From NCBI RefSeq assembly GCF_030655195.1, contig NZ_JAURWA010000123.1, positions 1-54,513 of the forward strand: a DNA stretch of 54,513 nt, read 5' to 3'. Source of the stretch: Patulibacter sp. GTDB lineage: Bacteria > Actinomycetota > Thermoleophilia > Solirubrobacterales > Solirubrobacteraceae. Positions within the stretch are counted from its first letter, which is position 1. Each line of letters starts with the position of its first letter. The notes under the pieces are model-generated. The model saw nothing but the letters and a program-made list of their open reading frames with translations, did not search any database and had not been told where the DNA came from. Both the position numbers and the translations under genes were made by a program. Positions 1-54,513 of this stretch are shown here, in pieces.

Positions 1-132
1 GGCCGGTGGGGCCGGGCGGCCGGTGGGGCCGGGCGGCCGGTGGGGACGGGCGGCCGGTGGGGACGGGCGGCGGCGGGACGGGCGGCGGCGGGGCCGGGCA
101 GCGGCGGGGCCCGGGGGCCGGGCGGCGGCGGG
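1..132. repeat. G-rich 17-bp tandem repeat
   Basis: Four tandem 17-bp units of the form GGCCGGTGGGGCCGGGC occupy 1-68; units 3 and 4 differ from 1 and 2 by one base (GGGGACGGGC). They decay into irregular GGCGGCGGG runs to about 132. The G runs of three to five could form G-quadruplexes on the plus strand. The array is cut by the window edge, so its full length is unknown. No credible gene overlaps it, although GC bias keeps several frames open. Confidence 0.85.
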
Positions 133-372
133 AGCGCGCCCGCGCCGAGCGTGCGGGATCCGCCACTCGAGACACGACGGCGCGAGGATTGACGAATGGC
201 GCACGCAGGGCGTGCTCGATCCGTCACTCGGCGGAGGCCCGGGCCGACCTTGGCGGATCCTGCACGTTCCTCGAGCGGCCGTTCCGGGCCGGCCCTGCCC
301 GAGCGACCGTCCCGGGTCACGCCGGCGGATCGTGGCGCAGCCGTCCTGGGCGGACGACCGACCCGCGCCTCG

Positions 373-447
373 TCAGCCGCCGAGCGCGAACGCGACGATC
401 GCCGCCGCGTACGGGAAGATCGCGCAGAGGGTCATGCGGGTCGACAT
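373..447 (-). CDS. putative 24-residue leaderless membrane peptide
   Basis: A short frame starting MSTRMTLCAIFPYAAAIVAF and ending in Gly-Gly before TGA. Residues 5-22 form a plausible single membrane segment. It is called because a TACGCT hexamer at 455-460 lies exactly 7 bases before the ATG, the same geometry seen at many larger genes here. There is no Shine-Dalgarno sequence, as expected for a leaderless transcript. No homologue is recognised. It is the only support for a gene in 133-672, and chance cannot be excluded in GC-rich DNA. Confidence 0.4.
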   Translation of the reverse strand: MSTRMTLCAIFPYAAAIVAFALGG

Positions 448-454
448 GGACGGG

Positions 455-460
455 AGCGTA
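455..460 (-). promoter_or_regulatory. -10 hexamer TACGCT
   Basis: TACGCT on the minus strand, 7 bases before the ATG at 447. It matches the TANNNT-N6-10-start pattern found repeatedly in this window. No clear -35 box is seen. Confidence 0.45.
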
Positions 461-523
461 CCCGCGAAGCGTTCGGCGCCCGCCACCCGCGCTCATCCTC
501 CGCCCGCCCGCACACCCCCGCCC

Positions 524-589
524 GCACGACGTCCCGCCCGCACGCACACCCCCGCACGCACAACGTCCCGCCCGCACGACGTCCCGCCC
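524..589. repeat. 16-bp C-rich direct repeats
   Basis: GCACGACGTCCCGCCC occurs at 524-539 and again at 574-589, with a one-base variant (GCACAACGTCCCGCCC) directly before the latter at 558-573. The repeats sit in a C-rich run upstream of the small membrane protein gene. Apart from these and the 24-residue frame, nothing is recognised between 133 and 672. Confidence 0.7.
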
Positions 590-672
590 GCGCCGCCCCC
601 GCCGTGCCGCGCCCCCGCCCACGGCGCCCCGTCCCTCGTCCGCCCCGCCCCCGGCATGCGTACCGTCGGGTG

Positions 673-960
673 ATGTCGAACCGGTCCGGACTCCTGCGCA
701 ACCCGCGGACGTGGACCGTCGTGCCCGCCGCCGTCGCCGTCACGGCCTTCGCGCTGGGCTACCTGATCTGGCTGCTCGTCGGACTCGACAGCGGCCTGGA
801 GTGCCGGGAGACGGCCCTGTCCTGTGGCGGCGGGGGGTGGCGGGCGCTGATCGGGGTGCTGTGGACCGTCGCGGCCGTGACCGGGACGATCGCCCTCGGG
901 GCACTGCTCACCATGGTCGTGCGCAGCGTGCTGGGGGCCTTCGCCCAGCTGCGCGACTGA
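673..960 (+). CDS. small two-helix membrane protein, unknown function
   Basis: A 95-residue protein with two hydrophobic segments, roughly residues 14-36 and 56-84, separated by a short loop containing two cysteines (C43 and C50, in LECRETALSC). No family is recognised. The ATG at 673 was chosen because TACCGT at 661-666 lies 6 bases upstream, a leaderless-type promoter. The frame stays open upstream to 196, but that extension is Arg/Pro-rich and looks non-coding. The gene converges on the helicase gene at 1006-2700 across a 45-base gap. The two cysteines could form an extracytoplasmic disulfide if the loop is outside. Confidence 0.7.
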   Translation: MSNRSGLLRNPRTWTVVPAAVAVTAFALGYLIWLLVGLDSGLECRETALSCGGGGWRALIGVLWTVAAVTGTIALGALLTMVVRSVLGAFAQLRD

Positions 961-1005
961 CCGCCCGCCCCGCGGCACCCGCCGACCGGGCGCCCGCCCT
1001 CTCCC

Positions 1006-2700
1006 CTACGCCTTGCCCATCAGGGCCCGCTCGATCAGGTCGATCGACGACTCGAGCTGCTCGACCGTCGCGTCCTGGACCCGGGTGATGCCGATCTGCT
1101 TGTTCACCCAGGCGTTGACCTCGCGCTGGGTGGCGCGACGGGTGCGGCCGAGCTCGCCGACGAGGCGGTGGCGGGTCTCACGCAGGCGCTGCCGCTGCTG
1201 CCAGAGCGGGACCTCGGTCGCCGCGAAGCCGCCCACGCCGCCGGCGTAGAACGCGTGGCCGCCCGGGCCCGCGCCGACCGGCTGGATCGGTGTGCCCGTC
1301 GTCGTCCCGGTGCTCATCCCCGTGCCCGTCGTGGACGCCTGCGGCTTCAGCGGCGTGGCGCCGCCGAAGAGGTCGAGCTGCGCCTCGGCCGCCATGTCGG
1401 CGTTCAGGGCCTTGAACTCGGCGACGAGGCCCAGTTCGTCCTCGGGCGTCTCCCCCGGCTCGTCGAGCAGCTGCTCGGGCGCGTCGGGATCGGCGTCCTC
1501 CTTGCGACGGAGGAACGGCACGAGCTCCTTGGCGATCTCGCCGGCGTGCGCGCGGAGCGTCGGCTCGGCGGGGATGTAGAGCCAGGAGCCCTCGATCGGG
1601 CGGTTCGGGATCGTCCGGACGAAGCGCCCGACGATCTGGCGGAAGATCATCGCCGTCTTCGACGCGGTGGCGTAGACGCCGACCCGCAGGCGCGGGATGT
1701 CGACGCCCTCGGAGACCATGTTGACCGCCACGATCCACGGGTCGGTGCTGTGGGTGAACGACTCGAGCTTCTGGTGGGCGGCCTGGTCCGTGTGCATGAC
1801 GACCACGGGGGGCGTGCCGGTGATGCGGTGGAGGGTCGCGGCGACCTTGCGGGCGTGCTCGCCGTCGGCGGCGACCACGAGACCGCCCGCCTCGGGGTGG
1901 GAGTCCGCGCGCAGGCGCGCCAGGCGCCCGTCGGCCTCGCGGAGGATCTTCGGCAGCGCGCCCTCGAGGTCGGTCGAGATCGCCGTCCGGTACCGGCGCG
2001 CCCGCTGGTCGCTCGAGACCGCGTCGGCGAACGACGCCTCGACCGTGTCGTCGCCGGACTGCCACGACATCGTGCCGTCGAACGGGATGAACGACACCGG
2101 CCGGCAGACGCCGTCGCGGACCGCGTCCGCGTAGCCGTAGGAGTAGTCGGGCTGGGTGACGCCGTCGGAGTCGTACTCGACGCCCGGGATCGCGGACTGG
2201 TCGGAGCGGAAGGGCGTCCCCGACAGCAGCAGCCACTGCCGTGCCCTGCCGAAGGCCAGGTCGAAGCCCTTGCCCCACGCCAGCTCCTCACCGAGGTGGT
2301 GGGCCTCGTCGGCGATGACGATCGTCGACTCGGTGCACTGCTGCGCGAACCGCTGCGCGGACTGGGCGACGCGGGCGTAGGTGACCGCGACGCCGTGGAA
2401 GCCGGCCGGCGGCGTCAGCTCGGGGGCGTCGGGGGCCAGGTGGACGCCCAGGCGGGCGGCGGCCTCGGCCCACTGACGGGTCAGCGGCGCGGTCGGGCAG
2501 ATCAGCGCGATGCGGTCCGCCTGGCGCGCGTAGAGCATGCGGACGGCCTGCTCCAGGGCGGGTCGGGTCTTGCCCGCGCCGGGTGCGGCGGCGATCAGGA
2601 AGACGCCGCGGTCCCACGCGGACATCTTCTCGAGGACCTCCTGCTGCCAGACGCGCAGGCCGGGGGGGATGGGGAGAGCGGTGCTCACGCGACCGACCAT
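1006..2700 (-). CDS. superfamily 2 DEAD/DEAH-box helicase
   Basis: A 564-residue SF2 ATPase. Walker A is APGAGKT at residues 39-45, the Walker B/DEAH box at 131-134, and motif III SGTPFRSD at 160-167. The C-terminal RecA-like lobe carries motif V (VSEGVDIP) and motif VI (QIVGRFVR). The N-terminal WQQEVLEKM resembles the Q-motif region of type III restriction-like translocases. After the helicase core, from about residue 420, comes an acidic linker, a Gly/Thr-rich stretch, and a basic helical tail (RLRETRHRLVGELGR) seen in stand-alone actinobacterial helicases of this type. Its nucleic-acid substrate is unknown. No methyltransferase or nuclease gene lies beside it, so a restriction role is not supported. 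Confidence 0.85.
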   Translation of the reverse strand: MVGRVSTALPIPPGLRVWQQEVLEKMSAWDRGVFLIAAAPGAGKTRPALEQAVRMLYARQADRIALICPTAPLTRQWAEAAARLGVHLAPDAPELTPPAGFHGVAVTYARVAQSAQRFAQQCTESTIVIADEAHHLGEELAWGKGFDLAFGRARQWLLLSGTPFRSDQSAIPGVEYDSDGVTQPDYSYGYADAVRDGVCRPVSFIPFDGTMSWQSGDDTVEASFADAVSSDQRARRYRTAISTDLEGALPKILREADGRLARLRADSHPEAGGLVVAADGEHARKVAATLHRITGTPPVVVMHTDQAAHQKLESFTHSTDPWIVAVNMVSEGVDIPRLRVGVYATASKTAMIFRQIVGRFVRTIPNRPIEGSWLYIPAEPTLRAHAGEIAKELVPFLRRKEDADPDAPEQLLDEPGETPEDELGLVAEFKALNADMAAEAQLDLFGGATPLKPQASTTGTGMSTGTTTGTPIQPVGAGPGGHAFYAGGVGGFAATEVPLWQQRQRLRETRHRLVGELGRTRRATQREVNAWVNKQIGITRVQDATVEQLESSIDLIERALMGKA

Positions 2701-2813
2701 CTTGGGGGATCCCGCGGACGGCTGCAGAACCCCTGCTCAGGGCCACGGACGTCTCAGCGATTCCTCACGATCGGGCCTCGTGGCGCTGGCGCCCTCCCGC
2801 TATCGTCCGCGCC

Positions 2814-3425
2814 ATGGGGTTCGCCATCGCCATCGTCGTCCTGGTCCTGATCGGCGTCGCCGTCGTGGTGGTGCTGCGCAACCGGTCCGCCGCCGAGGGC
2901 TCCGCGCTGCCCGCGCCGAAGGACCCGCTGGCCGACGCGACGGGCAGCCCGCTCGACGCGCTCGGGGTCGGCGCGGTCGTCTCCCACGGCGGCCACGACT
3001 ACGTCGTGCGCGGCCAGATCCGCTTCGACGAGGACGGCTACGTGTGGTCGGAGTACCACCTCGACGCCGGGCAGGACGTCCGCACCTGGCTGTCGGTCGA
3101 CCTCTCCGACGGGACCGACGTCGCGCTCTGGAACGCCGTGGAGGCCCCGGGCGGCCTGTCCCCCGACGGCGGCGCGGTGACCTTCGAGGGCCGCACCTAC
3201 AAGAAGGTCGAGTCCGGTAGCGCGACCTTCACGTCGACCGGCACGACGGGTCTGCCGGACTCCGGCAGGGCGCGGTACGCGGACTACAAGGCCGAGGGCG
3301 GCCGCCTGCTGTCGTTCGAGCAGTGGTCCGGCGACGGCTCCTGGGAGGTCTCCACCGGCTCGGCCGTCGGCACCCACCTGCTCGAGATCTACCCCGCCGG
3401 CACGGCCGCCGGGGGCGTGGCGTGA
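2814..3425 (+). CDS. DUF4178 membrane-anchored protein
   Basis: A 203-residue protein with one N-terminal membrane helix (residues 2-21, GFAIAIVVLVLIGVAVVVVL), then a DUF4178 domain of about 130 residues rich in beta strands, with repeated motifs such as YVVRGQIRF and WSEYHLD. The family has no established activity. In actinobacteria it is recurrently encoded beside DUF350 and spermidine-synthase-like genes, as here. The start is fixed by TATCGT at 2801-2806, 7 bases before the ATG. The stop overlaps the next gene's GTG in a GTGA junction, so it opens a translationally coupled operon running to 8010. A second DUF4178 gene lies at 9130-9810. Confidence 0.85.
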   Translation: MGFAIAIVVLVLIGVAVVVVLRNRSAAEGSALPAPKDPLADATGSPLDALGVGAVVSHGGHDYVVRGQIRFDEDGYVWSEYHLDAGQDVRTWLSVDLSDGTDVALWNAVEAPGGLSPDGGAVTFEGRTYKKVESGSATFTSTGTTGLPDSGRARYADYKAEGGRLLSFEQWSGDGSWEVSTGSAVGTHLLEIYPAGTAAGGVA

Positions 3426-3832
3426 GCGACGCCGCCCCGGCCGGGGGGCCCGCACCGAGCCCGCCCGGTGCCGAGGCGCTGGCCGCCGCGCAGCAGGCCC
3501 TGGACGCCGCCCGCGAGGCCGTCGGCGCCCTCGTCACCGTCCGCGCCAAGGCGCTGAAGGAGGGCGTCCGCCTGCGGGAGCGGGCCGAGGTCCCCGGCAT
3601 GGCGGGTCTCGGCGAGGACGCCGCCCTGCAGGAGCGTCGCGCCGAGGCCCTGGAGCCCCGCATCGAGCAGCTCCGCGACCTCGCCCGGCGGGCGGAGCTG
3701 GCCTACGAGGCGCTGCGCTCCGACCGGCCGGCCGATGGCCGCTCGACGGACGCACACCGGACCGCCGACGACCGTCCCTCCGGCGCGCCCGACGCCGCGA
3801 CCGGCGACGCCGACGAGCCCGAGGACCGCTGA
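3422..3832 (+). CDS. coiled-coil protein of the polyamine operon
   Basis: A 136-residue protein with no signal peptide or membrane segment. Residues 18-100 are Ala/Glu/Arg-rich with heptad-like spacing and should form one or two long helices. The tail (101-136) is disordered and rich in Asp, Arg and Pro. The GTG start overlaps the DUF4178 stop (GTGA). No family is recognised. Related clusters in other bacteria often include a PspA-type coiled-coil membrane-stress protein. This one could play that role, but no PspA signature is visible, so that is only a suggestion. Confidence 0.65.
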   Translation: MSDAAPAGGPAPSPPGAEALAAAQQALDAAREAVGALVTVRAKALKEGVRLRERAEVPGMAGLGEDAALQERRAEALEPRIEQLRDLARRAELAYEALRSDRPADGRSTDAHRTADDRPSGAPDAATGDADEPEDR

Positions 3833-3833
3833 C

Positions 3834-4493
3834 GTGCGCGCCCTGATCGACGTCCCCTTCCGCGACGCCGCCGCGACCGACCTGGCCTGGGCCCTGGAGC
3901 CCGACGCCGCGCCATCGGCGGGCCTGGCCCACGTCGACGTCGTCACGGGGGCGTTCGACCTGCGGCTGCACGTGCTCGGCGCGTCGCACGCGGTCGAGCT
4001 CCTGGTGCCCGGCGGGCGGCGCGTGACCGAGACGGTCGCCTGCGGCATCGCCGGGGGCGTCGCGCTGGACCGCGCCCCGGGGCGGATCGACGCGCACGGT
4101 CTGCGCTACGCGTTCTCCGCCGACGTCGAGACCGCCGGCACCGCCGCCGTGGTCGCGCTGGCGGACGAGCTGCACCGGACCCTGACCGAGGACCCCGCCG
4201 GCATCGTCGCGACCTTCCCGGGCGCGCCCGGCGCGGCGACCGGCCTGCGGGCGCACGCCACGGCGGACGGGGCGGCCTGGGACACCTGGCACCTCTACCC
4301 CGAGCGCGGCGAGGTCGTCCGGACCCGGTCGTCGGTCGCACTGCTGGGGCACCACGTCGCGGTGGATCCCGCCGGCACGCCGGGCACCCGGGCCGCCGGT
4401 CCGGCGCCGACCGGGGTCCCGGGGTCCGGCCACGCCGCTCCGCCGACGGTCGACGACCGTCCCCTCACGACCACCGGGGAGGCCCGTCGATGA
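3834..4493 (+). CDS. DUF2617 family protein
   Basis: A 219-residue soluble protein. It opens with a short strand and an N-terminal domain (FDLRLHVLGASHAVEL near residues 40-55), has a central segment VTETVACGI, and then a helical region ADELHRTL. A motif WDTWHLYPERGEVVRTRS near 165-182 is typical of DUF2617 proteins encoded in actinobacterial polyamine clusters. Its biochemical role is unknown. The GTG start lies one base after the previous stop. The last codons overlap the following ATG (ATGA). The final 40 residues are Pro/Ala-rich and probably flexible. Confidence 0.75.
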   Translation: MRALIDVPFRDAAATDLAWALEPDAAPSAGLAHVDVVTGAFDLRLHVLGASHAVELLVPGGRRVTETVACGIAGGVALDRAPGRIDAHGLRYAFSADVETAGTAAVVALADELHRTLTEDPAGIVATFPGAPGAATGLRAHATADGAAWDTWHLYPERGEVVRTRSSVALLGHHVAVDPAGTPGTRAAGPAPTGVPGSGHAAPPTVDDRPLTTTGEARR

Positions 4494-4927
4494 GCCTGCG
4501 CGGCAAGTCCACCGCCACGATCGTCGCCGGCGGCGCGCTGCTGGTGATCGCCCTGGTGCTGCTCGTGGGCGGTCTGTCCTCGTGCGGGTCCTCCCCGCGC
4601 TCGTGGGTCAAGGACCACTACACCTCGGCCGGCAAACGCGGCGGTGCCGACGTCTACCGGACCACCCAGAACGTCGCGAAGGTCACGAAGGACCTCACCG
4701 ACGCCTGGAAGCCCGCGGACCGGCTCACCGACCCCGGCGCCGTGTTCCTGCGCTACCGCGACGACCTGGTCGTCGTCCGGCCGCGCACGGGCGGGGGCAC
4801 CGAGATCGCGGTCGACGACGCCGACCGCGGCTACGCCAGCTCGTACCCGTACGTGGGCGGGTGGTTCGGCACGTACTCCGGCCGGGCCGAGGGCTTCCGC
4901 GGCGGCGGACCGGGGACGGGCAAGTGA
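4490..4927 (+). CDS. DUF4247 lipoprotein-like protein
   Basis: A 145-residue protein with an N-terminal hydrophobic segment (residues 9-29) ending at LSSCGSS. This could be a lipobox-like site with Cys32, though the preceding residues are not ideal. The body contains VKDHYTS, a run of basic and acidic residues, VFLRYRDDLVVV and an aromatic/Gly-rich C terminus (SYPYVGGWFGTYSGR), the DUF4247 pattern. It is expected to face the outside of the cell. GGAGG at 4478-4482 provides a ribosome site. It overlaps both neighbours (ATGA upstream, GTGA downstream), so it is translated with the operon. Function is unknown. Confidence 0.8.
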   Translation: MSLRGKSTATIVAGGALLVIALVLLVGGLSSCGSSPRSWVKDHYTSAGKRGGADVYRTTQNVAKVTKDLTDAWKPADRLTDPGAVFLRYRDDLVVVRPRTGGGTEIAVDDADRGYASSYPYVGGWFGTYSGRAEGFRGGGPGTGK

Positions 4928-5826
4928 GCGTCCGCCGTCGGACCGCCGTCCTCGCAGCGACGCTCGCGCTGCTCCCGACCGTCGGCATCGGGCAGGCCGG
5001 GGCCCAGTCGACGCTCTCGGACCCCCCGGAGTTCGGCCGGACCACGACCACGTCGGCCGCGCCACCGACGACCACCGGCACGACCTCGACGGCGCCGACC
5101 ACCACGCAGCCGACGATCACACGACCCGAGATCACGGCGGCCGAGGCCGGCGACGGCATCCTGCTGTCGGCCGAGGACCGCGTCGAGCTGGCCAACACCC
5201 TCGCGGAGGCCACGTCCGAGTCCGGCGTCTGCTTCGGGTACCAGGTCGACCTGGGCGGAACCGGGGCGTCGGACCGCAGCGAGACGCTCTCCGGCGGGGG
5301 GCCCGACAAGACGCCCGCCCCGTCGACGTGCCCGAAGGGCTCGGTCATGCTGCGGGTGGGCCTGACCTACACCAGCTCCTCCTCGGAGTCCGAGGACAGC
5401 GCGTCGTACTCCGTGAGCTCCACCGCACCCGGCACGCCGAGCAACCCGACGGCGGCCCTGAAGGACCTCACCGGCGTCGGCGACGACCAGCTCCTCGGGG
5501 ACGACGACGACCTCGCTCTGCGCAACCTCGCCGCCGCGCTGCCCCTGCTGCTCGACGACGCCGAGCCCGCCGAGCTCGCCGCACCGGCCGCGAAGGCCCC
5601 CAACGGCGACCGGCTGACCGGCTCTCCCGGCGGGGACTGGATCCGCGCGCACGGCATCGGCATCGGCATCGCGTTCGCCCTGCTCGTGCTCGCCGGCGTG
5701 CTCGTCGTCGGCGGCCTGATCGGCCGGCGCCAGGCCGGCCAGCCGAAGCGCCCCTCGCGGCGCACCCGTCCTTCGTCCTCGGGCTCCGGCTCCGACGGAC
5801 CCTCGTCCTCCACCACGACCACCTGA
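4924..5826 (+). CDS. secreted, membrane-anchored Thr-rich protein
   Basis: A 300-residue protein of unknown family. It has a signal peptide (residues 1-28, cleavage near AGAQ), a Thr/Pro/Ser-rich stalk (40-66), and an external domain (67-235) with two cysteines (C103, C136) that may pair. A single membrane helix (243-267) is followed by a basic RRQ...KRPSRR stretch and a Ser/Thr tail inside the cell. The topology is therefore type I: large domain outside, short tail inside. It lies in the middle of the polyamine operon with a GTGA overlap to DUF4247, so it may be the external sensor or scaffold of that module. That role is inference from position. Confidence 0.65.
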   Translation: MSVRRRTAVLAATLALLPTVGIGQAGAQSTLSDPPEFGRTTTTSAAPPTTTGTTSTAPTTTQPTITRPEITAAEAGDGILLSAEDRVELANTLAEATSESGVCFGYQVDLGGTGASDRSETLSGGGPDKTPAPSTCPKGSVMLRVGLTYTSSSSESEDSASYSVSSTAPGTPSNPTAALKDLTGVGDDQLLGDDDDLALRNLAAALPLLLDDAEPAELAAPAAKAPNGDRLTGSPGGDWIRAHGIGIGIAFALLVLAGVLVVGGLIGRRQAGQPKRPSRRTRPSSSGSGSDGPSSSTTTT

Positions 5827-5833
5827 GCCGGCC

Positions 5834-6268
5834 ATGAACGACACCCTGAACGACCTCCTCAACGGCCTGGGCAGCGCCGCCGCCTACTCCGTCGTCGGCC
5901 TGCTCGTGCTCGTCGCGGGCTTCGTCGCCGTCGACCTGGCCACGCCCGGCGACCTGCGCAAGCAGATCTGGACGGACCGCAACCGCGACCTCGTCGCCGT
6001 GCTCGCGTCCGGCCTGGCCGCCAACACGATGACCGTCGTCACGGCGATCCTGACCTCGGACGACGACCTCGGCAAGGGTCTCGTCGACGCACTCGGCTAC
6101 GGGCTGCTCGGCGTCGTCCTGATCGGCCTGGTCTTCAAGGTCGTCGACCTGCTCACCCCCGGGGACCTCGGCGAGATGGTCGCCCACGACGACCACCACC
6201 CGGCGGTCTGGATCACCGTCGTGACGCACCTGGCCGTCGGGGCCGTGGTCGCCGCGTCGATCTCGTGA
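5834..6268 (+). CDS. DUF350 integral membrane protein
   Basis: A 144-residue protein with four predicted membrane segments and an internal duplication. Each half ends a helix with the same motif, DLATPGDLRKQI near residue 35 and DLLTPGDLGEMV near 110. This two-fold repeat is characteristic of DUF350 (YjfL-type) proteins. DUF350 is commonly found beside PspA, DUF4178 and polyamine-synthase or glutathionylspermidine-synthase-like genes, as here. It starts 7 bases after the preceding stop, and its own stop overlaps the next GTG. No enzymatic residues are evident; a channel or scaffold role is possible but unproven. Confidence 0.85.
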   Translation: MNDTLNDLLNGLGSAAAYSVVGLLVLVAGFVAVDLATPGDLRKQIWTDRNRDLVAVLASGLAANTMTVVTAILTSDDDLGKGLVDALGYGLLGVVLIGLVFKVVDLLTPGDLGEMVAHDDHHPAVWITVVTHLAVGAVVAASIS

Positions 6269-8010
6269 CCGCGGACGGCGCCGCGGGCGCCGTCCCCCAC
6301 GGACGGCCGGAGCGGGACGCGGCGGCCGTCGGGCCGGATCCCGACGCGCCGTCCCCGTCGACCGACGCCGGGACGACCGGCCGCCCGGACGCCGCCGTGG
6401 ACGACCCGATGAACGGACCCGCCGCGGCACGCCCGATCCGCGCGCTCCTGCTGCTGGCCGCCGGCGCGTGCGCCGCGTGCGCGCTGGTCTACGAGCTGGC
6501 GCTGATCGCCCTGGGCGGCGTCCTCGTCGGCGCGACCGTCACGCAGACGTCGCTGGTCGTCTCGCTCTTCGTCTTCGCCCTCGGCCTGGGCGCGCTGGCC
6601 GCCAAGCCGCTCCTGAAGCGCCCGCTGCCCGCGTTCGTGGCGATCGAGGTCGGGGTCGCCGTCGCCGGCGGCTTCTCGGTGCTCGCCTGCTACGCCGCCT
6701 TCGCCTACGCCGGGGTCTACACGCCCGCCGTGGTCGTCGCGTCGCTGCTCGTCGGCGGGCTCGTCGGTGCCGAGCTGCCGATCCTCATGGAGCTGCTGCA
6801 GCGCATCCGCAAGCAGGCCGCCGCCCGGGCGCTCGCCGACCTGACCGCCGCGGACTACGTCGGCGCCCTCGTGGGCGGGCTCGCGTTCCCGTTCGTCCTG
6901 CTGCCGCTCTTCGGACAGATGCGCGGTGCCCTGGCCGCCGGCCTCGTCAACCTCGTCTGCGCCGCCCTGATCGTCTTCGTCGTCTTCCGCGGCGACCTGT
7001 CCCGGCGCCTCCGGGTCGGCTCCGCCGCCGTCCTGCTGGTCGGCGCGCTCGCCGTCGTCCTCGGGCTCGCCTACGCCGGGCGGTTCGAGGTCTCCGCCCG
7101 GCAGCAGCTCTACGACGACCCGATCGTCGTCTCGGAGCGCACGCCCTACCAGGAGATCGACCTCACCGAGAGCCTCACCGTGCGCGGGACGCCCGACGTA
7201 CGGCTGTACCTCAACGGCGACCTGCAGCTCTCCAGCCGCGACGAGTACCGGTACCACGAGGCCCTGGTCCACCCCGTCCTGGCGGCGACGAGCGCCGCGG
7301 CGCGTGGCCGGGGCCTGCGCGTCCTCGTGCTCGGCGGCGGCGACGGGATGGCGGTGCGCGAGGTGCTGCGCCGGCGCGACGTCGCGTCCGTCCACCTCGT
7401 CGACCTCGACCCGGCGATGACGCGGCTGGCCCGCACCGACCCGCGGCTGCGCTCCCTGAACCGCGGATCGCTCGACGACCGCCGCGTGCGGGTGACGAAC
7501 ACCGACGCGTTCAACTGGGTGCGCGACCACGAGCAGGACGCCACCGACGACCGCTACGACGCGGTGATCGTCGACTTCCCCGACCCCGACGACCAGGGCC
7601 TCGCGCGGCTCTACAGCGCCGAGCTCTACGGCATGGTCCGCACCCGCGTCCTCGCGCCCGGCGGCGTCGCCGTCGTGCAGTCCGGGTCGCCGTACTTCGC
7701 CCCGGACGCGTTCTGGTCCGTCGGCCGCACCCTGCAGCTCGGGGGCTGGCGCGCCCGGCCGTACCACGTCGACGTGCCGACGTTCGGCGACTGGGGCTTC
7801 TGGCTGGCGGGCCCCGCGGACGGCTCCCGTCCGGCGCCGGCCCTGACCGTCGGGAACCCCGCCGTCCCGGGGCTGCGCTTCCTCGACGAGGCCACCCTGC
7901 GCGCCGCCGCGACCTTCCCGGCCGACCGCGGCCCCCGCGACGTCCGGCCGACGACCCTGAACCGCCCGGCGATCCTGGACTACACGCGGCGCGGCTGGGC
8001 CGATTACTAG
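6265..8010 (+). CDS. membrane spermidine-synthase-like aminopropyltransferase
   Basis: A 581-residue fusion of about seven membrane helices (residues 57-270) and a cytosolic spermidine/spermine-synthase fold (280-581). The soluble half has DEYRYHEALVHPVL (326-339), the nucleotide-binding GGGDGMAVREVL (357-368), an acidic strand VHLVDLDP (376-383) and DFPDPDD (437-443), which places an Asp where the aminopropyl-transfer reaction needs one. Soluble SpeE lacks the membrane part. The substrate could be putrescine, spermidine or another amine. The GTG start overlaps the DUF350 stop; an in-frame ATG at 6409 would remove a Pro/Asp-rich lead of 48 residues. It ends the operon, followed by two strong hairpins. 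Confidence 0.85.
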   Translation: MTADGAAGAVPHGRPERDAAAVGPDPDAPSPSTDAGTTGRPDAAVDDPMNGPAAARPIRALLLLAAGACAACALVYELALIALGGVLVGATVTQTSLVVSLFVFALGLGALAAKPLLKRPLPAFVAIEVGVAVAGGFSVLACYAAFAYAGVYTPAVVVASLLVGGLVGAELPILMELLQRIRKQAAARALADLTAADYVGALVGGLAFPFVLLPLFGQMRGALAAGLVNLVCAALIVFVVFRGDLSRRLRVGSAAVLLVGALAVVLGLAYAGRFEVSARQQLYDDPIVVSERTPYQEIDLTESLTVRGTPDVRLYLNGDLQLSSRDEYRYHEALVHPVLAATSAAARGRGLRVLVLGGGDGMAVREVLRRRDVASVHLVDLDPAMTRLARTDPRLRSLNRGSLDDRRVRVTNTDAFNWVRDHEQDATDDRYDAVIVDFPDPDDQGLARLYSAELYGMVRTRVLAPGGVAVVQSGSPYFAPDAFWSVGRTLQLGGWRARPYHVDVPTFGDWGFWLAGPADGSRPAPALTVGNPAVPGLRFLDEATLRAAATFPADRGPRDVRPTTLNRPAILDYTRRGWADY

Positions 8011-8039
8011 GTCGGTCGGGCCCGCGCCAGGACATCGGC

Positions 8040-8083
8040 CGGGCCCGACCGGCGCGTTCGACGGCCAGGGGCCGGTCGGCCCG
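8040..8083 (+). terminator. GC hairpin after the polyamine operon
   Basis: The left arm 8040-8053 and right arm 8070-8083 (GGCCGGTCGGCCCG) pair along their length with single-base bulges. The hairpin lies 30 bases after the aminopropyltransferase stop. There is no T-run, which is usual in very GC-rich genomes. Confidence 0.65.
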
Positions 8084-8098
8084 AGGACCTGCACCACC

Positions 8099-8125
8099 GG
8101 CACGGGCCCTCCGGGGGTCCGTGCC
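8099..8125. terminator. second hairpin in the convergent gap
   Basis: GGCACGGGCCC (8099-8109) and GGGTCCGTGCC (8115-8125) form an 11-bp stem with one G-T wobble and a 5-base loop. Placed between convergent genes, it can serve transcripts from both sides. Confidence 0.65.
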
Positions 8126-8127
8126 AC

Positions 8128-8178
8128 CGTTCCTCGGAACGTTCGCCCCGTCGAGCGAGGTGAACGTTCTCGAGAACG
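8128..8178. promoter_or_regulatory. paired GAACGTTC palindromes (possible protein-binding dyad)
   Basis: CGTTCCTCGGAACGTTC (8128-8144) and GAACGTTCTCGAGAACG (8162-8178) are mirror-related 17-base elements, identical as reverse complements except for the central four bases. Each contains GAACGTTC and a CGTTC-N4-GAACG palindrome. They lie between two gene 3' ends rather than in a promoter. The binding protein is unknown; the half-site is only loosely like an actinobacterial LexA box (CGAAC-N4-GTTCG, opposite polarity). Confidence 0.4.
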
Positions 8179-8211
8179 GCAGGCGTGCCGCCGGTCGCCA
8201 TGCGCGGGCCC

Positions 8212-9027
8212 CTAGGTCGGTCGGGCGCCCGGGAAGCGGGCGTGCAGCCACATGTCCCACCGGGGGCGCTCGGCCTGGGCGACCATCGCGCCGCCCGGCC
8301 CGAAGAGGTGGGCCTGGAGCAGGATCGCCGTCGACTGCCACGTGTGGACGGACAGCTCCACGAGACCCGGCGCCGGGGCCGTGGTGCGCACGAGGAGGTT
8401 CGTCGGCCCGACCTCCTCGACCGTCCCGGCCAGGAGCGGCGCGCCGGCCGCGCCGACGATCTGATCGCCCATCGTCGCGTCCTGCAGGCCCAGCGCCCCG
8501 AGCAGCGCCGTCCAGGCCTCGTCGCGGCCCGCCGACACGCTCCGCACGACGAACACCCCGCCCGCCGGCTGCCCCGGGAAGTGCTCGCGCGCCAGGACGA
8601 GGTTGCGCAGCCCGGCGGCCCAGCCCTCCTCGGTCCCCGCCACCGCCGCGCGGTAGCGGTCGCCCTCCACGGTCAGCCCGCTGGTCAGACGCACCCGGCA
8701 GGTGGCCTCGTCGACCGCCTCGACGACGACCTCGGTCCGCCACGGCGGGACGTCGGTCCCCCACTCGCGCTCCTCGTAGGCGAAGCGGTGCGGCTCGTCG
8801 TACGCGGTGACCGTGCCGTGGCTGTGGCCGAACGGCCCGTGGTCGGTGACCACCGCGCCGCCGACCCGTGCCTGCACGCTCGCGGGGACGAACCACGTGC
8901 TCAGGCCGGCCCCCGTGGCCACCGCCCACCAGACGTCCGAGGGCGTCCCCGGGACGACGGCGGGGACCCGGACGAGGGCGACGTCGGGGGCGTCGGGATG
9001 GTCGGCGAGGAGGGGCGGGTCGGTCAT
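8212..9027 (-). CDS. SRPBCC (START-like, AHSA1-type) domain protein
   Basis: A 271-residue cytosolic protein. The N-terminal half has the AHSA1/SRPBCC pattern: VPAVVPGTPSDVWWAVATGAGLSTWFVPA (residues 21-49), then GHSHGTVTAYDEPHRFAYEE and a strand/loop CRVRLTSGLTV. A long helix with EGWAAGLRNLV follows. Such domains form a hydrophobic cavity for small ligands. A second, less recognisable domain follows (ALLGALGLQD onward, ending WDMWLHARFPG). The start was set at the ATG at 9027 because the domain begins there and upstream residues resemble read-through of the divergent DUF4178 promoter region. No Shine-Dalgarno is obvious. Ligand unknown. Confidence 0.75.
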   Translation of the reverse strand: MTDPPLLADHPDAPDVALVRVPAVVPGTPSDVWWAVATGAGLSTWFVPASVQARVGGAVVTDHGPFGHSHGTVTAYDEPHRFAYEEREWGTDVPPWRTEVVVEAVDEATCRVRLTSGLTVEGDRYRAAVAGTEEGWAAGLRNLVLAREHFPGQPAGGVFVVRSVSAGRDEAWTALLGALGLQDATMGDQIVGAAGAPLLAGTVEEVGPTNLLVRTTAPAPGLVELSVHTWQSTAILLQAHLFGPGGAMVAQAERPRWDMWLHARFPGARPT

Positions 9028-9116
9028 CGGGAGACGGCCATCGCAGCAGGCACGCGGAGCCGTGTCAACGCGACGCCCGCGGGTCGGCCGGTCGCGCACC
9101 GCCGCGTGCCCGCCCC

Positions 9117-9122
9117 TATCGT
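9117..9122 (+). promoter_or_regulatory. -10 hexamer TATCGT deciding the DUF4178 start
   Basis: TATCGT lies 7 bases before the GTG at 9130 and is identical in hexamer and spacing to the element before the first DUF4178 gene (2801-2806). The shared arrangement favours GTG 9130 over GTG 9121, which would overlap the hexamer, and over ATG 9148. Confidence 0.5.
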
Positions 9123-9129
9123 GCGGGGG

Positions 9130-9810
9130 GTGCTGCTCGCGATCGTCATGGGCATCCTCGCGATCGCGTCGCTCGTCGCGTTCGTCGTGCCCCTCCGGAT
9201 CGCGATGCGCCACGAGGACGGGCCGCGGACGGTCGGCGGCGGCGTCGCGCCCGGGACCACCGAGTTCGTCGGGCTCTCCCACCTCGAGGTCGGGGTCGAG
9301 CTGAAGTTCGACCGCCAGACGTGGTTCGTCTGCGGCGTCCAGCACGTCACCGCCCCGGACGGGGCGACCTGGTCGGCCTGGCACCTCGACGACCGCGGTC
9401 AGGGCGGCTGGATGGCGACCGGCGGGCCGGACGAGGACGTCGTCTTCGCGGTCCGTGCAGAGAGTCCGGAGACGATCGATCCCGCGCTCGACGCGGTCAC
9501 GTGGCGCAAGCACGAGTGGGCGCGCACCACGGTCGACGGCGGGACGGTCCGGGCCGAGGGCGAGCGACGCCTGGCCCGCCGGGGCGGCATGGCCCCCGTG
9601 GCCCCGACCGACCTCGAGCGGGTGGTCTTCGCCCGACCGGACCTGCCGGCGCGGCGCCTCGTGCTCGAGCGCTCGGCCGGCGACGAGACCTGGAACGCGT
9701 GGATCGGCACCGCCGTGCCCGGCAGCATGATCGACGTCTGGCCGCCCGCCGGCGCGCTCGCGGCGCCCGCGGGCCCTGGGACGGCCGCGGCGCCCGCGCC
9801 CGGCGCCTAG
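9130..9810 (+). CDS. second DUF4178 membrane-anchored protein
   Basis: A 226-residue paralogue of the protein at 2814-3425. It has one N-terminal helix (roughly residues 2-24, VFVVPLRI-type end) followed by a beta-rich DUF4178 domain (GVELKFDRQTWFVCGV, then WSAWHLDD). The C-terminal domain pattern ERLVLERSAGDETWNAW is shared with the first copy (LLSFEQWSGDGSWE). It stands alone, outside the polyamine operon and beyond a convergent gene. Its stop (9808-9810) overlaps the RidA stop on the other strand by three bases, so the two genes share 3' ends. The Ala/Pro-rich last 20 residues are probably disordered. Confidence 0.8.
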   Translation: MLLAIVMGILAIASLVAFVVPLRIAMRHEDGPRTVGGGVAPGTTEFVGLSHLEVGVELKFDRQTWFVCGVQHVTAPDGATWSAWHLDDRGQGGWMATGGPDEDVVFAVRAESPETIDPALDAVTWRKHEWARTTVDGGTVRAEGERRLARRGGMAPVAPTDLERVVFARPDLPARRLVLERSAGDETWNAWIGTAVPGSMIDVWPPAGALAAPAGPGTAAAPAPGA

Positions 9811-10226
9811 CCCTCGTAGACCGCCCCGGCGCCCACGATCGCCTCGACCTCGATCTCGACCTTCAGGCGCGGGTCGACGAGCGCCGAGACGCCGAGGGTG
9901 GAGATCGTCGGGCGGGCACCGCGGAGGGCCTCGCCGTACGCGCTGAGCACCGGGCCGCCGTTGACGGGCAGGTCGACGACGAACACGCGCGTGCGGATGA
10001 CGTCGCGCAGCTCCGACCCGGCCTGCTCCAGCGCGTGCTCGATGGTCTCCAGCGCGAGCCGGGCCTGCTCGCCGGCATCCTCGGGGATCGGATCGTCGCC
10101 GCGCGCGGCCGTGGTGCCGGAGACCAGGACGCGGTCACCGACGCGGATCGCGCGGGAGTAGCCCACCTCGGTCTCCCACGGTCCGCCGGAGTGGAAGCGC
10201 TGGACGCGGTCCTGGTCGCGGCTCAT
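9807..10226 (-). CDS. RidA (YjgF/YER057c/UK114) family protein
   Basis: A 139-residue protein of the usual RidA length. RidA enzymes hydrolyse reactive imine/enamine intermediates released by PLP enzymes and form trimers. The expected C-terminal pattern is present: TRVFVVDL (with the carboxylate-binding Arg) and KVEIEVEAIV (with the acidic residue near the C terminus). GDRVLVSGTTA corresponds to the first core strand. TAACCT at 10234-10239 lies 7 bases before the ATG, a leaderless-type start. A more distant relative lies at 54058-54468. No amino-acid pathway gene is adjacent, so the substrate is not inferred. Confidence 0.88.
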   Translation of the reverse strand: MSRDQDRVQRFHSGGPWETEVGYSRAIRVGDRVLVSGTTAARGDDPIPEDAGEQARLALETIEHALEQAGSELRDVIRTRVFVVDLPVNGGPVLSAYGEALRGARPTISTLGVSALVDPRLKVEIEVEAIVGAGAVYEG

Positions 10227-10361
10227 GCGTCGTAGGTTACGGCGATGTTGCCGGGCGCCCTTGGACGCCCGTCCCACGTCCCCCCTCCCCCGTGCGCCCG
10301 ACCACGGGCCACGGGGACGGGCGGGAGGGCGTGAGCGGACGCCTCCGGGGGTAGGGACGAC

Positions 10362-10652
10362 GTGCCGATGCCCGTGCCCCACTCCCCCACCGATCGTGCC
10401 GGCTCGCGCCGCGACCCCACCTCCGCGCGCGCCGCCAGGCTGGGCATCCCCCTGGTCCTCGTCGTCCTCGCGATCGTCGCGGCGATCGCGGTCTCTGGGC
10501 TGCTGGCGGCGGTGTTCCTCGGCGCGGCGGTCGTCGCCGTGGTCGCGGACCTCTGGATCCGTCTGGGCATCCGCAGCCAGGACGATCGCGACGACGAGGC
10601 CCGCGCCCGGCGGATCTTCCGCCGACGCGGCCGCTGGCCCTCCGACGACTGA
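10362..10652 (+). CDS. small membrane protein, unknown function
   Basis: A 96-residue protein with a polar, Pro/Arg-rich N terminus, two adjacent hydrophobic segments (roughly residues 28-47 and 47-65) and a charged C-terminal tail (QDDRDDEARARRIFRRR). The GTG at 10362 and the ATG at 10368 are both possible starts. It is divergent from RidA and converges on purH. No family is recognised. The hairpin-like membrane segments suggest a small integral protein with both ends in the cytosol. Confidence 0.6.
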   Translation: MPMPVPHSPTDRAGSRRDPTSARAARLGIPLVLVVLAIVAAIAVSGLLAAVFLGAAVVAVVADLWIRLGIRSQDDRDDEARARRIFRRRGRWPSDD

Positions 10653-10694
10653 CGCGCCTCCGGCGCCGCCCGCGGGTGGATGCCGCCGCTCGCG

Positions 10695-12347
10695 CTAGTG
10701 GCGGAAGTGGCGACGACCGGTGAAGACCATCGTCGCGCCCGTCGCGTCGGCGGCCTCGATCGACAGCTCGTCCCGCATCGAGCCGCCCGGCTGGATCACG
10801 GCGGTGACGCCGGCGTCGAGGCCGATCTGCAGGCCGTCGGGGAAGGGGAAGAACGCGTCGGAGGCCATCGCCGCGCCCGTCAGGTCCAGGCCGTGCTCCG
10901 CTGCCTTCTCGGCGGCGATGCGGGCGGAGTCCACGCGGCTCATCTGTCCCGCGCCGATGCCGACGGTGGCCCCGTCCTTCGCGTAGACGATCGCGTTGGA
11001 CTTGACGTGCCGCATGACCCGCCACGCGAAGAGCATGTCGCGCCACTGCTCGTCCGTCGGCTGGGCCGTCGTGGCGACCTTCATCGTCGCCGGGTCGATG
11101 ACGACCGCGTCGGTGTCCTGGACCAGGACGCCGCCGGCGACCGACCGGACGTCGAGCCGCTCGAGGCCCTTCAGCGGCGCGTCGTCGCCCGTGAGCAGGC
11201 GGACGTTGGGCTTCTCGGACAGCAGCGCGAGCGCGTCGTCGTCGAACGACGGCGCGAAGAGCACCTCGACGAAGAGCTTCGAGAGCGCCTCCGCGGCGGC
11301 CAGGTCGACCGGGCGGGTCAGGGTGACGATGCCGCCGAAGGCCGAGACCGGGTCGCAGGCCAGCGCGCGCTCGAACGCCTGCAGGCTGGAGTCGCCGATC
11401 GCGGCGCCGCACGGGTTGTTGTGCTTGACGATGACCGCGGCGGGCTCGTCGAACTCGCGGGCGATCGCGCGGGCGGCCTCGAGGTCGAGCAGGTTGTTGA
11501 ACGACAGCTCCTTGCCGTGCAGCTGCGAGACGCCCGACAGGAGGTGCGCCGGAGCGCCGGCCCGGCGGTAGTACGCGCCGCGCTGGTGCGGGTTCTCGCC
11601 GTAGCGGAGGGTCCGGTCGCGGACGTAGCCGCGCGAGAAGGTCGGCGGGAACGGGACCCGGCCGCCCGACGCCGGGTGGCCGGCGGGGTGGCCGAGCGGC
11701 AGCTCGGAGCCGTCGAACTCGGGCTGGTCCTGCAGGAAGCCGGAGATCGCGGCGTCGTAGCGCGCGGTCGTGGCGTAGGCCTGGAGCGCCAGGTTGCGGC
11801 GGGTGACGAGGCCCAGCGAGCCGTCGCCGGAGGCCTGCAGCTCCTCGATCACGGCGGGGTACTGCGCGGCGTCGGTCAGGACGCCCGCGTAGCCGTGGTT
11901 CTTCGCCGCGGCGCGGATCAGCGACGGGCCGCCAATGTCGATGTTCTCGATCGCGGCGGCGAGCGTCACGCCGTCCTTGGCGATCGTCTCCTCGAACGGA
12001 TAGAGGTTGACGACGACCAGGTCGATCCAGCCGATGCCGTGCTCGCCCGCGGCGGTCGCGTGCGTGTCGAGGTCGCGAACGCCGAGGATCCCGGCGAAGA
12101 GGTGCGGGTCGAGCGTCTTGACCCGCCCGTCCATCATCTCGGGGAAGCCCGTGATGGTCTCCACCGCGATCACCGGGACGCCGGCGTCGGCGATGGCCTT
12201 CGCCGTCCCGCCGGTGGAGATCAGCTCCGTGCCCTGGGCGTGCAGGGCCTGCGCGAGCTCGGTCAGACCGGTCTTGTCGGACACCGAGAGCAGGGCTCGG
12301 CGGACGGGGACGCGGTCGGGGGCGGTGGTCTTCAGGGGATCCGGCAT
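10695..12347 (-). CDS. purH: PurH, AICAR transformylase / IMP cyclohydrolase
   Basis: A 550-residue bifunctional enzyme for the last two steps of IMP synthesis: formylation of AICAR with 10-formyl-THF, then cyclisation to IMP. The N-terminal cyclohydrolase has SVSDKTG (21-27), STGGTAK (44-50) and NIDIGGPS (135-142). The transformylase part has GENPHQ (250-255), HGKELSFNN (277-285) and the catalytic KHNNPCG (308-314), and the protein ends in the typical GRRHFRH. Length is slightly above the usual 510-530, from an inserted Gly/Pro loop near 215-235. A TATCCT hexamer lies 11 bases before the ATG. It follows purN on the same strand by 53 bases, the standard N-H order. Confidence 0.97.
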
Positions 12348-12400
12348 GGCGTCCGCCGAGGATAGCCACCGACCCGCCCGCGCCCCGGGTCCGCCGCCCG

Positions 12401-13015
12401 TCAGCCGGCGCGGAGCGGCCGCAGCTCGCCGCGGGCCGCGCGGCGGACGGCCTCGGGCAGCAGCCGGTGCTCGAGTGGGCGCAGGGCGTCGTGGACCTGT
12501 CCCGCGGTCGGCGTGCCGGGCAGCCGGATCGCGTCCTGGAGCAGGATCGCCCCGGTGTCGACCCCGTCGTCGACGAGGTGGACGGTGACGCCGAAGACCT
12601 CGACGCCGTGCGCCACGGCCTGCTCGATCGCCCGGATGCCCGGGAAGGCCGGCAGCAGCGACGGGTGGACGTTGACGATGCGGCCCTGAAACGCCCCGAC
12701 GAAGACCGGGGTGAGGATCGCCATGTAGCCGGCGAGGACGACGAGCTCGACGCCCTCGGCCCCCAGCCATGCGGCGATCGCGGCGTCGCGCTCCTCGCGG
12801 GTGGCGTGCTCGTCGCGCGGGAAGACCCGCGACGGCACACCGGCGCCGGCGGCCCGCACCAGCGCCCGCGCGTCGGGCTTGTCGCAGGCCAGGGCGACGA
12901 CCTCGGCCTCGTGCCCGTGCACCGTGTCGAGCAGGGCCTGCAGGTTGGTGCCCTCGCCCGAGGCGAGCACGCCCACGCGGAGGGGCCGGGTCGGGGTGGC
13001 GGGCGGACCGGGCAT
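12401..13015 (-). CDS. purN: PurN, phosphoribosylglycinamide formyltransferase
   Basis: A 204-residue enzyme that formylates GAR to FGAR with 10-formyl-THF. The phosphate-binding VLASGEGTNLQ is at residues 16-26. The catalytic Asn115 and His117 are in NVHPSLLP, and the catalytic Asp153 is in VDTGAI, with EVFGVTVHLV before it. The ATG at 13015 was chosen at the domain boundary; a TATCCT hexamer sits 10 bases upstream (13026-13031). The only unusual point is a short Pro-rich N-terminal extension. purH follows directly on the same strand; recQ lies upstream with a short gap and its own promoter. Confidence 0.96.
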   Translation of the reverse strand: MPGPPATPTRPLRVGVLASGEGTNLQALLDTVHGHEAEVVALACDKPDARALVRAAGAGVPSRVFPRDEHATREERDAAIAAWLGAEGVELVVLAGYMAILTPVFVGAFQGRIVNVHPSLLPAFPGIRAIEQAVAHGVEVFGVTVHLVDDGVDTGAILLQDAIRLPGTPTAGQVHDALRPLEHRLLPEAVRRAARGELRPLRAG

Positions 13016-13038
13016 GACCGCGCCGAGGATACGCGGGC

Positions 13039-14973
13039 CTACCTGAGCGTCGCCTGCTCGCCCGCGACCTCGAGCACCGGGTACGAGCCGCCCGTCGCCC
13101 GCAGCGCGCCGGACTCGAGGAGATCGTCGACCCGCGCCAGCAGGTCGCCCGTGCGCAGGCTCGCGTGACGGGCGTAGGCGGGGAGCCCGTCGTAGCCGCT
13201 GACCAGGACCTTCTGCGAGCGGCTGCCGCGGAGGATCTCGGCCACCCGGGTGCGACCGACGGACGGGCGGGCGTCGCGGACGACCTCGACGATCGACGCG
13301 TCGACGGCCACGGCCTCCTCGGGGTCCAGCCGCCGGGAGCCACCGGTGAGGCGACGAGCGGCGGACCGGGCGCCCGCGGACTCCCGTCGCCCGGCGGCGC
13401 GCGCGTCGGGCGACGTGCCGCCGAGGTCGGGCAGCAGTCCGGGATCGCAGGCGTCGCAGCACGGGACCGTCGGACGACCGGCACGGCCCCGGGCGCCGGG
13501 GCCGCCGCGGCGGGCGTCGTCCGCCTCGACCGAGGGGTCGCCGAAGTGGCGGAGCACGGCCCCGCGCCGGCAGACGTCGCTCTCGACGAACTGCCACAGC
13601 GCGCGGTACTGCGCCCAGCGCTTCTGCTGCGCCTCGCCCGCCAGCGCCTGGACCTCGAACCGCACGCGCTCGTCGTAGGGCCCGAGCAGGCGGCCCTTCA
13701 GGCGGTCGGGCGGGCCGGGCTGCGGCTGGACCATCCCCGCCTGCGTCAGGTGCCCGAAGACCGCGCGGGCGGACTCGCCGTCGACCCCGAGCTCCTGGAC
13801 CGTCACGTCGAAGCGGTTCTCGCGGGACCCGCGCTCCAGCGCCCGGGCGATCCGGTCCAGCGTCGCGTCGTCGACCTCGCCGCGCTCGATGAAGTACCGG
13901 TGCAGGCCCTTGTCGCGCCCGTCGGCGAAGAGGAACGCGTGGGCGGGCTCCCCGTCGCGGCCGGCGCGCCCGGCCTCCTGGTACCACGCCTCGATCGACG
14001 GCGGGGCGCTGTCGTGGACGACCGTGCGGACGTCCGCCTTGTCGACGCCCATGCCGAACGCGTTGGTGGCGCAGACGAGCGGGACCTCGCCGCCCATGAA
14101 GCGGCGCTGGGCCTCGTCACGTCGGTGGCGGTCCAGACCGGCGTGGTAGGCGACGGCCTCGACGCCGAGGGCCTCCCCCAGGTCGGCGGCCAGCCGGTCG
14201 GCGTTGTCGCGGGTGCCGGCGTAGACGATGGCGGGCAGCGCGTCGGGTGCCCCCAGGGCGGCGAGCAGGCGACTGCGGCGCTCGACCTGCCCCGAGCACC
14301 GGCGGACGACGAACGACAGCGCCGGCCGGTCGAAGCCCGTGCGCACGTGGACGGGGTCCTCGAGGTGCAGCCGGTGCTCGATGTCGCGCGCGACCTGCGG
14401 GGTCGCCGTGGCGGTCGCCGCGAGGATCGACCGGGTGCCCAGCCAGCGCGCCGCGTCGGCGAGGCGGAAGTAGTCCGGCCGGAAGTCGTGCCCCCACTGC
14501 GACACGCAGTGCGCCTCGTCGACGACGAACAGGCCGACCGTTGCGTGGCGGATCCGCTCGAGGAAGGCGACGGACCCGAAGCGCTCCGGCGCGACGTAGA
14601 GGAGCTTGACGTCGCCCGCCACGGCCCGCTCGACGGCGCGGTTGTTCTCGGCCGGGTCCTGCTGGCCGCTGAGCAGCGCGGCCGGCGGGATCGCCTCCGG
14701 ATCGGCGGCCCGCACGCGGGCGTTGAGCTGATCGACCTGGTCGCGCATGAGCGAGACGAGCGGCGAGACGACGAGCGTCAGGTCGTCCCGGCACAGCGCG
14801 GGCAGCTGGTACGTCAGCGACTTGCCGGCCCCGGTGGGCATGACGACGAGCGCGTCGCGGCCGGTGAACGCGGCGCGGGCGGCGTCCTCCTGACCGGGCC
14901 GGAATCCGGGGAAGCCGAAGACGCCGCTGAGCGTGGAGAGCAGCGGGTCGGCCTGGCTCGGGGAGACCGGCAT
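13039..14973 (-). CDS. recQ: RecQ-family ATP-dependent DNA helicase
   Basis: A 644-residue 3'-5' DNA helicase of the RecQ type. Motifs: GFRPGQE (22-30 region, motif 0), MPTGAGKS (45-52, Walker A), SPLVSLMRDQV (70-80), VDEAHCVSQWGHDFRPDY (151-168), ATATATPQV, and QEAGRAGRDG (motif VI, arginine finger). A zinc-binding block follows with CRRGAVLRHFGD and CCDACD; the spacing between the cysteine groups is enlarged by a Gly/Arg-rich insert. After a basic linker, the last 80 residues (VAEILRGSRSQKV, YDGLPAYARHASLR) resemble a winged-helix or HRDC-like module. A TACCGT hexamer lies 9 bases before the ATG. Confidence 0.92.
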   Translation of the reverse strand: MPVSPSQADPLLSTLSGVFGFPGFRPGQEDAARAAFTGRDALVVMPTGAGKSLTYQLPALCRDDLTLVVSPLVSLMRDQVDQLNARVRAADPEAIPPAALLSGQQDPAENNRAVERAVAGDVKLLYVAPERFGSVAFLERIRHATVGLFVVDEAHCVSQWGHDFRPDYFRLADAARWLGTRSILAATATATPQVARDIEHRLHLEDPVHVRTGFDRPALSFVVRRCSGQVERRSRLLAALGAPDALPAIVYAGTRDNADRLAADLGEALGVEAVAYHAGLDRHRRDEAQRRFMGGEVPLVCATNAFGMGVDKADVRTVVHDSAPPSIEAWYQEAGRAGRDGEPAHAFLFADGRDKGLHRYFIERGEVDDATLDRIARALERGSRENRFDVTVQELGVDGESARAVFGHLTQAGMVQPQPGPPDRLKGRLLGPYDERVRFEVQALAGEAQQKRWAQYRALWQFVESDVCRRGAVLRHFGDPSVEADDARRGGPGARGRAGRPTVPCCDACDPGLLPDLGGTSPDARAAGRRESAGARSAARRLTGGSRRLDPEEAVAVDASIVEVVRDARPSVGRTRVAEILRGSRSQKVLVSGYDGLPAYARHASLRTGDLLARVDDLLESGALRATGGSYPVLEVAGEQATLR

Positions 14974-15199
14974 CGGTCCTGCACGGTAGTGGCGCGGGGG
15001 GACGACAGCCCGCGCGGCGGCGCTTCGCCGCTCCCCGACGCAGGATCGGCACCGGACCCGAGCCCGACGGGCGTCACGCCCGCCCGCGGAACGCGCCGGT
15101 CGGACGCCGTCGGCCCGCGACCTGCCGCCCGCCCGCCCGCTCGCGGCCCGGGACCCGTCGCGAGGCCCCGCACCCAGCGGGTACGGTGCCCACCGACCC

Positions 15200-16486
15200 A
15201 TGTCCCCCGTACGCGGTCCCGTCCCCCTCGTCCGTGCGCTGCCCGTGCTCGTGCTCGCCCTGGTCGCCGGCGCGCTCCTGCCGGCGACGGCGGGCGCCGC
15301 CTCCGGGCGCACGTACGTGGCGTTCGGGGACTCCTACACTTCCGGCCTGGGGATGCCCGACCAGCGCGCCACGCCGTCGGGCGAGCCGAACTGCTTCCGC
15401 TCCGCGCGGAACTACCCGTCGAAGGTCGCGGAGCGCCTCGACCTCGGGGCCGAGCGCACCGGCGGCTGGGCCGACTTCTCGTGCTCGAACGCGACGCTGT
15501 CGGGCCAGGCGCTGCTCTCCCCGATCGACCTGCTCGGCGAGGTCGCCCTCGCCGAGCGCGCCGGCGCCCTGGGGAAGGACACGCGCTTCGTCACGCTCAC
15601 GGGCGGCGGCAACGACCGCTGGGACGCGGCGGGCCTGGGGCTCTTCGCCGGGGCGATCATCTGCCTGAACGACCCGGGGTGCGGCGCGAACCCGCCCGCC
15701 CAGACCTTCGGGCGGCCCGGGAGCGTCACCGCCGCGGCCTACGCGGCCCGGGCGCGGCCCGCGATCGACCGCATCCGGGCGCTCGCCCCACGGGCGCGAA
15801 TCGCGCTGGTCGAGTACCCCGAGGTGCTGCCCGCGTCCGGGCCGCTCTGCCGCACCGACCAGCTCGCCACGACGCCGGCGCCCGCAGGCTCCGCGGCCTA
15901 CACCCGGGCGGCGACCTCGGCCCTGTTCGCCGCCCAGGGCCCCGCCGCCGACGCCCTCGGGCTGACGTTCGTCGACACGACCTCCGCCACGGCCGGGCAC
16001 GACATCTGCCAGGAGTCCCGGTTCCGCTGGTACGCGCGCTCCGGGGACACCGGGGCCGATCCCGTGCACCCGACCGAGGACGCGCACTCGGCGATCGCGA
16101 AGGTCGTCTACGCCGCCCGGCCCAGCCTGCCGAAGGCCAGGCTCGCGGGTCCGTCGTCGGCCCGGGTCGGGCGCACGGCGACGTTCCGCGCGACGAACCT
16201 CGTCCGCGCCACGGGCTACCGCGCCCGCCTGACGCGGCGGCTGAGCGTGGCCGGGCGGACCCGCACGTGCTCCGCGCCCGTCGGGAGTCGCCGGACGGCC
16301 TCGGGGACCGCCTCGTTCAAGGGCCGGGTCCCGTCCCGGCTGTCCTGCGCCGGTGCGCCCCGGGCGTCCCGCAGCCGGGCGACCCCGGCGGGCCGCTACA
16401 CCGTCCGGGTCTGCGCGGAGACGTCGTCGGGCTCCTGTCGGTCGACGGGGTCGACGGTCACGCGGACGGTGCGCCTCTCGCGCTGA
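15200..16486 (+). CDS. secreted SGNH/GDSL hydrolase
   Basis: A 428-residue exported esterase-like enzyme. Signal peptide 1-34 (LVAGALLPATAGAAS). Catalytic blocks of the SGNH fold: GDSYTSG at 43-49 with nucleophile Ser45, the oxyanion Gly/Asn in GGGND (Asn138) and DPVHP with Asp287 and His290. This pattern resembles Streptomyces GDSL lipases. The C-terminal 120 residues form a separate basic, Ser/Arg-rich beta domain (RVGRTATFRATNLVRATG onward) with paired cysteines. Similar tails occur in other secreted proteins of this window. A TACGGT element lies 12 bases before the ATG; recQ is divergent across 226 bases that show no further gene. Natural substrate unknown. Confidence 0.88.
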   Translation: MSPVRGPVPLVRALPVLVLALVAGALLPATAGAASGRTYVAFGDSYTSGLGMPDQRATPSGEPNCFRSARNYPSKVAERLDLGAERTGGWADFSCSNATLSGQALLSPIDLLGEVALAERAGALGKDTRFVTLTGGGNDRWDAAGLGLFAGAIICLNDPGCGANPPAQTFGRPGSVTAAAYAARARPAIDRIRALAPRARIALVEYPEVLPASGPLCRTDQLATTPAPAGSAAYTRAATSALFAAQGPAADALGLTFVDTTSATAGHDICQESRFRWYARSGDTGADPVHPTEDAHSAIAKVVYAARPSLPKARLAGPSSARVGRTATFRATNLVRATGYRARLTRRLSVAGRTRTCSAPVGSRRTASGTASFKGRVPSRLSCAGAPRASRSRATPAGRYTVRVCAETSSGSCRSTGSTVTRTVRLSR

Positions 16487-16586
16487 GCGCCGCGCCCCGG
16501 TCGCCGCACCGTGCGGTCGCTCGGGGGGCGACCGGGACCGTGCCGCCGGGACGTCCGACCCGGACCGTCGTCGGGGCCCTCACCAT

Positions 16587-16592
16587 TAGGGT
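16587..16592 (+). promoter_or_regulatory. -10 hexamer TAGGGT
   Basis: TAGGGT lies 7 bases before the ATG of the Gly-rich surface protein gene. The same hexamer and spacing precede the lipoprotein gene at 48499. Confidence 0.5.
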
Positions 16593-16599
16593 GAACACC

Positions 16600-18987
16600 A
16601 TGAGCCTCCGCGTGCCGGCCGTTGTCGTCGGAACCTTCGCCCTGGGTCTGGGTGCGGCGTCCCCGGCCCTGGCCGCCGACGTGACGACGGAGGCGCAGCT
16701 CCGCGCCGCGCTGACCGCGAAGGACCCGACGATCGACCTCCGCGCGGACGTCGCCCTGACCGCGCCGCTGCCGATCGTCTCCTACGCGGCGACGATCGAC
16801 GGCCACGGGTTCGCCGTCGACGCGCAGCGCCTCGCCCGCGTGTTCTTCCTCGACCCGGGCGCGGGCCGGACGGTCGCGCTCGACGACGTCGCGCTCCGCG
16901 GCGGGCGCGCCGTCGGCGGGGCCGGCGGGGACGGCTCCGGTGGTGGCGGCGGCGGCCTCGGGGCGGGCGGCGCGATCTTCCTCAACAGCGGTGCTGCGAC
17001 CCTCTCTGCCGTCGCCCTCGAGAACGCTGCCGCCGCGGGCGGTCCCGGAGGAGGTGCCATCGCGCGCAACGCCGGGGGCGGCGGAGGGGGTCTCGGCGGT
17101 GCCGGCGGCTCGGGGCTCAACGGCGCAGGCGGAGGCGGTGGGTTCCTCGGGGCCGGCGGGTCCGGATCGAACGGCGGCGGGGGCGGAGGCGGGCTCCTGG
17201 GGACCGGAGGCGCCGCGAACAACGGTGGTGGCGGTGGCGGCGGCGAGCCAGGAGCGGGCGGCAACGCGGCGGCCTCGGGGGGCGCCGGCGGTGTGATCGG
17301 TGGCGCGCCCGGCGGCGCCATCACCACCGAGAGGATCAACAACGTCTTCATGATCGGCGGCTCGGGGGGTGGCGGCGGTGGCGGTTCCGAGCGGAGCGCC
17401 GGTACCGACGGCGGCTCCGGGCAGCTGCCGAGCCAGGGGAGCGACGGTGGTGCGGGCGGCGCCGGGGGCATCGGCGGGGGTGGCGGGGGCGGTGGGACCA
17501 ACGGCCTCCAGAACCCGTCGGCGGGCGGCCCCGGCGGGGCCGGCGGCGACTTCGGCGGCGGTGGGGGCGTCGGCAGCGGGTCCGACGGCGCGACCGCTGC
17601 GGGGGCCGGGGGCTTCGGAGGTGGCGGGGGTGGCAGCACATTCGGCGGCCGCGTCCCGGTGCCCGCGGGAGCAGGCGGATACGGCGCCGGGAACGGCGGT
17701 GCCTACCGGGCCGACGGTGGTGCCGGCGACGGCCTCGGCGGGGCGATCTTCGTCCGCACGGGGTCCACGGTGGCCCTCCGCGGCGGCACCGTGAGCGGCA
17801 GTACCGTCACGGCCGGCACCGGTGCGGGCGCCGCGGCGACGGCCTCCGGACAGGACCTCCACCTCATGGCGGGCGGCGCCGCGGCCGTCGACGGCCCCTC
17901 CGACCTCGAGCTCGACGGCACGATCGGCGGCGACGCCGGGGACGCGGGCATCGCGAAGACCGGCACCGGCACCCTGCGCCTGACCGCGGCCAACACGTAC
18001 ACCGGCCCGACCGCGCTGCGCGCCGGCGTCCTCGAGCTCGGCAACGGCACGGGCTCGGCGACGGGCGACGGGCTCCTGACCGTCGGCGACGGCGCCACAC
18101 TCGCCGGCGAGGGGAGCGCCGACCGGACCGTCCTGGCGTCGGGCGGCACGATCGCGCCGACCCCGGCCGACGACCTGACGCTCGGGTCCCTCGACTGGCA
18201 GCCGGGCGGCGTCGTCGGCGAGCGGCTCGCCGGCCTCCCCGCGACGGGCGGCGTCGTGGTGGCCGGACCGCTGACGAAGACCGGGGCGGGGACGCGGACC
18301 TTCGCGCTCGACGCCACCGGCATCGCACCGGCCACGACGGTCGTGCTGCTGCGCGCGACCGGCGGCATCACCGGCTTCACGCCCGCCGACTTCGCCGTGA
18401 CGGGCGCCACCGGCACGCTCGCGGTCACGGGGGACGCGATCACCTTCACGACCCCGGCGGCCCCGGTGGGCCCGGCACCCGTCCCCGTGACCCCGGTCCC
18501 GGTCCCCGGCCCGTCCTCCGGGCTCCTGCCCACGCCGCTCCTCCCGTCGACGCCCGCCGCGCCGCCGGCACCGGCCACGCCGTCGAAGCCGTCCGCGCCG
18601 CGGCCGAGCCTGCGGCTGACGCGCACGCGGGCCTCCGCCGGCGGCGGGGCCGTCGACCTCACCCTGCGGGTGTCCGGCGCGGGCGTCCTGTCCGGCGTCG
18701 CCACCCACGACCGTCCCGGGAGTCGCGCGGCCCCGCGCGCGTCGAGCAGCCTCCGCCCCGGACCCGGCCGCTACGTCCACGCCCGCTCCGCCGCGGTGCG
18801 GACGACCTCGACGTCGACCACGGTGCGCGTGCGGCTGCGCCGGACGGCGGCCGGGAACGCCGCGCGGTTCCGGTCCGCCCGCGTCGCGCTGCGCCTGACG
18901 GTGCGGTTCGTGGCCGCGGACGGCCGGACCGCCGTGCGTCGGTCGACGGTCCGCGTCGCTGTGCCGCGGAAGAACCGCCTGCGCTAG
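16600..18987 (+). CDS. Gly-rich PATR-repeat surface protein (autotransporter-passenger-like)
   Basis: A 795-residue secreted protein of unknown function. Signal peptide 1-26 (ALGLGAASPALAA). Residues 27-105 resemble a right-handed beta-helix start (polymorphic repeats such as ATIDGHGFAVDA). Residues 106-380 are a low-complexity Gly/Ala domain with long poly-Gly runs. At 450-482 comes a passenger-associated transport repeat, KTGTGTLRLTAANTYTGPT followed by LRAGVLELGN. A Pro-rich linker (618-670) leads to a basic beta tail (671-795). No outer-membrane beta-barrel is present, as expected outside Gram-negatives, so attachment must differ from autotransporters. It converges on purF. Confidence 0.8.
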   Translation: MSLRVPAVVVGTFALGLGAASPALAADVTTEAQLRAALTAKDPTIDLRADVALTAPLPIVSYAATIDGHGFAVDAQRLARVFFLDPGAGRTVALDDVALRGGRAVGGAGGDGSGGGGGGLGAGGAIFLNSGAATLSAVALENAAAAGGPGGGAIARNAGGGGGGLGGAGGSGLNGAGGGGGFLGAGGSGSNGGGGGGGLLGTGGAANNGGGGGGGEPGAGGNAAASGGAGGVIGGAPGGAITTERINNVFMIGGSGGGGGGGSERSAGTDGGSGQLPSQGSDGGAGGAGGIGGGGGGGGTNGLQNPSAGGPGGAGGDFGGGGGVGSGSDGATAAGAGGFGGGGGGSTFGGRVPVPAGAGGYGAGNGGAYRADGGAGDGLGGAIFVRTGSTVALRGGTVSGSTVTAGTGAGAAATASGQDLHLMAGGAAAVDGPSDLELDGTIGGDAGDAGIAKTGTGTLRLTAANTYTGPTALRAGVLELGNGTGSATGDGLLTVGDGATLAGEGSADRTVLASGGTIAPTPADDLTLGSLDWQPGGVVGERLAGLPATGGVVVAGPLTKTGAGTRTFALDATGIAPATTVVLLRATGGITGFTPADFAVTGATGTLAVTGDAITFTTPAAPVGPAPVPVTPVPVPGPSSGLLPTPLLPSTPAAPPAPATPSKPSAPRPSLRLTRTRASAGGGAVDLTLRVSGAGVLSGVATHDRPGSRAAPRASSSLRPGPGRYVHARSAAVRTTSTSTTVRVRLRRTAAGNAARFRSARVALRLTVRFVAADGRTAVRRSTVRVAVPRKNRLR

Positions 18988-19048
18988 GCGTCCGGGGCTC
19001 GACGGGCCCCGGGCGGTCGGGACCTCCGCGTCGGGCGCGGGGTCCGAG

Positions 19049-19079
19049 CGGGTCCCCCCGACGCCCGCCGGGGGACCCG
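19049..19079. terminator. perfect 10-bp hairpin between convergent genes
   Basis: CGGGTCCCCC (19049-19058) pairs perfectly with GGGGGACCCG (19070-19079) around an 11-base loop. It lies between the surface protein gene and purF, whose 3' ends face each other, and so can act in both directions. Confidence 0.7.
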
Positions 19080-19121
19080 GGCCGTTCCCGGGGCGCAGGC
19101 CGAGCGCCCCGCCCCGGCCCC

Positions 19122-20567
19122 TCAGCGCGTGGTGACCATCGGCAGCTGGTTCTCGAGCGCGAACTTGCCGAGGTGACCCTCGGTGCCCTCGAGGGGGTAC
19201 TCGCCGGTGAAGCACGCGTCGCAGTGCCCGGAGCGGTTGCCGCGGACCGCCTCGTAGACGCCGTCGAGCGAGAGGTACGCCAGGGAGTCGCAGCCGATGT
19301 GCTCGCGGATCTCCTCGACGGTGCGCTCGTGGGCGACCATCTCCTCGCGTGCGGACATGTCGACCCCGTAGTGACAGGGGTTGCGGATCGGCGGCGCGGT
19401 GATCCGGAAGTGGACCTCCTTGGCGCCGGCGTCCTTGAGCATCTTCACGAGCTGCCGGGTGGTGTTGCCGCGGACGATCGAGTCGTCGACGACGACGAGG
19501 CTCTTGCCGCCCACGACCTCGGGCAGCGGGTTGAACTTCAGCCGCAGGCCCTGCTGGCGCAGCTCGTTGCCGGGCTGGATGAACGTGCGCTGGACGTAGC
19601 GGTTCTTCACGAAGCCGTCGTCCATCGGGATGCCCGTGGCGCGCGAGAACCCGCGGGCGGCCGGGATGCCGGAGTCGGGCACCGGCACGACGAGGTCGGC
19701 GCCGAGGACCGGCGACTCGCGGGCGAGGATCTCGCCCATCCGGCCGCGGCTCTTCTGCAGCAGGTTGCCCTTCATCCGCGAATCCGGGCGGGCGAAGTAG
19801 ATGTACTCGAACAGGCAGAACGACTCGCGCTGGCCCGGCTGGACCTTCACGGACGTGACGCCGCGCTCGTCGAGGATCACGAGCTCGCCCGGCTCGACGT
19901 CGCGGACGTACGTGGCGCCGATGATGTCCAGCGCGCACGTCTCGGACGCCACGACCCACGCGTGGTCGTCGATCTGGCCCAGGACGAGCGGCCGGATGCC
20001 CTGCGGGTCGCGGAACGCGTGCACGCGGTCGCGGTCCATCACGACCGTCGAGTAGGCGCCCTTCAGGCGCGGCATGACCTCGACGATGGCGTCGGCCAGC
20101 GAGTCCGCCTGCGTGTTGGCCAGCAGCGCGGCCATGATCTCGGAGTCCGTCGTCGCGCGGAACGTGACGCCGCGGGCCGCGAGCTCCGTGTGCAGGTCGA
20201 CCGCGTTGACGAGGTTGCCGTTGTGGGCGAGCGCGAGCTCGCGCAGGTCGTTGCGGTGGACGGGCTGGGAGTTCTCCCAATCGTTGCCGCCCGTCGTCGA
20301 GTAGCGCGTGTGGCCGACGGCGATGTCGCCCGTCAGCGCCCGCAGGTCGTGCTCGTTGAAGACCTGCGACACCAGCCCCAGCGCGCGCTGGGTGATGATG
20401 TAGCCGCCCAGGTCGGCGGCGGCGATGCCGGCCGACTCCTGGCCGCGGTGCTGTAGCGCGTACAGCCCGAAGTAGGCGAGCTTCGAGACGTCGTGCCCCG
20501 GGGCGTAGACGCCGAAGACCCCGCACTCGTCGCGGGGGCCCTCACGGTGATCTTGGGTGGAAACCAT
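19122..20567 (-). CDS. purF: PurF, amidophosphoribosyltransferase
   Basis: A 481-residue enzyme for the first committed purine step: PRPP plus glutamine to phosphoribosylamine. A 14-residue propeptide precedes the N-terminal nucleophile Cys15 (DECGVFGVY). The glutaminase domain has GHTRYSTTG (85-93) and AHNGNLVN (114-121). The PRPP motif VVVDDSIVRGNTT is at 358-370. Cys251, Cys398, Cys449 and Cys452 match the four cysteines of the [4Fe-4S] form (Bacillus type), so an oxygen-sensitive cluster is likely. It is divergent from map. There is no Shine-Dalgarno before the ATG, and the -10 hexamer TATCTT lies 50 bases upstream, giving an unusual leader. Confidence 0.97.
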   Translation of the reverse strand: MVSTQDHREGPRDECGVFGVYAPGHDVSKLAYFGLYALQHRGQESAGIAAADLGGYIITQRALGLVSQVFNEHDLRALTGDIAVGHTRYSTTGGNDWENSQPVHRNDLRELALAHNGNLVNAVDLHTELAARGVTFRATTDSEIMAALLANTQADSLADAIVEVMPRLKGAYSTVVMDRDRVHAFRDPQGIRPLVLGQIDDHAWVVASETCALDIIGATYVRDVEPGELVILDERGVTSVKVQPGQRESFCLFEYIYFARPDSRMKGNLLQKSRGRMGEILARESPVLGADLVVPVPDSGIPAARGFSRATGIPMDDGFVKNRYVQRTFIQPGNELRQQGLRLKFNPLPEVVGGKSLVVVDDSIVRGNTTRQLVKMLKDAGAKEVHFRITAPPIRNPCHYGVDMSAREEMVAHERTVEEIREHIGCDSLAYLSLDGVYEAVRGNRSGHCDACFTGEYPLEGTEGHLGKFALENQLPMVTTR

Positions 20568-20623
20568 GCGCCGGCGCCGGGAGTAGGGAGCGGGATTTCA
20601 CCGCGACACCTCTTGCGAAGATA
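20568..20623 (-). promoter_or_regulatory. purF promoter and leader with two short upstream frames
   Basis: TATCTT at 20618-20623 is the likely -10. Eight bases on is a 3-codon frame, GTG TCG CGG TGA (20609 to 20598). Its TGA overlaps the GTG of a 19-codon frame (20601 to 20542) that runs out of frame across the purF ATG. purF itself lacks a ribosome site. The overlaps could couple translation, or they may be chance. Confidence 0.4.
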
Positions 20624-20736
20624 ACAGCCGGTTCACCCGGCACTGTGAGGACCCGGCCGACGACCGCCGAAGTGGACGAGGAGCGGACGGGGGGTCCCCG
20701 CGCCGCGGGCGGGACGGGCCCGGGTCCACCGCGCCG

Positions 20737-20742
20737 TAGGCT
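20737..20742 (+). promoter_or_regulatory. -10 hexamer TAGGCT of map
   Basis: TAGGCT lies 9 bases before the map ATG at 20752. GGTGGAG in the gap resembles a ribosome site but would be absent from a leaderless RNA. Confidence 0.45.
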
Positions 20743-20751
20743 GGGTGGAGC

Positions 20752-21624
20752 ATGTCGACGCGTACGCCCCTCCGCCCCGGCCCGCTCTCGCCCCGCCGCA
20801 AGGTCCCGCGCGAGATCGCGCGCCCCTCCTACGCGCTGCTCGGCGAGCCCGGCCCGACGCAGCCGCCCCGGGCCCGCACCCCGGAGGAGCTCGCCAACAT
20901 GCGGACCGCCTCCGACATCGCCTCCGCGGCCCTCGCCGCCGCCGCCGCCGCGATCGCCCCCGGCGTGACCACCGACGAGCTCGATGCAGTCGCACACCAG
21001 GTGATGATCGACGGCGGGGCCTACCCGTCCACGCTGAACTACCGGGGCTACCCCAAGTCGACCTGCATCTCGATCAACGAGGTCATCTGTCACGGGATCC
21101 CCGACCTGCAGACGACCGTCGAGGCGGGCGACATCGTCACGATCGACGTCACCGCCTACTACGGCGGCGTCCACGGCGACCTCAACCAGACCTTCGCCGT
21201 CGGCGAGGTCGACCAGCACTCCAAGGACCTGATGGAGGCGACGCGTCGCGCCCTGGACGCCGGCATCGCGGCGGTGAAGCCGGGGGGCCAGGTGCGCGAC
21301 ATCGGCAAGGCGATCGAGCGGTTCGTCCGCGGGCGGTACGGCATCGTCCACCAGTTCGGCGGCCACGGCATCGGCCCGGACTTCCACGACGGCCTGCACG
21401 TGCAGCACAACTACGACCGGCGCGGCGGTGGCGAGCGGTTCTTCCCCGGGATGACCCTGACGGTCGAGCCGATGCTGACGCTCGGCAGCCCCGACGCGCG
21501 GGTCTGGGAGGCCGACGGCTGGACGGCCGTGACGGTCGACGGCTCGCGCTGCGCCCAGGAGGAGCACACGATCCTCGTGACGGAGACCGGCACCGAGGTC
21601 CTGACGACCCACGTCCCGCTGTAG
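20752..21624 (+). CDS. map: methionine aminopeptidase type I
   Basis: A 290-residue enzyme that removes the initiator methionine. The metal ligands are Asp132 (IDVTA), Asp143 (HGDLN), His205 (GGHGIG), Glu239 (TVEPM) and Glu271 (QEEHT); His114 (ICHGIP) is the substrate-binding histidine. The 45-residue N-terminal extension with PRRKVPREIARPSY is typical of actinobacterial MetAP with an SH3-binding-like lead (type Ic). It is transcribed away from purF. The isolated position, not in a ribosomal protein cluster, suggests a second MetAP copy elsewhere is possible. Confidence 0.95.
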   Translation: MSTRTPLRPGPLSPRRKVPREIARPSYALLGEPGPTQPPRARTPEELANMRTASDIASAALAAAAAAIAPGVTTDELDAVAHQVMIDGGAYPSTLNYRGYPKSTCISINEVICHGIPDLQTTVEAGDIVTIDVTAYYGGVHGDLNQTFAVGEVDQHSKDLMEATRRALDAGIAAVKPGGQVRDIGKAIERFVRGRYGIVHQFGGHGIGPDFHDGLHVQHNYDRRGGGERFFPGMTLTVEPMLTLGSPDARVWEADGWTAVTVDGSRCAQEEHTILVTETGTEVLTTHVPL

Positions 21625-21659
21625 GAGGTCCGGTGCGACGGCGCGACGTGCGCGCCGTC

Positions 21660-21665
21660 TACCGT
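21660..21665 (+). promoter_or_regulatory. -10 hexamer TACCGT of the protease gene
   Basis: TACCGT lies 53 bases before the ATG at 21719. Together with AGGAGG at 21706-21711 it indicates a leadered transcript with a normal ribosome site. Confidence 0.4.
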
Positions 21666-21718
21666 TCCCAGGTCGCGCGACCCGCACCCCGCGGTCGCGC
21701 GCGGCAGGAGGCCCCCCG

Positions 21719-22954
21719 ATGACCGCACGACCCCGCACGACCATCCGCACGTCGCTCACCGCCTGCGCGGTCCTGGCCGCGTCGCTCGTCGGCAGCGCCG
21801 GTGCCGCCGCGGCCCCGGGCGACACCGTCCGGCTCGCGCCACCCGCCGCCCCCGCGCCCGCCGCGACGTCGCGCATCGTCGGCGGCACCGTGCTGCCCGA
21901 CACCACCCAGGCGCCGTACACCGTCGCGATCTTCACCTCGGTCAGCGCGACCAGCGGCGAGGGCTGCAGCGGCACCGTGGTCGACTCCACGCACGTCGTG
22001 ACCGCCGCGCACTGCTTCATCGAGGCGGACGGCACGAAGGCCGCGCCCTCGCAGGTCACGGTCGTCGCCGGGACGCCGAGCTACTACGGCGCGCCGAAGG
22101 ACCCGGGTGCGACGACCGTCGGAGCGCTCGCCGTGCGGACCCACCCGCGCTACGTCCCGGCCGAGTTCGACGACGACGTCGCCGTCGTGACGCTCGCCCG
22201 GCCGCTGGACCTGGGCACGGGACGGATCGCCGCGCTGCCGCTGCCCCCCGTCGGCTCGTCGATCCTGCCCCGCGACAAGTACGCCTACGCCTCCCGCGCG
22301 GTCCAGCTGACCGGCTTCGGCATCACCGCGACGAACGCGGACGACTTCGGCACGCTGCGCACCGTCGGGGTCGGGGCGATCCCGATCGGCTTCTGCGGGA
22401 CGGGCTCCTCCCGGGACGCCGCGGGCACCGACGCGCCGGCGATCCTGCTCTGCTCGGACCGGCGGGGCGCCGGGGCCTGCCAGGGCGACAGCGGCGGCAC
22501 CGCGGCCGTCGGTCCGCTCGGCGCGCGCGTGCTGGCCGGCGTCATCGACACCTCCGGTGCCGACTGCCAGGAGGGCCGCAACCTCTACGCCAACGTCGCC
22601 GCACCCGAGATCCGCACGTTCATCGACGCCGCGCTGCGCGAGCAGGACCTGCCGGCCGAGGCCACGCCGCTCTCGCCGCGCGGCGGGGGCAACGTCAAGC
22701 TCTCGGGCCGGGCGGTCGTCGGCCGGACCGTCACCTGCCGTCGCGGCTCGTGGCGCAGCGGCTCGCGCTTCCGGTACGCGTTCGTCTTCGTGAAGGGCAC
22801 GAAGGAGCGCAACCGGGGCCTGAGCACGAAGCGCACCTACAAGGTGCGCTCCAGCGACCGGGGCTGGTCGGTCTCCTGTGCGGTGCAGGCGCGCAATGCG
22901 GGCGGCACCGGCGCGACGTTCTGGCCGTTCGCCACGAAGGTCCGCACCCGCTGA
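21719..22954 (+). CDS. secreted trypsin-like serine protease (S1)
   Basis: A 411-residue exported protease. Signal peptide 1-32. A propeptide of about 20 residues ends before the mature N terminus IVGG (53-56), so activation by cleavage at SR|IVGG is expected. The catalytic triad is His98 (TAAHC), Asp153 (DDDVAVVTL) and Ser258 (GDSGG). The C-terminal 90 residues (VVGRTVTCRRGSWRSGS onward) form a separate Ig-like beta domain with two cysteines, as in other secreted proteins here. Strong ribosome site AGGAGG. It converges on the lysyl-oxidase-like gene. Confidence 0.92.
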   Translation: MTARPRTTIRTSLTACAVLAASLVGSAGAAAAPGDTVRLAPPAAPAPAATSRIVGGTVLPDTTQAPYTVAIFTSVSATSGEGCSGTVVDSTHVVTAAHCFIEADGTKAAPSQVTVVAGTPSYYGAPKDPGATTVGALAVRTHPRYVPAEFDDDVAVVTLARPLDLGTGRIAALPLPPVGSSILPRDKYAYASRAVQLTGFGITATNADDFGTLRTVGVGAIPIGFCGTGSSRDAAGTDAPAILLCSDRRGAGACQGDSGGTAAVGPLGARVLAGVIDTSGADCQEGRNLYANVAAPEIRTFIDAALREQDLPAEATPLSPRGGGNVKLSGRAVVGRTVTCRRGSWRSGSRFRYAFVFVKGTKERNRGLSTKRTYKVRSSDRGWSVSCAVQARNAGGTGATFWPFATKVRTR

Positions 22955-23036
22955 GCGGGGACCGGCGGGGACCGCCCCCGGGCGACGCTCGCGCGCGTGT
23001 GGCGGTGGCGCGTGAGGCGGTGGTGGTGGCGACGGG

Positions 23037-23993
23037 TTACCGCTGCCCGCGACCGGCGGCGAGCTCGGCCGACGCCTTGTCGTACCAGGCCTCGTCGATC
23101 GCCCCGGTCGCCACGCCCGCCTTGCGGTAGCGCTGCCCGAACTCCCGGCCGGGGCAGGTCCCACGTGGCGTGGTCCTGCGGAACGGCAGGCGCACCACGA
23201 CCTGGGCGACGTTGTTGCCCTCGTCGGACTCCCAGAGCGCGTTCCCCGGATCGGCCGTGTGCACGTAGGCGAAGCAGCCCCGCAGCCCGGTGACGTCGAT
23301 CCACTGCTCGGGGTAGGCCGGCGGGTAGGTGTCCGACCAGCCGACCGAGGTGCCCAGCGTGACGGCGCGACGGTCCCGGTCGGTGCTGCAGGCGGGGTAG
23401 ACCTCGCGGCGGGGCGTCCCGCTCAGACCGGGCCGGGTGCGTTCGAGGTCGCGCAGGCAGTACGCCACCTTCGGGCCGGTCCGGACCACCGCGGTCTTCG
23501 TCCCCGCGGCGTCGAGCGCCCACAGCTCGAACCGGGCCGCGTCGTGGAACTTCCAGTAGCGCCGGTTCAGGTGCCCGTACTTGTACTCCAGGCGGCCCGG
23601 GGTGTCGATCCGCCGCGTCCCGCCGTCCGCCCGGCGCACGAGCTGGTCGGCCTCCATGAACTTCGACCCGCCGACGATCCTTCGGCCGCGCAACGACGCC
23701 GGCCCGGCCCCGACGTTCTCGATCGAGTTGCCGGCGCGCAGCAGGACGCGTCCGCGGCCCGGTCGGTCCGTCCGCAGCCCGAACGGGCGGCGCATCATGA
23801 GGTCCGGGCAGCGGAGCGCACCGGCGTCCGGGGCGGTGCACGGGTTGTTCGGGTCGACGGGCGACTGACGGGTCGTTGCGGTGGCCGACGGCCGCTCGTC
23901 CCCGTCCCCCAGCGCGGCGGACACGGTGCCCGCACCGGTGGCGACGAGGGCGGCCGCGAGGACCGCGATCGACAGGGTCCTGGCGCGGCGCAC
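23037..23993 (-). CDS. lysyl-oxidase-like secreted protein lacking copper histidines
   Basis: A 318-residue exported protein. Signal segment 1-27. The C-terminal half has the lysyl-oxidase pattern: AYCLRD (177-182), YPACS (199-203), GTSVGWSDTYPP (214-225), QWIDVTGL (230-237), ADPGNALWESDEGNN (247-261). In lysyl oxidases a cluster of histidines at the start of this domain binds copper. Here the aligned stretch reads YGHLNRRYWKFHDAARFEL (139-157), with Asn, Arg and Lys at positions where family members have His, so catalysis is doubtful. The GTG at 23993 was chosen because TAGGAT lies 8 bases upstream and the signal peptide begins there. Confidence 0.8.
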   Translation of the reverse strand: MRRARTLSIAVLAAALVATGAGTVSAALGDGDERPSATATTRQSPVDPNNPCTAPDAGALRCPDLMMRRPFGLRTDRPGRGRVLLRAGNSIENVGAGPASLRGRRIVGGSKFMEADQLVRRADGGTRRIDTPGRLEYKYGHLNRRYWKFHDAARFELWALDAAGTKTAVVRTGPKVAYCLRDLERTRPGLSGTPRREVYPACSTDRDRRAVTLGTSVGWSDTYPPAYPEQWIDVTGLRGCFAYVHTADPGNALWESDEGNNVAQVVVRLPFRRTTPRGTCPGREFGQRYRKAGVATGAIDEAWYDKASAELAAGRGQR

Positions 23994-24198
23994 GGCGGGG
24001 GATCCTACCCGCCGTCCGGCCCGGCGACGGGCGATGCGGCCGGGTCTGGACGGGTGGTGACGGGGCACCACCCCGCGGGCGTGGTCCCGGTGCCGGCGCG
24101 AGGACAGGGGGGCGCACGGGCCGGTCCTCCCCCGTCCCCGGCCGCGTCCGGGTCGGACCGCTCGTCGGCCTCCGAGGTCCGCGGCGATCGGGGGCCGG

Positions 24199-24624
24199 TC
24201 AGAGGGCCAGTCGCGGGTACTCGATCGCCGGACAGCGGTTCATCACGACGGTGAGCCCCGCGGCCCGCCCCCGCTCCGCGGCCGCGACGTCGATCACGCC
24301 GAGCTGCAGCCACGCGGCGGACGCACCGATCTGCGCGGCCTCGTCGACGTGGACCCCGGCCTCCTCGGACCGGCGGAAGACGTCGACGACGTCGATCGCG
24401 TGGTCCTCCCGGGCGGCCGCCAGCGTCGGGTAGGCCCGCTCGCCCAGGATCTCCTCGGCCTGCGGGTGGATCGGCACGATCGTGTTGCCGCGCGAGCGCA
24501 GGAGCGCGGCGATCCGGTGGCTGTCGCGGTCCGGCCGCGGCGAGCACCCGACGACGGCCCACACCCGCGGCGTCGCCAGCAGCTCCCGCACGGTCCCGTC
24601 GTCGACCCCGTCGATCGTGCTCAT
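24199..24624 (-). CDS. CoA-binding domain protein (YccU-like)
   Basis: A 141-residue stand-alone CoA-binding Rossmann protein. The nucleotide-binding turn is VWAVVGCSPRPDRDSHRIA (residues 21-39), followed by GNTIVPIHPQ and the second-half motif AIDVVDVFRR. The C-terminal NRCPAIEYPR is typical of the family. No catalytic partner (the succinyl-CoA-synthetase-like domains) is present. Regulation of metabolism by acyl-CoA binding is presumed for relatives but unproven. TAGCCT at 24631-24636, 6 bases before the ATG, sets the start. Confidence 0.88.
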   Translation of the reverse strand: MSTIDGVDDGTVRELLATPRVWAVVGCSPRPDRDSHRIAALLRSRGNTIVPIHPQAEEILGERAYPTLAAAREDHAIDVVDVFRRSEEAGVHVDEAAQIGASAAWLQLGVIDVAAAERGRAAGLTVVMNRCPAIEYPRLAL

Positions 24625-24674
24625 GGGCCGAGGCTACGGGACGGCGCCGGCGGGGCCGGCGGACCGCCGGGGCC

Positions 24675-24754
24675 GCCGGGCGATCAGGCCGCCGGGCGGT
24701 CAGGTCGCCGGGCGGTCAGGTCGCCGAGCGGTCGGGCGGCCGGACGGTCGGGCC
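24675..24754. repeat. five 16-bp tandem repeats
   Basis: Five 16-bp units (GCCGGGCGGTCAGGTC and variants) run end to end. Units 2 and 3 are identical, the others differ at two to four bases. They lie in the 135-base gap between two minus-strand genes, immediately after the stop of the gene at 24760-25335. Confidence 0.8.
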
Positions 24755-24759
24755 GCCGC

Positions 24760-25335
24760 TCACCGGCCACGACGACGGGCGCGCCGCGCGGCGCGCTCAC
24801 GCGCCGCCACCGCCGCGCGCAGCCGCGGAAGGCCCAGCGCCGCGGTCACCGTCACCGCGCGCAGCCGCTCGTCCTCGATCTCCGCCACCGAGAGGTCCCA
24901 GCCCGAGACGACGTAACGCGTGCCCCGCAGGTGGTCGAAGCGGGCCAGGCGCGCCAGCTCGACCCCGTCGGCGACGACCACCGCGTCCTCCGCCTGCGAC
25001 CCGAGCGTCCGCAGCCGCGCCACGACGGCGCCCCCGACGGCGAGGTCCGCCTCCAGCGTCCGGCGCCGCAGGCTCTCGACGGCCCGGCGGACGAGGACCT
25101 CGCCCTGTCGCACGCCGAAGACGTCCACGAGCAACCCCGGGGGTGCCGACGCCGCGTCGGCGACGAACGGCGCCTCGGCCAGCACGAGGCCGGTCGTCGC
25201 CCGCAGCAGGCCCTCGGCGTCGCCCTCGGCGACCGGCCGGCCGTCGCGGCGGACCTCGACGGCGTGCCCCAGGCGGCGGTCCCGGATCGTCCGGACGGTG
25301 AGGTGGCCCGGGGACCACAGCTCGTGGACGAGCAC
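24760..25335 (-). CDS. unknown protein, possibly LURP-one-like beta fold
   Basis: A 191-residue cytosolic protein that I do not firmly recognise. It shows alternating short strands (HLTVRTIRDRRLGHAVEV, VVARLRTL, YVVSGWDLSVAEI) with helices between, and a basic tail (ARRARRRGR). The pattern resembles tubby/LURP-one-like barrels, but no diagnostic motif is present. The GTG at 25335 is chosen because TACCGT lies 6 bases upstream. The upstream gene, the DEDDh exonuclease, is divergent. A role is not inferred. Confidence 0.55.
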   Translation of the reverse strand: MLVHELWSPGHLTVRTIRDRRLGHAVEVRRDGRPVAEGDAEGLLRATTGLVLAEAPFVADAASAPPGLLVDVFGVRQGEVLVRRAVESLRRRTLEADLAVGGAVVARLRTLGSQAEDAVVVADGVELARLARFDHLRGTRYVVSGWDLSVAEIEDERLRAVTVTAALGLPRLRAAVAARERAARRARRRGR

Positions 25336-25472
25336 GCACGGACGGTAGCCGCGCGGCGGCCGGGGAGGCGCCGGTGCCCCGCGTCCGCCGCCGGGCGCGG
25401 GTGCCGTCCTCCGGGAGGATCGGCCGGCCGGACACCCCGGGGACCGTCCGGGGGCGGCGCTACCTTCGATCG

Positions 25473-26195
25473 GTGAGCTGGCACACCCGGCGCCTGGCGG
25501 CGTTCGACCTCGAGACGACGGGCATCGACGTCGAGCAGGACCGCGTGGTCACCGCCGCGGTCAGCGTCGTCGGCGGCGGACTGCCGACGGCGTCGCGTGC
25601 CTGGCTCGTCGACCCCGGCGTCGAGATCCCCGCCGGCGCGAGCGCCGTCCACGGCATCAGCACGGAGCAGGCCCGTCAGGACGGCCAGGACCCGGCCGAG
25701 GCGGTCGAGCAGATCACGGCCGCGCTGGCCGAGCAGCAGCTCGCCGGCGTGCCGATCGTCGCCTTCAACGCCCGCTTCGACCTGACGATCCTCGACCGCG
25801 AGGCCCGGCGTCACGGCGTCGTGCCCCTGATCGACCGCATCGGGGGCCCCGACCGCCTGCTCGTGGTCGACCCGTTCGTCATCGACAAGCAGGTCGACCG
25901 CTACCGCCGAGGGCGTCGCACGCTGACGGCGGTCTGCGAGCACCACCGCGTGCCGCTGCTCGACGCGCACGACGCCAACGCCGACGCGCTGGCCGCCGCC
26001 CGTGTCGCGTGGCGCATGGCGACCACGCTCATCGACATCGGCGGCGCCGAGCTGACCGAGCTGCACCGTCAGCAGGTGACGTGGGCCGCCGAGCAGGCCG
26101 CGTCGCTCGAGGAGTACTTCGCGGCGCAGGGCCGTCCCGAGCGCGTCGAGGGCCAGTGGCCCTGCGTGCTCGTCGCGGCGCTCGCCGTCGCCTGA
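25473..26195 (+). CDS. DEDDh 3'-5' exonuclease (DnaQ-like)
   Basis: A 240-residue exonuclease of the DNA polymerase III epsilon type. All five metal-dependent active-site positions are visible: Asp12 and Glu14 (FDLETTG), Asp103 (FNARFDL), His166 and Asp171 (AHDANADA). VHGIS at 59-63 is the usual helix-cap sequence before the second motif. It lacks the clamp-binding tail and polymerase region, so it is probably a stand-alone repair or RNA-trimming exonuclease rather than the replicative epsilon subunit. GTG start with TACCTT 6 bases upstream (25461-25466). It converges on the next gene with a 9-base gap. Confidence 0.9.
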   Translation: MSWHTRRLAAFDLETTGIDVEQDRVVTAAVSVVGGGLPTASRAWLVDPGVEIPAGASAVHGISTEQARQDGQDPAEAVEQITAALAEQQLAGVPIVAFNARFDLTILDREARRHGVVPLIDRIGGPDRLLVVDPFVIDKQVDRYRRGRRTLTAVCEHHRVPLLDAHDANADALAAARVAWRMATTLIDIGGAELTELHRQQVTWAAEQAASLEEYFAAQGRPERVEGQWPCVLVAALAVA

Positions 26196-26204
26196 CCGCG
26201 ACGA

Positions 26205-26669
26205 TCAGGGTCGGAAGCTCCTGCGGACGTCCTCCGGGACGTCCGAGGTGTCGTAGATGCCTCCCCGGGGCCTGCTCTCGAACACCGTGATCGTCAGTCG
26301 GTCGATCGGGCGACCGAAGTCGAAGTCGAAGAACACCGTGCGGGGCGCCGCGGTGCACCCGCGCTCGTCCTTCCCGGGAAGCCGCCGGACGCTGATGTCC
26401 CCGCTCTCCGTCGTCACCTTCATGTACGCGGAGTAGCCGTCGCCCCTGCCCGACGCCGAGCAGCGGTCGTCGAGCTTCGCGCGGATCTTGACGGTCTCCC
26501 GGGTCGGGAACGTGACGCGGCCGTAGCCGTGCGCGCGGCCGGACGTGACCGTCGTCCCGGTCTGCAGGTCGAAGGTCGCGGTCCGGGCCGCCTCGGCGGA
26601 CCCGCAGAGGAGCAGGCCGGAGACGGCGGAGAGCGCGGCGGCGCGACGGACGGTGCGGAACGTGGACAT
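26205..26669 (-). CDS. secreted protein, unknown function
   Basis: A 154-residue exported protein with a signal peptide (residues 1-27, AALSAVSGLLLCGSAEAA). The mature part is a compact beta-type domain with two cysteines (DDRCSAS, ERGCTAAP) and the motif FDFDFGRPIDRLTITVF. No family is recognised. The ATG at 26669 was chosen because GGAGGA precedes it by 8 bases and the signal peptide starts there. Upstream, the 438-base gap to purL holds the 60-bp hairpin array and no credible gene. Confidence 0.65.
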   Translation of the reverse strand: MSTFRTVRRAAALSAVSGLLLCGSAEAARTATFDLQTGTTVTSGRAHGYGRVTFPTRETVKIRAKLDDRCSASGRGDGYSAYMKVTTESGDISVRRLPGKDERGCTAAPRTVFFDFDFGRPIDRLTITVFESRPRGGIYDTSDVPEDVRRSFRP

Positions 26670-26811
26670 GGAGACGGTCCTCCGGGTAGGGGACGGGCGT
26701 CCCTGCACCATGACGTGCCGGGCGGCCGTCGCGGGAGCCCTCTCAGCGTCCTCTCACGAGACCCGTCGGCCGGCAGCGTCGCCGCGGTGCGATCGGTCGC
26801 GGCCGCTCCGA

Positions 26812-27035
26812 ATCCACGTCTCGGTGCCACCCGGCGACCGAGACGTGGATCCGGGGCGCCCAGGACCACCGATCCCGCCCTCGGTGCCACCCGGCGACCG
26901 AGACGTGGATCCGGGGCACCCAGGACCACCGATCCGGGTCTCGGTGCCACCCGGCAGTCGAGACGGGGATCCGGGGCGCCCAGGACCACCGATCCCGGTC
27001 TCGGTGCCATCCGGCAGTCGAGACGGGGATCCGTG
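26812..27035. repeat. 60-bp tandem array of hairpin units
   Basis: Three full units of exactly 60 bp start at 26821, 26881 and 26941, and a partial fourth starts at 27001. Each has TCGGTGCCACCCGGC followed by an arm ending GGGATCC or GTGGATCC. In the first unit ATCCACGTCTCGGT (26812-26825) and ACCGAGACGTGGAT (26837-26850) form a perfect 14-bp stem with an 11-base loop; later units keep the loop but carry changed arms. Spacers share CGCCCAGGACCACCG. The array is 73 bases 3' of purL on the same strand and 5' of the gene at 26205-26669. This accounts for the 438-base gene-free gap. Confidence 0.9.
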
Positions 27036-27107
27036 ACGCAGACCCCGCCTCCCGCGGTCCCGCCGCGGACGCTCCGAGCCCGCCCGCCCCACCCCCGGAA
27101 TGGCGCT

Positions 27108-29603
27108 CTACGCGAAGAGCCGCCCGAGCGCGGCGTGCGCCTCGCGCAGGTCGCTCAGCGCGACGTCGGCGGTCTGCTCGCCGCAGCGCACCGAGAGGCC
27201 GTCGCCGCCGACGGTGCCGATCACGGTGACGGAGGTGCGCTCGGCCAGGGTCGCGAGCGCCTCGGCGGTGCCCGAGACGACGAAGCCGCCCGGGGCCTCG
27301 CCGAAGAGCGACGCGCGGCCGTCGGCGTCGTCCTGCGCGTAGGGCGACAGCTCGACCGTCGCGCCCAGGTCGCCGGCCAGGACCGACTCGGCGAGCGCCG
27401 TGACCAGGCCGCCCTCCGCGATGTCGTGGCAGCTCGACAGCGCGCCCTCGCGGACGGTGTCGCGGACCGCGGCGATCGCGGCGGCGGTCCGCTCGAGGTC
27501 CCATGCGGGCAGGCCGTCGGGGATCGCCCCGCCCTGGAGCTTGGCGATCTCCGACAACGCCAGCTGCGGCGAGAACGCACCGACGAGCGCGACGAGGTCG
27601 CCCTCGGCCGCGAAGCCGACCGGCGCCGTGATCGAGACGTCCGGGACCTTGCCGACCATGCCCACCACGGGCGTCGGGTAGATCGGGCCGGTCGTGCCCT
27701 CGTTGTAGAGCGAGACGTTGCCACCGACGACCGGGGCGCCGGTCGCGCGGCAGGCGTCGCCGAGGCCGCGCACGGCCTCGGTCAGCTGCCAGGCGATGTG
27801 CGGCTTCTCGGGGTTGCCGAAGTTCAGGTTGTTCGTCAGGCCGAGCGGCTCGGCGCCGACGCACGCCAGGTTGGCGGCGCACTCCAGGACGTTCCAGACC
27901 GTGCCGACGTACGGGTCGGCGGCGACGCGGCGGCCGGAGCCGTCGATCGCGACGCCGACGCCGGAGATCGCGCCCCCACCCACCCCGCCGGCCGGGGCGT
28001 CCGACCCGGCCTCGGGGGCCGGCGACGGGTGTCCCGCGCCGACCGCGTCGCCGCCGCCGACCGAGAACCGGGAGGCGGGCCCCGGGACCATCAGGACCGC
28101 GGCGTCCGTCTGGCCGGGGCGACGCACCGTGCGCGACTGCACGATCGAGTCGTACTGCTCGAAGAGCGGCCGGCGGTCGGCCACGTTCGAGGACGCCAGC
28201 AGCGCCAGCAGCGCGTCGCCGGCCGGCAGGCCGTCGGCGATCCGCCGCGGCGGCGCCGGGTAGATCGGCTCCGTCGGCTTCTCGGGGAAGATGTCGTAGA
28301 GCGGGCAGTCGTCGACGAGCGCGGGGATCGGCATGTCGCCGACGAACGCGTCGCCGTCGAAGATGCGGAACGCGCCGGTGTCGGTGACCACGCCGATCGC
28401 GGTGCCGTGGACGTCCCACTTGTCGGTCACCGCGATGACCTCGTCGACCTTGTCCGGGGTCACCACGCAGAGCATGCGCTCCTGCGACTCGGAGACCATG
28501 ACCTCGAAGGGCTGCAGCCCCTCCATCCGGCGCGGGACGAGCGCGACGTCGAGGTCCAGGCCGACCTCGCCCTTGCTCGCCATCTCCGACGCCGCCGACG
28601 TCAGGCCGGCGGCACCGAGGTCCTGCAGCGAGACGAGCAGGTCCAGCTCGAGCAGCTCGAGCGAGCACTCGACGAGCTTGGACTCCTCGAACGGGTCGCC
28701 GACCTGCACCGTCGGGCGCTTGTCCGCGTCGTCCGCACCGAGCTCGGCCGAGGCCAGGACGGACGCGCCGCCGATGCCGTCGGCACCGGTCGCGGCGCCG
28801 AACAGCACGACGACGTTGCCCACGCCGGTGGCGGCCGAGCGGATCAGCCGCTCCTCGCGGACCAGGCCCAGCGCCATCGCGTTGACCAGGCAGTTGGTCT
28901 CGTACGGCCCCTCGAAGTAGACGTCGCCGCCGATGTTCGGCACGCCGATCGAGTTGCCGTAGTGGCCGATGCCGCGGACCGCGCCGTCGAGCAGGAAGCG
29001 GGAGCGCCGGCGGCCGGACTCGCCGTCGTCGTCGCCGATCGACGGGGCCGGCACCGCCTGCGTGTCCCCCGCGCCGCCGACGCCGGAGCTCGGCTCGGTG
29101 ACCGAGGGGGCGAGCGACGGGTGCGCCACGTCGCCGTCGACCTCGCCGAAGCGCAGCGCGTCGAGGACCGCGATCGGCCGGGCGCCGAGCGCGAAGATGT
29201 CGCGCAGGATGCCGCCGACGCCGGTGGCCGCACCCTGGAAGGGCTCGACCGCGGAGGGGTGGTTGTGCGACTCGACCTTGAACGCCACGGTCCAGCCGTC
29301 GCCGACGTCGACCGCTCCGGCGTTCTCGCCCGGGCCCAGGACGATCGCCGGGCCTTCCGTCGGCAGCGTGCCGAGGAGCTTCTTGGAGTGCTTGTACGAG
29401 CAGTGCTCGCTCCACATGAGCGAGAACATCGCCAGCTCGACCTGCACGGGCTCGCGGCCGAGCTTCTGCACGACCAGGTCGTACTCCGAGGCGGTCAGGC
29501 CGAGCGCCTTGGCGTTCTCGAGGCCCGGGGCGTCGCCCTCGGGCACCGCGCCGGCCGGGAGGTCGCGGGGCGCGGGCAGGGCGTCGGAGGGAGCGTGCGT
29601 CAT
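27108..29603 (-). CDS. purL: PurL, FGAM synthetase large (PurLQS-type) subunit
   Basis: An 831-residue enzyme that, with PurQ and PurS, converts FGAR to FGAM using ATP and glutamine-derived ammonia. Motifs: [14 protein letters not shown] (64-77), [20 protein letters not shown] (109-128), [16 protein letters not shown] (325-340), [13 protein letters not shown] (589-601) and [10 protein letters not shown] near the C-terminal domain. The usual small PurL is about 740 residues. The excess comes from two low-complexity inserts at about 154-203 (Ser/Gly/Asp-rich) and 512-546 (Gly/Ala/Pro-rich). The ATG at 29603 fits the family start. A TACGAT hexamer 60 bases upstream (29664-29669) implies a leader without an evident ribosome site. 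Confidence 0.97.
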
Positions 29604-29714
29604 CAAGGGCCTGGGCTCGGGAACGGCGGAGGGGCCCGGGGCGGGAGGCCCGCGAGCCCGTGGATCGTACCGGGGCACCAGCCTGCGCCCCGGCCCGGCG
29701 ACGGGAGGCCGGAC

Positions 29715-31124
29715 TCAGCCCCGGCGGCGGCGCAGCGGCCCGTGCGGGCGCGGCGCGCGGGCCGGCGCGTCGAGCTGCTGCCAGGCGTCCTCACCCACGA
29801 GGTGGGCGACCCAGCCGCGGATCTCCCCGTCGTCGACGATGCCGCTCATCCGCACGTGCAGCACGACGACGTCCCCGTTCGCCGCCAGCATCCGCTTGTC
29901 GAGCTCGTAGGACGTCTCTCCCGAGCGGATCGCGACGTCCCGCCGGTGGGCCTCGCGTGCCACGTCGTCGACCTGGGTGACGTCGTCGACCTTCGACCCG
30001 ACGAGCTGCATCTCGCGGTGGCCCAGGAGCCCTTCGAGCGCGGGGTTGACCCGCAGCCACTCGCCGCGGGCCGAGACGAGGCCGACCCCGACGAACGAGG
30101 CGCCGAAGAGGACGTCGAAGACGCGCGAGAGCTCGACGACGACGCCCTCCTGCTCGCGGGCCCGGGTGACGTCGCGGGCGACGACCACGCAGCCCGGCGC
30201 GGCGGTCCCGAACGGTGCGGGGTGCAGCGTGAACTCGCAGACCCGGCCGCCGGGCAGGCCGTCGACGAGGAGGGACGAGCGCGCGCCGCGCACCGCGGCG
30301 GCGGCACGATCCGCGAGCGCCTGCTGGCCCCGCAGGGGCAGGACCTCGGTCAGCGTGCGCCCGGCGAGGTCGCCGCCGCTGCGCCCGAAGTGGTGGTGCA
30401 GGCCGCCGTAGGCGACCCGGACGACCCGGTCGGGGCCGGCCGCCAGGATCGACAGCTCCGGGTCCGCGGCGAGCGCCTCGAGCATCGCGACCGGGTCGCG
30501 CGAGGGCATGGCGGGGAGGCCGTGGTGGTCGGCCGCGACCGCCGGGCCGGCACCGGTGGCGGCCGGGCGGGAGCCCGCGAGCGGGCGCCGGGCCGGGGGC
30601 CCCGCCGGAGGAGCGTCGGCGTGGGCCCGCGCCGACCAGCCCGCGAACCTGCCGACGGTCGGCGGCTCGCCGGCCACGGGGGTCGGTGCGGGGAGCAGGG
30701 GTGCCGACGGGCGGGGACCGGCCAGGGGTGAGCGCAGCGACGGATCGGGGACGACCGTGGCCGGGACCGCCGGGGGGTGGACCTCGACGACGAAGCGGTC
30801 GCCGTCCTTCCTGCAGGCGACGAGGTCGCGACCGAACGCGCCACGCAGGTCGCTGCCCAGAGCCGTCGGCCGGACGAGCGTCACCGCGTACTCCGCGGAC
30901 CCGCCGCCCAGCCGGGTCACCTCGACGCCGCCGACCCCGCGGATCCGCCAGAGGACGAGCGCGACGTCCTCCGCGCCCTCCGCGGTCGACACGGGACGCA
31001 CGACGACGCGGGCGGTCCCCCGCGTGAGGGACCCGGAGCCGAAGGCCGGGAGGCGGTCGGGCGGGAGCGCCGGCGCGGCGGTCGCCGGCCGCTCGCGCCT
31101 GGGGGTCGACTTCCACTCCGCCAT
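29715..31124 (-). CDS. double-PAS protein with ferredoxin-like N-terminal domain
   Basis: A 469-residue cytosolic protein. Residues 38-116 (ARVVVRPVSTAEGAEDVALV to RFVVEVH) alternate strand-helix-strand and resemble a ferredoxin-like or heavy-metal-associated-like domain, but without metal-binding cysteines. A long Pro/Ala linker leads to two PAS domains, about 213-322 and 334-445; the second includes GVGLVSARGEWLRVNPALEGLLGH. No kinase, GGDEF, EAL or DNA-binding output domain follows, so it is probably a sensory or adapter protein. TAGATT 9 bases before the ATG supports the start. It lies between purL and purQ on the same strand, separating the usual purQL pair. Confidence 0.75.
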   Translation of the reverse strand: MAEWKSTPRRERPATAAPALPPDRLPAFGSGSLTRGTARVVVRPVSTAEGAEDVALVLWRIRGVGGVEVTRLGGGSAEYAVTLVRPTALGSDLRGAFGRDLVACRKDGDRFVVEVHPPAVPATVVPDPSLRSPLAGPRPSAPLLPAPTPVAGEPPTVGRFAGWSARAHADAPPAGPPARRPLAGSRPAATGAGPAVAADHHGLPAMPSRDPVAMLEALAADPELSILAAGPDRVVRVAYGGLHHHFGRSGGDLAGRTLTEVLPLRGQQALADRAAAAVRGARSSLLVDGLPGGRVCEFTLHPAPFGTAAPGCVVVARDVTRAREQEGVVVELSRVFDVLFGASFVGVGLVSARGEWLRVNPALEGLLGHREMQLVGSKVDDVTQVDDVAREAHRRDVAIRSGETSYELDKRMLAANGDVVVLHVRMSGIVDDGEIRGWVAHLVGEDAWQQLDAPARAPRPHGPLRRRRG

Positions 31125-31180
31125 CTGCGCCGCAATCTACCCCCCGGGGGAGCCCCCGTGGGAGGGCGCACGACCGCTCG

Positions 31181-31846
31181 TCAGGCGCGTGCGCCCTGCA
31201 GCAGCGACCGGAACAGCACGAGGCCGTCGGTCGAGCCCGTCAGCGCGTCCACCGCGTGCTCGGGATGCGGCATCAGCCCGACGACGTTGCGCCCCTCGTT
31301 GCAGACGCCGGCGACGTCGTCGAGCGACCCGTTGAAGTTGCCGCCTGCCGCATAGCGGAAGACGATCTGGTCCTGGTCGGCGATCTCGGCGTGCAGCTCC
31401 GACGGCGCCCACCAGCGACCGGACTGGTGCTTGGCGGGGATCGAGAGCAGCTGGCCCTCGGTGGCCGCGGCGGTCCAGTCGGTCTCGGTGGTCTCGACCG
31501 AGAGCTGCACCTGCCGGGAGACGAAGCGCCGGTCGGCGTTCTGCAGCAGCGCGCCGGGCAGCAGCCCGGCGGCGCATAGGACCTGGAAGCCGTTGCAGAT
31601 CCCGAGCACCGGACCGCCGTCGCGGGCGAAGTCGGCGATCGCGTCCATCACGGGGCTCAGCCCGGCGATCGCGCCGGCGCGGAGGTAGTCGCCGTACGAG
31701 AAGCCGCCGGGCACGACGACCGCGTCGACGCCCTTCAGGTCGCGGTCGCGGTGCCACAGCAGCTCCGCGTCACCGACGTGGCCGGCGGCCAGCAGCGCGT
31801 CCACCTCGTCGCACGAGCCCGGGAACTGCGGCACACCGATCCTCAC
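31181..31846 (-). CDS. purQ: PurQ, FGAM synthetase glutaminase subunit
   Basis: A 221-residue class I glutamine amidotransferase supplying ammonia to PurL. Visible are the P-loop-like GGFSYGDYLRAGAIA, the catalytic Cys in LGICNGFQVL, and the catalytic His/Glu pair in MPHPEHAVD. The GTG at 31846 was chosen because RIGVPQFPGSCDE is the family start. It overlaps the stop of a 30-codon frame (31843-31935) by one GTGA junction. purS lies upstream on the same strand, so S and Q are one transcriptional unit. Promoters of its own are not seen. Confidence 0.96.
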   Translation of the reverse strand: MRIGVPQFPGSCDEVDALLAAGHVGDAELLWHRDRDLKGVDAVVVPGGFSYGDYLRAGAIAGLSPVMDAIADFARDGGPVLGICNGFQVLCAAGLLPGALLQNADRRFVSRQVQLSVETTETDWTAAATEGQLLSIPAKHQSGRWWAPSELHAEIADQDQIVFRYAAGGNFNGSLDDVAGVCNEGRNVVGLMPHPEHAVDALTGSTDGLVLFRSLLQGARA

Positions 31847-31935
31847 GACGCCACCCCCGACCGGTTCCCGGTCTCCTTCGGATGGGATTCCCACCCACCC
31901 GACTCGAACTGCGGAACCCCGATGCGAAGCGGCAT
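31843..31935 (-). CDS. 30-codon frame echoing the PurQ N terminus
   Basis: A short frame between purS and purQ. It begins MPLRIGVPQF, repeating the RIGVPQF start of PurQ (MRIGVPQFPGS), then diverges to ESGGWESHPKETGNRSG and ends in a TGA that overlaps the purQ GTG. At DNA level, about 25 bases around the shared GTTCCGCAGTTC stretch are similar. It could be a relic of a partial purQ duplication, a leader peptide that couples purQ translation to purS, or a real small protein. Coding is uncertain. Confidence 0.4.
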   Translation of the reverse strand: MPLRIGVPQFESGGWESHPKETGNRSGVAS

Positions 31936-31943
31936 GCGGAGCC

Positions 31944-32186
31944 TCAGCCCGCGACGGCGGCGCCGTCGACCTGGATCTCGTAGTCCTCGATCAGCGGGTT
32001 CGCGAGGAGCTTGTCGCAGATCGCCGCGACCTCGGAGGCATCGGCGGCGTCGAGCTCGACGAGTCGGCCGATGCGGACGTCGGACACGCCCTCGAAGCCT
32101 AGCTGCGGCAGCGCCTGCTCGACGGCCGTCCCCTGGGGATCGAGGATGCCGGCCTTGGGCCGGATGAGGATGCGGACGTGGGGCAT
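31944..32186 (-). CDS. purS: PurS, FGAM synthetase small subunit
   Basis: An 80-residue protein, the usual PurS length, that bridges PurQ and PurL in the FGAM synthetase complex. Family motifs RILIRPKAGILDPQG (residues 5-19), LGFEGVSDVRIGRLVEL (33-49) and the C-terminal LLANPLIEDYEIQVD. AAGGA sits 12 bases before the ATG. The nearest -10 hexamer (TACCAT, 32267-32272) is 80 bases upstream, implying a leader with a CCCC-GTGC-GGGG hairpin. It opens the purSQ unit and is divergent from the MFS gene. Confidence 0.95.
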   Translation of the reverse strand: MPHVRILIRPKAGILDPQGTAVEQALPQLGFEGVSDVRIGRLVELDAADASEVAAICDKLLANPLIEDYEIQVDGAAVAG

Positions 32187-32362
32187 CGCGGCGGGGTCCT
32201 TGCGGGGTCGGTGAGCACGGCCCGCCCGCCCCGCACGGGGTCCGCGGCGAGCGCTGGTGCCCGCCGATGGTACCGGGTAGGTCCGGGTGCCACCCGGGCG
32301 CCGCGGACGCCCGCCGCCCCCGGAGCCCGAGGTGGCCGTGTGCGAGCATGGGTGGTCCTGGC

Positions 32363-32378
32363 CGAACGTGAAAGTTCG
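32363..32378. promoter_or_regulatory. CGAAC-N6-GTTCG palindrome in the purS/MFS divergent gap
   Basis: CGAACGTGAAAGTTCG lies 48 bases before the MFS start, in the 239-base region divergent from purS. Position and symmetry suit an operator. The protein is unknown. Confidence 0.35.
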
Positions 32379-32425
32379 TCGACCCCGCGTCACCCCGCCG
32401 GTCCTCCCGTCCCGGCCGCCGTCCC

Positions 32426-33646
32426 GTGTCCTCGCCCCCAGCTCCTGCCGCCCCGGCGCCCCGCCGCCTGCCCGTCGCGATCCTCGCGTTGGCCATCGCC
32501 GCGTTCGCGATCGGCTCGACCGAGTTCACGATCATCGGGCTGCTGCCCGAGGTCTCCGAGGACCTGGACGTCTCGATCCCGACCGCGGGTCTCCTGGTCT
32601 CCGGCTACGCCATCGGGGTGGTGATCGGGGCACCGCTGATGACCGCCGCGGGCACCCGCGTGCGCCGCCACCGCATGCTGCTGCTGCTGATGGCGATCTT
32701 CACCGTCGGCAACGTCCTCTCGGCGATCGCCCCGTCCTACGGACTGCTGCTCGTCAGCCGCGTCCTCTCCGCCCTGCCCCACGGGGCGTTCTTCGGCATC
32801 GGCGCGGTGGTGGCGTCGGAGCTCGTCCGGCCCGAGCTGCGCCACAAGGCCGTGGCCTCCATGTTCACCGGCCTCGCGCTGTCCAACGTGATCGGGGTGC
32901 CGCTCGGCACCCTCCTGGGCCAGGAGCTCGGCTGGCGCGCCTCGTTCTGGGTCATCGCCGTGCTGGGACTGGTCAGCCTCGTCGCGATCCTCCGGCTGAT
33001 CCCGCCGATGTCCGCCGGCACCTCGCTGCGCCACGAGCTCGAGGCCTTCCGCCGCGGGCGGGTGTGGCTCGCGCTGGCGGTCATCGTCTTCGGCTTCGGC
33101 GGCCTGTTCACGATCGTCGGGTACATCAAGCCGCTGATGACCGACGAGGCGGGGCTGTCGGAGACCGCCGTGCTGCCCGTCCTGGCCGTGCTCGGCCTGG
33201 GGATGGTCGTGGGCACCCGTCTGGTCGACGTCGTCACGCGCGGCCGCGACCTGACCCGCGTCATCCCCGTCCTGCTGGCGGCGATGGTCGTCGTGCTCCT
33301 GCTGTTCGTCGTCGGCGCGCACTGGGCGCCCGCCGCGATCGTGCTCGTCTTCCTGCTGGGCACGGTCGCCTTCGCCGCCGCCACGCCGATGCAGGCGATG
33401 ACGATGGACGTGGCCGCCGAGGCCCCGACCTTGACCTCCGCCGCGGCCCAGGGCGCGTTCAACCTCGGCAACGCGCTCGGCCCGGCGCTCGGCGGCGTCG
33501 CGATCAACGCGGGCTTCGGCTACGCGGCCCTGGGCTGGGTCGGCGCGCTCATCGGCTGCGTCGGCGTGGCGCTGGCGATCGTCTTCGCGCGGCGGACGGC
33601 CGCGACGCCCCGTGCGGGGCACGTCGTCGGCTCGCCGGCGGACTGA
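32426..33646 (+). CDS. MFS exporter (DHA1/AraJ-like)
   Basis: A 406-residue major facilitator with 12 predicted membrane helices. The first helix carries AIGSTEFTIIGLLPEVSEDL (28-47), the start pattern of AraJ/YdhP-type drug:proton exporters. The loop 2-3 motif (GTRVRRHRMLLL) matches the MFS motif A region, and motif C-like GNALGPALGG lies in a late helix. Substrates are not predictable; sugar and drug efflux are described for relatives. GTG start; no TANNNT hexamer is within 15 bases. It converges on the hydrolase gene, separated by a strong hairpin. Confidence 0.88.
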   Translation: MSSPPAPAAPAPRRLPVAILALAIAAFAIGSTEFTIIGLLPEVSEDLDVSIPTAGLLVSGYAIGVVIGAPLMTAAGTRVRRHRMLLLLMAIFTVGNVLSAIAPSYGLLLVSRVLSALPHGAFFGIGAVVASELVRPELRHKAVASMFTGLALSNVIGVPLGTLLGQELGWRASFWVIAVLGLVSLVAILRLIPPMSAGTSLRHELEAFRRGRVWLALAVIVFGFGGLFTIVGYIKPLMTDEAGLSETAVLPVLAVLGLGMVVGTRLVDVVTRGRDLTRVIPVLLAAMVVVLLLFVVGAHWAPAAIVLVFLLGTVAFAAATPMQAMTMDVAAEAPTLTSAAAQGAFNLGNALGPALGGVAINAGFGYAALGWVGALIGCVGVALAIVFARRTAATPRAGHVVGSPAD

Positions 33647-33654
33647 GGCCCGAG

Positions 33655-33686
33655 GAGGACCGCGACGCCTCGGCGCCGCGGTCCTC
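33655..33686. terminator. perfect 10-bp terminator hairpin
   Basis: GAGGACCGCG (33655-33664) pairs with CGCGGTCCTC (33677-33686) around a 12-base loop. It lies between the convergent MFS and hydrolase genes and can serve both. Confidence 0.75.
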
Positions 33687-33695
33687 GAGGAGCTC

Positions 33696-36107
33696 CTACC
33701 TGCGGGTGCTCTTGCGGGGGAGCGTCCGGGTCGCCTTCAGCGTCCGGTTCTCGTTCGCCGTGACGAAGGTCGACCGGAGGGTCAGCTTCGCCCGCGGGTT
33801 GGCCTTCAGCAGCCGGCGCCCGGCGGCCGTCGGCTTGATCGTCACCGTGATGCGGGCCGCCTTGGTCACCCGGCGGACCGCGGTGCCGACCGTGCGGTCC
33901 TTGCCGCGCACCCGGATCGTCAGCGTGTAGCTGATGCGACCGGCCTGCGGGACCAGGTCCCGGAACTTCACCGTGCGCAGCGACTTCGAGATCGTCGCGG
34001 CGCCGGGGGCCTTCTGCAGCCCCGCGACGGTCAGCGCCGGGGTCAGCGCGTCCTGCTTCGGCGCGGGCGCCGGAGCGGTGACGGGGGCCGGTGCCGGGTC
34101 GGGCACCAGCACCGGGGCGGGCGCGGGCGTCGGGACGACCGGCTTGGGCTCGTCCGCCGCCAGCGCGTAGCCGGCCGGCAGCACCTTCGCCGCCGGGGCC
34201 TTGACCTGACCGCCCGCGGCGCCGGGGGCGTCGACCGTCGGCAGGCGCAGCTCGAGGCCGGAGACCCCGACGGGCGCCTGACCGGAGGCCGGCAGCGCGT
34301 ACGGCGCATCGCGACCGAGGAGCTCGAGCTTGACCGTGTGGCCCTCGGCGACCTTCCAGGCCTGCGGGTGCAGCTGGAAGACCTGGCGGCTCGTCGTGCC
34401 CGGGTTCGTCGGGCGGTAGGTGCCGCGCGCGATCAGCCGCTGCATGCCGGCCGGATCGACGTCGTACAGGCGCCCGACCACGGCGTCGTTGACGTTCTTC
34501 ACCGCGAGGTCGGCCAGGATCGTCGGCGCGCCGGCGATCGTGTAGCCACCGGCCGGGGCCGCGGGCGTCTCGTAGATCGCGGCACCGGTGGTGTCCGTGT
34601 CGTTGCCGGAGGTGCAGACGTCCGGGACGGGCTGGGCGTCGGGCTTGCGCGGGTCCGCCGGGGAGAACCGGTTGACCGGGGTGGTGTCCGCCGCGACGGT
34701 CTGCGCCGCCGCGTCCGCGAGGCGCACCTCGCCCTTGGCCAGCGAGGCCCAGTTCTTCGCCTCGAAGACCGTGCCGCCCGAACCGATCGGGCAGACGCTC
34801 GTGATCGCCGTGACGCCACCGACGGCGTCGGACGGGGTCGCACCGTCACCGCGGACGTAGTGGGCGAACCACTCGTTCTCGGCGGTCGCGACCCTCGTCG
34901 CGTCGGCGACGCCCGGGCTCGCGGCGGAGCGGTTGGCGTGGCCCAGGTCCAGACCGATCAGCTTGATCGGCGTCGTCGGGTGGTTCGCGCGGACCTTGTT
35001 GTAGTACCGCAGCGCCTCGTCGACCGGGAAGAGGTCGTCGTTCCAGCCGTTGGAGATCAGCGCCGGCGCGGGCGCGACGCTGTCGTTCGTGCCGTAGGAG
35101 CCGTGGCTCGGGAACTGCTCGAGCTGCTGGTCGACGAACGGCTCACCGTCGTAGGGGCCGCCGCTGAGGTTGGTGTTGAGCCAGACGGCGATGTTCGCCG
35201 TCGGGTCGGAGTTCGGCGGCGCGTAGTAGCCGGTCTGATCGCCGCCGCCGTAGAGCTGCAGGTTCCAGACGAGCTTCTGGATGCCGAAGCGGCGGTCGCC
35301 GGCCGGGCCCGAGTACGGGTTGTAGGCGGCGTAGTCGAGGCCGCTGCCGTTGGGCATGAGCGCCTGGATCAGGTCGGACCAGCCGTACTGCGGCGCGGTC
35401 GCGGCGATCTTCATCGGCGTCTTGTTCCTGGGGCTCGTCCACGGGACCAGCGTGCCGTCGGGCTGCTGGACGCGGTCCTTCAGGGCGCCGAGCTGCGCGG
35501 CCATGCCGCCGCCGTAGGAGCCGCCCGTCGCGCCGATGCGCTGCGGGTCGATGACGCCGTCGTCGGCGAGCATCCCCATCAGGTGCTGTGCGTCGTGCAC
35601 CTCGTAGGCGTTCGACATCAGGTGGATGACGCTGCTGGCACCGCAGCCGGCGGGCTTCGCCGGCTGGTTGGCGCCGAGCTGCGGGAACTTGCCGCAGGAG
35701 CCCCAGAAGCCGCGGTCGGTGATCGAGAAGACGGCGTAGCCCTGGGCGAGCCACCGCTGGGCGGTCCCCGAGGACGGCAGGATCTTGGCGCTGCCGTAGC
35801 CGTGGTAGAGGCCGACGACCGGGAAGTTGCCGTCCGGGCCGGTGGCGGGGACGGGCGGCAGGGCGACGGACACGTCGATCGGGGTGCCGTCCCAGCTCGG
35901 GATGCGCGAGACGCCCGCGGGCACCTGGCCGCTCGGGCCGCCGCACCAGCGCTGGCCGTTGGTCGCGTCGGCCGTCTTCTGCACGTTGCAGGCGATCTTG
36001 GCCGCGCCGGCGTCGTTGAACACGGACGGCACGGCGGCCTGGGCCGTCGCGGCTGGCGCGAGGGCCAGTGCCGCGGCGACGGCGCCGATGATCGAGGTCT
36101 TCCTCAT
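33696..36107 (-). CDS. secreted S15 / X-Pro dipeptidyl-peptidase-like hydrolase
   Basis: An 803-residue exported alpha/beta hydrolase. Signal peptide 1-25. GLYHGYGSA (99-107) and GATGGSYGGG (192-201, nucleophile Ser197) fit the S15/CocE family. The Asp and His are in NGWNDDLFPVDEA and DLGHANRS. A jelly-roll-type beta domain follows (about 440-640), then a Pro-rich linker, and a basic beta tail (LRTVKFRDLVPQAGRISYTL onward) like those of other secreted proteins here. A start at the ATG at 36107 is supported by AGGAGG nearby. TACGGT at 36186-36191 could be the -10, giving a 78-base leader. True substrate (ester or peptide) unknown. Confidence 0.85.
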   Translation of the reverse strand: MRKTSIIGAVAAALALAPAATAQAAVPSVFNDAGAAKIACNVQKTADATNGQRWCGGPSGQVPAGVSRIPSWDGTPIDVSVALPPVPATGPDGNFPVVGLYHGYGSAKILPSSGTAQRWLAQGYAVFSITDRGFWGSCGKFPQLGANQPAKPAGCGASSVIHLMSNAYEVHDAQHLMGMLADDGVIDPQRIGATGGSYGGGMAAQLGALKDRVQQPDGTLVPWTSPRNKTPMKIAATAPQYGWSDLIQALMPNGSGLDYAAYNPYSGPAGDRRFGIQKLVWNLQLYGGGDQTGYYAPPNSDPTANIAVWLNTNLSGGPYDGEPFVDQQLEQFPSHGSYGTNDSVAPAPALISNGWNDDLFPVDEALRYYNKVRANHPTTPIKLIGLDLGHANRSAASPGVADATRVATAENEWFAHYVRGDGATPSDAVGGVTAITSVCPIGSGGTVFEAKNWASLAKGEVRLADAAAQTVAADTTPVNRFSPADPRKPDAQPVPDVCTSGNDTDTTGAAIYETPAAPAGGYTIAGAPTILADLAVKNVNDAVVGRLYDVDPAGMQRLIARGTYRPTNPGTTSRQVFQLHPQAWKVAEGHTVKLELLGRDAPYALPASGQAPVGVSGLELRLPTVDAPGAAGGQVKAPAAKVLPAGYALAADEPKPVVPTPAPAPVLVPDPAPAPVTAPAPAPKQDALTPALTVAGLQKAPGAATISKSLRTVKFRDLVPQAGRISYTLTIRVRGKDRTVGTAVRRVTKAARITVTIKPTAAGRRLLKANPRAKLTLRSTFVTANENRTLKATRTLPRKSTRR

Positions 36108-36260
36108 GTGGCTCCCCTCCTGATCCTGCTGGGGCCGCGGGCCGGAGGGACCGCGCGGACCGCCGCGTACTCGACGCGACGGGCCACCGTAGGCCGGAAA
36201 CCGTTCACACGGGAGAAACTTTCGGGGCCGTGGCCGGATGGCCGATGGCCCCGGCGATCC

Positions 36261-37316
36261 TCAGGCGGTGCGGCGGCGGCGCAGGAACGGGTCGGCGAGC
36301 GCCGGGGCGACGTAGCCGCGGTCGGCGGAGGAGATCGTCGTGCCGGGCGGGACGATCTCGTCGATCCGGTCCAGGACGTCCTTGCTCAGCGTCACGTCGA
36401 CGGCGCCGAGCTGCGTCTCGAGCTGCTCCATCGTGCGCGGGCCGACGATCGGTGCCGTGACGCCCGGGTGCTGCAGGACGAACGCGAGCGCCAGGTGGAC
36501 GAGCGTGACGCCGCTCTCCTCGGCGAGGACGGCGAGGTCCTCGGCCGCGTCGAGCTTTGCGGCGTTCTCCGGGTTGTCGAGGTCGTAGCGGGCCGGCATG
36601 CGCTTGGCGCGGGAGGAGTCCGGCGCGTCCTGCCCCTTGCGCCAGCGACCGGTCAGCCAGCCGCCGGCCAGCGGGCTCCACGGGATGACGCCCATGCCGT
36701 ACCGCTCCGTCACCGGCAGCAGGTCGGCCTCGATGCCGCGGACGAGGATCGAGTAGGGCGGCTGCTCCGTGACGAACCGGCCCAGACCGCGCTTCTCGGA
36801 CACCCACTGCGACTCGACGACCTCGTGCGCCGGGAACGTCGAGGAGCCGAATGCGCGGATCTTGCCCTCGCGCTGCAGGTCGGTCAGCGCCGAGAGCGTC
36901 TCCTCGACGTCGGTGTCGGCCTCGGGGCGGTGCACCTGGTAGAGGTCGATCCAGTCGGTCTGCAGGCGCCGGAGGCTGTTCTCGACCTCCTGCACGATCC
37001 AGCGGCGCGAGTTGCCGCGCTTGTTCGGGTCGCCGCCGGGCTCGCCCATCGGGACGTCCATCGGGGCGTGGAACTTCGTCGCGAGGATCACGTCGTCGCG
37101 ACGGCCGGCGCTCAGGGCCTTGCCGACGATGATCTCCGACTCGCCCTGCGAGTAGACGTCGGCGGTGTCGATGAAGTTGATCCCGGCGTCCAGCGCGCGG
37201 TGGATGATCCCGATCGACGTGTCGTGGTCGGGCTCCCCCCACGCGCCGAACATCATGGCCCCCAGACAGAGGGGGCTGACCTGCATGCCGGTGCGACCGA
37301 GGCTGCGGTAGTCCAT
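36261..37316 (-). CDS. aldo/keto reductase
   Basis: A 351-residue NADPH-dependent oxidoreductase with the AKR TIM barrel. The catalytic tetrad is visible: Asp50 and Tyr55 (FIDTADVY), Lys81 (LATKF) and His129 (YQVHR). The cofactor-binding end IVGPRTMEQLE is at about 295-305. The enzyme is longer than single-domain AKRs through insertions such as MDVPMGEPGGDPNKRG. Leaderless-type start: TATGGT 6 bases before the ATG (37323-37328). No partner pathway gene is adjacent. Substrate unknown. Confidence 0.93.
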   Translation of the reverse strand: MDYRSLGRTGMQVSPLCLGAMMFGAWGEPDHDTSIGIIHRALDAGINFIDTADVYSQGESEIIVGKALSAGRRDDVILATKFHAPMDVPMGEPGGDPNKRGNSRRWIVQEVENSLRRLQTDWIDLYQVHRPEADTDVEETLSALTDLQREGKIRAFGSSTFPAHEVVESQWVSEKRGLGRFVTEQPPYSILVRGIEADLLPVTERYGMGVIPWSPLAGGWLTGRWRKGQDAPDSSRAKRMPARYDLDNPENAAKLDAAEDLAVLAEESGVTLVHLALAFVLQHPGVTAPIVGPRTMEQLETQLGAVDVTLSKDVLDRIDEIVPPGTTISSADRGYVAPALADPFLRRRRTA

Positions 37317-37436
37317 CCACCGACCATACGACCGGGCGGCCGCCTCGCCTGAGCGACGGGCGATCGCTGGCCCCCGGGCGTCGTCGGCGCGGCCCGCGGC
37401 GAGCCGGAACGCGCGGTCATCCGAGGGCTTCCCCGG

Positions 37437-37781
37437 TCACCGCCCGGCGAGCCGGTGCAGCTCCGCGCGGACGTCCGGCCCCGCGTCCCGCGCGTCGAAG
37501 ACGACGACGCCGGTGGCGACGCTCAGCCCGGCGACGACCCGGCCGTCGACCGCCGCCACGACGACGGGCTGGGCGGGCACCGTCTCCCCCAGCCGGTGCG
37601 CCAGGTCGCGGAGCTCCACCTGGTCCATCGCCGTCGGGGCGCGCACCGCCACCTCGGGCGGGTGCGTCGGACCGCGGTCGGGCTGCGGTGCGCGGTCGTG
37701 CCGACGGGTCCGTCCCGCCCGCTCGGGGTGCCCGCGACGCAGGGGGCTGGGGTGCTGCTGGATACGGGGCGTGGTGCTCAC
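37437..37781 (-). CDS. small GNAT-like protein, LysR-divergent (copy 1)
   Basis: A 114-residue protein with a basic, His/Arg/Pro-rich first half (residues 1-47) and a compact second half: VELRDLAHRLGETVPAQPVVVAAVDGRVVAG. This second half looks like the N-terminal strand/helix of an acetyltransferase (GNAT) domain without the acetyl-CoA-binding RxxGxG loop. The GTG start follows GAGGAGG by 6 bases. It is divergent from the LysR gene at 37905 with a palindrome in between. The protein at 40707-41123 is a paralogue in the same arrangement. Catalysis is not expected. Confidence 0.6.
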   Translation of the reverse strand: MSTTPRIQQHPSPLRRGHPERAGRTRRHDRAPQPDRGPTHPPEVAVRAPTAMDQVELRDLAHRLGETVPAQPVVVAAVDGRVVAGLSVATGVVVFDARDAGPDVRAELHRLAGR

Positions 37782-37843
37782 GGGTGCCTCCTCGGGGTGG
37801 ACGTCCACCGTCCCGCGCCGGCGGGCCGATCTCCAGCGCGATA

Positions 37844-37871
37844 CGGCATGCCCATGCCGGGTCGGCATGCC
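37844..37871. promoter_or_regulatory. GCATG palindrome, candidate LysR operator
   Basis: CGGCATG (37844-37850), two bases, then CATGCCG (37853-37859) is a perfect palindrome. CGGCATGCC recurs at 37863-37871, one turn on. It lies between the divergent GNAT-like and LysR genes, the usual site of LysR autoregulation. Confidence 0.55.
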
Positions 37872-37892
37872 CGGGACCCGCGGGTCCGGCGG

Positions 37893-37898
37893 TACCGT
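37893..37898 (+). promoter_or_regulatory. -10 hexamer TACCGT of LysR 1
   Basis: TACCGT lies 6 bases before the ATG at 37905, directly after the GCATG palindromes, so bound protein could block or recruit polymerase. Confidence 0.5.
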
Positions 37899-37904
37899 GG
37901 GGAC

Positions 37905-38855
37905 ATGGACCTGCTCCAGCTGCGCGTGCTGCGCGAGGTCGCGCGGTGCGGGTCGATCTCGGCCGCCGCCGAGGCCCTCGACTACACCCAGCCGGCGGTC
38001 TCGCGGCAGCTCGCGGCCCTCGAGCGGACGGCCGGTCGCCCGCTCGTCGAGCGCACCGCGCGAGGCACGCGGCTGACGCGCGTCGGCGAGGTGCTGCTGC
38101 GCCGCGCCGACACGATCCTCGCCGAGCTGGAGGCGGCGCGGTCGGACCTCGACCGGCTCGAGGAGGACGACCGCCGGCCCGTCCGCCTGACCGCCTTCGC
38201 CACGGCGATCGCGACGTTCGTCCCCGACGCCGTCGCCGTGGTCCGGCGGGCGCTGCCCGACGTCACCGTCGAGGTGCGGCTCAGCGGCGACACGCGCATG
38301 GGCGCATCCGACCTGCGCGCCGACCGGCTCGACGTGGCGCTCGTCAACACCGACGGCCGGGCGACCCCGCCGGCCCGGGAGCACCTCGTCCGGCGCGACC
38401 CGTTCTGGTGCTGCCTCCCGGTCGGCCATCGGCTCGCGGACCGCGACGTCGTGCCGTTCGCGGCGCTGCGGGACGAGCCGTTCCTGCTGACCGCCGACAC
38501 GCTGTGCGCCGAGCGGGCGATCATCCTCGAGGCGTGCGCCACCGCGGGGTTCCGGCCCCGCGTCACCGGCCACTGCGACGACCCCGCCGTCACGCAGGGG
38601 CTCGTCGCCTCCGGCGTCGGGGTGGCGGTCGTGCCGGAGATGGCGCTCCTGCGGCTGCGCGACGACGTGGTCCTGCGGCCGCTGGCCGTCCCGCTCAGCC
38701 GGCGGGTGGTCGCGCTCGTCCCGCACGAGGCCCCGCCCCGTCCGGGCCGCGACGAGCTCGTCGCCGCGCTGCGGGAGGCAGGCGCGTCGTGGCGGAGCCC
38801 GGTGACCCCGTCCTCGAGGTCCGCGGCCCACGCCCGGGCTACGCTCCGCGCATGA
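37905..38855 (+). CDS. LysR-family transcriptional regulator 1
   Basis: A 316-residue LysR regulator. The N-terminal winged helix (residues 1-62) includes LRVLREVARCGSISAAAEAL and YTQPAVSRQLAALE, the recognition helix. The effector-binding domain (90-300) has the two-lobe pattern, with DLRADRLDVALVN and VVPEMALLRL. It is a clear paralogue of the regulator at 41303. The stop overlaps the next gene's ATG (ATGA), although that gene has its own hexamer. The effector is unknown; the target is probably the divergent GNAT-like gene. Confidence 0.9.
   Translation: MDLLQLRVLREVARCGSISAAAEALDYTQPAVSRQLAALERTAGRPLVERTARGTRLTRVGEVLLRRADTILAELEAARSDLDRLEEDDRRPVRLTAFATAIATFVPDAVAVVRRALPDVTVEVRLSGDTRMGASDLRADRLDVALVNTDGRATPPAREHLVRRDPFWCCLPVGHRLADRDVVPFAALRDEPFLLTADTLCAERAIILEACATAGFRPRVTGHCDDPAVTQGLVASGVGVAVVPEMALLRLRDDVVLRPLAVPLSRRVVALVPHEAPPRPGRDELVAALREAGASWRSPVTPSSRSAAHARATLRA
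38840..38845 (+). promoter_or_regulatory. -10 hexamer TACGCT inside lysR 1
   Basis: TACGCT lies 6 bases before the ATG at 38852, within the last codons of the LysR gene. It would give a leaderless transcript independent of lysR. Confidence 0.45.
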
Positions 38856-39187
38856 CCGTCGCGCTCATCCTCCTGGCCGTGATCTTCGGCGCCGCCGGCG
38901 TCGCCAAGGTCGCCGGTGCGCAGTTCACCCGCGACAAATTCGCCCGGTGGCCGATCGACGAGCGGTTGCGGGTCAGGATCGGTCTCGTCGAGATCGTCCT
39001 GGCCGTGCTGGCGCTGATCGGCATCGCCAGCGAGCCGGTCGCGATCGTCGCCGCGCTCGGCGTGATCGTCGCGATGGTGATCGCGTTCCGCATCCACCTG
39101 GCCGCGAAGGACCCGATCGCGCTGACCAGCGGCGCGCCGTTCGCGGCGGCGCTCGGGGTGCTGGTGCTGGTCCTCGCGATCGTCTGA
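38852..39187 (+). CDS. DoxX-like four-helix membrane protein
   Basis: A 111-residue protein with four hydrophobic segments. It has the DoxX pattern: short first helix ending GAAGVAKVAG, a polar loop with FARWPIDERLRVRIG, and helices 2 to 4 with AFRIHLAAKDP. DoxX-like proteins are membrane subunits of unclear redox-related role. The ATG overlaps the LysR stop, so it may be translated both with lysR and from its own promoter. It converges on purC. Confidence 0.75.
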   Translation: MTVALILLAVIFGAAGVAKVAGAQFTRDKFARWPIDERLRVRIGLVEIVLAVLALIGIASEPVAIVAALGVIVAMVIAFRIHLAAKDPIALTSGAPFAAALGVLVLVLAIV

Positions 39188-39221
39188 CCGGAGCCGCCCC
39201 GACCGCTGCCGCGACCCGGGC

Positions 39222-40142
39222 TCAGCCCGTGCCGGCGCCCGTGCGCTCGTACCAGGCCGACAACGGCTCGCCCGTGATCCGCTCGTAGGCCTCGGCGTAG
39301 CGCTCGCGCGTCCCGGCCACGACGTCGTCCGGGATCGCCGGGGCCGGCGGCCGCTTGTCCCAGCCCGAGGCGGTGGCCCAGTCCCGCACGTACTGCTTGT
39401 CGAACGACGGCGGCGTCTCGCCGACGACGAAGCCGTCGACCGGCCAGTAGCGCGAGGAGTCCGGCGTCAACGCCTCGTCGCCGAGCACGAGCTGGCCGGT
39501 GGCGGGGTCCAGGCCGAACTCGAACTTCGTGTCCGCGAGGATCACGCCGCGCGACCGCGCGTGCTCGTGGGCGTGGCGGTAGAGCGCGACCGCGGCCTCG
39601 CGGACCCGCGTCGCCAGCCCGTCGCCGTCGCCGTCCTCGGCCAGCGGCGCCAGCAGCTCCGCGGCCCGGGCGAAGTCGATCGCCTCGTCGTGGCCGTCGC
39701 CGACGTCGGCCTTCGTCGACGGGGTGAAGAGGGGCACCGGCAGCTCCTGGCTCTCCTGCAGCCCGGCGGGCAGCTCGATGCCGGAGACGTGCCCGGTCGC
39801 GAGGTAGTCCGTCCACGCCGAGCCCGTGATGTGCCCGCGGACGACGGCCTCGATCGGCAGCATCGTGAGCCTGCGGACCACGACGCCGCGGCCGCGCGCC
39901 TCGACCGGCACGCCGTCGGTGTAGGAGACGACGTGGTTGGGGACGATGTGGGCGGTCTGGTCGAACCAGAACGCCGAGACCCCGGTGAGCACCGCGCCCT
40001 TGCCCGGGATCGAGTTGGGGTGGACCGCGTCGTAGGTGGAGATGCGGTCCGAGGCGACGAGCAGCAGGCGACCGTCGCCGGCGTCGTAGATGTCGCGCAC
40101 CTTGCCGCGGGCGATCAGGCGGAGGGCGTCGAGGCTGCTCAC
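39222..40142 (-). CDS. purC: PurC, SAICAR synthetase
   Basis: A 306-residue enzyme that ligates CAIR and aspartate. Motifs: ARGKVRDIYDAG (11-22), SDRISTYDAV (31-40), EAVVRGHITGSAW, FTPSTKADVGDGHDEAI and DTKFEFGLD. At about 306 residues it belongs to the longer PurC class (yeast- and actinobacteria-like) rather than the 240-residue E. coli form. GTG start at 40142, with TAGCCT 7 bases upstream (40150-40155), a leaderless-type promoter. It is the first of the seven pur genes in the direction of transcription, yet it is separated from purS by seven kilobases of unrelated genes. Confidence 0.96.
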   Translation of the reverse strand: MSSLDALRLIARGKVRDIYDAGDGRLLLVASDRISTYDAVHPNSIPGKGAVLTGVSAFWFDQTAHIVPNHVVSYTDGVPVEARGRGVVVRRLTMLPIEAVVRGHITGSAWTDYLATGHVSGIELPAGLQESQELPVPLFTPSTKADVGDGHDEAIDFARAAELLAPLAEDGDGDGLATRVREAAVALYRHAHEHARSRGVILADTKFEFGLDPATGQLVLGDEALTPDSSRYWPVDGFVVGETPPSFDKQYVRDWATASGWDKRPPAPAIPDDVVAGTRERYAEAYERITGEPLSAWYERTGAGTG

Positions 40143-40229
40143 GGCGGGCAGGCTACCGACCCGCCGGCCCGCGACCCCGGCGCGCTGCTCCTCGCGGCGC
40201 CCGGAGCGAGCGCGGGCGCCGCGTCGGCC

Positions 40230-40667
40230 CTAGAAGCGGCTGAGCGCCCGGGCGCTGAGCCGGAATCCGTGGCCGGCGCGGTTGGTGCAGCGGAACGCGC
40301 CCCGCAGCGACCGGCATGTCGCGCCGTCGATCGTCACCCGCGACCCCACGCGCACGGTCCGGACCCGCCCGGAGCCCAGGCTCCCGAGGAGGGCGCCGCA
40401 CTGGTCCACGCGCCTGGACCGCCCACCCGGACCGAGGAACACGCTCGGGTTGTAGCCGCCGTCGCAGCCGCGCGACGGCAGGAACGACTGCTCCGAGATC
40501 GAGCAGACCAGGCCGCGGGTGATGCCCAGGCGGCCGACCGACCTGGCGTCCGAGCAGACGATCGTCCCGGACGGCGAGGCGACCCTCCGCGCCTGCGCCT
40601 CGGGGACCGCGAACCCCACGGCCCCCGCGCACGTCGCCACGATCGCCGTCAGCCGAGCCGCTCGCAT
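40230..40667 (-). CDS. secreted DUF6636-like cysteine-rich protein
   Basis: A 145-residue exported protein. Signal peptide 1-26. The mature part has the actinobacterial DUF6636-type pattern: SPSGTIVC (31-38), a second Cys at about 55, CDGGYNPSVFLG, a Gly/Arg-rich middle, and the end block ATCRSLRGAFRCTNRAGHGFRL. Six cysteines could form three disulfides. The function of the family is unknown. TAGGAT 6 bases before the ATG (40674-40679) supports the start. Confidence 0.75.
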   Translation of the reverse strand: MRAARLTAIVATCAGAVGFAVPEAQARRVASPSGTIVCSDARSVGRLGITRGLVCSISEQSFLPSRGCDGGYNPSVFLGPGGRSRRVDQCGALLGSLGSGRVRTVRVGSRVTIDGATCRSLRGAFRCTNRAGHGFRLSARALSRF

Positions 40668-40706
40668 CCGCGGATCCTAGCCCGGTCCGGGGACCGTCTC
40701 CGGTGC

Positions 40707-41123
40707 TCATCGCGCGCTGGGCCGATCGCGGAGGGCCGGGCCCCGCCGGCGCGCGAGGAGAGCCCGCAACCGGGCGATCCGTGCGGGCCAGGGCGAGTGC
40801 TCCGCCGCGGCCGCCTGCAGCGCGTCGACGGCCCGGCCGGTCGGCCAGTCGGGGTCGGCGAGCACCTTCCGGTCGGTCAGACCGATCGCGGCGATCGGCC
40901 GTCCGACGGCCAGGGCCAGCAGCACGGGCTCGCGGGGCACGTCCCGGCCCTCTCGCGCCGCCAGGGCCCGCAGCGCGATCCGGTCGTCGTCCGTCGCGTG
41001 ACGCAGGACGACCGCGTCGTCGGGGACGCGCGGCCCGGCGCCCAGCAGCCGGGCGTGCAGGTCGATGCGGCGGTCCAGGCCACGGCGGGCGGCGTCGAGG
41101 TGGGTGGTGGTGTGGTGCAGCAT
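40707..41123 (-). CDS. small GNAT-like protein, LysR-divergent (copy 2)
   Basis: A 138-residue paralogue of the protein at 37437-37781. VVLRHATDDDRIALRALAARE resembles the first strand and helix of a GNAT fold (R.AT..D...L..L), followed by EPVLLALAVGRPIAAIGLTD and ADPDWPTGRAVDALQAA. The acetyl-CoA loop is missing, and the C-terminal 25 residues are basic. AAGGA precedes the ATG by about 10 bases. It is divergent from LysR 2, copying the arrangement of copy 1. Function unknown. Confidence 0.65.
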   Translation of the reverse strand: MLHHTTTHLDAARRGLDRRIDLHARLLGAGPRVPDDAVVLRHATDDDRIALRALAAREGRDVPREPVLLALAVGRPIAAIGLTDRKVLADPDWPTGRAVDALQAAAAEHSPWPARIARLRALLARRRGPALRDRPSAR

Positions 41124-41200
41124 GAGGGGCGGTCCTTCCGGCCGTCGGGGTCGATGGGAGGACCGTCCTCCGTCCGGCCGCGGTTCTCCATCGCACCTGG

Positions 41201-41265
41201 GCATGCGTCCCATGCGTGCCGCGGCCTCCCCCGCGGGCGCATGGCGGGCATGTCGGACGCGCATG
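41201..41265. promoter_or_regulatory. CATG-rich region with GCATG-N5-CATGC, candidate LysR operator
   Basis: GCATG-CGTCC-CATGC lies at 41201-41215. Further CATG copies lie at 41240, 41249 and 41262, five in 65 bases. The same GCATG half-site forms the palindrome before LysR 1. Confidence 0.45.
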
Positions 41266-41286
41266 GACGACGCCGGCGGAGCGGTC

Positions 41287-41292
41287 TACGCT
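41287..41292 (+). promoter_or_regulatory. -10 hexamer TACGCT of LysR 2
   Basis: TACGCT lies 10 bases before the ATG at 41303, downstream of the CATG cluster. Confidence 0.4.
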
Positions 41293-41302
41293 CGACGGAG
41301 CC

Positions 41303-42238
41303 ATGGAACTCCTGCACCTCCGGGTCCTGCGCGAGGTGGCGCGGCGCGGCTCGATCTCCGCCGCCGCCGACGCGCTGGACTACACCCAGCCGGCCGTCTC
41401 ACGGCAGCTCGCGATCCTGGAGCGCCAGACCGGGCAGGCGCTCGTCGAGCGCACGCCGCGCGGGGCGCGCCTGACATCGTCGGGCGAGGCCCTGCTGCGC
41501 CACGCCGAGGACATCCTCGCCCGCGTCGACGCGGCGCGGGACGAGATGGAGGCGATCGCGACGCTGCGCGGCGGCCGCGTGCGGGTGTCCGCGTTCCCGA
41601 GCGCGATCGGCTCGTTCGTCCCGTCGGGACTGCGGGCCTTCGGCGAGCGGCATCCCGACGTGCAGGTCGGCTTCCGGGTCGCCGAGGCGGGCCCGGCGAT
41701 CGAGCTGCTGCAGCGCGGCGCCGTGGACGTCGCGGTCACCAGCCTGGGCCTGGCCGGCGGGCCGCCGCCGGGGCTGCGGGCCCACGCCCTGATCGACGAT
41801 CCGTTCCTGCTCGCCCTCCCCCCGGATCACCCGCTGGCGGACCTCGCCGAGGTGCCGGTCGCGGCGCTGGCGGGCGAGCAGCTGATCATCGGGAACCCGT
41901 CGACCTGCCCGGACTGCGAGGTCATGCTGCTGGCCTGCCAGGACCACGGGTTCGTCCCGGATCGCTCCTACGCGGTCGACGACTACGGCGCGGTCCTCGG
42001 GCTCGTCTCGGCGGGGCTGGCGGCCGCGATGGTCCCGCAGCTCGCGCTGACCGGCCCGCGCACGGACGTCGTGATCCGCCCCCTCGACGCGCACCTCGTG
42101 CGCCACATCGTGGCGATGACCGTCGACGGCCCCGGCGGCTCGGCGGCGGACGAGGCGATGGTCGCGGCGCTGGCCGACGCGGCGGCGGCGCACCGCGTGA
42201 CGGGCGCCCGGGCGGCCGGCGTCCCCGCCGGCGCCTGA
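41303..42238 (+). CDS. LysR-family transcriptional regulator 2
   Basis: A 311-residue LysR regulator, paralogue of the one at 37905. Winged helix residues 1-62 (LRVLREVARRGSISAAADAL, YTQPAVSRQLAILE). The effector domain includes ELLQRGAVDVAVTSL and VPQLALTGPRT, plus CPDCEVMLLAC with clustered cysteines that might sense redox state. It is divergent from the GNAT-like gene at 40707. The N-terminal halves of both LysR proteins are nearly identical, suggesting a duplicated module. Confidence 0.9.
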   Translation: MELLHLRVLREVARRGSISAAADALDYTQPAVSRQLAILERQTGQALVERTPRGARLTSSGEALLRHAEDILARVDAARDEMEAIATLRGGRVRVSAFPSAIGSFVPSGLRAFGERHPDVQVGFRVAEAGPAIELLQRGAVDVAVTSLGLAGGPPPGLRAHALIDDPFLLALPPDHPLADLAEVPVAALAGEQLIIGNPSTCPDCEVMLLACQDHGFVPDRSYAVDDYGAVLGLVSAGLAAAMVPQLALTGPRTDVVIRPLDAHLVRHIVAMTVDGPGGSAADEAMVAALADAAAAHRVTGARAAGVPAGA

Positions 42239-42358
42239 CCGCCGCTCCCGCCCCGCGTCCGCGCCCTGCGTCGACGACGGCCCTCATGTCCCGCGCCCTG
42301 CGTCGGGCCCGGCCCCGGCGTCCGCGTCCGCGGTTGCAGCTTCCATTCCCTCCGGGCA

Positions 42359-42364
42359 TACACT
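42359..42364 (+). promoter_or_regulatory. -10 hexamer TACACT of LysR 3
   Basis: TACACT lies 7 bases before the ATG at 42372. TTGCAG at 42334-42339, 19 bases upstream of it, could be a -35 box. Confidence 0.5.
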
Positions 42365-42371
42365 GGCCGGG

Positions 42372-43304
42372 ATGCAGCGTCCGATCCTGCCCTCGACGCA
42401 CGACCTCGAGGCGTTCGTCGCGGCGATCGAGGCGGGGACGATGGGCGGGGCGGCCGAGGCGCTGGACCTGACGCAGTCCGCGGTGACCAAGCGGATCGCG
42501 CGGCTCGAGGCCCAGCTGGGCACCGTGCTGCTGGAGCGGGGGCGCTACGGCGTGCGGCCGACCGGCCCCGGCGGGTCGCTCTACCCCGAGGCGCGGCGGG
42601 CGCTCGAGACCCTGCGGCGCGCGACGGAGCTGCTGCGCGAGGAGCGCACGGCGCGGCACGAGACCCTGCGGATCACGGCGAGCCACACCGTCGGCGAGTA
42701 CCTGCTGCCGGACTGGCTGGCCACCCACCGGCGGACCGGCGCGACGTTCCACGCGACGATGCGGATCGCCAACTCCCCGGCGGTCCTCGAGGCCGTCCGC
42801 GAGGGCGACGCGGACCTCGGGTTCGTCGAGCACGGCGGCGACGCGTCGGGTCTCGAGACGCTCGTCGTCGGCCGCGACGAGCTCGTCGCCGTGATCTCGA
42901 CGGAACACCGCTGGGCGGCCCGCCGGACGATCGCCGTGCGGGAGCTCGTCGGCGAGCCGTACATCACGCGCGAGCCGGCGTCGGGCACGCGGACGGTCGC
43001 CGAGGACGCCCTGGCCAAGGCCGGCGTGCGCCTGCAGCCGGCGCTCGAGGCGCAGAGCCTCGAGACCGTCAAGCGGTCCGTCGCCGGGGGTGGCGGCTTC
43101 TCGCTGCTGTCGCCGCTGGCCGTCGCGCACGAGGTCGATGCCGGGTCGCTGGCCACCCGGCAGGTGCGCGGGGTCGACCTGCGCCGCGAGCTGCGCGCCG
43201 TGCGCCGCAGGACGCGCACGACCGTCCCCGGGACGGGCGCCGAGCCGGCGCGGCAGCTGTGGCGGTGGCTCGCCGCGGAGGTCGCGCCGGACGACCGCGC
43301 CTAG
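42372..43304 (+). CDS. LysR-family transcriptional regulator 3
   Basis: A 310-residue LysR regulator that differs from the other two. Winged helix: LEAFVAAIEAGTMGGAAEAL and LTQSAVTKRIARLE (residues 12-46). Effector domain: LRITASHTVGEYLLPDWL, a typical opening, then EGDADLGFVEHGG and GGGGFSLLSPLAVAHE. The SAVTKRI recognition helix suggests a CysB/CbbR-like subgroup. It is followed by a strong hairpin. The neighbouring PAS/GGDEF-like gene is transcribed the same way but is probably separate. Confidence 0.9.
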   Translation: MQRPILPSTHDLEAFVAAIEAGTMGGAAEALDLTQSAVTKRIARLEAQLGTVLLERGRYGVRPTGPGGSLYPEARRALETLRRATELLREERTARHETLRITASHTVGEYLLPDWLATHRRTGATFHATMRIANSPAVLEAVREGDADLGFVEHGGDASGLETLVVGRDELVAVISTEHRWAARRTIAVRELVGEPYITREPASGTRTVAEDALAKAGVRLQPALEAQSLETVKRSVAGGGGFSLLSPLAVAHEVDAGSLATRQVRGVDLRRELRAVRRRTRTTVPGTGAEPARQLWRWLAAEVAPDDRA

Positions 43305-43338
43305 CAGGTCGAGGGCCCCCGAGGGGCCGGTCCGCGCG

Positions 43339-43357
43339 GGCGGGACGACGTCCCGCC
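43339..43357 (+). terminator. hairpin after LysR 3
   Basis: GGCGGGAC (43339-43346) and GTCCCGCC (43350-43357) form a perfect 8-bp stem around GAC, 34 bases after the lysR stop. Confidence 0.65.
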
Positions 43358-43397
43358 GGCCATGAATATCGGCCCCTGGAGGGGGGTACCGAGTCGC

Positions 43398-44309
43398 GTG
43401 GTCGGAGTCCGCCGACCGCCCCACCAGGCACCCGTCCCCTTGTCCGTCCCCGCCATCTCCCGCGACGCCGCGAGCCTCGAGGCCCTGCGCCTGGCCGTCG
43501 ACGACCTCGACCAGCAGGTGACGATCCTCGGGCCCGACGGCCGCGTCGTCCACGTCAACGCCGCCCGGCGTGCGTGGATCGCCGAGGACCCCTCCCGGCC
43601 GGGGCCGGTCGCGGACCACGACCCGCTCGCGGCCGCCGCCGAGGTCGGCCCCGGGGCCCGGGCGATCGCCGCCGGGATCCGCGGGGTGCTCGACGGCGTC
43701 CTGGAGCACTTCGAGGCGGAGTACCCCTGCCGCGACCGGTTCTTCGCGCTCCGCGCCACGCCCATGGCCGTCGACGGGGTCGGCGTGCTGGTGGTCCGCA
43801 CCGACGTCACGGATCGCCACGTCGCTGCGAGCGGGGGGCTCCCCGGTCCCACCGCGCGGATCGTCAGTCGCCGCGTCGTGGCGCAGCGGCTCGACGACCT
43901 GCTGGCGGCCGGGCCCGTCGGGGTGGTCTCGATCCGGCCGCGACGCACCGGACCCCGCAGCCTGGAGCGCTCGTCGGCCGGCCGCGAGGACGTGGTGCGC
44001 CGGACCGCCGAGCTCGCCGAGCAGCTGCTGCCGGCCGGGGTGCTCACCGGGCGGTCCGGAGCCGACCGGCTGGTCGTCCTCCTGCCCGGCGTCGACGACG
44101 CGGACCTGCGCCGCGCCGCCGTCCCCCTGGCCGCCGGGTGGCGCGCCCGCATCGGCCGGCCCAGTGACCTCGAGGCGACGATCGAGACCGTCCTCGCGCT
44201 GCCCGGCGAGCGCGCCGACGACGTGCTCACGCGGGTCGCCGGGGGCCTCGCCCTCGGCGCCGGCGACCTGCCGGCGACGACCGTCGTCGGCGCGGTCGCC
44301 GCGGGCTGA
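43398..44309 (+). CDS. PAS protein with degenerate GGDEF domain
   Basis: A 303-residue cytosolic protein. A PAS domain spans about residues 25-145 (LDQQVTILGPDGRVVHVNAA, then FFALRATPMAVDG and VVRTDVTDRH). The rest resembles a GGDEF domain in outline, but the signature reads GRSGADRLVVLLPGVD where GR.GGDEF.VLLP is expected, so cyclase activity is probably lost. The start is uncertain. The ATG at 43362 lies 5 bases after the hairpin and has no ribosome site; the GTG at 43398 follows GGAGGGGGG and is preferred. It converges on the acyl-CoA dehydrogenase operon. Confidence 0.6.
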   Translation: MVGVRRPPHQAPVPLSVPAISRDAASLEALRLAVDDLDQQVTILGPDGRVVHVNAARRAWIAEDPSRPGPVADHDPLAAAAEVGPGARAIAAGIRGVLDGVLEHFEAEYPCRDRFFALRATPMAVDGVGVLVVRTDVTDRHVAASGGLPGPTARIVSRRVVAQRLDDLLAAGPVGVVSIRPRRTGPRSLERSSAGREDVVRRTAELAEQLLPAGVLTGRSGADRLVVLLPGVDDADLRRAAVPLAAGWRARIGRPSDLEATIETVLALPGERADDVLTRVAGGLALGAGDLPATTVVGAVAAG

Positions 44310-44339
44310 GCGAACCCCGGCCCCGAGGCCCGCGGGCCC

Positions 44340-45479
44340 TCAGTCCGCCGCGGGCTCGACGACCGGCACCGCCGAGGTCCGCGCCGCGATCCGCCGGCGA
44401 TGGTGTCCGGCGGCTCCCAGGAGCGCCGCGTCGACCTGCGCCCGCTTGAGCAGCCAGTGCACGTCGGCCTCCCACGTGAAGCCGATGCCGCCGTGCAGCT
44501 GCACCGCGGCGGCCGTCACGGTGCGGCCCGCGTCCGACGCCGCGGCCTTGGCCATCGCCGCGGCGACGGGCAGCTCGGCGGCCAGCCGCGCGCGCTCCGC
44601 CTCGTCCTCGGCCGCGTCGACCGCGTCGGCGACCCACGCCGCGTTGTAGGTCATGACGCGCGCCATCGCGACGTCGCGCAGCATCTGCGCGGCCCCGTGC
44701 TGGACCGCCTGGAACGACCCGACGGGCCGCCCGAACTGCTTGCGCTCCCGCACGTAGGCGACGGTCATGTCGAGCGCGCGCTGCGTGACGCCGACGAGCT
44801 CCGCCGCGACGACCACCGCCGCGCGGTCGAAGCCCGGACCGGTCGGCGTCGGCGTGCCGCCGAGCCACTCGCCCCGCATGTTCAGCTCCTCCTCCGGGTC
44901 GAGCTCCGGGATCCGGATCCGGCCGTGGCCGCGCGTCGGGTCGATCGCGCGGACCGGCTCGGCGATGCCGGCGCCGGGGGCGTAGAGCGCGGCCGGGCCG
45001 CCGTCGGGGTCGCCGACCAGCAGGAGCGCCGCGTCCGCCGCCCCGGGCACCGGCACGCGGTCGCCCGTGAACGTCGTGGCCCCGCGCAGCTCGCCCGAGG
45101 CGAGGTGCGAGAGCCAGTCCTCGCGCTGCTGCTCGGTGCCCTCGTGCTGCACCACGAGCGCCGCGGTCGTCGTGCCGAGCCACGGCACGGCGGCCACCGC
45201 ATAGCCGAGCTCCTCGGTGATCGCGCAGAGGTCGACGAGACCGAGGCCCTGGCCCCCGTGCTCCTCCGGGATCGCGATCCCGGTCCAGCCGAGCGTCGCG
45301 AGCTCGGACGTCAGCGCGGCGTCCTCCCCCGGCACCCGGGCCAGGTCGGGCATGCCGGTGGGCTCCACGTCCGCCTCGGCGACGACGGTGCGCAGCCGCG
45401 CGAAGCTCGCGCGGGCGGCGAGCAGGTCGCGCGCGGCGCGCTGGATCTCCTGCTGGTCCTCGGACAGTTCGAATCGCAT
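44340..45479 (-). CDS. acyl-CoA dehydrogenase, non-catalytic-type partner
   Basis: A 379-residue member of the acyl-CoA dehydrogenase family. N-terminal FELSEDQQEIQRAARDLL, middle GIAIPEEHGGQGLGLVDL, RERKQFGRPVGSFQAVQH (FAD/interface region) and C-terminal QLHGGIGFTWEADVHWLLKRAQ. The YEGT/IEG catalytic-Glu segment found in the partner is absent. Paired FadE subunits with this division form alpha2-beta2 enzymes in actinobacterial steroid and branched-acid degradation. The start at 45479 is supported by AGGAG. It is 47 bases after the partner gene. Substrate not predictable. Confidence 0.88.
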   Translation of the reverse strand: MRFELSEDQQEIQRAARDLLAARASFARLRTVVAEADVEPTGMPDLARVPGEDAALTSELATLGWTGIAIPEEHGGQGLGLVDLCAITEELGYAVAAVPWLGTTTAALVVQHEGTEQQREDWLSHLASGELRGATTFTGDRVPVPGAADAALLLVGDPDGGPAALYAPGAGIAEPVRAIDPTRGHGRIRIPELDPEEELNMRGEWLGGTPTPTGPGFDRAAVVVAAELVGVTQRALDMTVAYVRERKQFGRPVGSFQAVQHGAAQMLRDVAMARVMTYNAAWVADAVDAAEDEAERARLAAELPVAAAMAKAAASDAGRTVTAAAVQLHGGIGFTWEADVHWLLKRAQVDAALLGAAGHHRRRIAARTSAVPVVEPAAD

Positions 45480-45526
45480 CGGTCGCTCCTACGTCGTCGG
45501 TGCTGCGGGGTGCGGGGCGCGGGGGC

Positions 45527-46795
45527 TCATGCGCGCGGGAGCCCGAGCACGCGCTCGGCGATGATCGACTTCTGGATCTCGGTGGTGCCGCCCTCGATCG
45601 AGTTGCCGCGGGCGCGCAGCAGCTCGTAGCCCCATCGGTCCTCGCCCGAGAGCGCGTCGGCGCCGACGACGTCGACGGCGAGCTGGACGAGCAGCTGGTT
45701 CGTCTCGCTCCACAGCCACTTCGTCAGCGACCCCTCGGGGCCGGGCTGGCCGTACTGCTCGATCGCGGTCAAGCCCTTCCAGGCCATGAGCCGGATCGCC
45801 TCGGTCCGCAGGTGCAGGTCGGCGAGGCGGTCCGCGACGACGGGATCCTCGGACCGGCCGTTCTCGCGCGCCGTGGCGACGAGGCGGTCCAGCGCCTGGC
45901 GCAGACGCACCTGGAGGAAGAACGCCAGACCGGCGCGCTCGTTCATCAGCGTCGTCAGCGCCACCTTCCAGCCGTTGCCGACCCCGCCGACGACCATCGA
46001 CTGCGGGACGCGCGCCTCGGTGAGGAACAGCTCGTTGAACTCCGGGCTGCCCGTGAGCTGGACGAGCGGGCGGACGTCGACCTCGTCCTGCTCCATGTCG
46101 AGCACCATGTAGGACAGGCCCTGGTGCTTCTTCGGGCGGGCCTTCGCGGCCCCGGTGGCGGCCGCCCCCGTCGCGGCACCGGCGCCGGTCGCGGCACCCG
46201 CCGCGGCGGCGGCGACGTCCGTGCCGGCTGACCCGGCGTCGACGGGGCCGCCGGTCCGGGCCACGAGCATGCACCACTTGGCGTACTGGGCCCCCGAGGT
46301 CCAGACCTTCTGGCCCGTCACGAGCCAGTCGGACTCCGGGTCGTCGGGGTCCTCGAGCACCGCGCGCGTGGCGACCGCCGCGAAGTCCGAGCCGGCGTCG
46401 GGCTCCGAGAAGCCCTGGCACCACGTCTCGTCCGCGGAGAGGATCGTCGGGAGCAGGCGCTCCTGCTGCGCGTCGTCGCCCCAGACCATCAGCGTCGGAC
46501 CGGCGAGCAGGATGCCCAGCACGTCGGCCGGCAGCGGGGCGCCGGAGCGGCCGAGCTCCTCGAAGAAGATCGCCGTCTCGGTCAGCGTCGCGCCGCGTCC
46601 GCCGACCTCGGTGGGCCAGTGGACCCCGGCCCAGCCGCCCTCGGCGAGGGTGCGCTGCCACTCGCGCCGCCACTCCCAGGACTCGTCCTCGCCGTCGGGC
46701 TCGGGCGTCAGCGCGCCGGCGGGACCGTGCTCCGCCAGCCAGGCGCGCAGCTCGTCCCGGAACGTCAGCTGCTCGGGGGTGAAGGTCAGGTCCAC
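45527..46795 (-). CDS. acyl-CoA dehydrogenase, catalytic-type partner
   Basis: A 422-residue acyl-CoA dehydrogenase. N-terminal FTPEQLTFRDELRAWL, FAD-binding WCQGFSEPDAGSDFA (125-139) and VTGQKVWTSGAQYA (159-172). The C-terminal RGNSIEGGTTEIQKSIIAER carries the likely catalytic Glu401 in IEG. An Ala/Gly-rich insert (about 182-222) interrupts the beta domain after VARTGG and is unlike typical members. GTG start with GAGGAG upstream; TAGCCT at 46880-46885 could be the -10. It is transcribed with the partner at 44340. The 245-base region to the next gene holds no other frame I trust. Confidence 0.88.
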   Translation of the reverse strand: MDLTFTPEQLTFRDELRAWLAEHGPAGALTPEPDGEDESWEWRREWQRTLAEGGWAGVHWPTEVGGRGATLTETAIFFEELGRSGAPLPADVLGILLAGPTLMVWGDDAQQERLLPTILSADETWCQGFSEPDAGSDFAAVATRAVLEDPDDPESDWLVTGQKVWTSGAQYAKWCMLVARTGGPVDAGSAGTDVAAAAAGAATGAGAATGAAATGAAKARPKKHQGLSYMVLDMEQDEVDVRPLVQLTGSPEFNELFLTEARVPQSMVVGGVGNGWKVALTTLMNERAGLAFFLQVRLRQALDRLVATARENGRSEDPVVADRLADLHLRTEAIRLMAWKGLTAIEQYGQPGPEGSLTKWLWSETNQLLVQLAVDVVGADALSGEDRWGYELLRARGNSIEGGTTEIQKSIIAERVLGLPRA

Positions 46796-47040
46796 GGCTG
46801 CTCCTCGGTGATGAACGGTGCTCCGGGAGGATCGCTCCCGTCCGGCCGGGCCGCGCGGTCGCGCTCCCGGGTCGTCCCCAGGCTACGGCGTGCCCCGGAG
46901 GGCGGGGGCGGGGTGGCCCGGGAGGCGGCCGAGGACAGGCGGCGATCGCCCCGCTCCGCCGAGGACCGATCCGAGGACGGTGCACACGCGTGCGTGACCC
47001 CCTCACACGCGGAACGGTCGATCCGTGTGACCATGGAGTG

Positions 47041-47529
47041 ATGTCCCCCTCCTCCGATCAGCTCCCGGCGCTCGCCGACGTCGAGCAGGCGCTCCGCGCG
47101 TCGTGGTCGCTCGAGACCTCCGACGATCCGGACGACTGGTCGCCCGAGAACCCGGCGCTCGGGCAGTGCGCCGTCTCCGCCCTGGTCGTCCGTGCGCTCT
47201 ACGGCGGCGACATCGTCATCGCGACGGTGCTCGACCGCGACGGCGAGCGCACCCCGGACGGGCACGCGTGGAACGTCCTGCCCTCGGGCGAGCAGGTCGA
47301 CTTCTCGTTCGACCAGTTCCTCGACGGCGAGGGCCTGGGTCCCGAGATCGTCACGGAGCCCGTCATCGACGGCGACCCGCAGCGCGCGCACCTGCTGGCC
47401 GAGCGCGTCTCGCGGATCCTCGGCGTGCCGATCGAGCTGCCGCCGAACCCGCTGGCGGCGCAGGACGCCGTCGGCGACGCCGGCGAGGGCGACGAGCCCG
47501 GGCCGAGCCCCGAGGGGCACTGGCGCTAG
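47041..47529 (+). CDS. YunG-like protein
   Basis: A 162-residue cytosolic protein resembling the YunG family: LRASWSLETSDDPDDWSPEN (residues 18-37), then PALGQCAVSALVVRALYGGDIV and HAWNVLPSGEQVDFSFDQF. A conserved Cys, His, Asp/Gln arrangement (GQC, GHAWN, VDFS) suggests a papain-like fold, possibly a peptidase or transglutaminase relative. No activity is established. The ATG at 47041 is chosen since the family pattern begins soon after it. It converges on the PEP-mutase gene. Confidence 0.7.
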   Translation: MSPSSDQLPALADVEQALRASWSLETSDDPDDWSPENPALGQCAVSALVVRALYGGDIVIATVLDRDGERTPDGHAWNVLPSGEQVDFSFDQFLDGEGLGPEIVTEPVIDGDPQRAHLLAERVSRILGVPIELPPNPLAAQDAVGDAGEGDEPGPSPEGHWR

Positions 47530-47559
47530 GCGCGGCGGCCGTCGCCGGACGGCCGCGCC
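47529..47559. terminator. hairpin between convergent genes
   Basis: CGGCCGTC (47536-47543) pairs with GACGGCCG (47548-47555) around GCCG. The stem can be extended by GGCGCGG/CCGCGCC with a 3-base bulge. Confidence 0.6.
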
Positions 47560-47568
47560 CCGCGGGAC

Positions 47569-48327
47569 CTACTTCCAGCGCCCGAGCAGCTCCTGCGTGT
47601 GCTCGGTCAGTGCCATCTGCAGCAGCGGACCGAACGTCACGCGGCCGACGCCGAGCCCCTTCAGGCGCTCCAGGGTGTGCTTCCCGGGGTGCGCCGTGAT
47701 GTTCACCGGCACGTCGATCGCCTTCACGATCGCGGCGATCAGCTCGTCGTCGTCCTGGATCTTGACCGGGTAGACCGTGTCGGCGCCGGCGGCGACGAGC
47801 GCCTCCAGCCGCTCGATCGCCTCGTCGAGCACGGACGACGGGTCCTCCGCGTGGGCGAACAGGTCGGTCCGCCCGTTGATCACGATCGGCACGCCCGCGT
47901 CGTCGGCCGCGGCGCGCAGCCCGCCGACGTAGGCGGCGTGCTCCTCGGTCGTGCGCAGCCGTCCGCCCTCGGAGTGGACCGTGTCCTCGAGGTTCAGCCC
48001 CGCCCCGCCGGCCTCGACCAGGCCGGTGATCAGGTCGGCCGGATCGGCGCCGTAGCCGGCCTCCAGGTCGACGGAGATCGGCACGTCGACGGACGCGATG
48101 ATCGGCCGCACGGCCGTCAGGACCTCGTCGAGCGTCTGACCCTCGTTGTCCTTCGCGCCGCGCGAGTCGGCGAGCGGGTGGCTGCCGATGGTCAGCGCGT
48201 CGAAGCCGGCGCCGGCCGCGACCTTCGCGGACCAGACGTCCCACACCGTCGGCAGCACCAGGGTGCCGCCGCCTCCGTGCAGCTCCTTCAGGCGCTGCGC
48301 GTTCTTCACGGTTCGGTCGTCGGCCAT
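47569..48327 (-). CDS. isocitrate lyase / PEP mutase family enzyme
   Basis: A 252-residue TIM-barrel enzyme. LVLPTVWDVWSAKVAAGAG (23-41) and TIGSH (46-50) fit the family start. ISVDLEAGYG (84-93) carries the metal-binding acidic residues, and NLEDTVHSEG (112-121) the substrate-binding loop. The catalytic Cys of isocitrate lyases (KKCGH) is absent, so it is more like PEP-mutase or oxaloacetate-hydrolase relatives. The ATG at 48327 has GGAGGAA upstream. Reaction not determined. No phosphonate genes are adjacent. Confidence 0.88.
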   Translation of the reverse strand: MADDRTVKNAQRLKELHGGGGTLVLPTVWDVWSAKVAAGAGFDALTIGSHPLADSRGAKDNEGQTLDEVLTAVRPIIASVDVPISVDLEAGYGADPADLITGLVEAGGAGLNLEDTVHSEGGRLRTTEEHAAYVGGLRAAADDAGVPIVINGRTDLFAHAEDPSSVLDEAIERLEALVAAGADTVYPVKIQDDDELIAAIVKAIDVPVNITAHPGKHTLERLKGLGVGRVTFGPLLQMALTEHTQELLGRWK

Positions 48328-48485
48328 GTCGTTCCTCCGTCGGGGTCGGAGCGGCGTCCGCCGCCCCACCCGCAACTGTCCCATCCGGAGGCCGGCGAAA
48401 CCGGCGCGCGGGCGATCGCGCCGCCCCGCGCGTCCGTCCGGGCGACCGGGCGGCGAGCGTCGTCGCGCCACGCCGCACGCATCTT

Positions 48486-48491
48486 TAGGGT
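48486..48491 (+). promoter_or_regulatory. -10 hexamer TAGGGT with TAGG-N4-CCTA dyad
   Basis: TAGGGT lies 7 bases before the ATG at 48499. TAGG and CCTA around GTGT form a short dyad across it. Relatives of the lipoprotein are often iron-regulated, but the dyad is too short for a DtxR/IdeR box. Confidence 0.45.
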
Positions 48492-48498
48492 GTCCTAC

Positions 48499-49524
48499 AT
48501 GCGATTCCCCACCCTCGTGGTCGCGGCGGCGGCCACCCTCGCCCTCGCCGCCTGCGGCTCCGACGACGACACGACCCCGGCGGGCGACGGCGCCGCCTCG
48601 TCGACCGCCACCACCGGGACCGCCGCGTCGGCGGCCCCCGGCCCGTTCCCCGTCTCGCTCACGCACAGCTTCGGCCGCACCGAGATCGACGAGGCCCCCT
48701 CGCGCGTGGCCACGATCGGCTTCAACGAGGCGGACTTCGCGCTCGCGCTCGGGGTCCAGCCGATCGCAGAGCGGCAGGTCCTCGGCGACTTCGACGCCAC
48801 GAAGCGCCCCTGGATCTCGGAGGCCGCGCGGGCGGCGAAGCCCGTCTCCGTCGGGTCGGACGAGATCGAGTTCGAGAAGCTCGCCGGCGCCCGGCCCGAC
48901 GTCATCCTCGGCATCTACTCGTTCATCGACGCCGGCGCGTACGGCAAGCTCCGCCAGATCGCCCCGACGGTCGCGCAGGGCAAGCAGTACGAGCTCGGCG
49001 CCGAGCCGTGGGACCAGCAGCTGCTCGACACCGGAAAGGCCCTGGGACGCGAGGCGCAGGCCAAGCGGATCGTCGGCGAGGTCGACAGCCGGTTCGACGC
49101 CGCCACGAAGGAGCACCCCGAGTTCGCCGGCAAGACCCTGACGGTCGCGTTCGAGGGCGGTGGGACGCTGTTCAACCTGGCCGACTCCGACCTGCGCCAG
49201 CAGTACTTCACCGACCTCGGGTTCAAGACGCCCGAGGGCGCCGGCGTCGAGAACATCAGCAAGGAGCGCCTCGACGTCCTCGACCAGGACGTCCTGGTGC
49301 TGATCACCGACGACCCGGACGGGATCTCGGACGACCCGCTCTTCGAGCGCCTCGACGTCGCCAAGGAGGGCCGGGTGGTCACGGTCGCCACCAGCGACGC
49401 GTTCGCCGGCGCGCTGGGCTTCAACAGCCCGCTGAGCCGTCCGTTCCTGCTCGACCAGGCCGTCCCGCGGCTGGCCGCGGCGGTCGACGGCGACCCGGGC
49501 ACGGCCGTCGAGGCGACGGAGTAG
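48499..49524 (+). CDS. iron-siderophore-type substrate-binding lipoprotein
   Basis: A 341-residue periplasmic-type binding lipoprotein. Signal peptide with lipobox LALAAC, lipidated Cys19. A Thr/Ala linker follows. The FecB/FhuD-like domain includes SRVATIGFNEADFALALGV, ARPDVILGIYSF, and a C-terminal SDAFAGALGFNSPLSRPFLLDQ. Such proteins deliver ferric siderophores to an ABC importer, but no permease or ATPase gene is adjacent, so it is an orphan here. Leaderless-type start. Confidence 0.9.
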   Translation: MRFPTLVVAAAATLALAACGSDDDTTPAGDGAASSTATTGTAASAAPGPFPVSLTHSFGRTEIDEAPSRVATIGFNEADFALALGVQPIAERQVLGDFDATKRPWISEAARAAKPVSVGSDEIEFEKLAGARPDVILGIYSFIDAGAYGKLRQIAPTVAQGKQYELGAEPWDQQLLDTGKALGREAQAKRIVGEVDSRFDAATKEHPEFAGKTLTVAFEGGGTLFNLADSDLRQQYFTDLGFKTPEGAGVENISKERLDVLDQDVLVLITDDPDGISDDPLFERLDVAKEGRVVTVATSDAFAGALGFNSPLSRPFLLDQAVPRLAAAVDGDPGTAVEATE

Positions 49525-49599
49525 CAGGACCGGGGGCGCCGGCGGGGGATCGCGGACGCACGTCCGAGCCCACCGGCGCCACGGGCCGCCGCCATCCGG

Positions 49600-49605
49600 C
49601 ATGAT
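49600..49605 (+). promoter_or_regulatory. CATGAT, possible -10 before a non-canonical ATC start
   Basis: CATGAT lies 6 bases before the ATC codon at 49612, the spacing seen at leaderless genes here, but its first base is C rather than T. Confidence 0.3.
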
Positions 49606-49611
49606 CGGGAC

Positions 49612-51591
49612 ATCGTCCCTTCACCAGGCCCATCGGTCCCGCGCGCGCGGTCTCTGCGCCGCCTGACGCTGCTGGCGGTCGCGCTCGCCGCGGTCCTCGT
49701 CGCCTGCCTGGCGCTCGCGCTGCGCGCCGGCTCGGCGGACGGCGCTCCGGGGGACCCGCTCGCGGACCTCATCGGCGGGGTCGGCGGACCGTCGGGCGGC
49801 GCGGCGCCCCCCGCACCGCAGCCCCTCGCGGACGGGTGGTCGCGCGTGCAGGACGCCGCCGACGCCGGCCTCGGCGCGAGCCGTCAGACCGGGGCCGGCG
49901 ACGGCTGGGTCCCCGTCACGGTCCCCGACGTCACGCAGCCCGAGGCCAGCCCGGCCTCCTACGCCGGCTCGGTCTGGTGGTACAAGCGCCGCGTCACCGT
50001 GCCCGCCGCGACACCCGGGGCGACCTGGGCGCTGCGCTTCGAGGGCGTCCGCCGGGTGTCGACCGTCTACGTCGACGGTCAGGAGCAGGCCCAGAACGAC
50101 GACCCGTACTCGCCCTTCGAGGTCGAGCTGCCCGAGTCGTCCGCCGGGCGCACGGTCACCGTCGCGCTGCGCGTGGACGGCCGCCGGCCGAAGCCCCTCT
50201 CGGAGGGCTGGTGGAACTGGACGGGCATCGTCCGCCCGGTCGCCCTCGTCCCGCGGGCCCGCCTCAACGCCGTCGACCCGATGGTCCAGGGCGCCACGTC
50301 GTGCACCGCCGCCGAGCAGTGCGACCGCACCCTGCGCGTGCGCACCAACGTCCGCAACCGCACCGGCGCCTACCTGCCGCTGCGCCTGCGGGTCAGCGTC
50401 ACCGACGGCAAGGGCACCGTCCTGGCGTCGACGACCCAGGACCAGGGCGGCGTCGACGGCGGCGCCACGCGCAACGTGTCGCTCGAGCTGCCCGTCCCGA
50501 AGGCGCGCCTGTGGTCCCCGTCGGACCCCGCCCTCTACACCGCCACGGTCGACGTCGTCTCCGGCGTGGCGACCGAGCAGCGCGTCGTGCGGCGCGTCGG
50601 CTTCCGCAGCGTCACCGCCGTCGGCTCCAAGCTGCAGCTCAACGGGCGCGAGCTCCGGCTGCGTGGGTCCTCGGTCCAGGAGGACCTGCCGGGCCGCGGC
50701 GCCGCGCTGCGCGACGTCGACGTGCAGCGGATCGTGCAGGACCTGCAGGACGCCGGGGCCAACGTCACCCGGGCGCACTACACGCTCGACGAGCGGCTGC
50801 TCTCGGCGCTGGACCGCGCCGGGATCATGGTCTGGTCCCAGGCCCCGGTCTACCAGAGCACCAGCCGGCTGAACGACGCCGCCTACCGCGACCGCGCCCT
50901 GCGCACCAACCAGCGCGCCGTCGTCGCCAGTCGCAACCACCCGTCGGTGATCGTCCACTCCGTCGGCAACGAGCTCTCCGCCCAGGTCGACAAGTTCCCC
51001 GGGGCGGTCGACTACCTGGCGCGGGCCCGCGCCGACGCCCAGACGCTCGACCCGTCCGTGCCCGCGGCGATCGACCTCGTCAACTACCCGAACTACCCGA
51101 TCCAGTCGGCCTACGGGCAGTTCCCGGTGCTCGGCCTCAACGTGTACTTCGGGTGGTACACCGGCAAGTCCGGGAAGCACTCCACGAGCCGCCCGAGCTC
51201 GTTCGCCCCGCACCTGCGGCGCCTCCGCCGGATGTACCCCACGGCGGCGATGGCGATCACCGAGATGGGGGCCGAGGGCGTCCGCAACGGGTCCCGCACG
51301 AAGAAGGGCACGCTCCAGTTCCAGGCGCGCTACTTCAACCAGATGATGAACGTCATCGACGCCGACCCGGCCCTGTCCGGCGCGCTCTACTGGACCGCCC
51401 GCGAGTTCGCGATCAAGCCCAGCTGGACCGGCGGGACGCCCTCCTCCTTCGCCAAGCGCGACGGCATCCACCGCAAGGGACTCCTGACCTACGACGGCCG
51501 GCCCAAGCCGGTCTGGACCTCGGCGAAGAACCGCCTGGACGGCAGCGTCTGGGGCGTCGGGGCGGCGCCGCGGACCGCCTACGGCCGCTGA
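49612..51591 (+). CDS. glycoside hydrolase family 2 enzyme with signal anchor, non-canonical start
   Basis: A GH2 enzyme of about 659 residues. The core has the sugar-binding jelly roll (YAGSVWWYKRRVTVP, then GWWNWTGIV), an Ig-like domain and a TIM barrel. The acid/base Glu is in SVGNELSA and the nucleophile Glu in ITEMGAEG. An anchor helix (RRLTLLAVALAAVLVACLAL) lies in frame upstream of the first in-frame GTG (49846), yet no ATG, GTG or TTG lies in frame between 49525 and 49845. ATC at 49612 is the best placed start; CTG at 49654 is an alternative. A start at 49846 would remove the anchor. Substrate unknown. Confidence 0.75.
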   Translation: MVPSPGPSVPRARSLRRLTLLAVALAAVLVACLALALRAGSADGAPGDPLADLIGGVGGPSGGAAPPAPQPLADGWSRVQDAADAGLGASRQTGAGDGWVPVTVPDVTQPEASPASYAGSVWWYKRRVTVPAATPGATWALRFEGVRRVSTVYVDGQEQAQNDDPYSPFEVELPESSAGRTVTVALRVDGRRPKPLSEGWWNWTGIVRPVALVPRARLNAVDPMVQGATSCTAAEQCDRTLRVRTNVRNRTGAYLPLRLRVSVTDGKGTVLASTTQDQGGVDGGATRNVSLELPVPKARLWSPSDPALYTATVDVVSGVATEQRVVRRVGFRSVTAVGSKLQLNGRELRLRGSSVQEDLPGRGAALRDVDVQRIVQDLQDAGANVTRAHYTLDERLLSALDRAGIMVWSQAPVYQSTSRLNDAAYRDRALRTNQRAVVASRNHPSVIVHSVGNELSAQVDKFPGAVDYLARARADAQTLDPSVPAAIDLVNYPNYPIQSAYGQFPVLGLNVYFGWYTGKSGKHSTSRPSSFAPHLRRLRRMYPTAAMAITEMGAEGVRNGSRTKKGTLQFQARYFNQMMNVIDADPALSGALYWTAREFAIKPSWTGGTPSSFAKRDGIHRKGLLTYDGRPKPVWTSAKNRLDGSVWGVGAAPRTAYGR

Positions 51592-51650
51592 GGGTCGCCG
51601 GGGGCGGACGACCACCGACGGCCGCTGAGGGTCGCCGGGGGCGGACGACC
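51581..51650. repeat. exact 33-bp direct repeat over the GH2 stop
   Basis: The 33-bp sequence at 51581-51613 recurs exactly at 51618-51650, 37 bases on. It begins ACGGCCGCTGAGGGTC and contains the GH2 stop codon in its first copy. It looks like a small tandem duplication of the gene end. No other gene lies in the gap to 51744. Confidence 0.85.
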
Positions 51651-51743
51651 GCCCAGGCGGGCAGGTCTCGAGGGGCGGCCTCCGGGACCGCCGAGGCCGA
51701 CCGGCCTGCGGGGGCCCGGCGCCGACCGAGACGCCCGGGGCGG

Positions 51744-52460
51744 TCAGACCCCGACGGTCCGGTGGTGGACGGCCAGTCGCTTCTGGAACGTCGTCATCTC
51801 GCGCCACGAGCCGACCGCCGCGGGGACCGCGCCGAAGACGGGGATGGCGCGCAGGCCGCGCGAGCGCAGGCCCTTCGCCGAGAACCGCTCGCGCAGGCCC
51901 GGCAGCTGCCGCAGGCGCCAGATCAGGCGCAGCGTCGACCACGGGGTCCACTTCTCGGGGATCGCGTCGCGGAGCACCTGGCCGCCGCGGACCACGAGCG
52001 CATCGAGCAGCGACCCGTCGTCGCTGCCGTCGGCGATGGCCTCGGCCTGCGCCGCGTCGTCCAGGAGCGCCCAGGCGACCAGCAGGTCCGACGCGATCTG
52101 CTCGTCGGTGCGGTCCGGGAAGCGGTCGAGCGTGGCGGACACGCCGGCCCGCGCCTGCTCGACGAGACCGACGACCTCGGTCGGGATCAGGCCCGGGGCA
52201 CCGAAGGCGCCGGTCAGCGCGCCGCGCAGGCCCACGCGTGCACGGGCGTGGGTGGGGCGATCCGCCCGGCGGGCGGCGGCGCGGTCCTCGGCGGACTCCT
52301 CCCGCAGCAGCCCGACGAGCGCGACGAGCACCTGCTCGGGCACGCGGGGCAGGCGACCGGACCCGCTGCGCGGCCGGTAGGCGGCCACCGCGCGGCCGGT
52401 GGCGGCGCCGAGCTCCTTGACCTGACGGGGGGAGAGCGGCAGCAGGGGTTCGTCCGGCAT
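51744..52460 (-). CDS. unknown helical protein, possibly EcsC-like
   Basis: A 238-residue protein without a signal peptide, mostly helical. Segments LLPLSPRQVKELGAATGRA, GLIPTEVVGLVEQARAGV, LLVAWALLDDAAQAEAIA and a C-terminal GLRAIPVFGAVPAAVGSWREM are visible. The last hints at the membrane-associated ending of EcsC-family proteins. I do not recognise it firmly. TAGCCT 8 bases before the ATG (52469-52474) sets the start. The hexamer lies just past the end of the upstream TVP38 gene on the same strand. Confidence 0.6.
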   Translation of the reverse strand: MPDEPLLPLSPRQVKELGAATGRAVAAYRPRSGSGRLPRVPEQVLVALVGLLREESAEDRAAARRADRPTHARARVGLRGALTGAFGAPGLIPTEVVGLVEQARAGVSATLDRFPDRTDEQIASDLLVAWALLDDAAQAEAIADGSDDGSLLDALVVRGGQVLRDAIPEKWTPWSTLRLIWRLRQLPGLRERFSAKGLRSRGLRAIPVFGAVPAAVGSWREMTTFQKRLAVHHRTVGV

Positions 52461-52471
52461 GGCGGGGAAGG

Positions 52472-53326
52472 CTACGCGGCGGGTCCGGACGCGGGCGTGA
52501 CGGATCCCGGCGGATCGCCCGGCCCCCGTCCCGCCCCGCGATCCCGGGCGGTCCGCCGCTCGACCCGACGCAGCAGCGGGCGGGCCACCGCGAGCATCCC
52601 GAGGATCGCCGCGACCGCGGCCCAGAGCAGCGGATCGTCCGCGGAGAGGTGCTCGAGCCGCCCGCCGAGCAGCACGACGATGCACGTCAGCGGCACGTAG
52701 CCGACGACGGTGGTCCAGGCGAAGCGCCTCACGGGCACGCCGAGCGCGCCGGGCACGATGCTCGCCAGCGTGAAGGGGACGATCGGGACCAGCCGCGAGG
52801 CCAGCAGCGGGAACGCCCCGGCGTGTTCCAGCATGCCGGCGAGCCGATCCACCCGATCGCGACCGAAGAGCCGCCGGGCCGCGGGCGTGCCGATCCACCG
52901 TCCGAGCGCGTAGCCCAGCAGGCCGGTCAGCAGCCACGAGACGAGCATCAGCGGCACGCCGATCCAGAACCCGTAGACGTACCCGGCGACGGCCAGCGCC
53001 AGCTCGGCCGGATACGGGATCACCGTGTGCACCAGGACGAGCGTCACGAGGACCAGCGCACCGGCGACCCCGAGGTCCCGCAGCTGGTCGCGGAGCGCGC
53101 CGGTGTCCCCGTCCAGGGCGTGGCCCAGCGCGTCGTGGAGCGGCGGCACCGCGAGGACGAGCGCGAGCAGGCCTGCCGTGATGGCGACCGTCGCGACGGC
53201 CGCCACGGTCCGCGGGCCGACGACGGGGCGCCTGGGGACGACGGGGTCGGCGCGGGCGCCGGGCTCGGCGTCGGCGCGGGAGCCGGCGTCGGCGCGGGGA
53301 CCGCTGCGAGGGCCGGTGCCTGCCAT
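52472..53326 (-). CDS. TVP38/TMEM64 (DedA-superfamily) membrane protein
   Basis: A 284-residue membrane protein with about six hydrophobic segments. The family signature is present: SRLVPIVPFTLASIVPGALG, with the re-entrant-loop Pro/Gly residues, and upstream HTVIPYPAELALAVAGYVYGFW. DedA/TVP38 proteins are implicated in lipid scrambling or proton-dependent transport; this one is not assigned. The first 35 residues are polar, Arg/Pro/Ala-rich. TACCGT 6 bases before the ATG (53333-53338). Upstream lies the 17-bp repeat array. Confidence 0.88.
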   Translation of the reverse strand: MAGTGPRSGPRADAGSRADAEPGARADPVVPRRPVVGPRTVAAVATVAITAGLLALVLAVPPLHDALGHALDGDTGALRDQLRDLGVAGALVLVTLVLVHTVIPYPAELALAVAGYVYGFWIGVPLMLVSWLLTGLLGYALGRWIGTPAARRLFGRDRVDRLAGMLEHAGAFPLLASRLVPIVPFTLASIVPGALGVPVRRFAWTTVVGYVPLTCIVVLLGGRLEHLSADDPLLWAAVAAILGMLAVARPLLRRVERRTARDRGAGRGPGDPPGSVTPASGPAA

Positions 53327-53390
53327 CCACCGACGGTACGGCCGGGACGCCGGCCGGAGGTGGCGGGACGGTGAACGTCGGCGCGTCCTC

Positions 53391-53560
53391 TGCGGGCGGG
53401 TGTCCTCGCCCCGCGGGCGTTTTCGGCGGGCGGGCGTCTTCGGCGGGCGGATGTCCTCGGCGGGCGGGCGTCTTCGGCGGGCGGATGTCCTCGGCGGGCG
53501 GGCGTCTTCGGCGGGCGGGCGTCTTCGGCAGGCAGGCGTCCTCGGCGGGCGGGTGTCCTC
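53391..53560. repeat. ten 17-bp tandem repeats
   Basis: Ten 17-bp units run without a gap. Units of the type GGCGGGCGGGCGTCTTC and GGCGGGCGGATGTCCTC alternate over most of 53425-53509. The first two (53391-53424) and the seventh are more diverged. The array fills the gap between the TVP38 promoter and the HxlR stop. A frame open across it gives a 17-residue peptide repeat, but no promoter or ribosome site supports coding. Confidence 0.9.
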
Positions 53561-53593
53561 GGTCCCCGATCGCGACCGTCCGGCCCGCGGTCG

Positions 53594-53974
53594 TCAGTCG
53601 TCGGCCGCGGCGTCGAAGGTCGCCCGCGCCCGCTCGACCCCCGGCATCGTCTCGGTCGTCCAGGCGAGGAGCGCGTCGATCAGGCCCTGCAGGCTCTTCC
53701 CCAGCGGCGCGATCCGGTACTCCACCGCGAGCGGCCGCGTGCCGGTGACGACCCGTTCGACCATGCCGTTGCGCTCCAGCCGCCGGAGCGTCGTGGTCAG
53801 CGACTTCTGCGTCACGAGCGGGATCGCGCGGCGCAGCTCGTTGAACCGGAGCGTCCGGTCGCACAGCTCGTCGAGGACCTGCAGCGACCACTTGTCGAGG
53901 ACCTGGTCGAGCAGCTCGCGGTGCGGCGCGGCGATGACGGCCCGGTCCGGGGCCGCGACGGTGGTGTCGTCCAT
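53594..53974 (-). CDS. HxlR-family transcriptional regulator
   Basis: A 126-residue winged-helix regulator: LLDQVLDKWSLQVLDELCDRTLRFNEL (21-47), then SLTTTLRRLERNGMVERVV and VEYRIAPLGKSL. The usual redox-active Cys near residue 6-12 is missing; the single Cys is at 38, so redox sensing of the classical kind is unlikely. It is divergent from the RidA gene across 83 bases holding a palindrome, so it probably regulates that gene and itself. Confidence 0.92.
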   Translation of the reverse strand: MDDTTVAAPDRAVIAAPHRELLDQVLDKWSLQVLDELCDRTLRFNELRRAIPLVTQKSLTTTLRRLERNGMVERVVTGTRPLAVEYRIAPLGKSLQGLIDALLAWTTETMPGVERARATFDAAADD

Positions 53975-54007
53975 GAAACCTAGTCTCGTTGAAGTGGCCG
54001 CCGGACA

Positions 54008-54021
54008 CCAGGTACACCTGG
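54008..54021. promoter_or_regulatory. CCAGGT-AC-ACCTGG palindrome, candidate HxlR operator
   Basis: A perfect 14-bp palindrome between the divergent HxlR and RidA genes. TTGAAG at 53989-53994 and TACACC at 54013-54018 (18 bases apart) form a plausible RidA promoter whose -10 lies inside the palindrome. Confidence 0.55.
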
Positions 54022-54057
54022 GATACCACGCACAACGACGTCTCCGAGGACCCGATC

Positions 54058-54468
54058 ATGACCGTGAAGCTCCACTCCCCCGAGGGCATGTTCCAGCCCG
54101 TCCCGTACCGCCACGTCTCCGTCGCCACCGGCACGCGCCACGTCCACGTCGCGGGCCAGATCGCCCGCGATGCCGACGGCCGCCCGGTGGCCCCCGGCGA
54201 CCTCACGGGCCAGACCGGACACGCCCTGCGCAACGCTGCCCGGGGTCTCGCGGGCGCCGGCGCGACCTTCGACGACGTCGTCCGCATGCGCTTCTTCGTC
54301 ACGGGCTGGAGCCCCGACATGATGGACGCCTTCCTGGCCGGCATCGACGCGGTCGCCGCGGAGCTGGGCATCCCGCAGCCGCTCCCCCCGGTCTCGCTCA
54401 TCGGGGTGGACTACCTGTTCGAGCCGGACGTCCTCGTCGAGGTCGAGGCTTACGCGATCCTCGACTGA
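54058..54468 (+). CDS. RidA-family protein (second copy)
   Basis: A 136-residue RidA-superfamily protein. VATGTRHVHVAGQIARDADG (20-39) is the first core strand region, DVVRMRFFVTGWSPDM carries the expected Arg, and the C terminus FEPDVLVEVEAYAIL has the acidic residue. The ATG at 54058 follows GAGGA at 54046-54050. Divergent from HxlR, an arrangement typical of a local regulator with its target. It differs clearly from the copy at 9807-10226. Confidence 0.88.
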   Translation: MTVKLHSPEGMFQPVPYRHVSVATGTRHVHVAGQIARDADGRPVAPGDLTGQTGHALRNAARGLAGAGATFDDVVRMRFFVTGWSPDMMDAFLAGIDAVAAELGIPQPLPPVSLIGVDYLFEPDVLVEVEAYAILD

Positions 54469-54513
54469 CGGGCGGCGGGCGGGGCGGCGGGGCCGGGCGG
54501 GCGGGCGGGCGGG
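54469..54513. repeat. G-rich run at window end
   Basis: Irregular GGGCGG/GGCGGG repeats begin right after the RidA stop and continue past the window. They resemble the G-rich sequence at the window start and may fold as a G-quadruplex. Confidence 0.6.

What the first reader, a model, noticed from the sequence alone, without database searches (positions are those of the whole stretch)
2814..8010. Tightly coupled membrane-polyamine operon of mostly unknown proteins
Seven genes joined by ATGA/GTGA overlaps or gaps under 8 bases: DUF4178, coiled-coil, DUF2617, DUF4247, a signal-peptide/stalk/TM protein, DUF350 and a seven-helix aminopropyltransferase. Five have a membrane or export signal. DUF350, DUF4178 and spermidine-synthase genes co-occur in many actinobacteria without a known function. 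Such coupling suggests a complex at the membrane that makes, senses or delivers a polyamine. The stalk protein and the coiled-coil protein appear to be the lineage-specific additions. This is the strongest candidate here for an undescribed system.
Basis: partly seen in the sequence, partly recalled or inferred. Interest (0 to 1): 0.74.

Follow-up and report, generated by a model that had tools for sequence, protein, structure and literature searches.

The report
Membrane aminopropyltransferase operon with exported stalk
A real, conserved seven-gene operon in a Patulibacter-like bacterium: its core is largely described already, but it carries an unnamed exported protein, and its enzyme, which looks like a polyamine maker, sits in genomes where the enzyme that supplies its usual raw material is mostly not found, so it probably does something else.

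Summary
The seven coupled genes are real and recur in the same order in 12 loci (window, nine genomes of its family, a Thermoleophilaceae MAG, an Acidimicrobiia MAG). The core is not undescribed: a 2024 mSystems paper reports DUF350, DUF4178 and a 7TM-fused spermidine-synthase gene in one operon type and DUF4247 with DUF2617 in a related variant. Two things go beyond the passages I read. First, the 'stalk' has no Pfam family. A search with it alone gave six further genomes, and in all six it sits in this operon, four of them Actinophytocola. AlphaFold gives a confident exported alpha-beta4-alpha domain without a solved match at E<=0.001. Second, 'makes a polyamine' is weak: AdoMetDC (PF02675), the source of decarboxylated SAM, is undetected in 25 of 29 genomes with the fused enzyme. 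In one phylum sample it is present in 3 of 14 such genomes against 11 of 12 whose SpeE match covers only the catalytic part. GGGDG and DxxDP motifs are nevertheless kept in most copies. Best reading: a membrane SpeE-fold transferase module acting on a non-putrescine, envelope-linked acceptor, donor unsettled. New variant of a known kind; function untested.

The parts
2814..3425 (+). DUF4178 protein, 203 aa; N-terminal hydrophobic helix, then the DUF4178 domain (inside the cell by my reading of the basic residues after the helix)
   Evidence: PF13785 114 bits; hydrophobic segment 1-27
   Evidence: same position in 9 other loci of the family
3834..4493 (+). DUF2617 protein, 219 aa; invariant H52, E66, H153 and FPG and WxTxHxYP motifs among 22 aligned; AlphaFold beta-rich domain
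   Evidence: PF10936 125 bits; alignment; model mean pLDDT 86
4490..4927 (+). DUF4247 protein, 145 aa; N-terminal hydrophobic segment ending in lipobox-like LSSC, so possible surface lipoprotein (some orthologues lack it)
   Evidence: PF14042 78 bits; N-termini
4924..5826 (+). 'stalk' protein, 300 aa: signal peptide and Thr-rich linker (my reading), ectodomain about 72-210 with C103 and C136 invariant among 11, hydrophobic TM 239-269, basic tail; no Pfam family
5834..6268 (+). DUF350 (YjfL-type) integral membrane protein, 144 aa
   Evidence: PF03994 84 bits; hydrophobic segments
6265..8010 (+). membrane-fused spermidine-synthase-like protein, 581 aa (alternative start 6409)
   Evidence: PRK03612 616 bits; GGGDG and DxxDP motifs
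9130..9810 (+). second, divergent DUF4178 protein with an N-terminal hydrophobic helix; a downstream copy is also seen in 5 of 6 other same-genus loci; associated, not certainly part
   Evidence: PF13785 20.3 bits, below the cut-off of 25; iterated operon HMM E 8.7e-59

Best explanation
The operon encodes a membrane-embedded SpeE-fold transferase module whose job is probably not to make free spermidine. Inferred working: the fused SpeE (membrane helices plus cytosolic catalytic domain) and DUF350 form the membrane core. DUF4178, DUF2617 and the coil act at its inner face. The DUF4247 lipoprotein and the stalk ectodomain act on the outer face, sensing, holding or presenting an envelope-linked acceptor. 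The enzyme transfers an aminopropyl-type group to an amine acceptor other than putrescine, to tune the envelope. Shown here: gene content, order, linkage, topology signals, active-site motifs kept in most copies, AdoMetDC undetected in most carriers. Inferred: the complex, the acceptor, the direction and the purpose.
For: Linkage: in 198 phylum genomes all DUF2617 over cut-off (13 genomes) and all DUF4247 (8 genomes) are near a fused SpeE. The stalk, searched alone, gave 6 new genomes and 6 of 6 have it in this operon. Topology signals in five proteins. Active site: of 25 aligned copies (24 fused, 1 soluble), 24 keep GGGDG and 23 keep DxxDP. Donor problem: AdoMetDC undetected in 25 of 29 fused-SpeE genomes; 3 of 14 against 11 of 12, Fisher p 4.8e-4, not corrected for relatedness. 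Within one genus, G325 has the operon and no AdoMetDC, while G324 has a soluble SpeE with GSP_synth genes and DUF350 and does have AdoMetDC.
Against: I found no biochemistry for the actinobacterial proteins. AdoMetDC is found in 4 of 29 fused-SpeE genomes. It could be too divergent for PF02675 or missing from drafts, and the PF01536 search rang nowhere, controls included. A review (passages read) says small amounts of spermidine and spermine are found in Streptomyces coelicolor; another paper (passage read) says spermine biosynthesis is reported in Streptomyces and Mycobacterium and names the mycobacterial orthologue a spermidine synthase. The tyrosine of the TPYQE motif is missing in 9 of 25 copies (8 of the 24 fused). 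In 7 of 8 places in genus g39 (Streptomyces by my inference from genome size) only DUF2617 and the fused SpeE are found, so the other partners are dispensable there.
Confidence: 0.42

Rival explanations
1. It is an ordinary polyamine synthase placed at the membrane: the fused enzyme aminopropylates putrescine or agmatine with decarboxylated SAM made by an AdoMetDC that the family model misses or that a non-homologous enzyme provides.
For: PRK03612 equivalog named polyamine aminopropyltransferase, 616 bits; the domain aligns with solved aminopropyltransferases; spermidine and spermine are reported in Streptomyces (passages).
Against: AdoMetDC undetected in 25 of 29 carriers, while the same search finds it in 23 of 198 phylum genomes, including 11 of 12 with a catalytic-part-only SpeE match, 10 of these 11 within about 0.2 kb of that SpeE. 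In the three fused-SpeE genomes whose AdoMetDC surroundings I fetched, no SpeE-profile hit lies within about 6 kb of it.
Confidence: 0.22
2. The enzyme uses SAM itself and transfers a 3-amino-3-carboxypropyl group to a membrane or envelope acceptor.
For: Explains kept SpeE motifs together with undetected AdoMetDC. Such SAM chemistry exists elsewhere (nicotianamine synthase, microcin C; recalled, from no call).
Against: No test of the donor pocket was made; GGGDG is described as part of the decarboxylated-SAM binding region (PMC11107197, passage read). A text search for the two terms together gave two papers, neither opened.
Confidence: 0.15
3. The fused SpeE is mainly a sensor: it binds a SAM-related metabolite or a polyamine and reports to a membrane-stress response, as proposed for PspA-linked relatives.
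For: Related operons couple with PspA and CesT/Tir, and the authors suggest monitoring of polyamines (mSystems 2024); exported partners could sense the surface.
Against: Catalytic motifs are kept in most copies; none of the seven proteins matches a PspA or regulator model in Pfam.
Confidence: 0.13
4. It is a phage-defence module.
For: A 54-bit PADLOC match of the SpeE Rossmann region to mad2; a ResIII/DEAD helicase gene is read divergently upstream, not assessed for defence.
Against: Six of seven proteins match no PADLOC model and none matches a PHROG, at E<=0.01. Mobile genes around the operon were not surveyed.
Confidence: 0.02

Closest known systems
DUF350 operon variant with DUF4247 and DUF2617 (mSystems 2024, PMC11237479; examples CCP45394.1 and CCP45395.1, which I recall as M. 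tuberculosis accessions)
   Same: DUF350, DUF4247 and DUF2617 together; the text treats DUF4247 as secreted or lipoprotein and DUF2617 as a predicted beta-sandwich enzyme with conserved histidines (passages).
   Different: As I read the passage, those operons also encode AdoMetDC and a polyamine oxidase; here AdoMetDC is undetected in the genome. Stalk and coil are not in the passages read; 'stalk' and 'Patulibacter' do not occur in the main text.
CesT/Tir-PspA operon with 7TM-fused spermidine synthase, DUF350 and DUF4178 (same paper)
   Same: Spermidine-synthase domain with N-terminal 7TM, DUF350, DUF4178 and a lipoprotein.
   Different: None of the seven proteins here matches PspA or CesT/Tir in Pfam; DUF2617, DUF4247, stalk and coil instead.
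MFS-SpdSyn fusion with DUF350 (Biochem J 2019, BCJ20190561; not held, content recalled)
   Same: Membrane-fused SpdSyn-like protein clustered with DUF350. Recalled: the fusion did not replace E. coli spermidine synthase.
   Different: Recalled: those genomes carry AdoMetDC; here it is mostly undetected. NF037959 (fused MFS/SpdSyn) scores only 21.6 bits, cut-off 40.
Soluble spermidine synthase SpeE with AdoMetDC next door
   Same: Catalytic domain and motifs.
   Different: Membrane helices, operon partners, and no AdoMetDC neighbour.

Membership tests
PRK03612 membrane polyamine aminopropyltransferase | NCBIfam NF002956 score over curated cut-off | tested here: met
   616 bits, cut-off 472
PRK03612 membrane polyamine aminopropyltransferase | aminopropyltransferase active-site motifs (GGGDG, DxxDP) in the window protein | tested here: met
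   both present in the window protein; over 25 aligned copies 24 keep GGGDG and 23 keep DxxDP
functional polyamine (spermidine) synthase | partner AdoMetDC in the genome | tested here: not met
   0 matches in own genome, 94.9% complete draft; undetected in 25 of 29 carriers
functional polyamine (spermidine) synthase | makes spermidine from putrescine and decarboxylated SAM | not testable with these tools
   needs enzyme assay
DUF4247/DUF2617 operon variant of mSystems 2024 | DUF2617 and DUF4247 beside DUF350 | tested here: met
DUF4247/DUF2617 operon variant of mSystems 2024 | AdoMet decarboxylase gene in the operon (as I read the passage) | tested here: not met
   no PF02675 match in own genome
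TPM-domain exported protein (considered for the stalk) | match to TPM sequence models or solved folds | tested here: not met
   no TPM among the 20 Pfam families listed for 11 members; no PDB fold match at E<=0.001
anti-phage defence system | match to defence family models | tested here: not met
   six of seven proteins none, SpeE a Rossmann-region match to mad2

The most novel reading that the evidence does not exclude
An envelope-modification machine found in actinobacteria: a membrane-embedded SpeE-fold enzyme that no longer depends on decarboxylated SAM (using SAM directly or an unknown donor) to modify a membrane- or wall-linked acceptor, with the stalk family as its dedicated outer-face partner.
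Probability: 0.2. Interest if true: 0.78.

Novelty: new variant of a known kind. Interest (0 to 1): 0.46.

Why it matters
The membrane-fused SpeE family is named a polyamine aminopropyltransferase in NCBIfam, and its mycobacterial member is called a spermidine synthase in print. If such enzymes work without decarboxylated SAM, many polyamine annotations are wrong and a class of envelope chemistry is unnamed. The stalk family gives a specific, operon-bound handle on the outside of the cell, and carriers without detectable AdoMetDC give a clean test of the donor.

Tried and rejected
TPM-like domain for the stalk (my first guess): no Pfam or PDB fold support; the best Foldseek matches were non-significant sterol-carrier-protein hits at E 0.3. 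PDB sequence search with the stalk profile: only three weak hits, E 0.14 or worse. Relatedness among the operon's own families (DUF4178, coil, DUF2617, DUF4247, stalk, DUF350): profile-profile probabilities all under 9%, over at most 29 columns. DUF2617 fold: good model, best PDB hit E 0.024 with low probability, none at E<=0.001; no PDB sequence match. Eukaryote-type AdoMetDC PF01536 in 23 genomes: nothing rang anywhere, so uninformative. Phage defence: only a Rossmann-region match. A weak stalk hit in G139 (20.6 bits, last part of the profile only) was set aside as chance. Of the 36 of 198 genomes with a SpeE-like hit at E<=1e-20 I compared 14 fused over cut-off with 12 that match only the catalytic part of the profile. 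The other 10 are weaker hits over a longer range, 5 of them with AdoMetDC, and are outside the 2x2 test; 4 further AdoMetDC genomes have no SpeE-like hit at that threshold. 'Soluble' for the 12 rests on the match range, not on a membrane prediction. PF02675 does not prove activity: some homologues are arginine or ornithine decarboxylases (PMC10407285, abstract and passages).
Full report
WHAT IS THERE. The window holds seven + strand genes between 2814 and 8010. Four of the six junctions are 4-base overlaps, one is a 1-base gap and one a 7-base gap; in order -4, +1, -4, -4, +7, -4. Pfam names five: DUF4178, DUF2617, DUF4247, DUF350 and Spermine_synth; the coil and the stalk have no family over cut-off. 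The last protein is over the curated cut-off of NCBIfam PRK03612 (616 bits against 472). A hydrophobicity scan marks DUF4178, DUF4247, the stalk (its C-terminal helix; the N-terminal signal peptide is my reading), DUF350 and SpeE, and finds nothing in the coil or DUF2617. DUF4247 orthologues end their hydrophobic N-terminus in lipobox-like LSSC, LASC, LTAC, LSGC or LTGC in several loci, but not in all.

WHERE ELSE. PRK03612 over cut-off occurs in 14 of 198 phylum genomes and 11 of 146 genomes of the same family. I fetched the surroundings of 23 such places outside the window, and of one below cut-off, G324, and searched them with profiles grown from the window proteins. All seven genes in the same order occur in the window and 9 further genomes of the family (G121, G215, G308, G316-G319, G321, G325); in G322 the contig ends inside the stalk. 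Other lineages keep shorter forms: DUF4178-DUF2617-DUF4247-DUF350-SpeE in three loci, DUF2617-DUF4247-DUF350-SpeE in two, DUF4178-DUF4247-DUF350-SpeE in one, and only DUF2617-SpeE in seven. In the 198 genomes, DUF2617 over cut-off is in 13 and DUF4247 in 8, and in each of these it lies within about 2.1 kb of a fused SpeE; one DUF2617 hit below cut-off (G144) has no fused SpeE.

THE STALK FAMILY. A search of genome contigs with the stalk alignment alone returned 13 loci. Six are new: four Actinophytocola, a Thermoleophilaceae MAG and an Acidimicrobiia MAG. In 6 of 6 the stalk is between DUF4247 and DUF350, followed by the fused SpeE. The two MAG loci have all seven genes (the DUF4178 of one is cut by the contig start, the coil of the other matches weakly, 38.9 bits), which makes 12 loci with the full set. 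The four Actinophytocola loci show no coil. A. xanthii has two stalk genes in tandem. In the 198-genome sample only the window's genome and G121 have a strong stalk match, so 2 of 14 fused-SpeE genomes there. Among 11 aligned members, C103 and C136 are invariant, and an extra pair of cysteines (positions 151 and 154 of the window protein) is present together in 3 and absent together in 8, as expected of disulphides in an exported domain. AlphaFold gives residues about 72-210 at pLDDT mostly above 90, one helix, four strands and further helices, and a separate C-terminal helix. Foldseek finds no PDB match at E<=0.001; the best Pfam E-value over the 11 members is 0.0048, in one member only.

THE DONOR PROBLEM. 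A spermidine synthase uses decarboxylated SAM from AdoMetDC; the literature calls spermidine synthase the obligatory partner of AdoMetDC (PMC10407285, abstract and passages). PF02675 finds no AdoMetDC in the window's genome, 94.9% complete. Four of the 25 are single-contig assemblies (G074, G121, G150, G318). The search itself works in this phylum: 23 of 198 genomes have a match. Of the 36 genomes with a SpeE-like hit at E<=1e-20, 14 are fused over cut-off (3 with AdoMetDC), 12 match only the catalytic part (11 with AdoMetDC, in 10 of these within about 0.2 kb of the SpeE; the twelfth genome is 62% complete), and 10 are weaker longer matches (5 with AdoMetDC; left out). Fisher p for 3/14 against 11/12 is 4.8e-4, not corrected for shared ancestry. 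In one genus the contrast is direct: G325 has the seven-gene operon and no AdoMetDC match; G324 has a soluble SpeE, two GSP_synth genes, an FAD oxidoreductase and DUF350 in one region, and has AdoMetDC elsewhere. Around the AdoMetDC of the three fused-SpeE genomes whose surroundings I fetched, about 12 kb each, no operon profile hits. Yet the enzyme is mostly not a wreck: of 25 aligned copies (24 fused, 1 soluble) 24 keep GGGDG and 23 keep DxxDP, with one clearly degenerate copy; the tyrosine of the TPYQE motif, however, is missing in 9 of 25. The catalytic domain aligns with solved aminopropyltransferases.

HOW IT MOST LIKELY WORKS. I commit to a membrane-embedded transferase module acting on an acceptor other than putrescine, at about 0.4. 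Shown: content, order, linkage, topology signals, motif conservation, AdoMetDC undetected in most carriers. Inferred: one complex, inner-face roles for DUF4178, DUF2617 and the coil, outer-face roles for DUF4247 and the stalk, and a group transferred to an envelope-linked amine. The mSystems authors likewise speak of monitoring polyamines or aminopropylation of other substrates. From recall only (the paper is not held), the Biochem J 2019 study found that MFS-fused SpdSyn proteins linked to DUF350 did not replace E. coli spermidine synthase. Against my reading stand the reported spermidine and spermine in Streptomyces coelicolor (review passage), the statement that spermine biosynthesis is reported in Streptomyces and Mycobacterium and the naming of the mycobacterial orthologue as spermidine synthase (passage), the 4 of 29 carriers with AdoMetDC, and the chance of an AdoMetDC too divergent for the model; the PF01536 search was uninformative.

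KNOWN OR NEW. The parts of the core are known from comparative genomics. That the stalk family and the AdoMetDC contrast are not in that paper rests on word searches of its main text only; its supplements could not be read here. Text searches for the DUF names, the M. tuberculosis locus names that I recalled, and fused-enzyme or AdoMetDC terms showed no functional study of this operon among the titles listed; two searches listed only 25 of 75 and 15 of 36 papers. I file it as a new variant of a known kind. It fails one feature of the published variant (AdoMetDC in the operon, as I read the passage) and one feature of a working spermidine synthase (AdoMetDC in the genome), so I do not file the enzyme as a spermidine synthase.

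Noticed in passing
window 9130-9810 +: A second, divergent DUF4178 protein downstream of the operon; a downstream copy is seen in 5 of 6 other same-genus loci, once only 72 nt after SpeE (L060).
   Followed up: partly
window 8212-8898 -: AHSA1/SRPBCC-type protein on the opposite strand between SpeE and the second DUF4178 (Pfam 22.8 bits, just over the cut-off of 22.1).
   Followed up: no
window 9807-10226 -: RidA-type (Ribonuc_L-PSP, 76.5 bits) gene whose end overlaps the end of the second DUF4178 by 4 bases on the opposite strand.
   Followed up: no
window 1006-2700 -: ResIII/DEAD helicase read divergently from the operon, leaving about 110 bases between them.
   Followed up: no
L076 9887-11694: Two stalk genes in tandem in Actinophytocola xanthii.
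   Followed up: partly
L064 (G324): DUF350, two glutathionylspermidine-synthase-like genes, an FAD oxidoreductase and a soluble SpeE in one region, in the same genus as an operon carrier without an AdoMetDC match.
   Followed up: partly
stalk genes of L055, L059 and L063: In these 3 of 11 stalk proteins a CxxC pair stands where the others have serines in the TYTSxSSESED segment, both cysteines together.
   Followed up: no
L054 (G171) 3899-5401 -: The lowest-scoring fused SpeE over cut-off (473.9 bits, cut-off 472); probably the degenerate copy in the motif table, though I did not check the assignment row by row.
   Followed up: no
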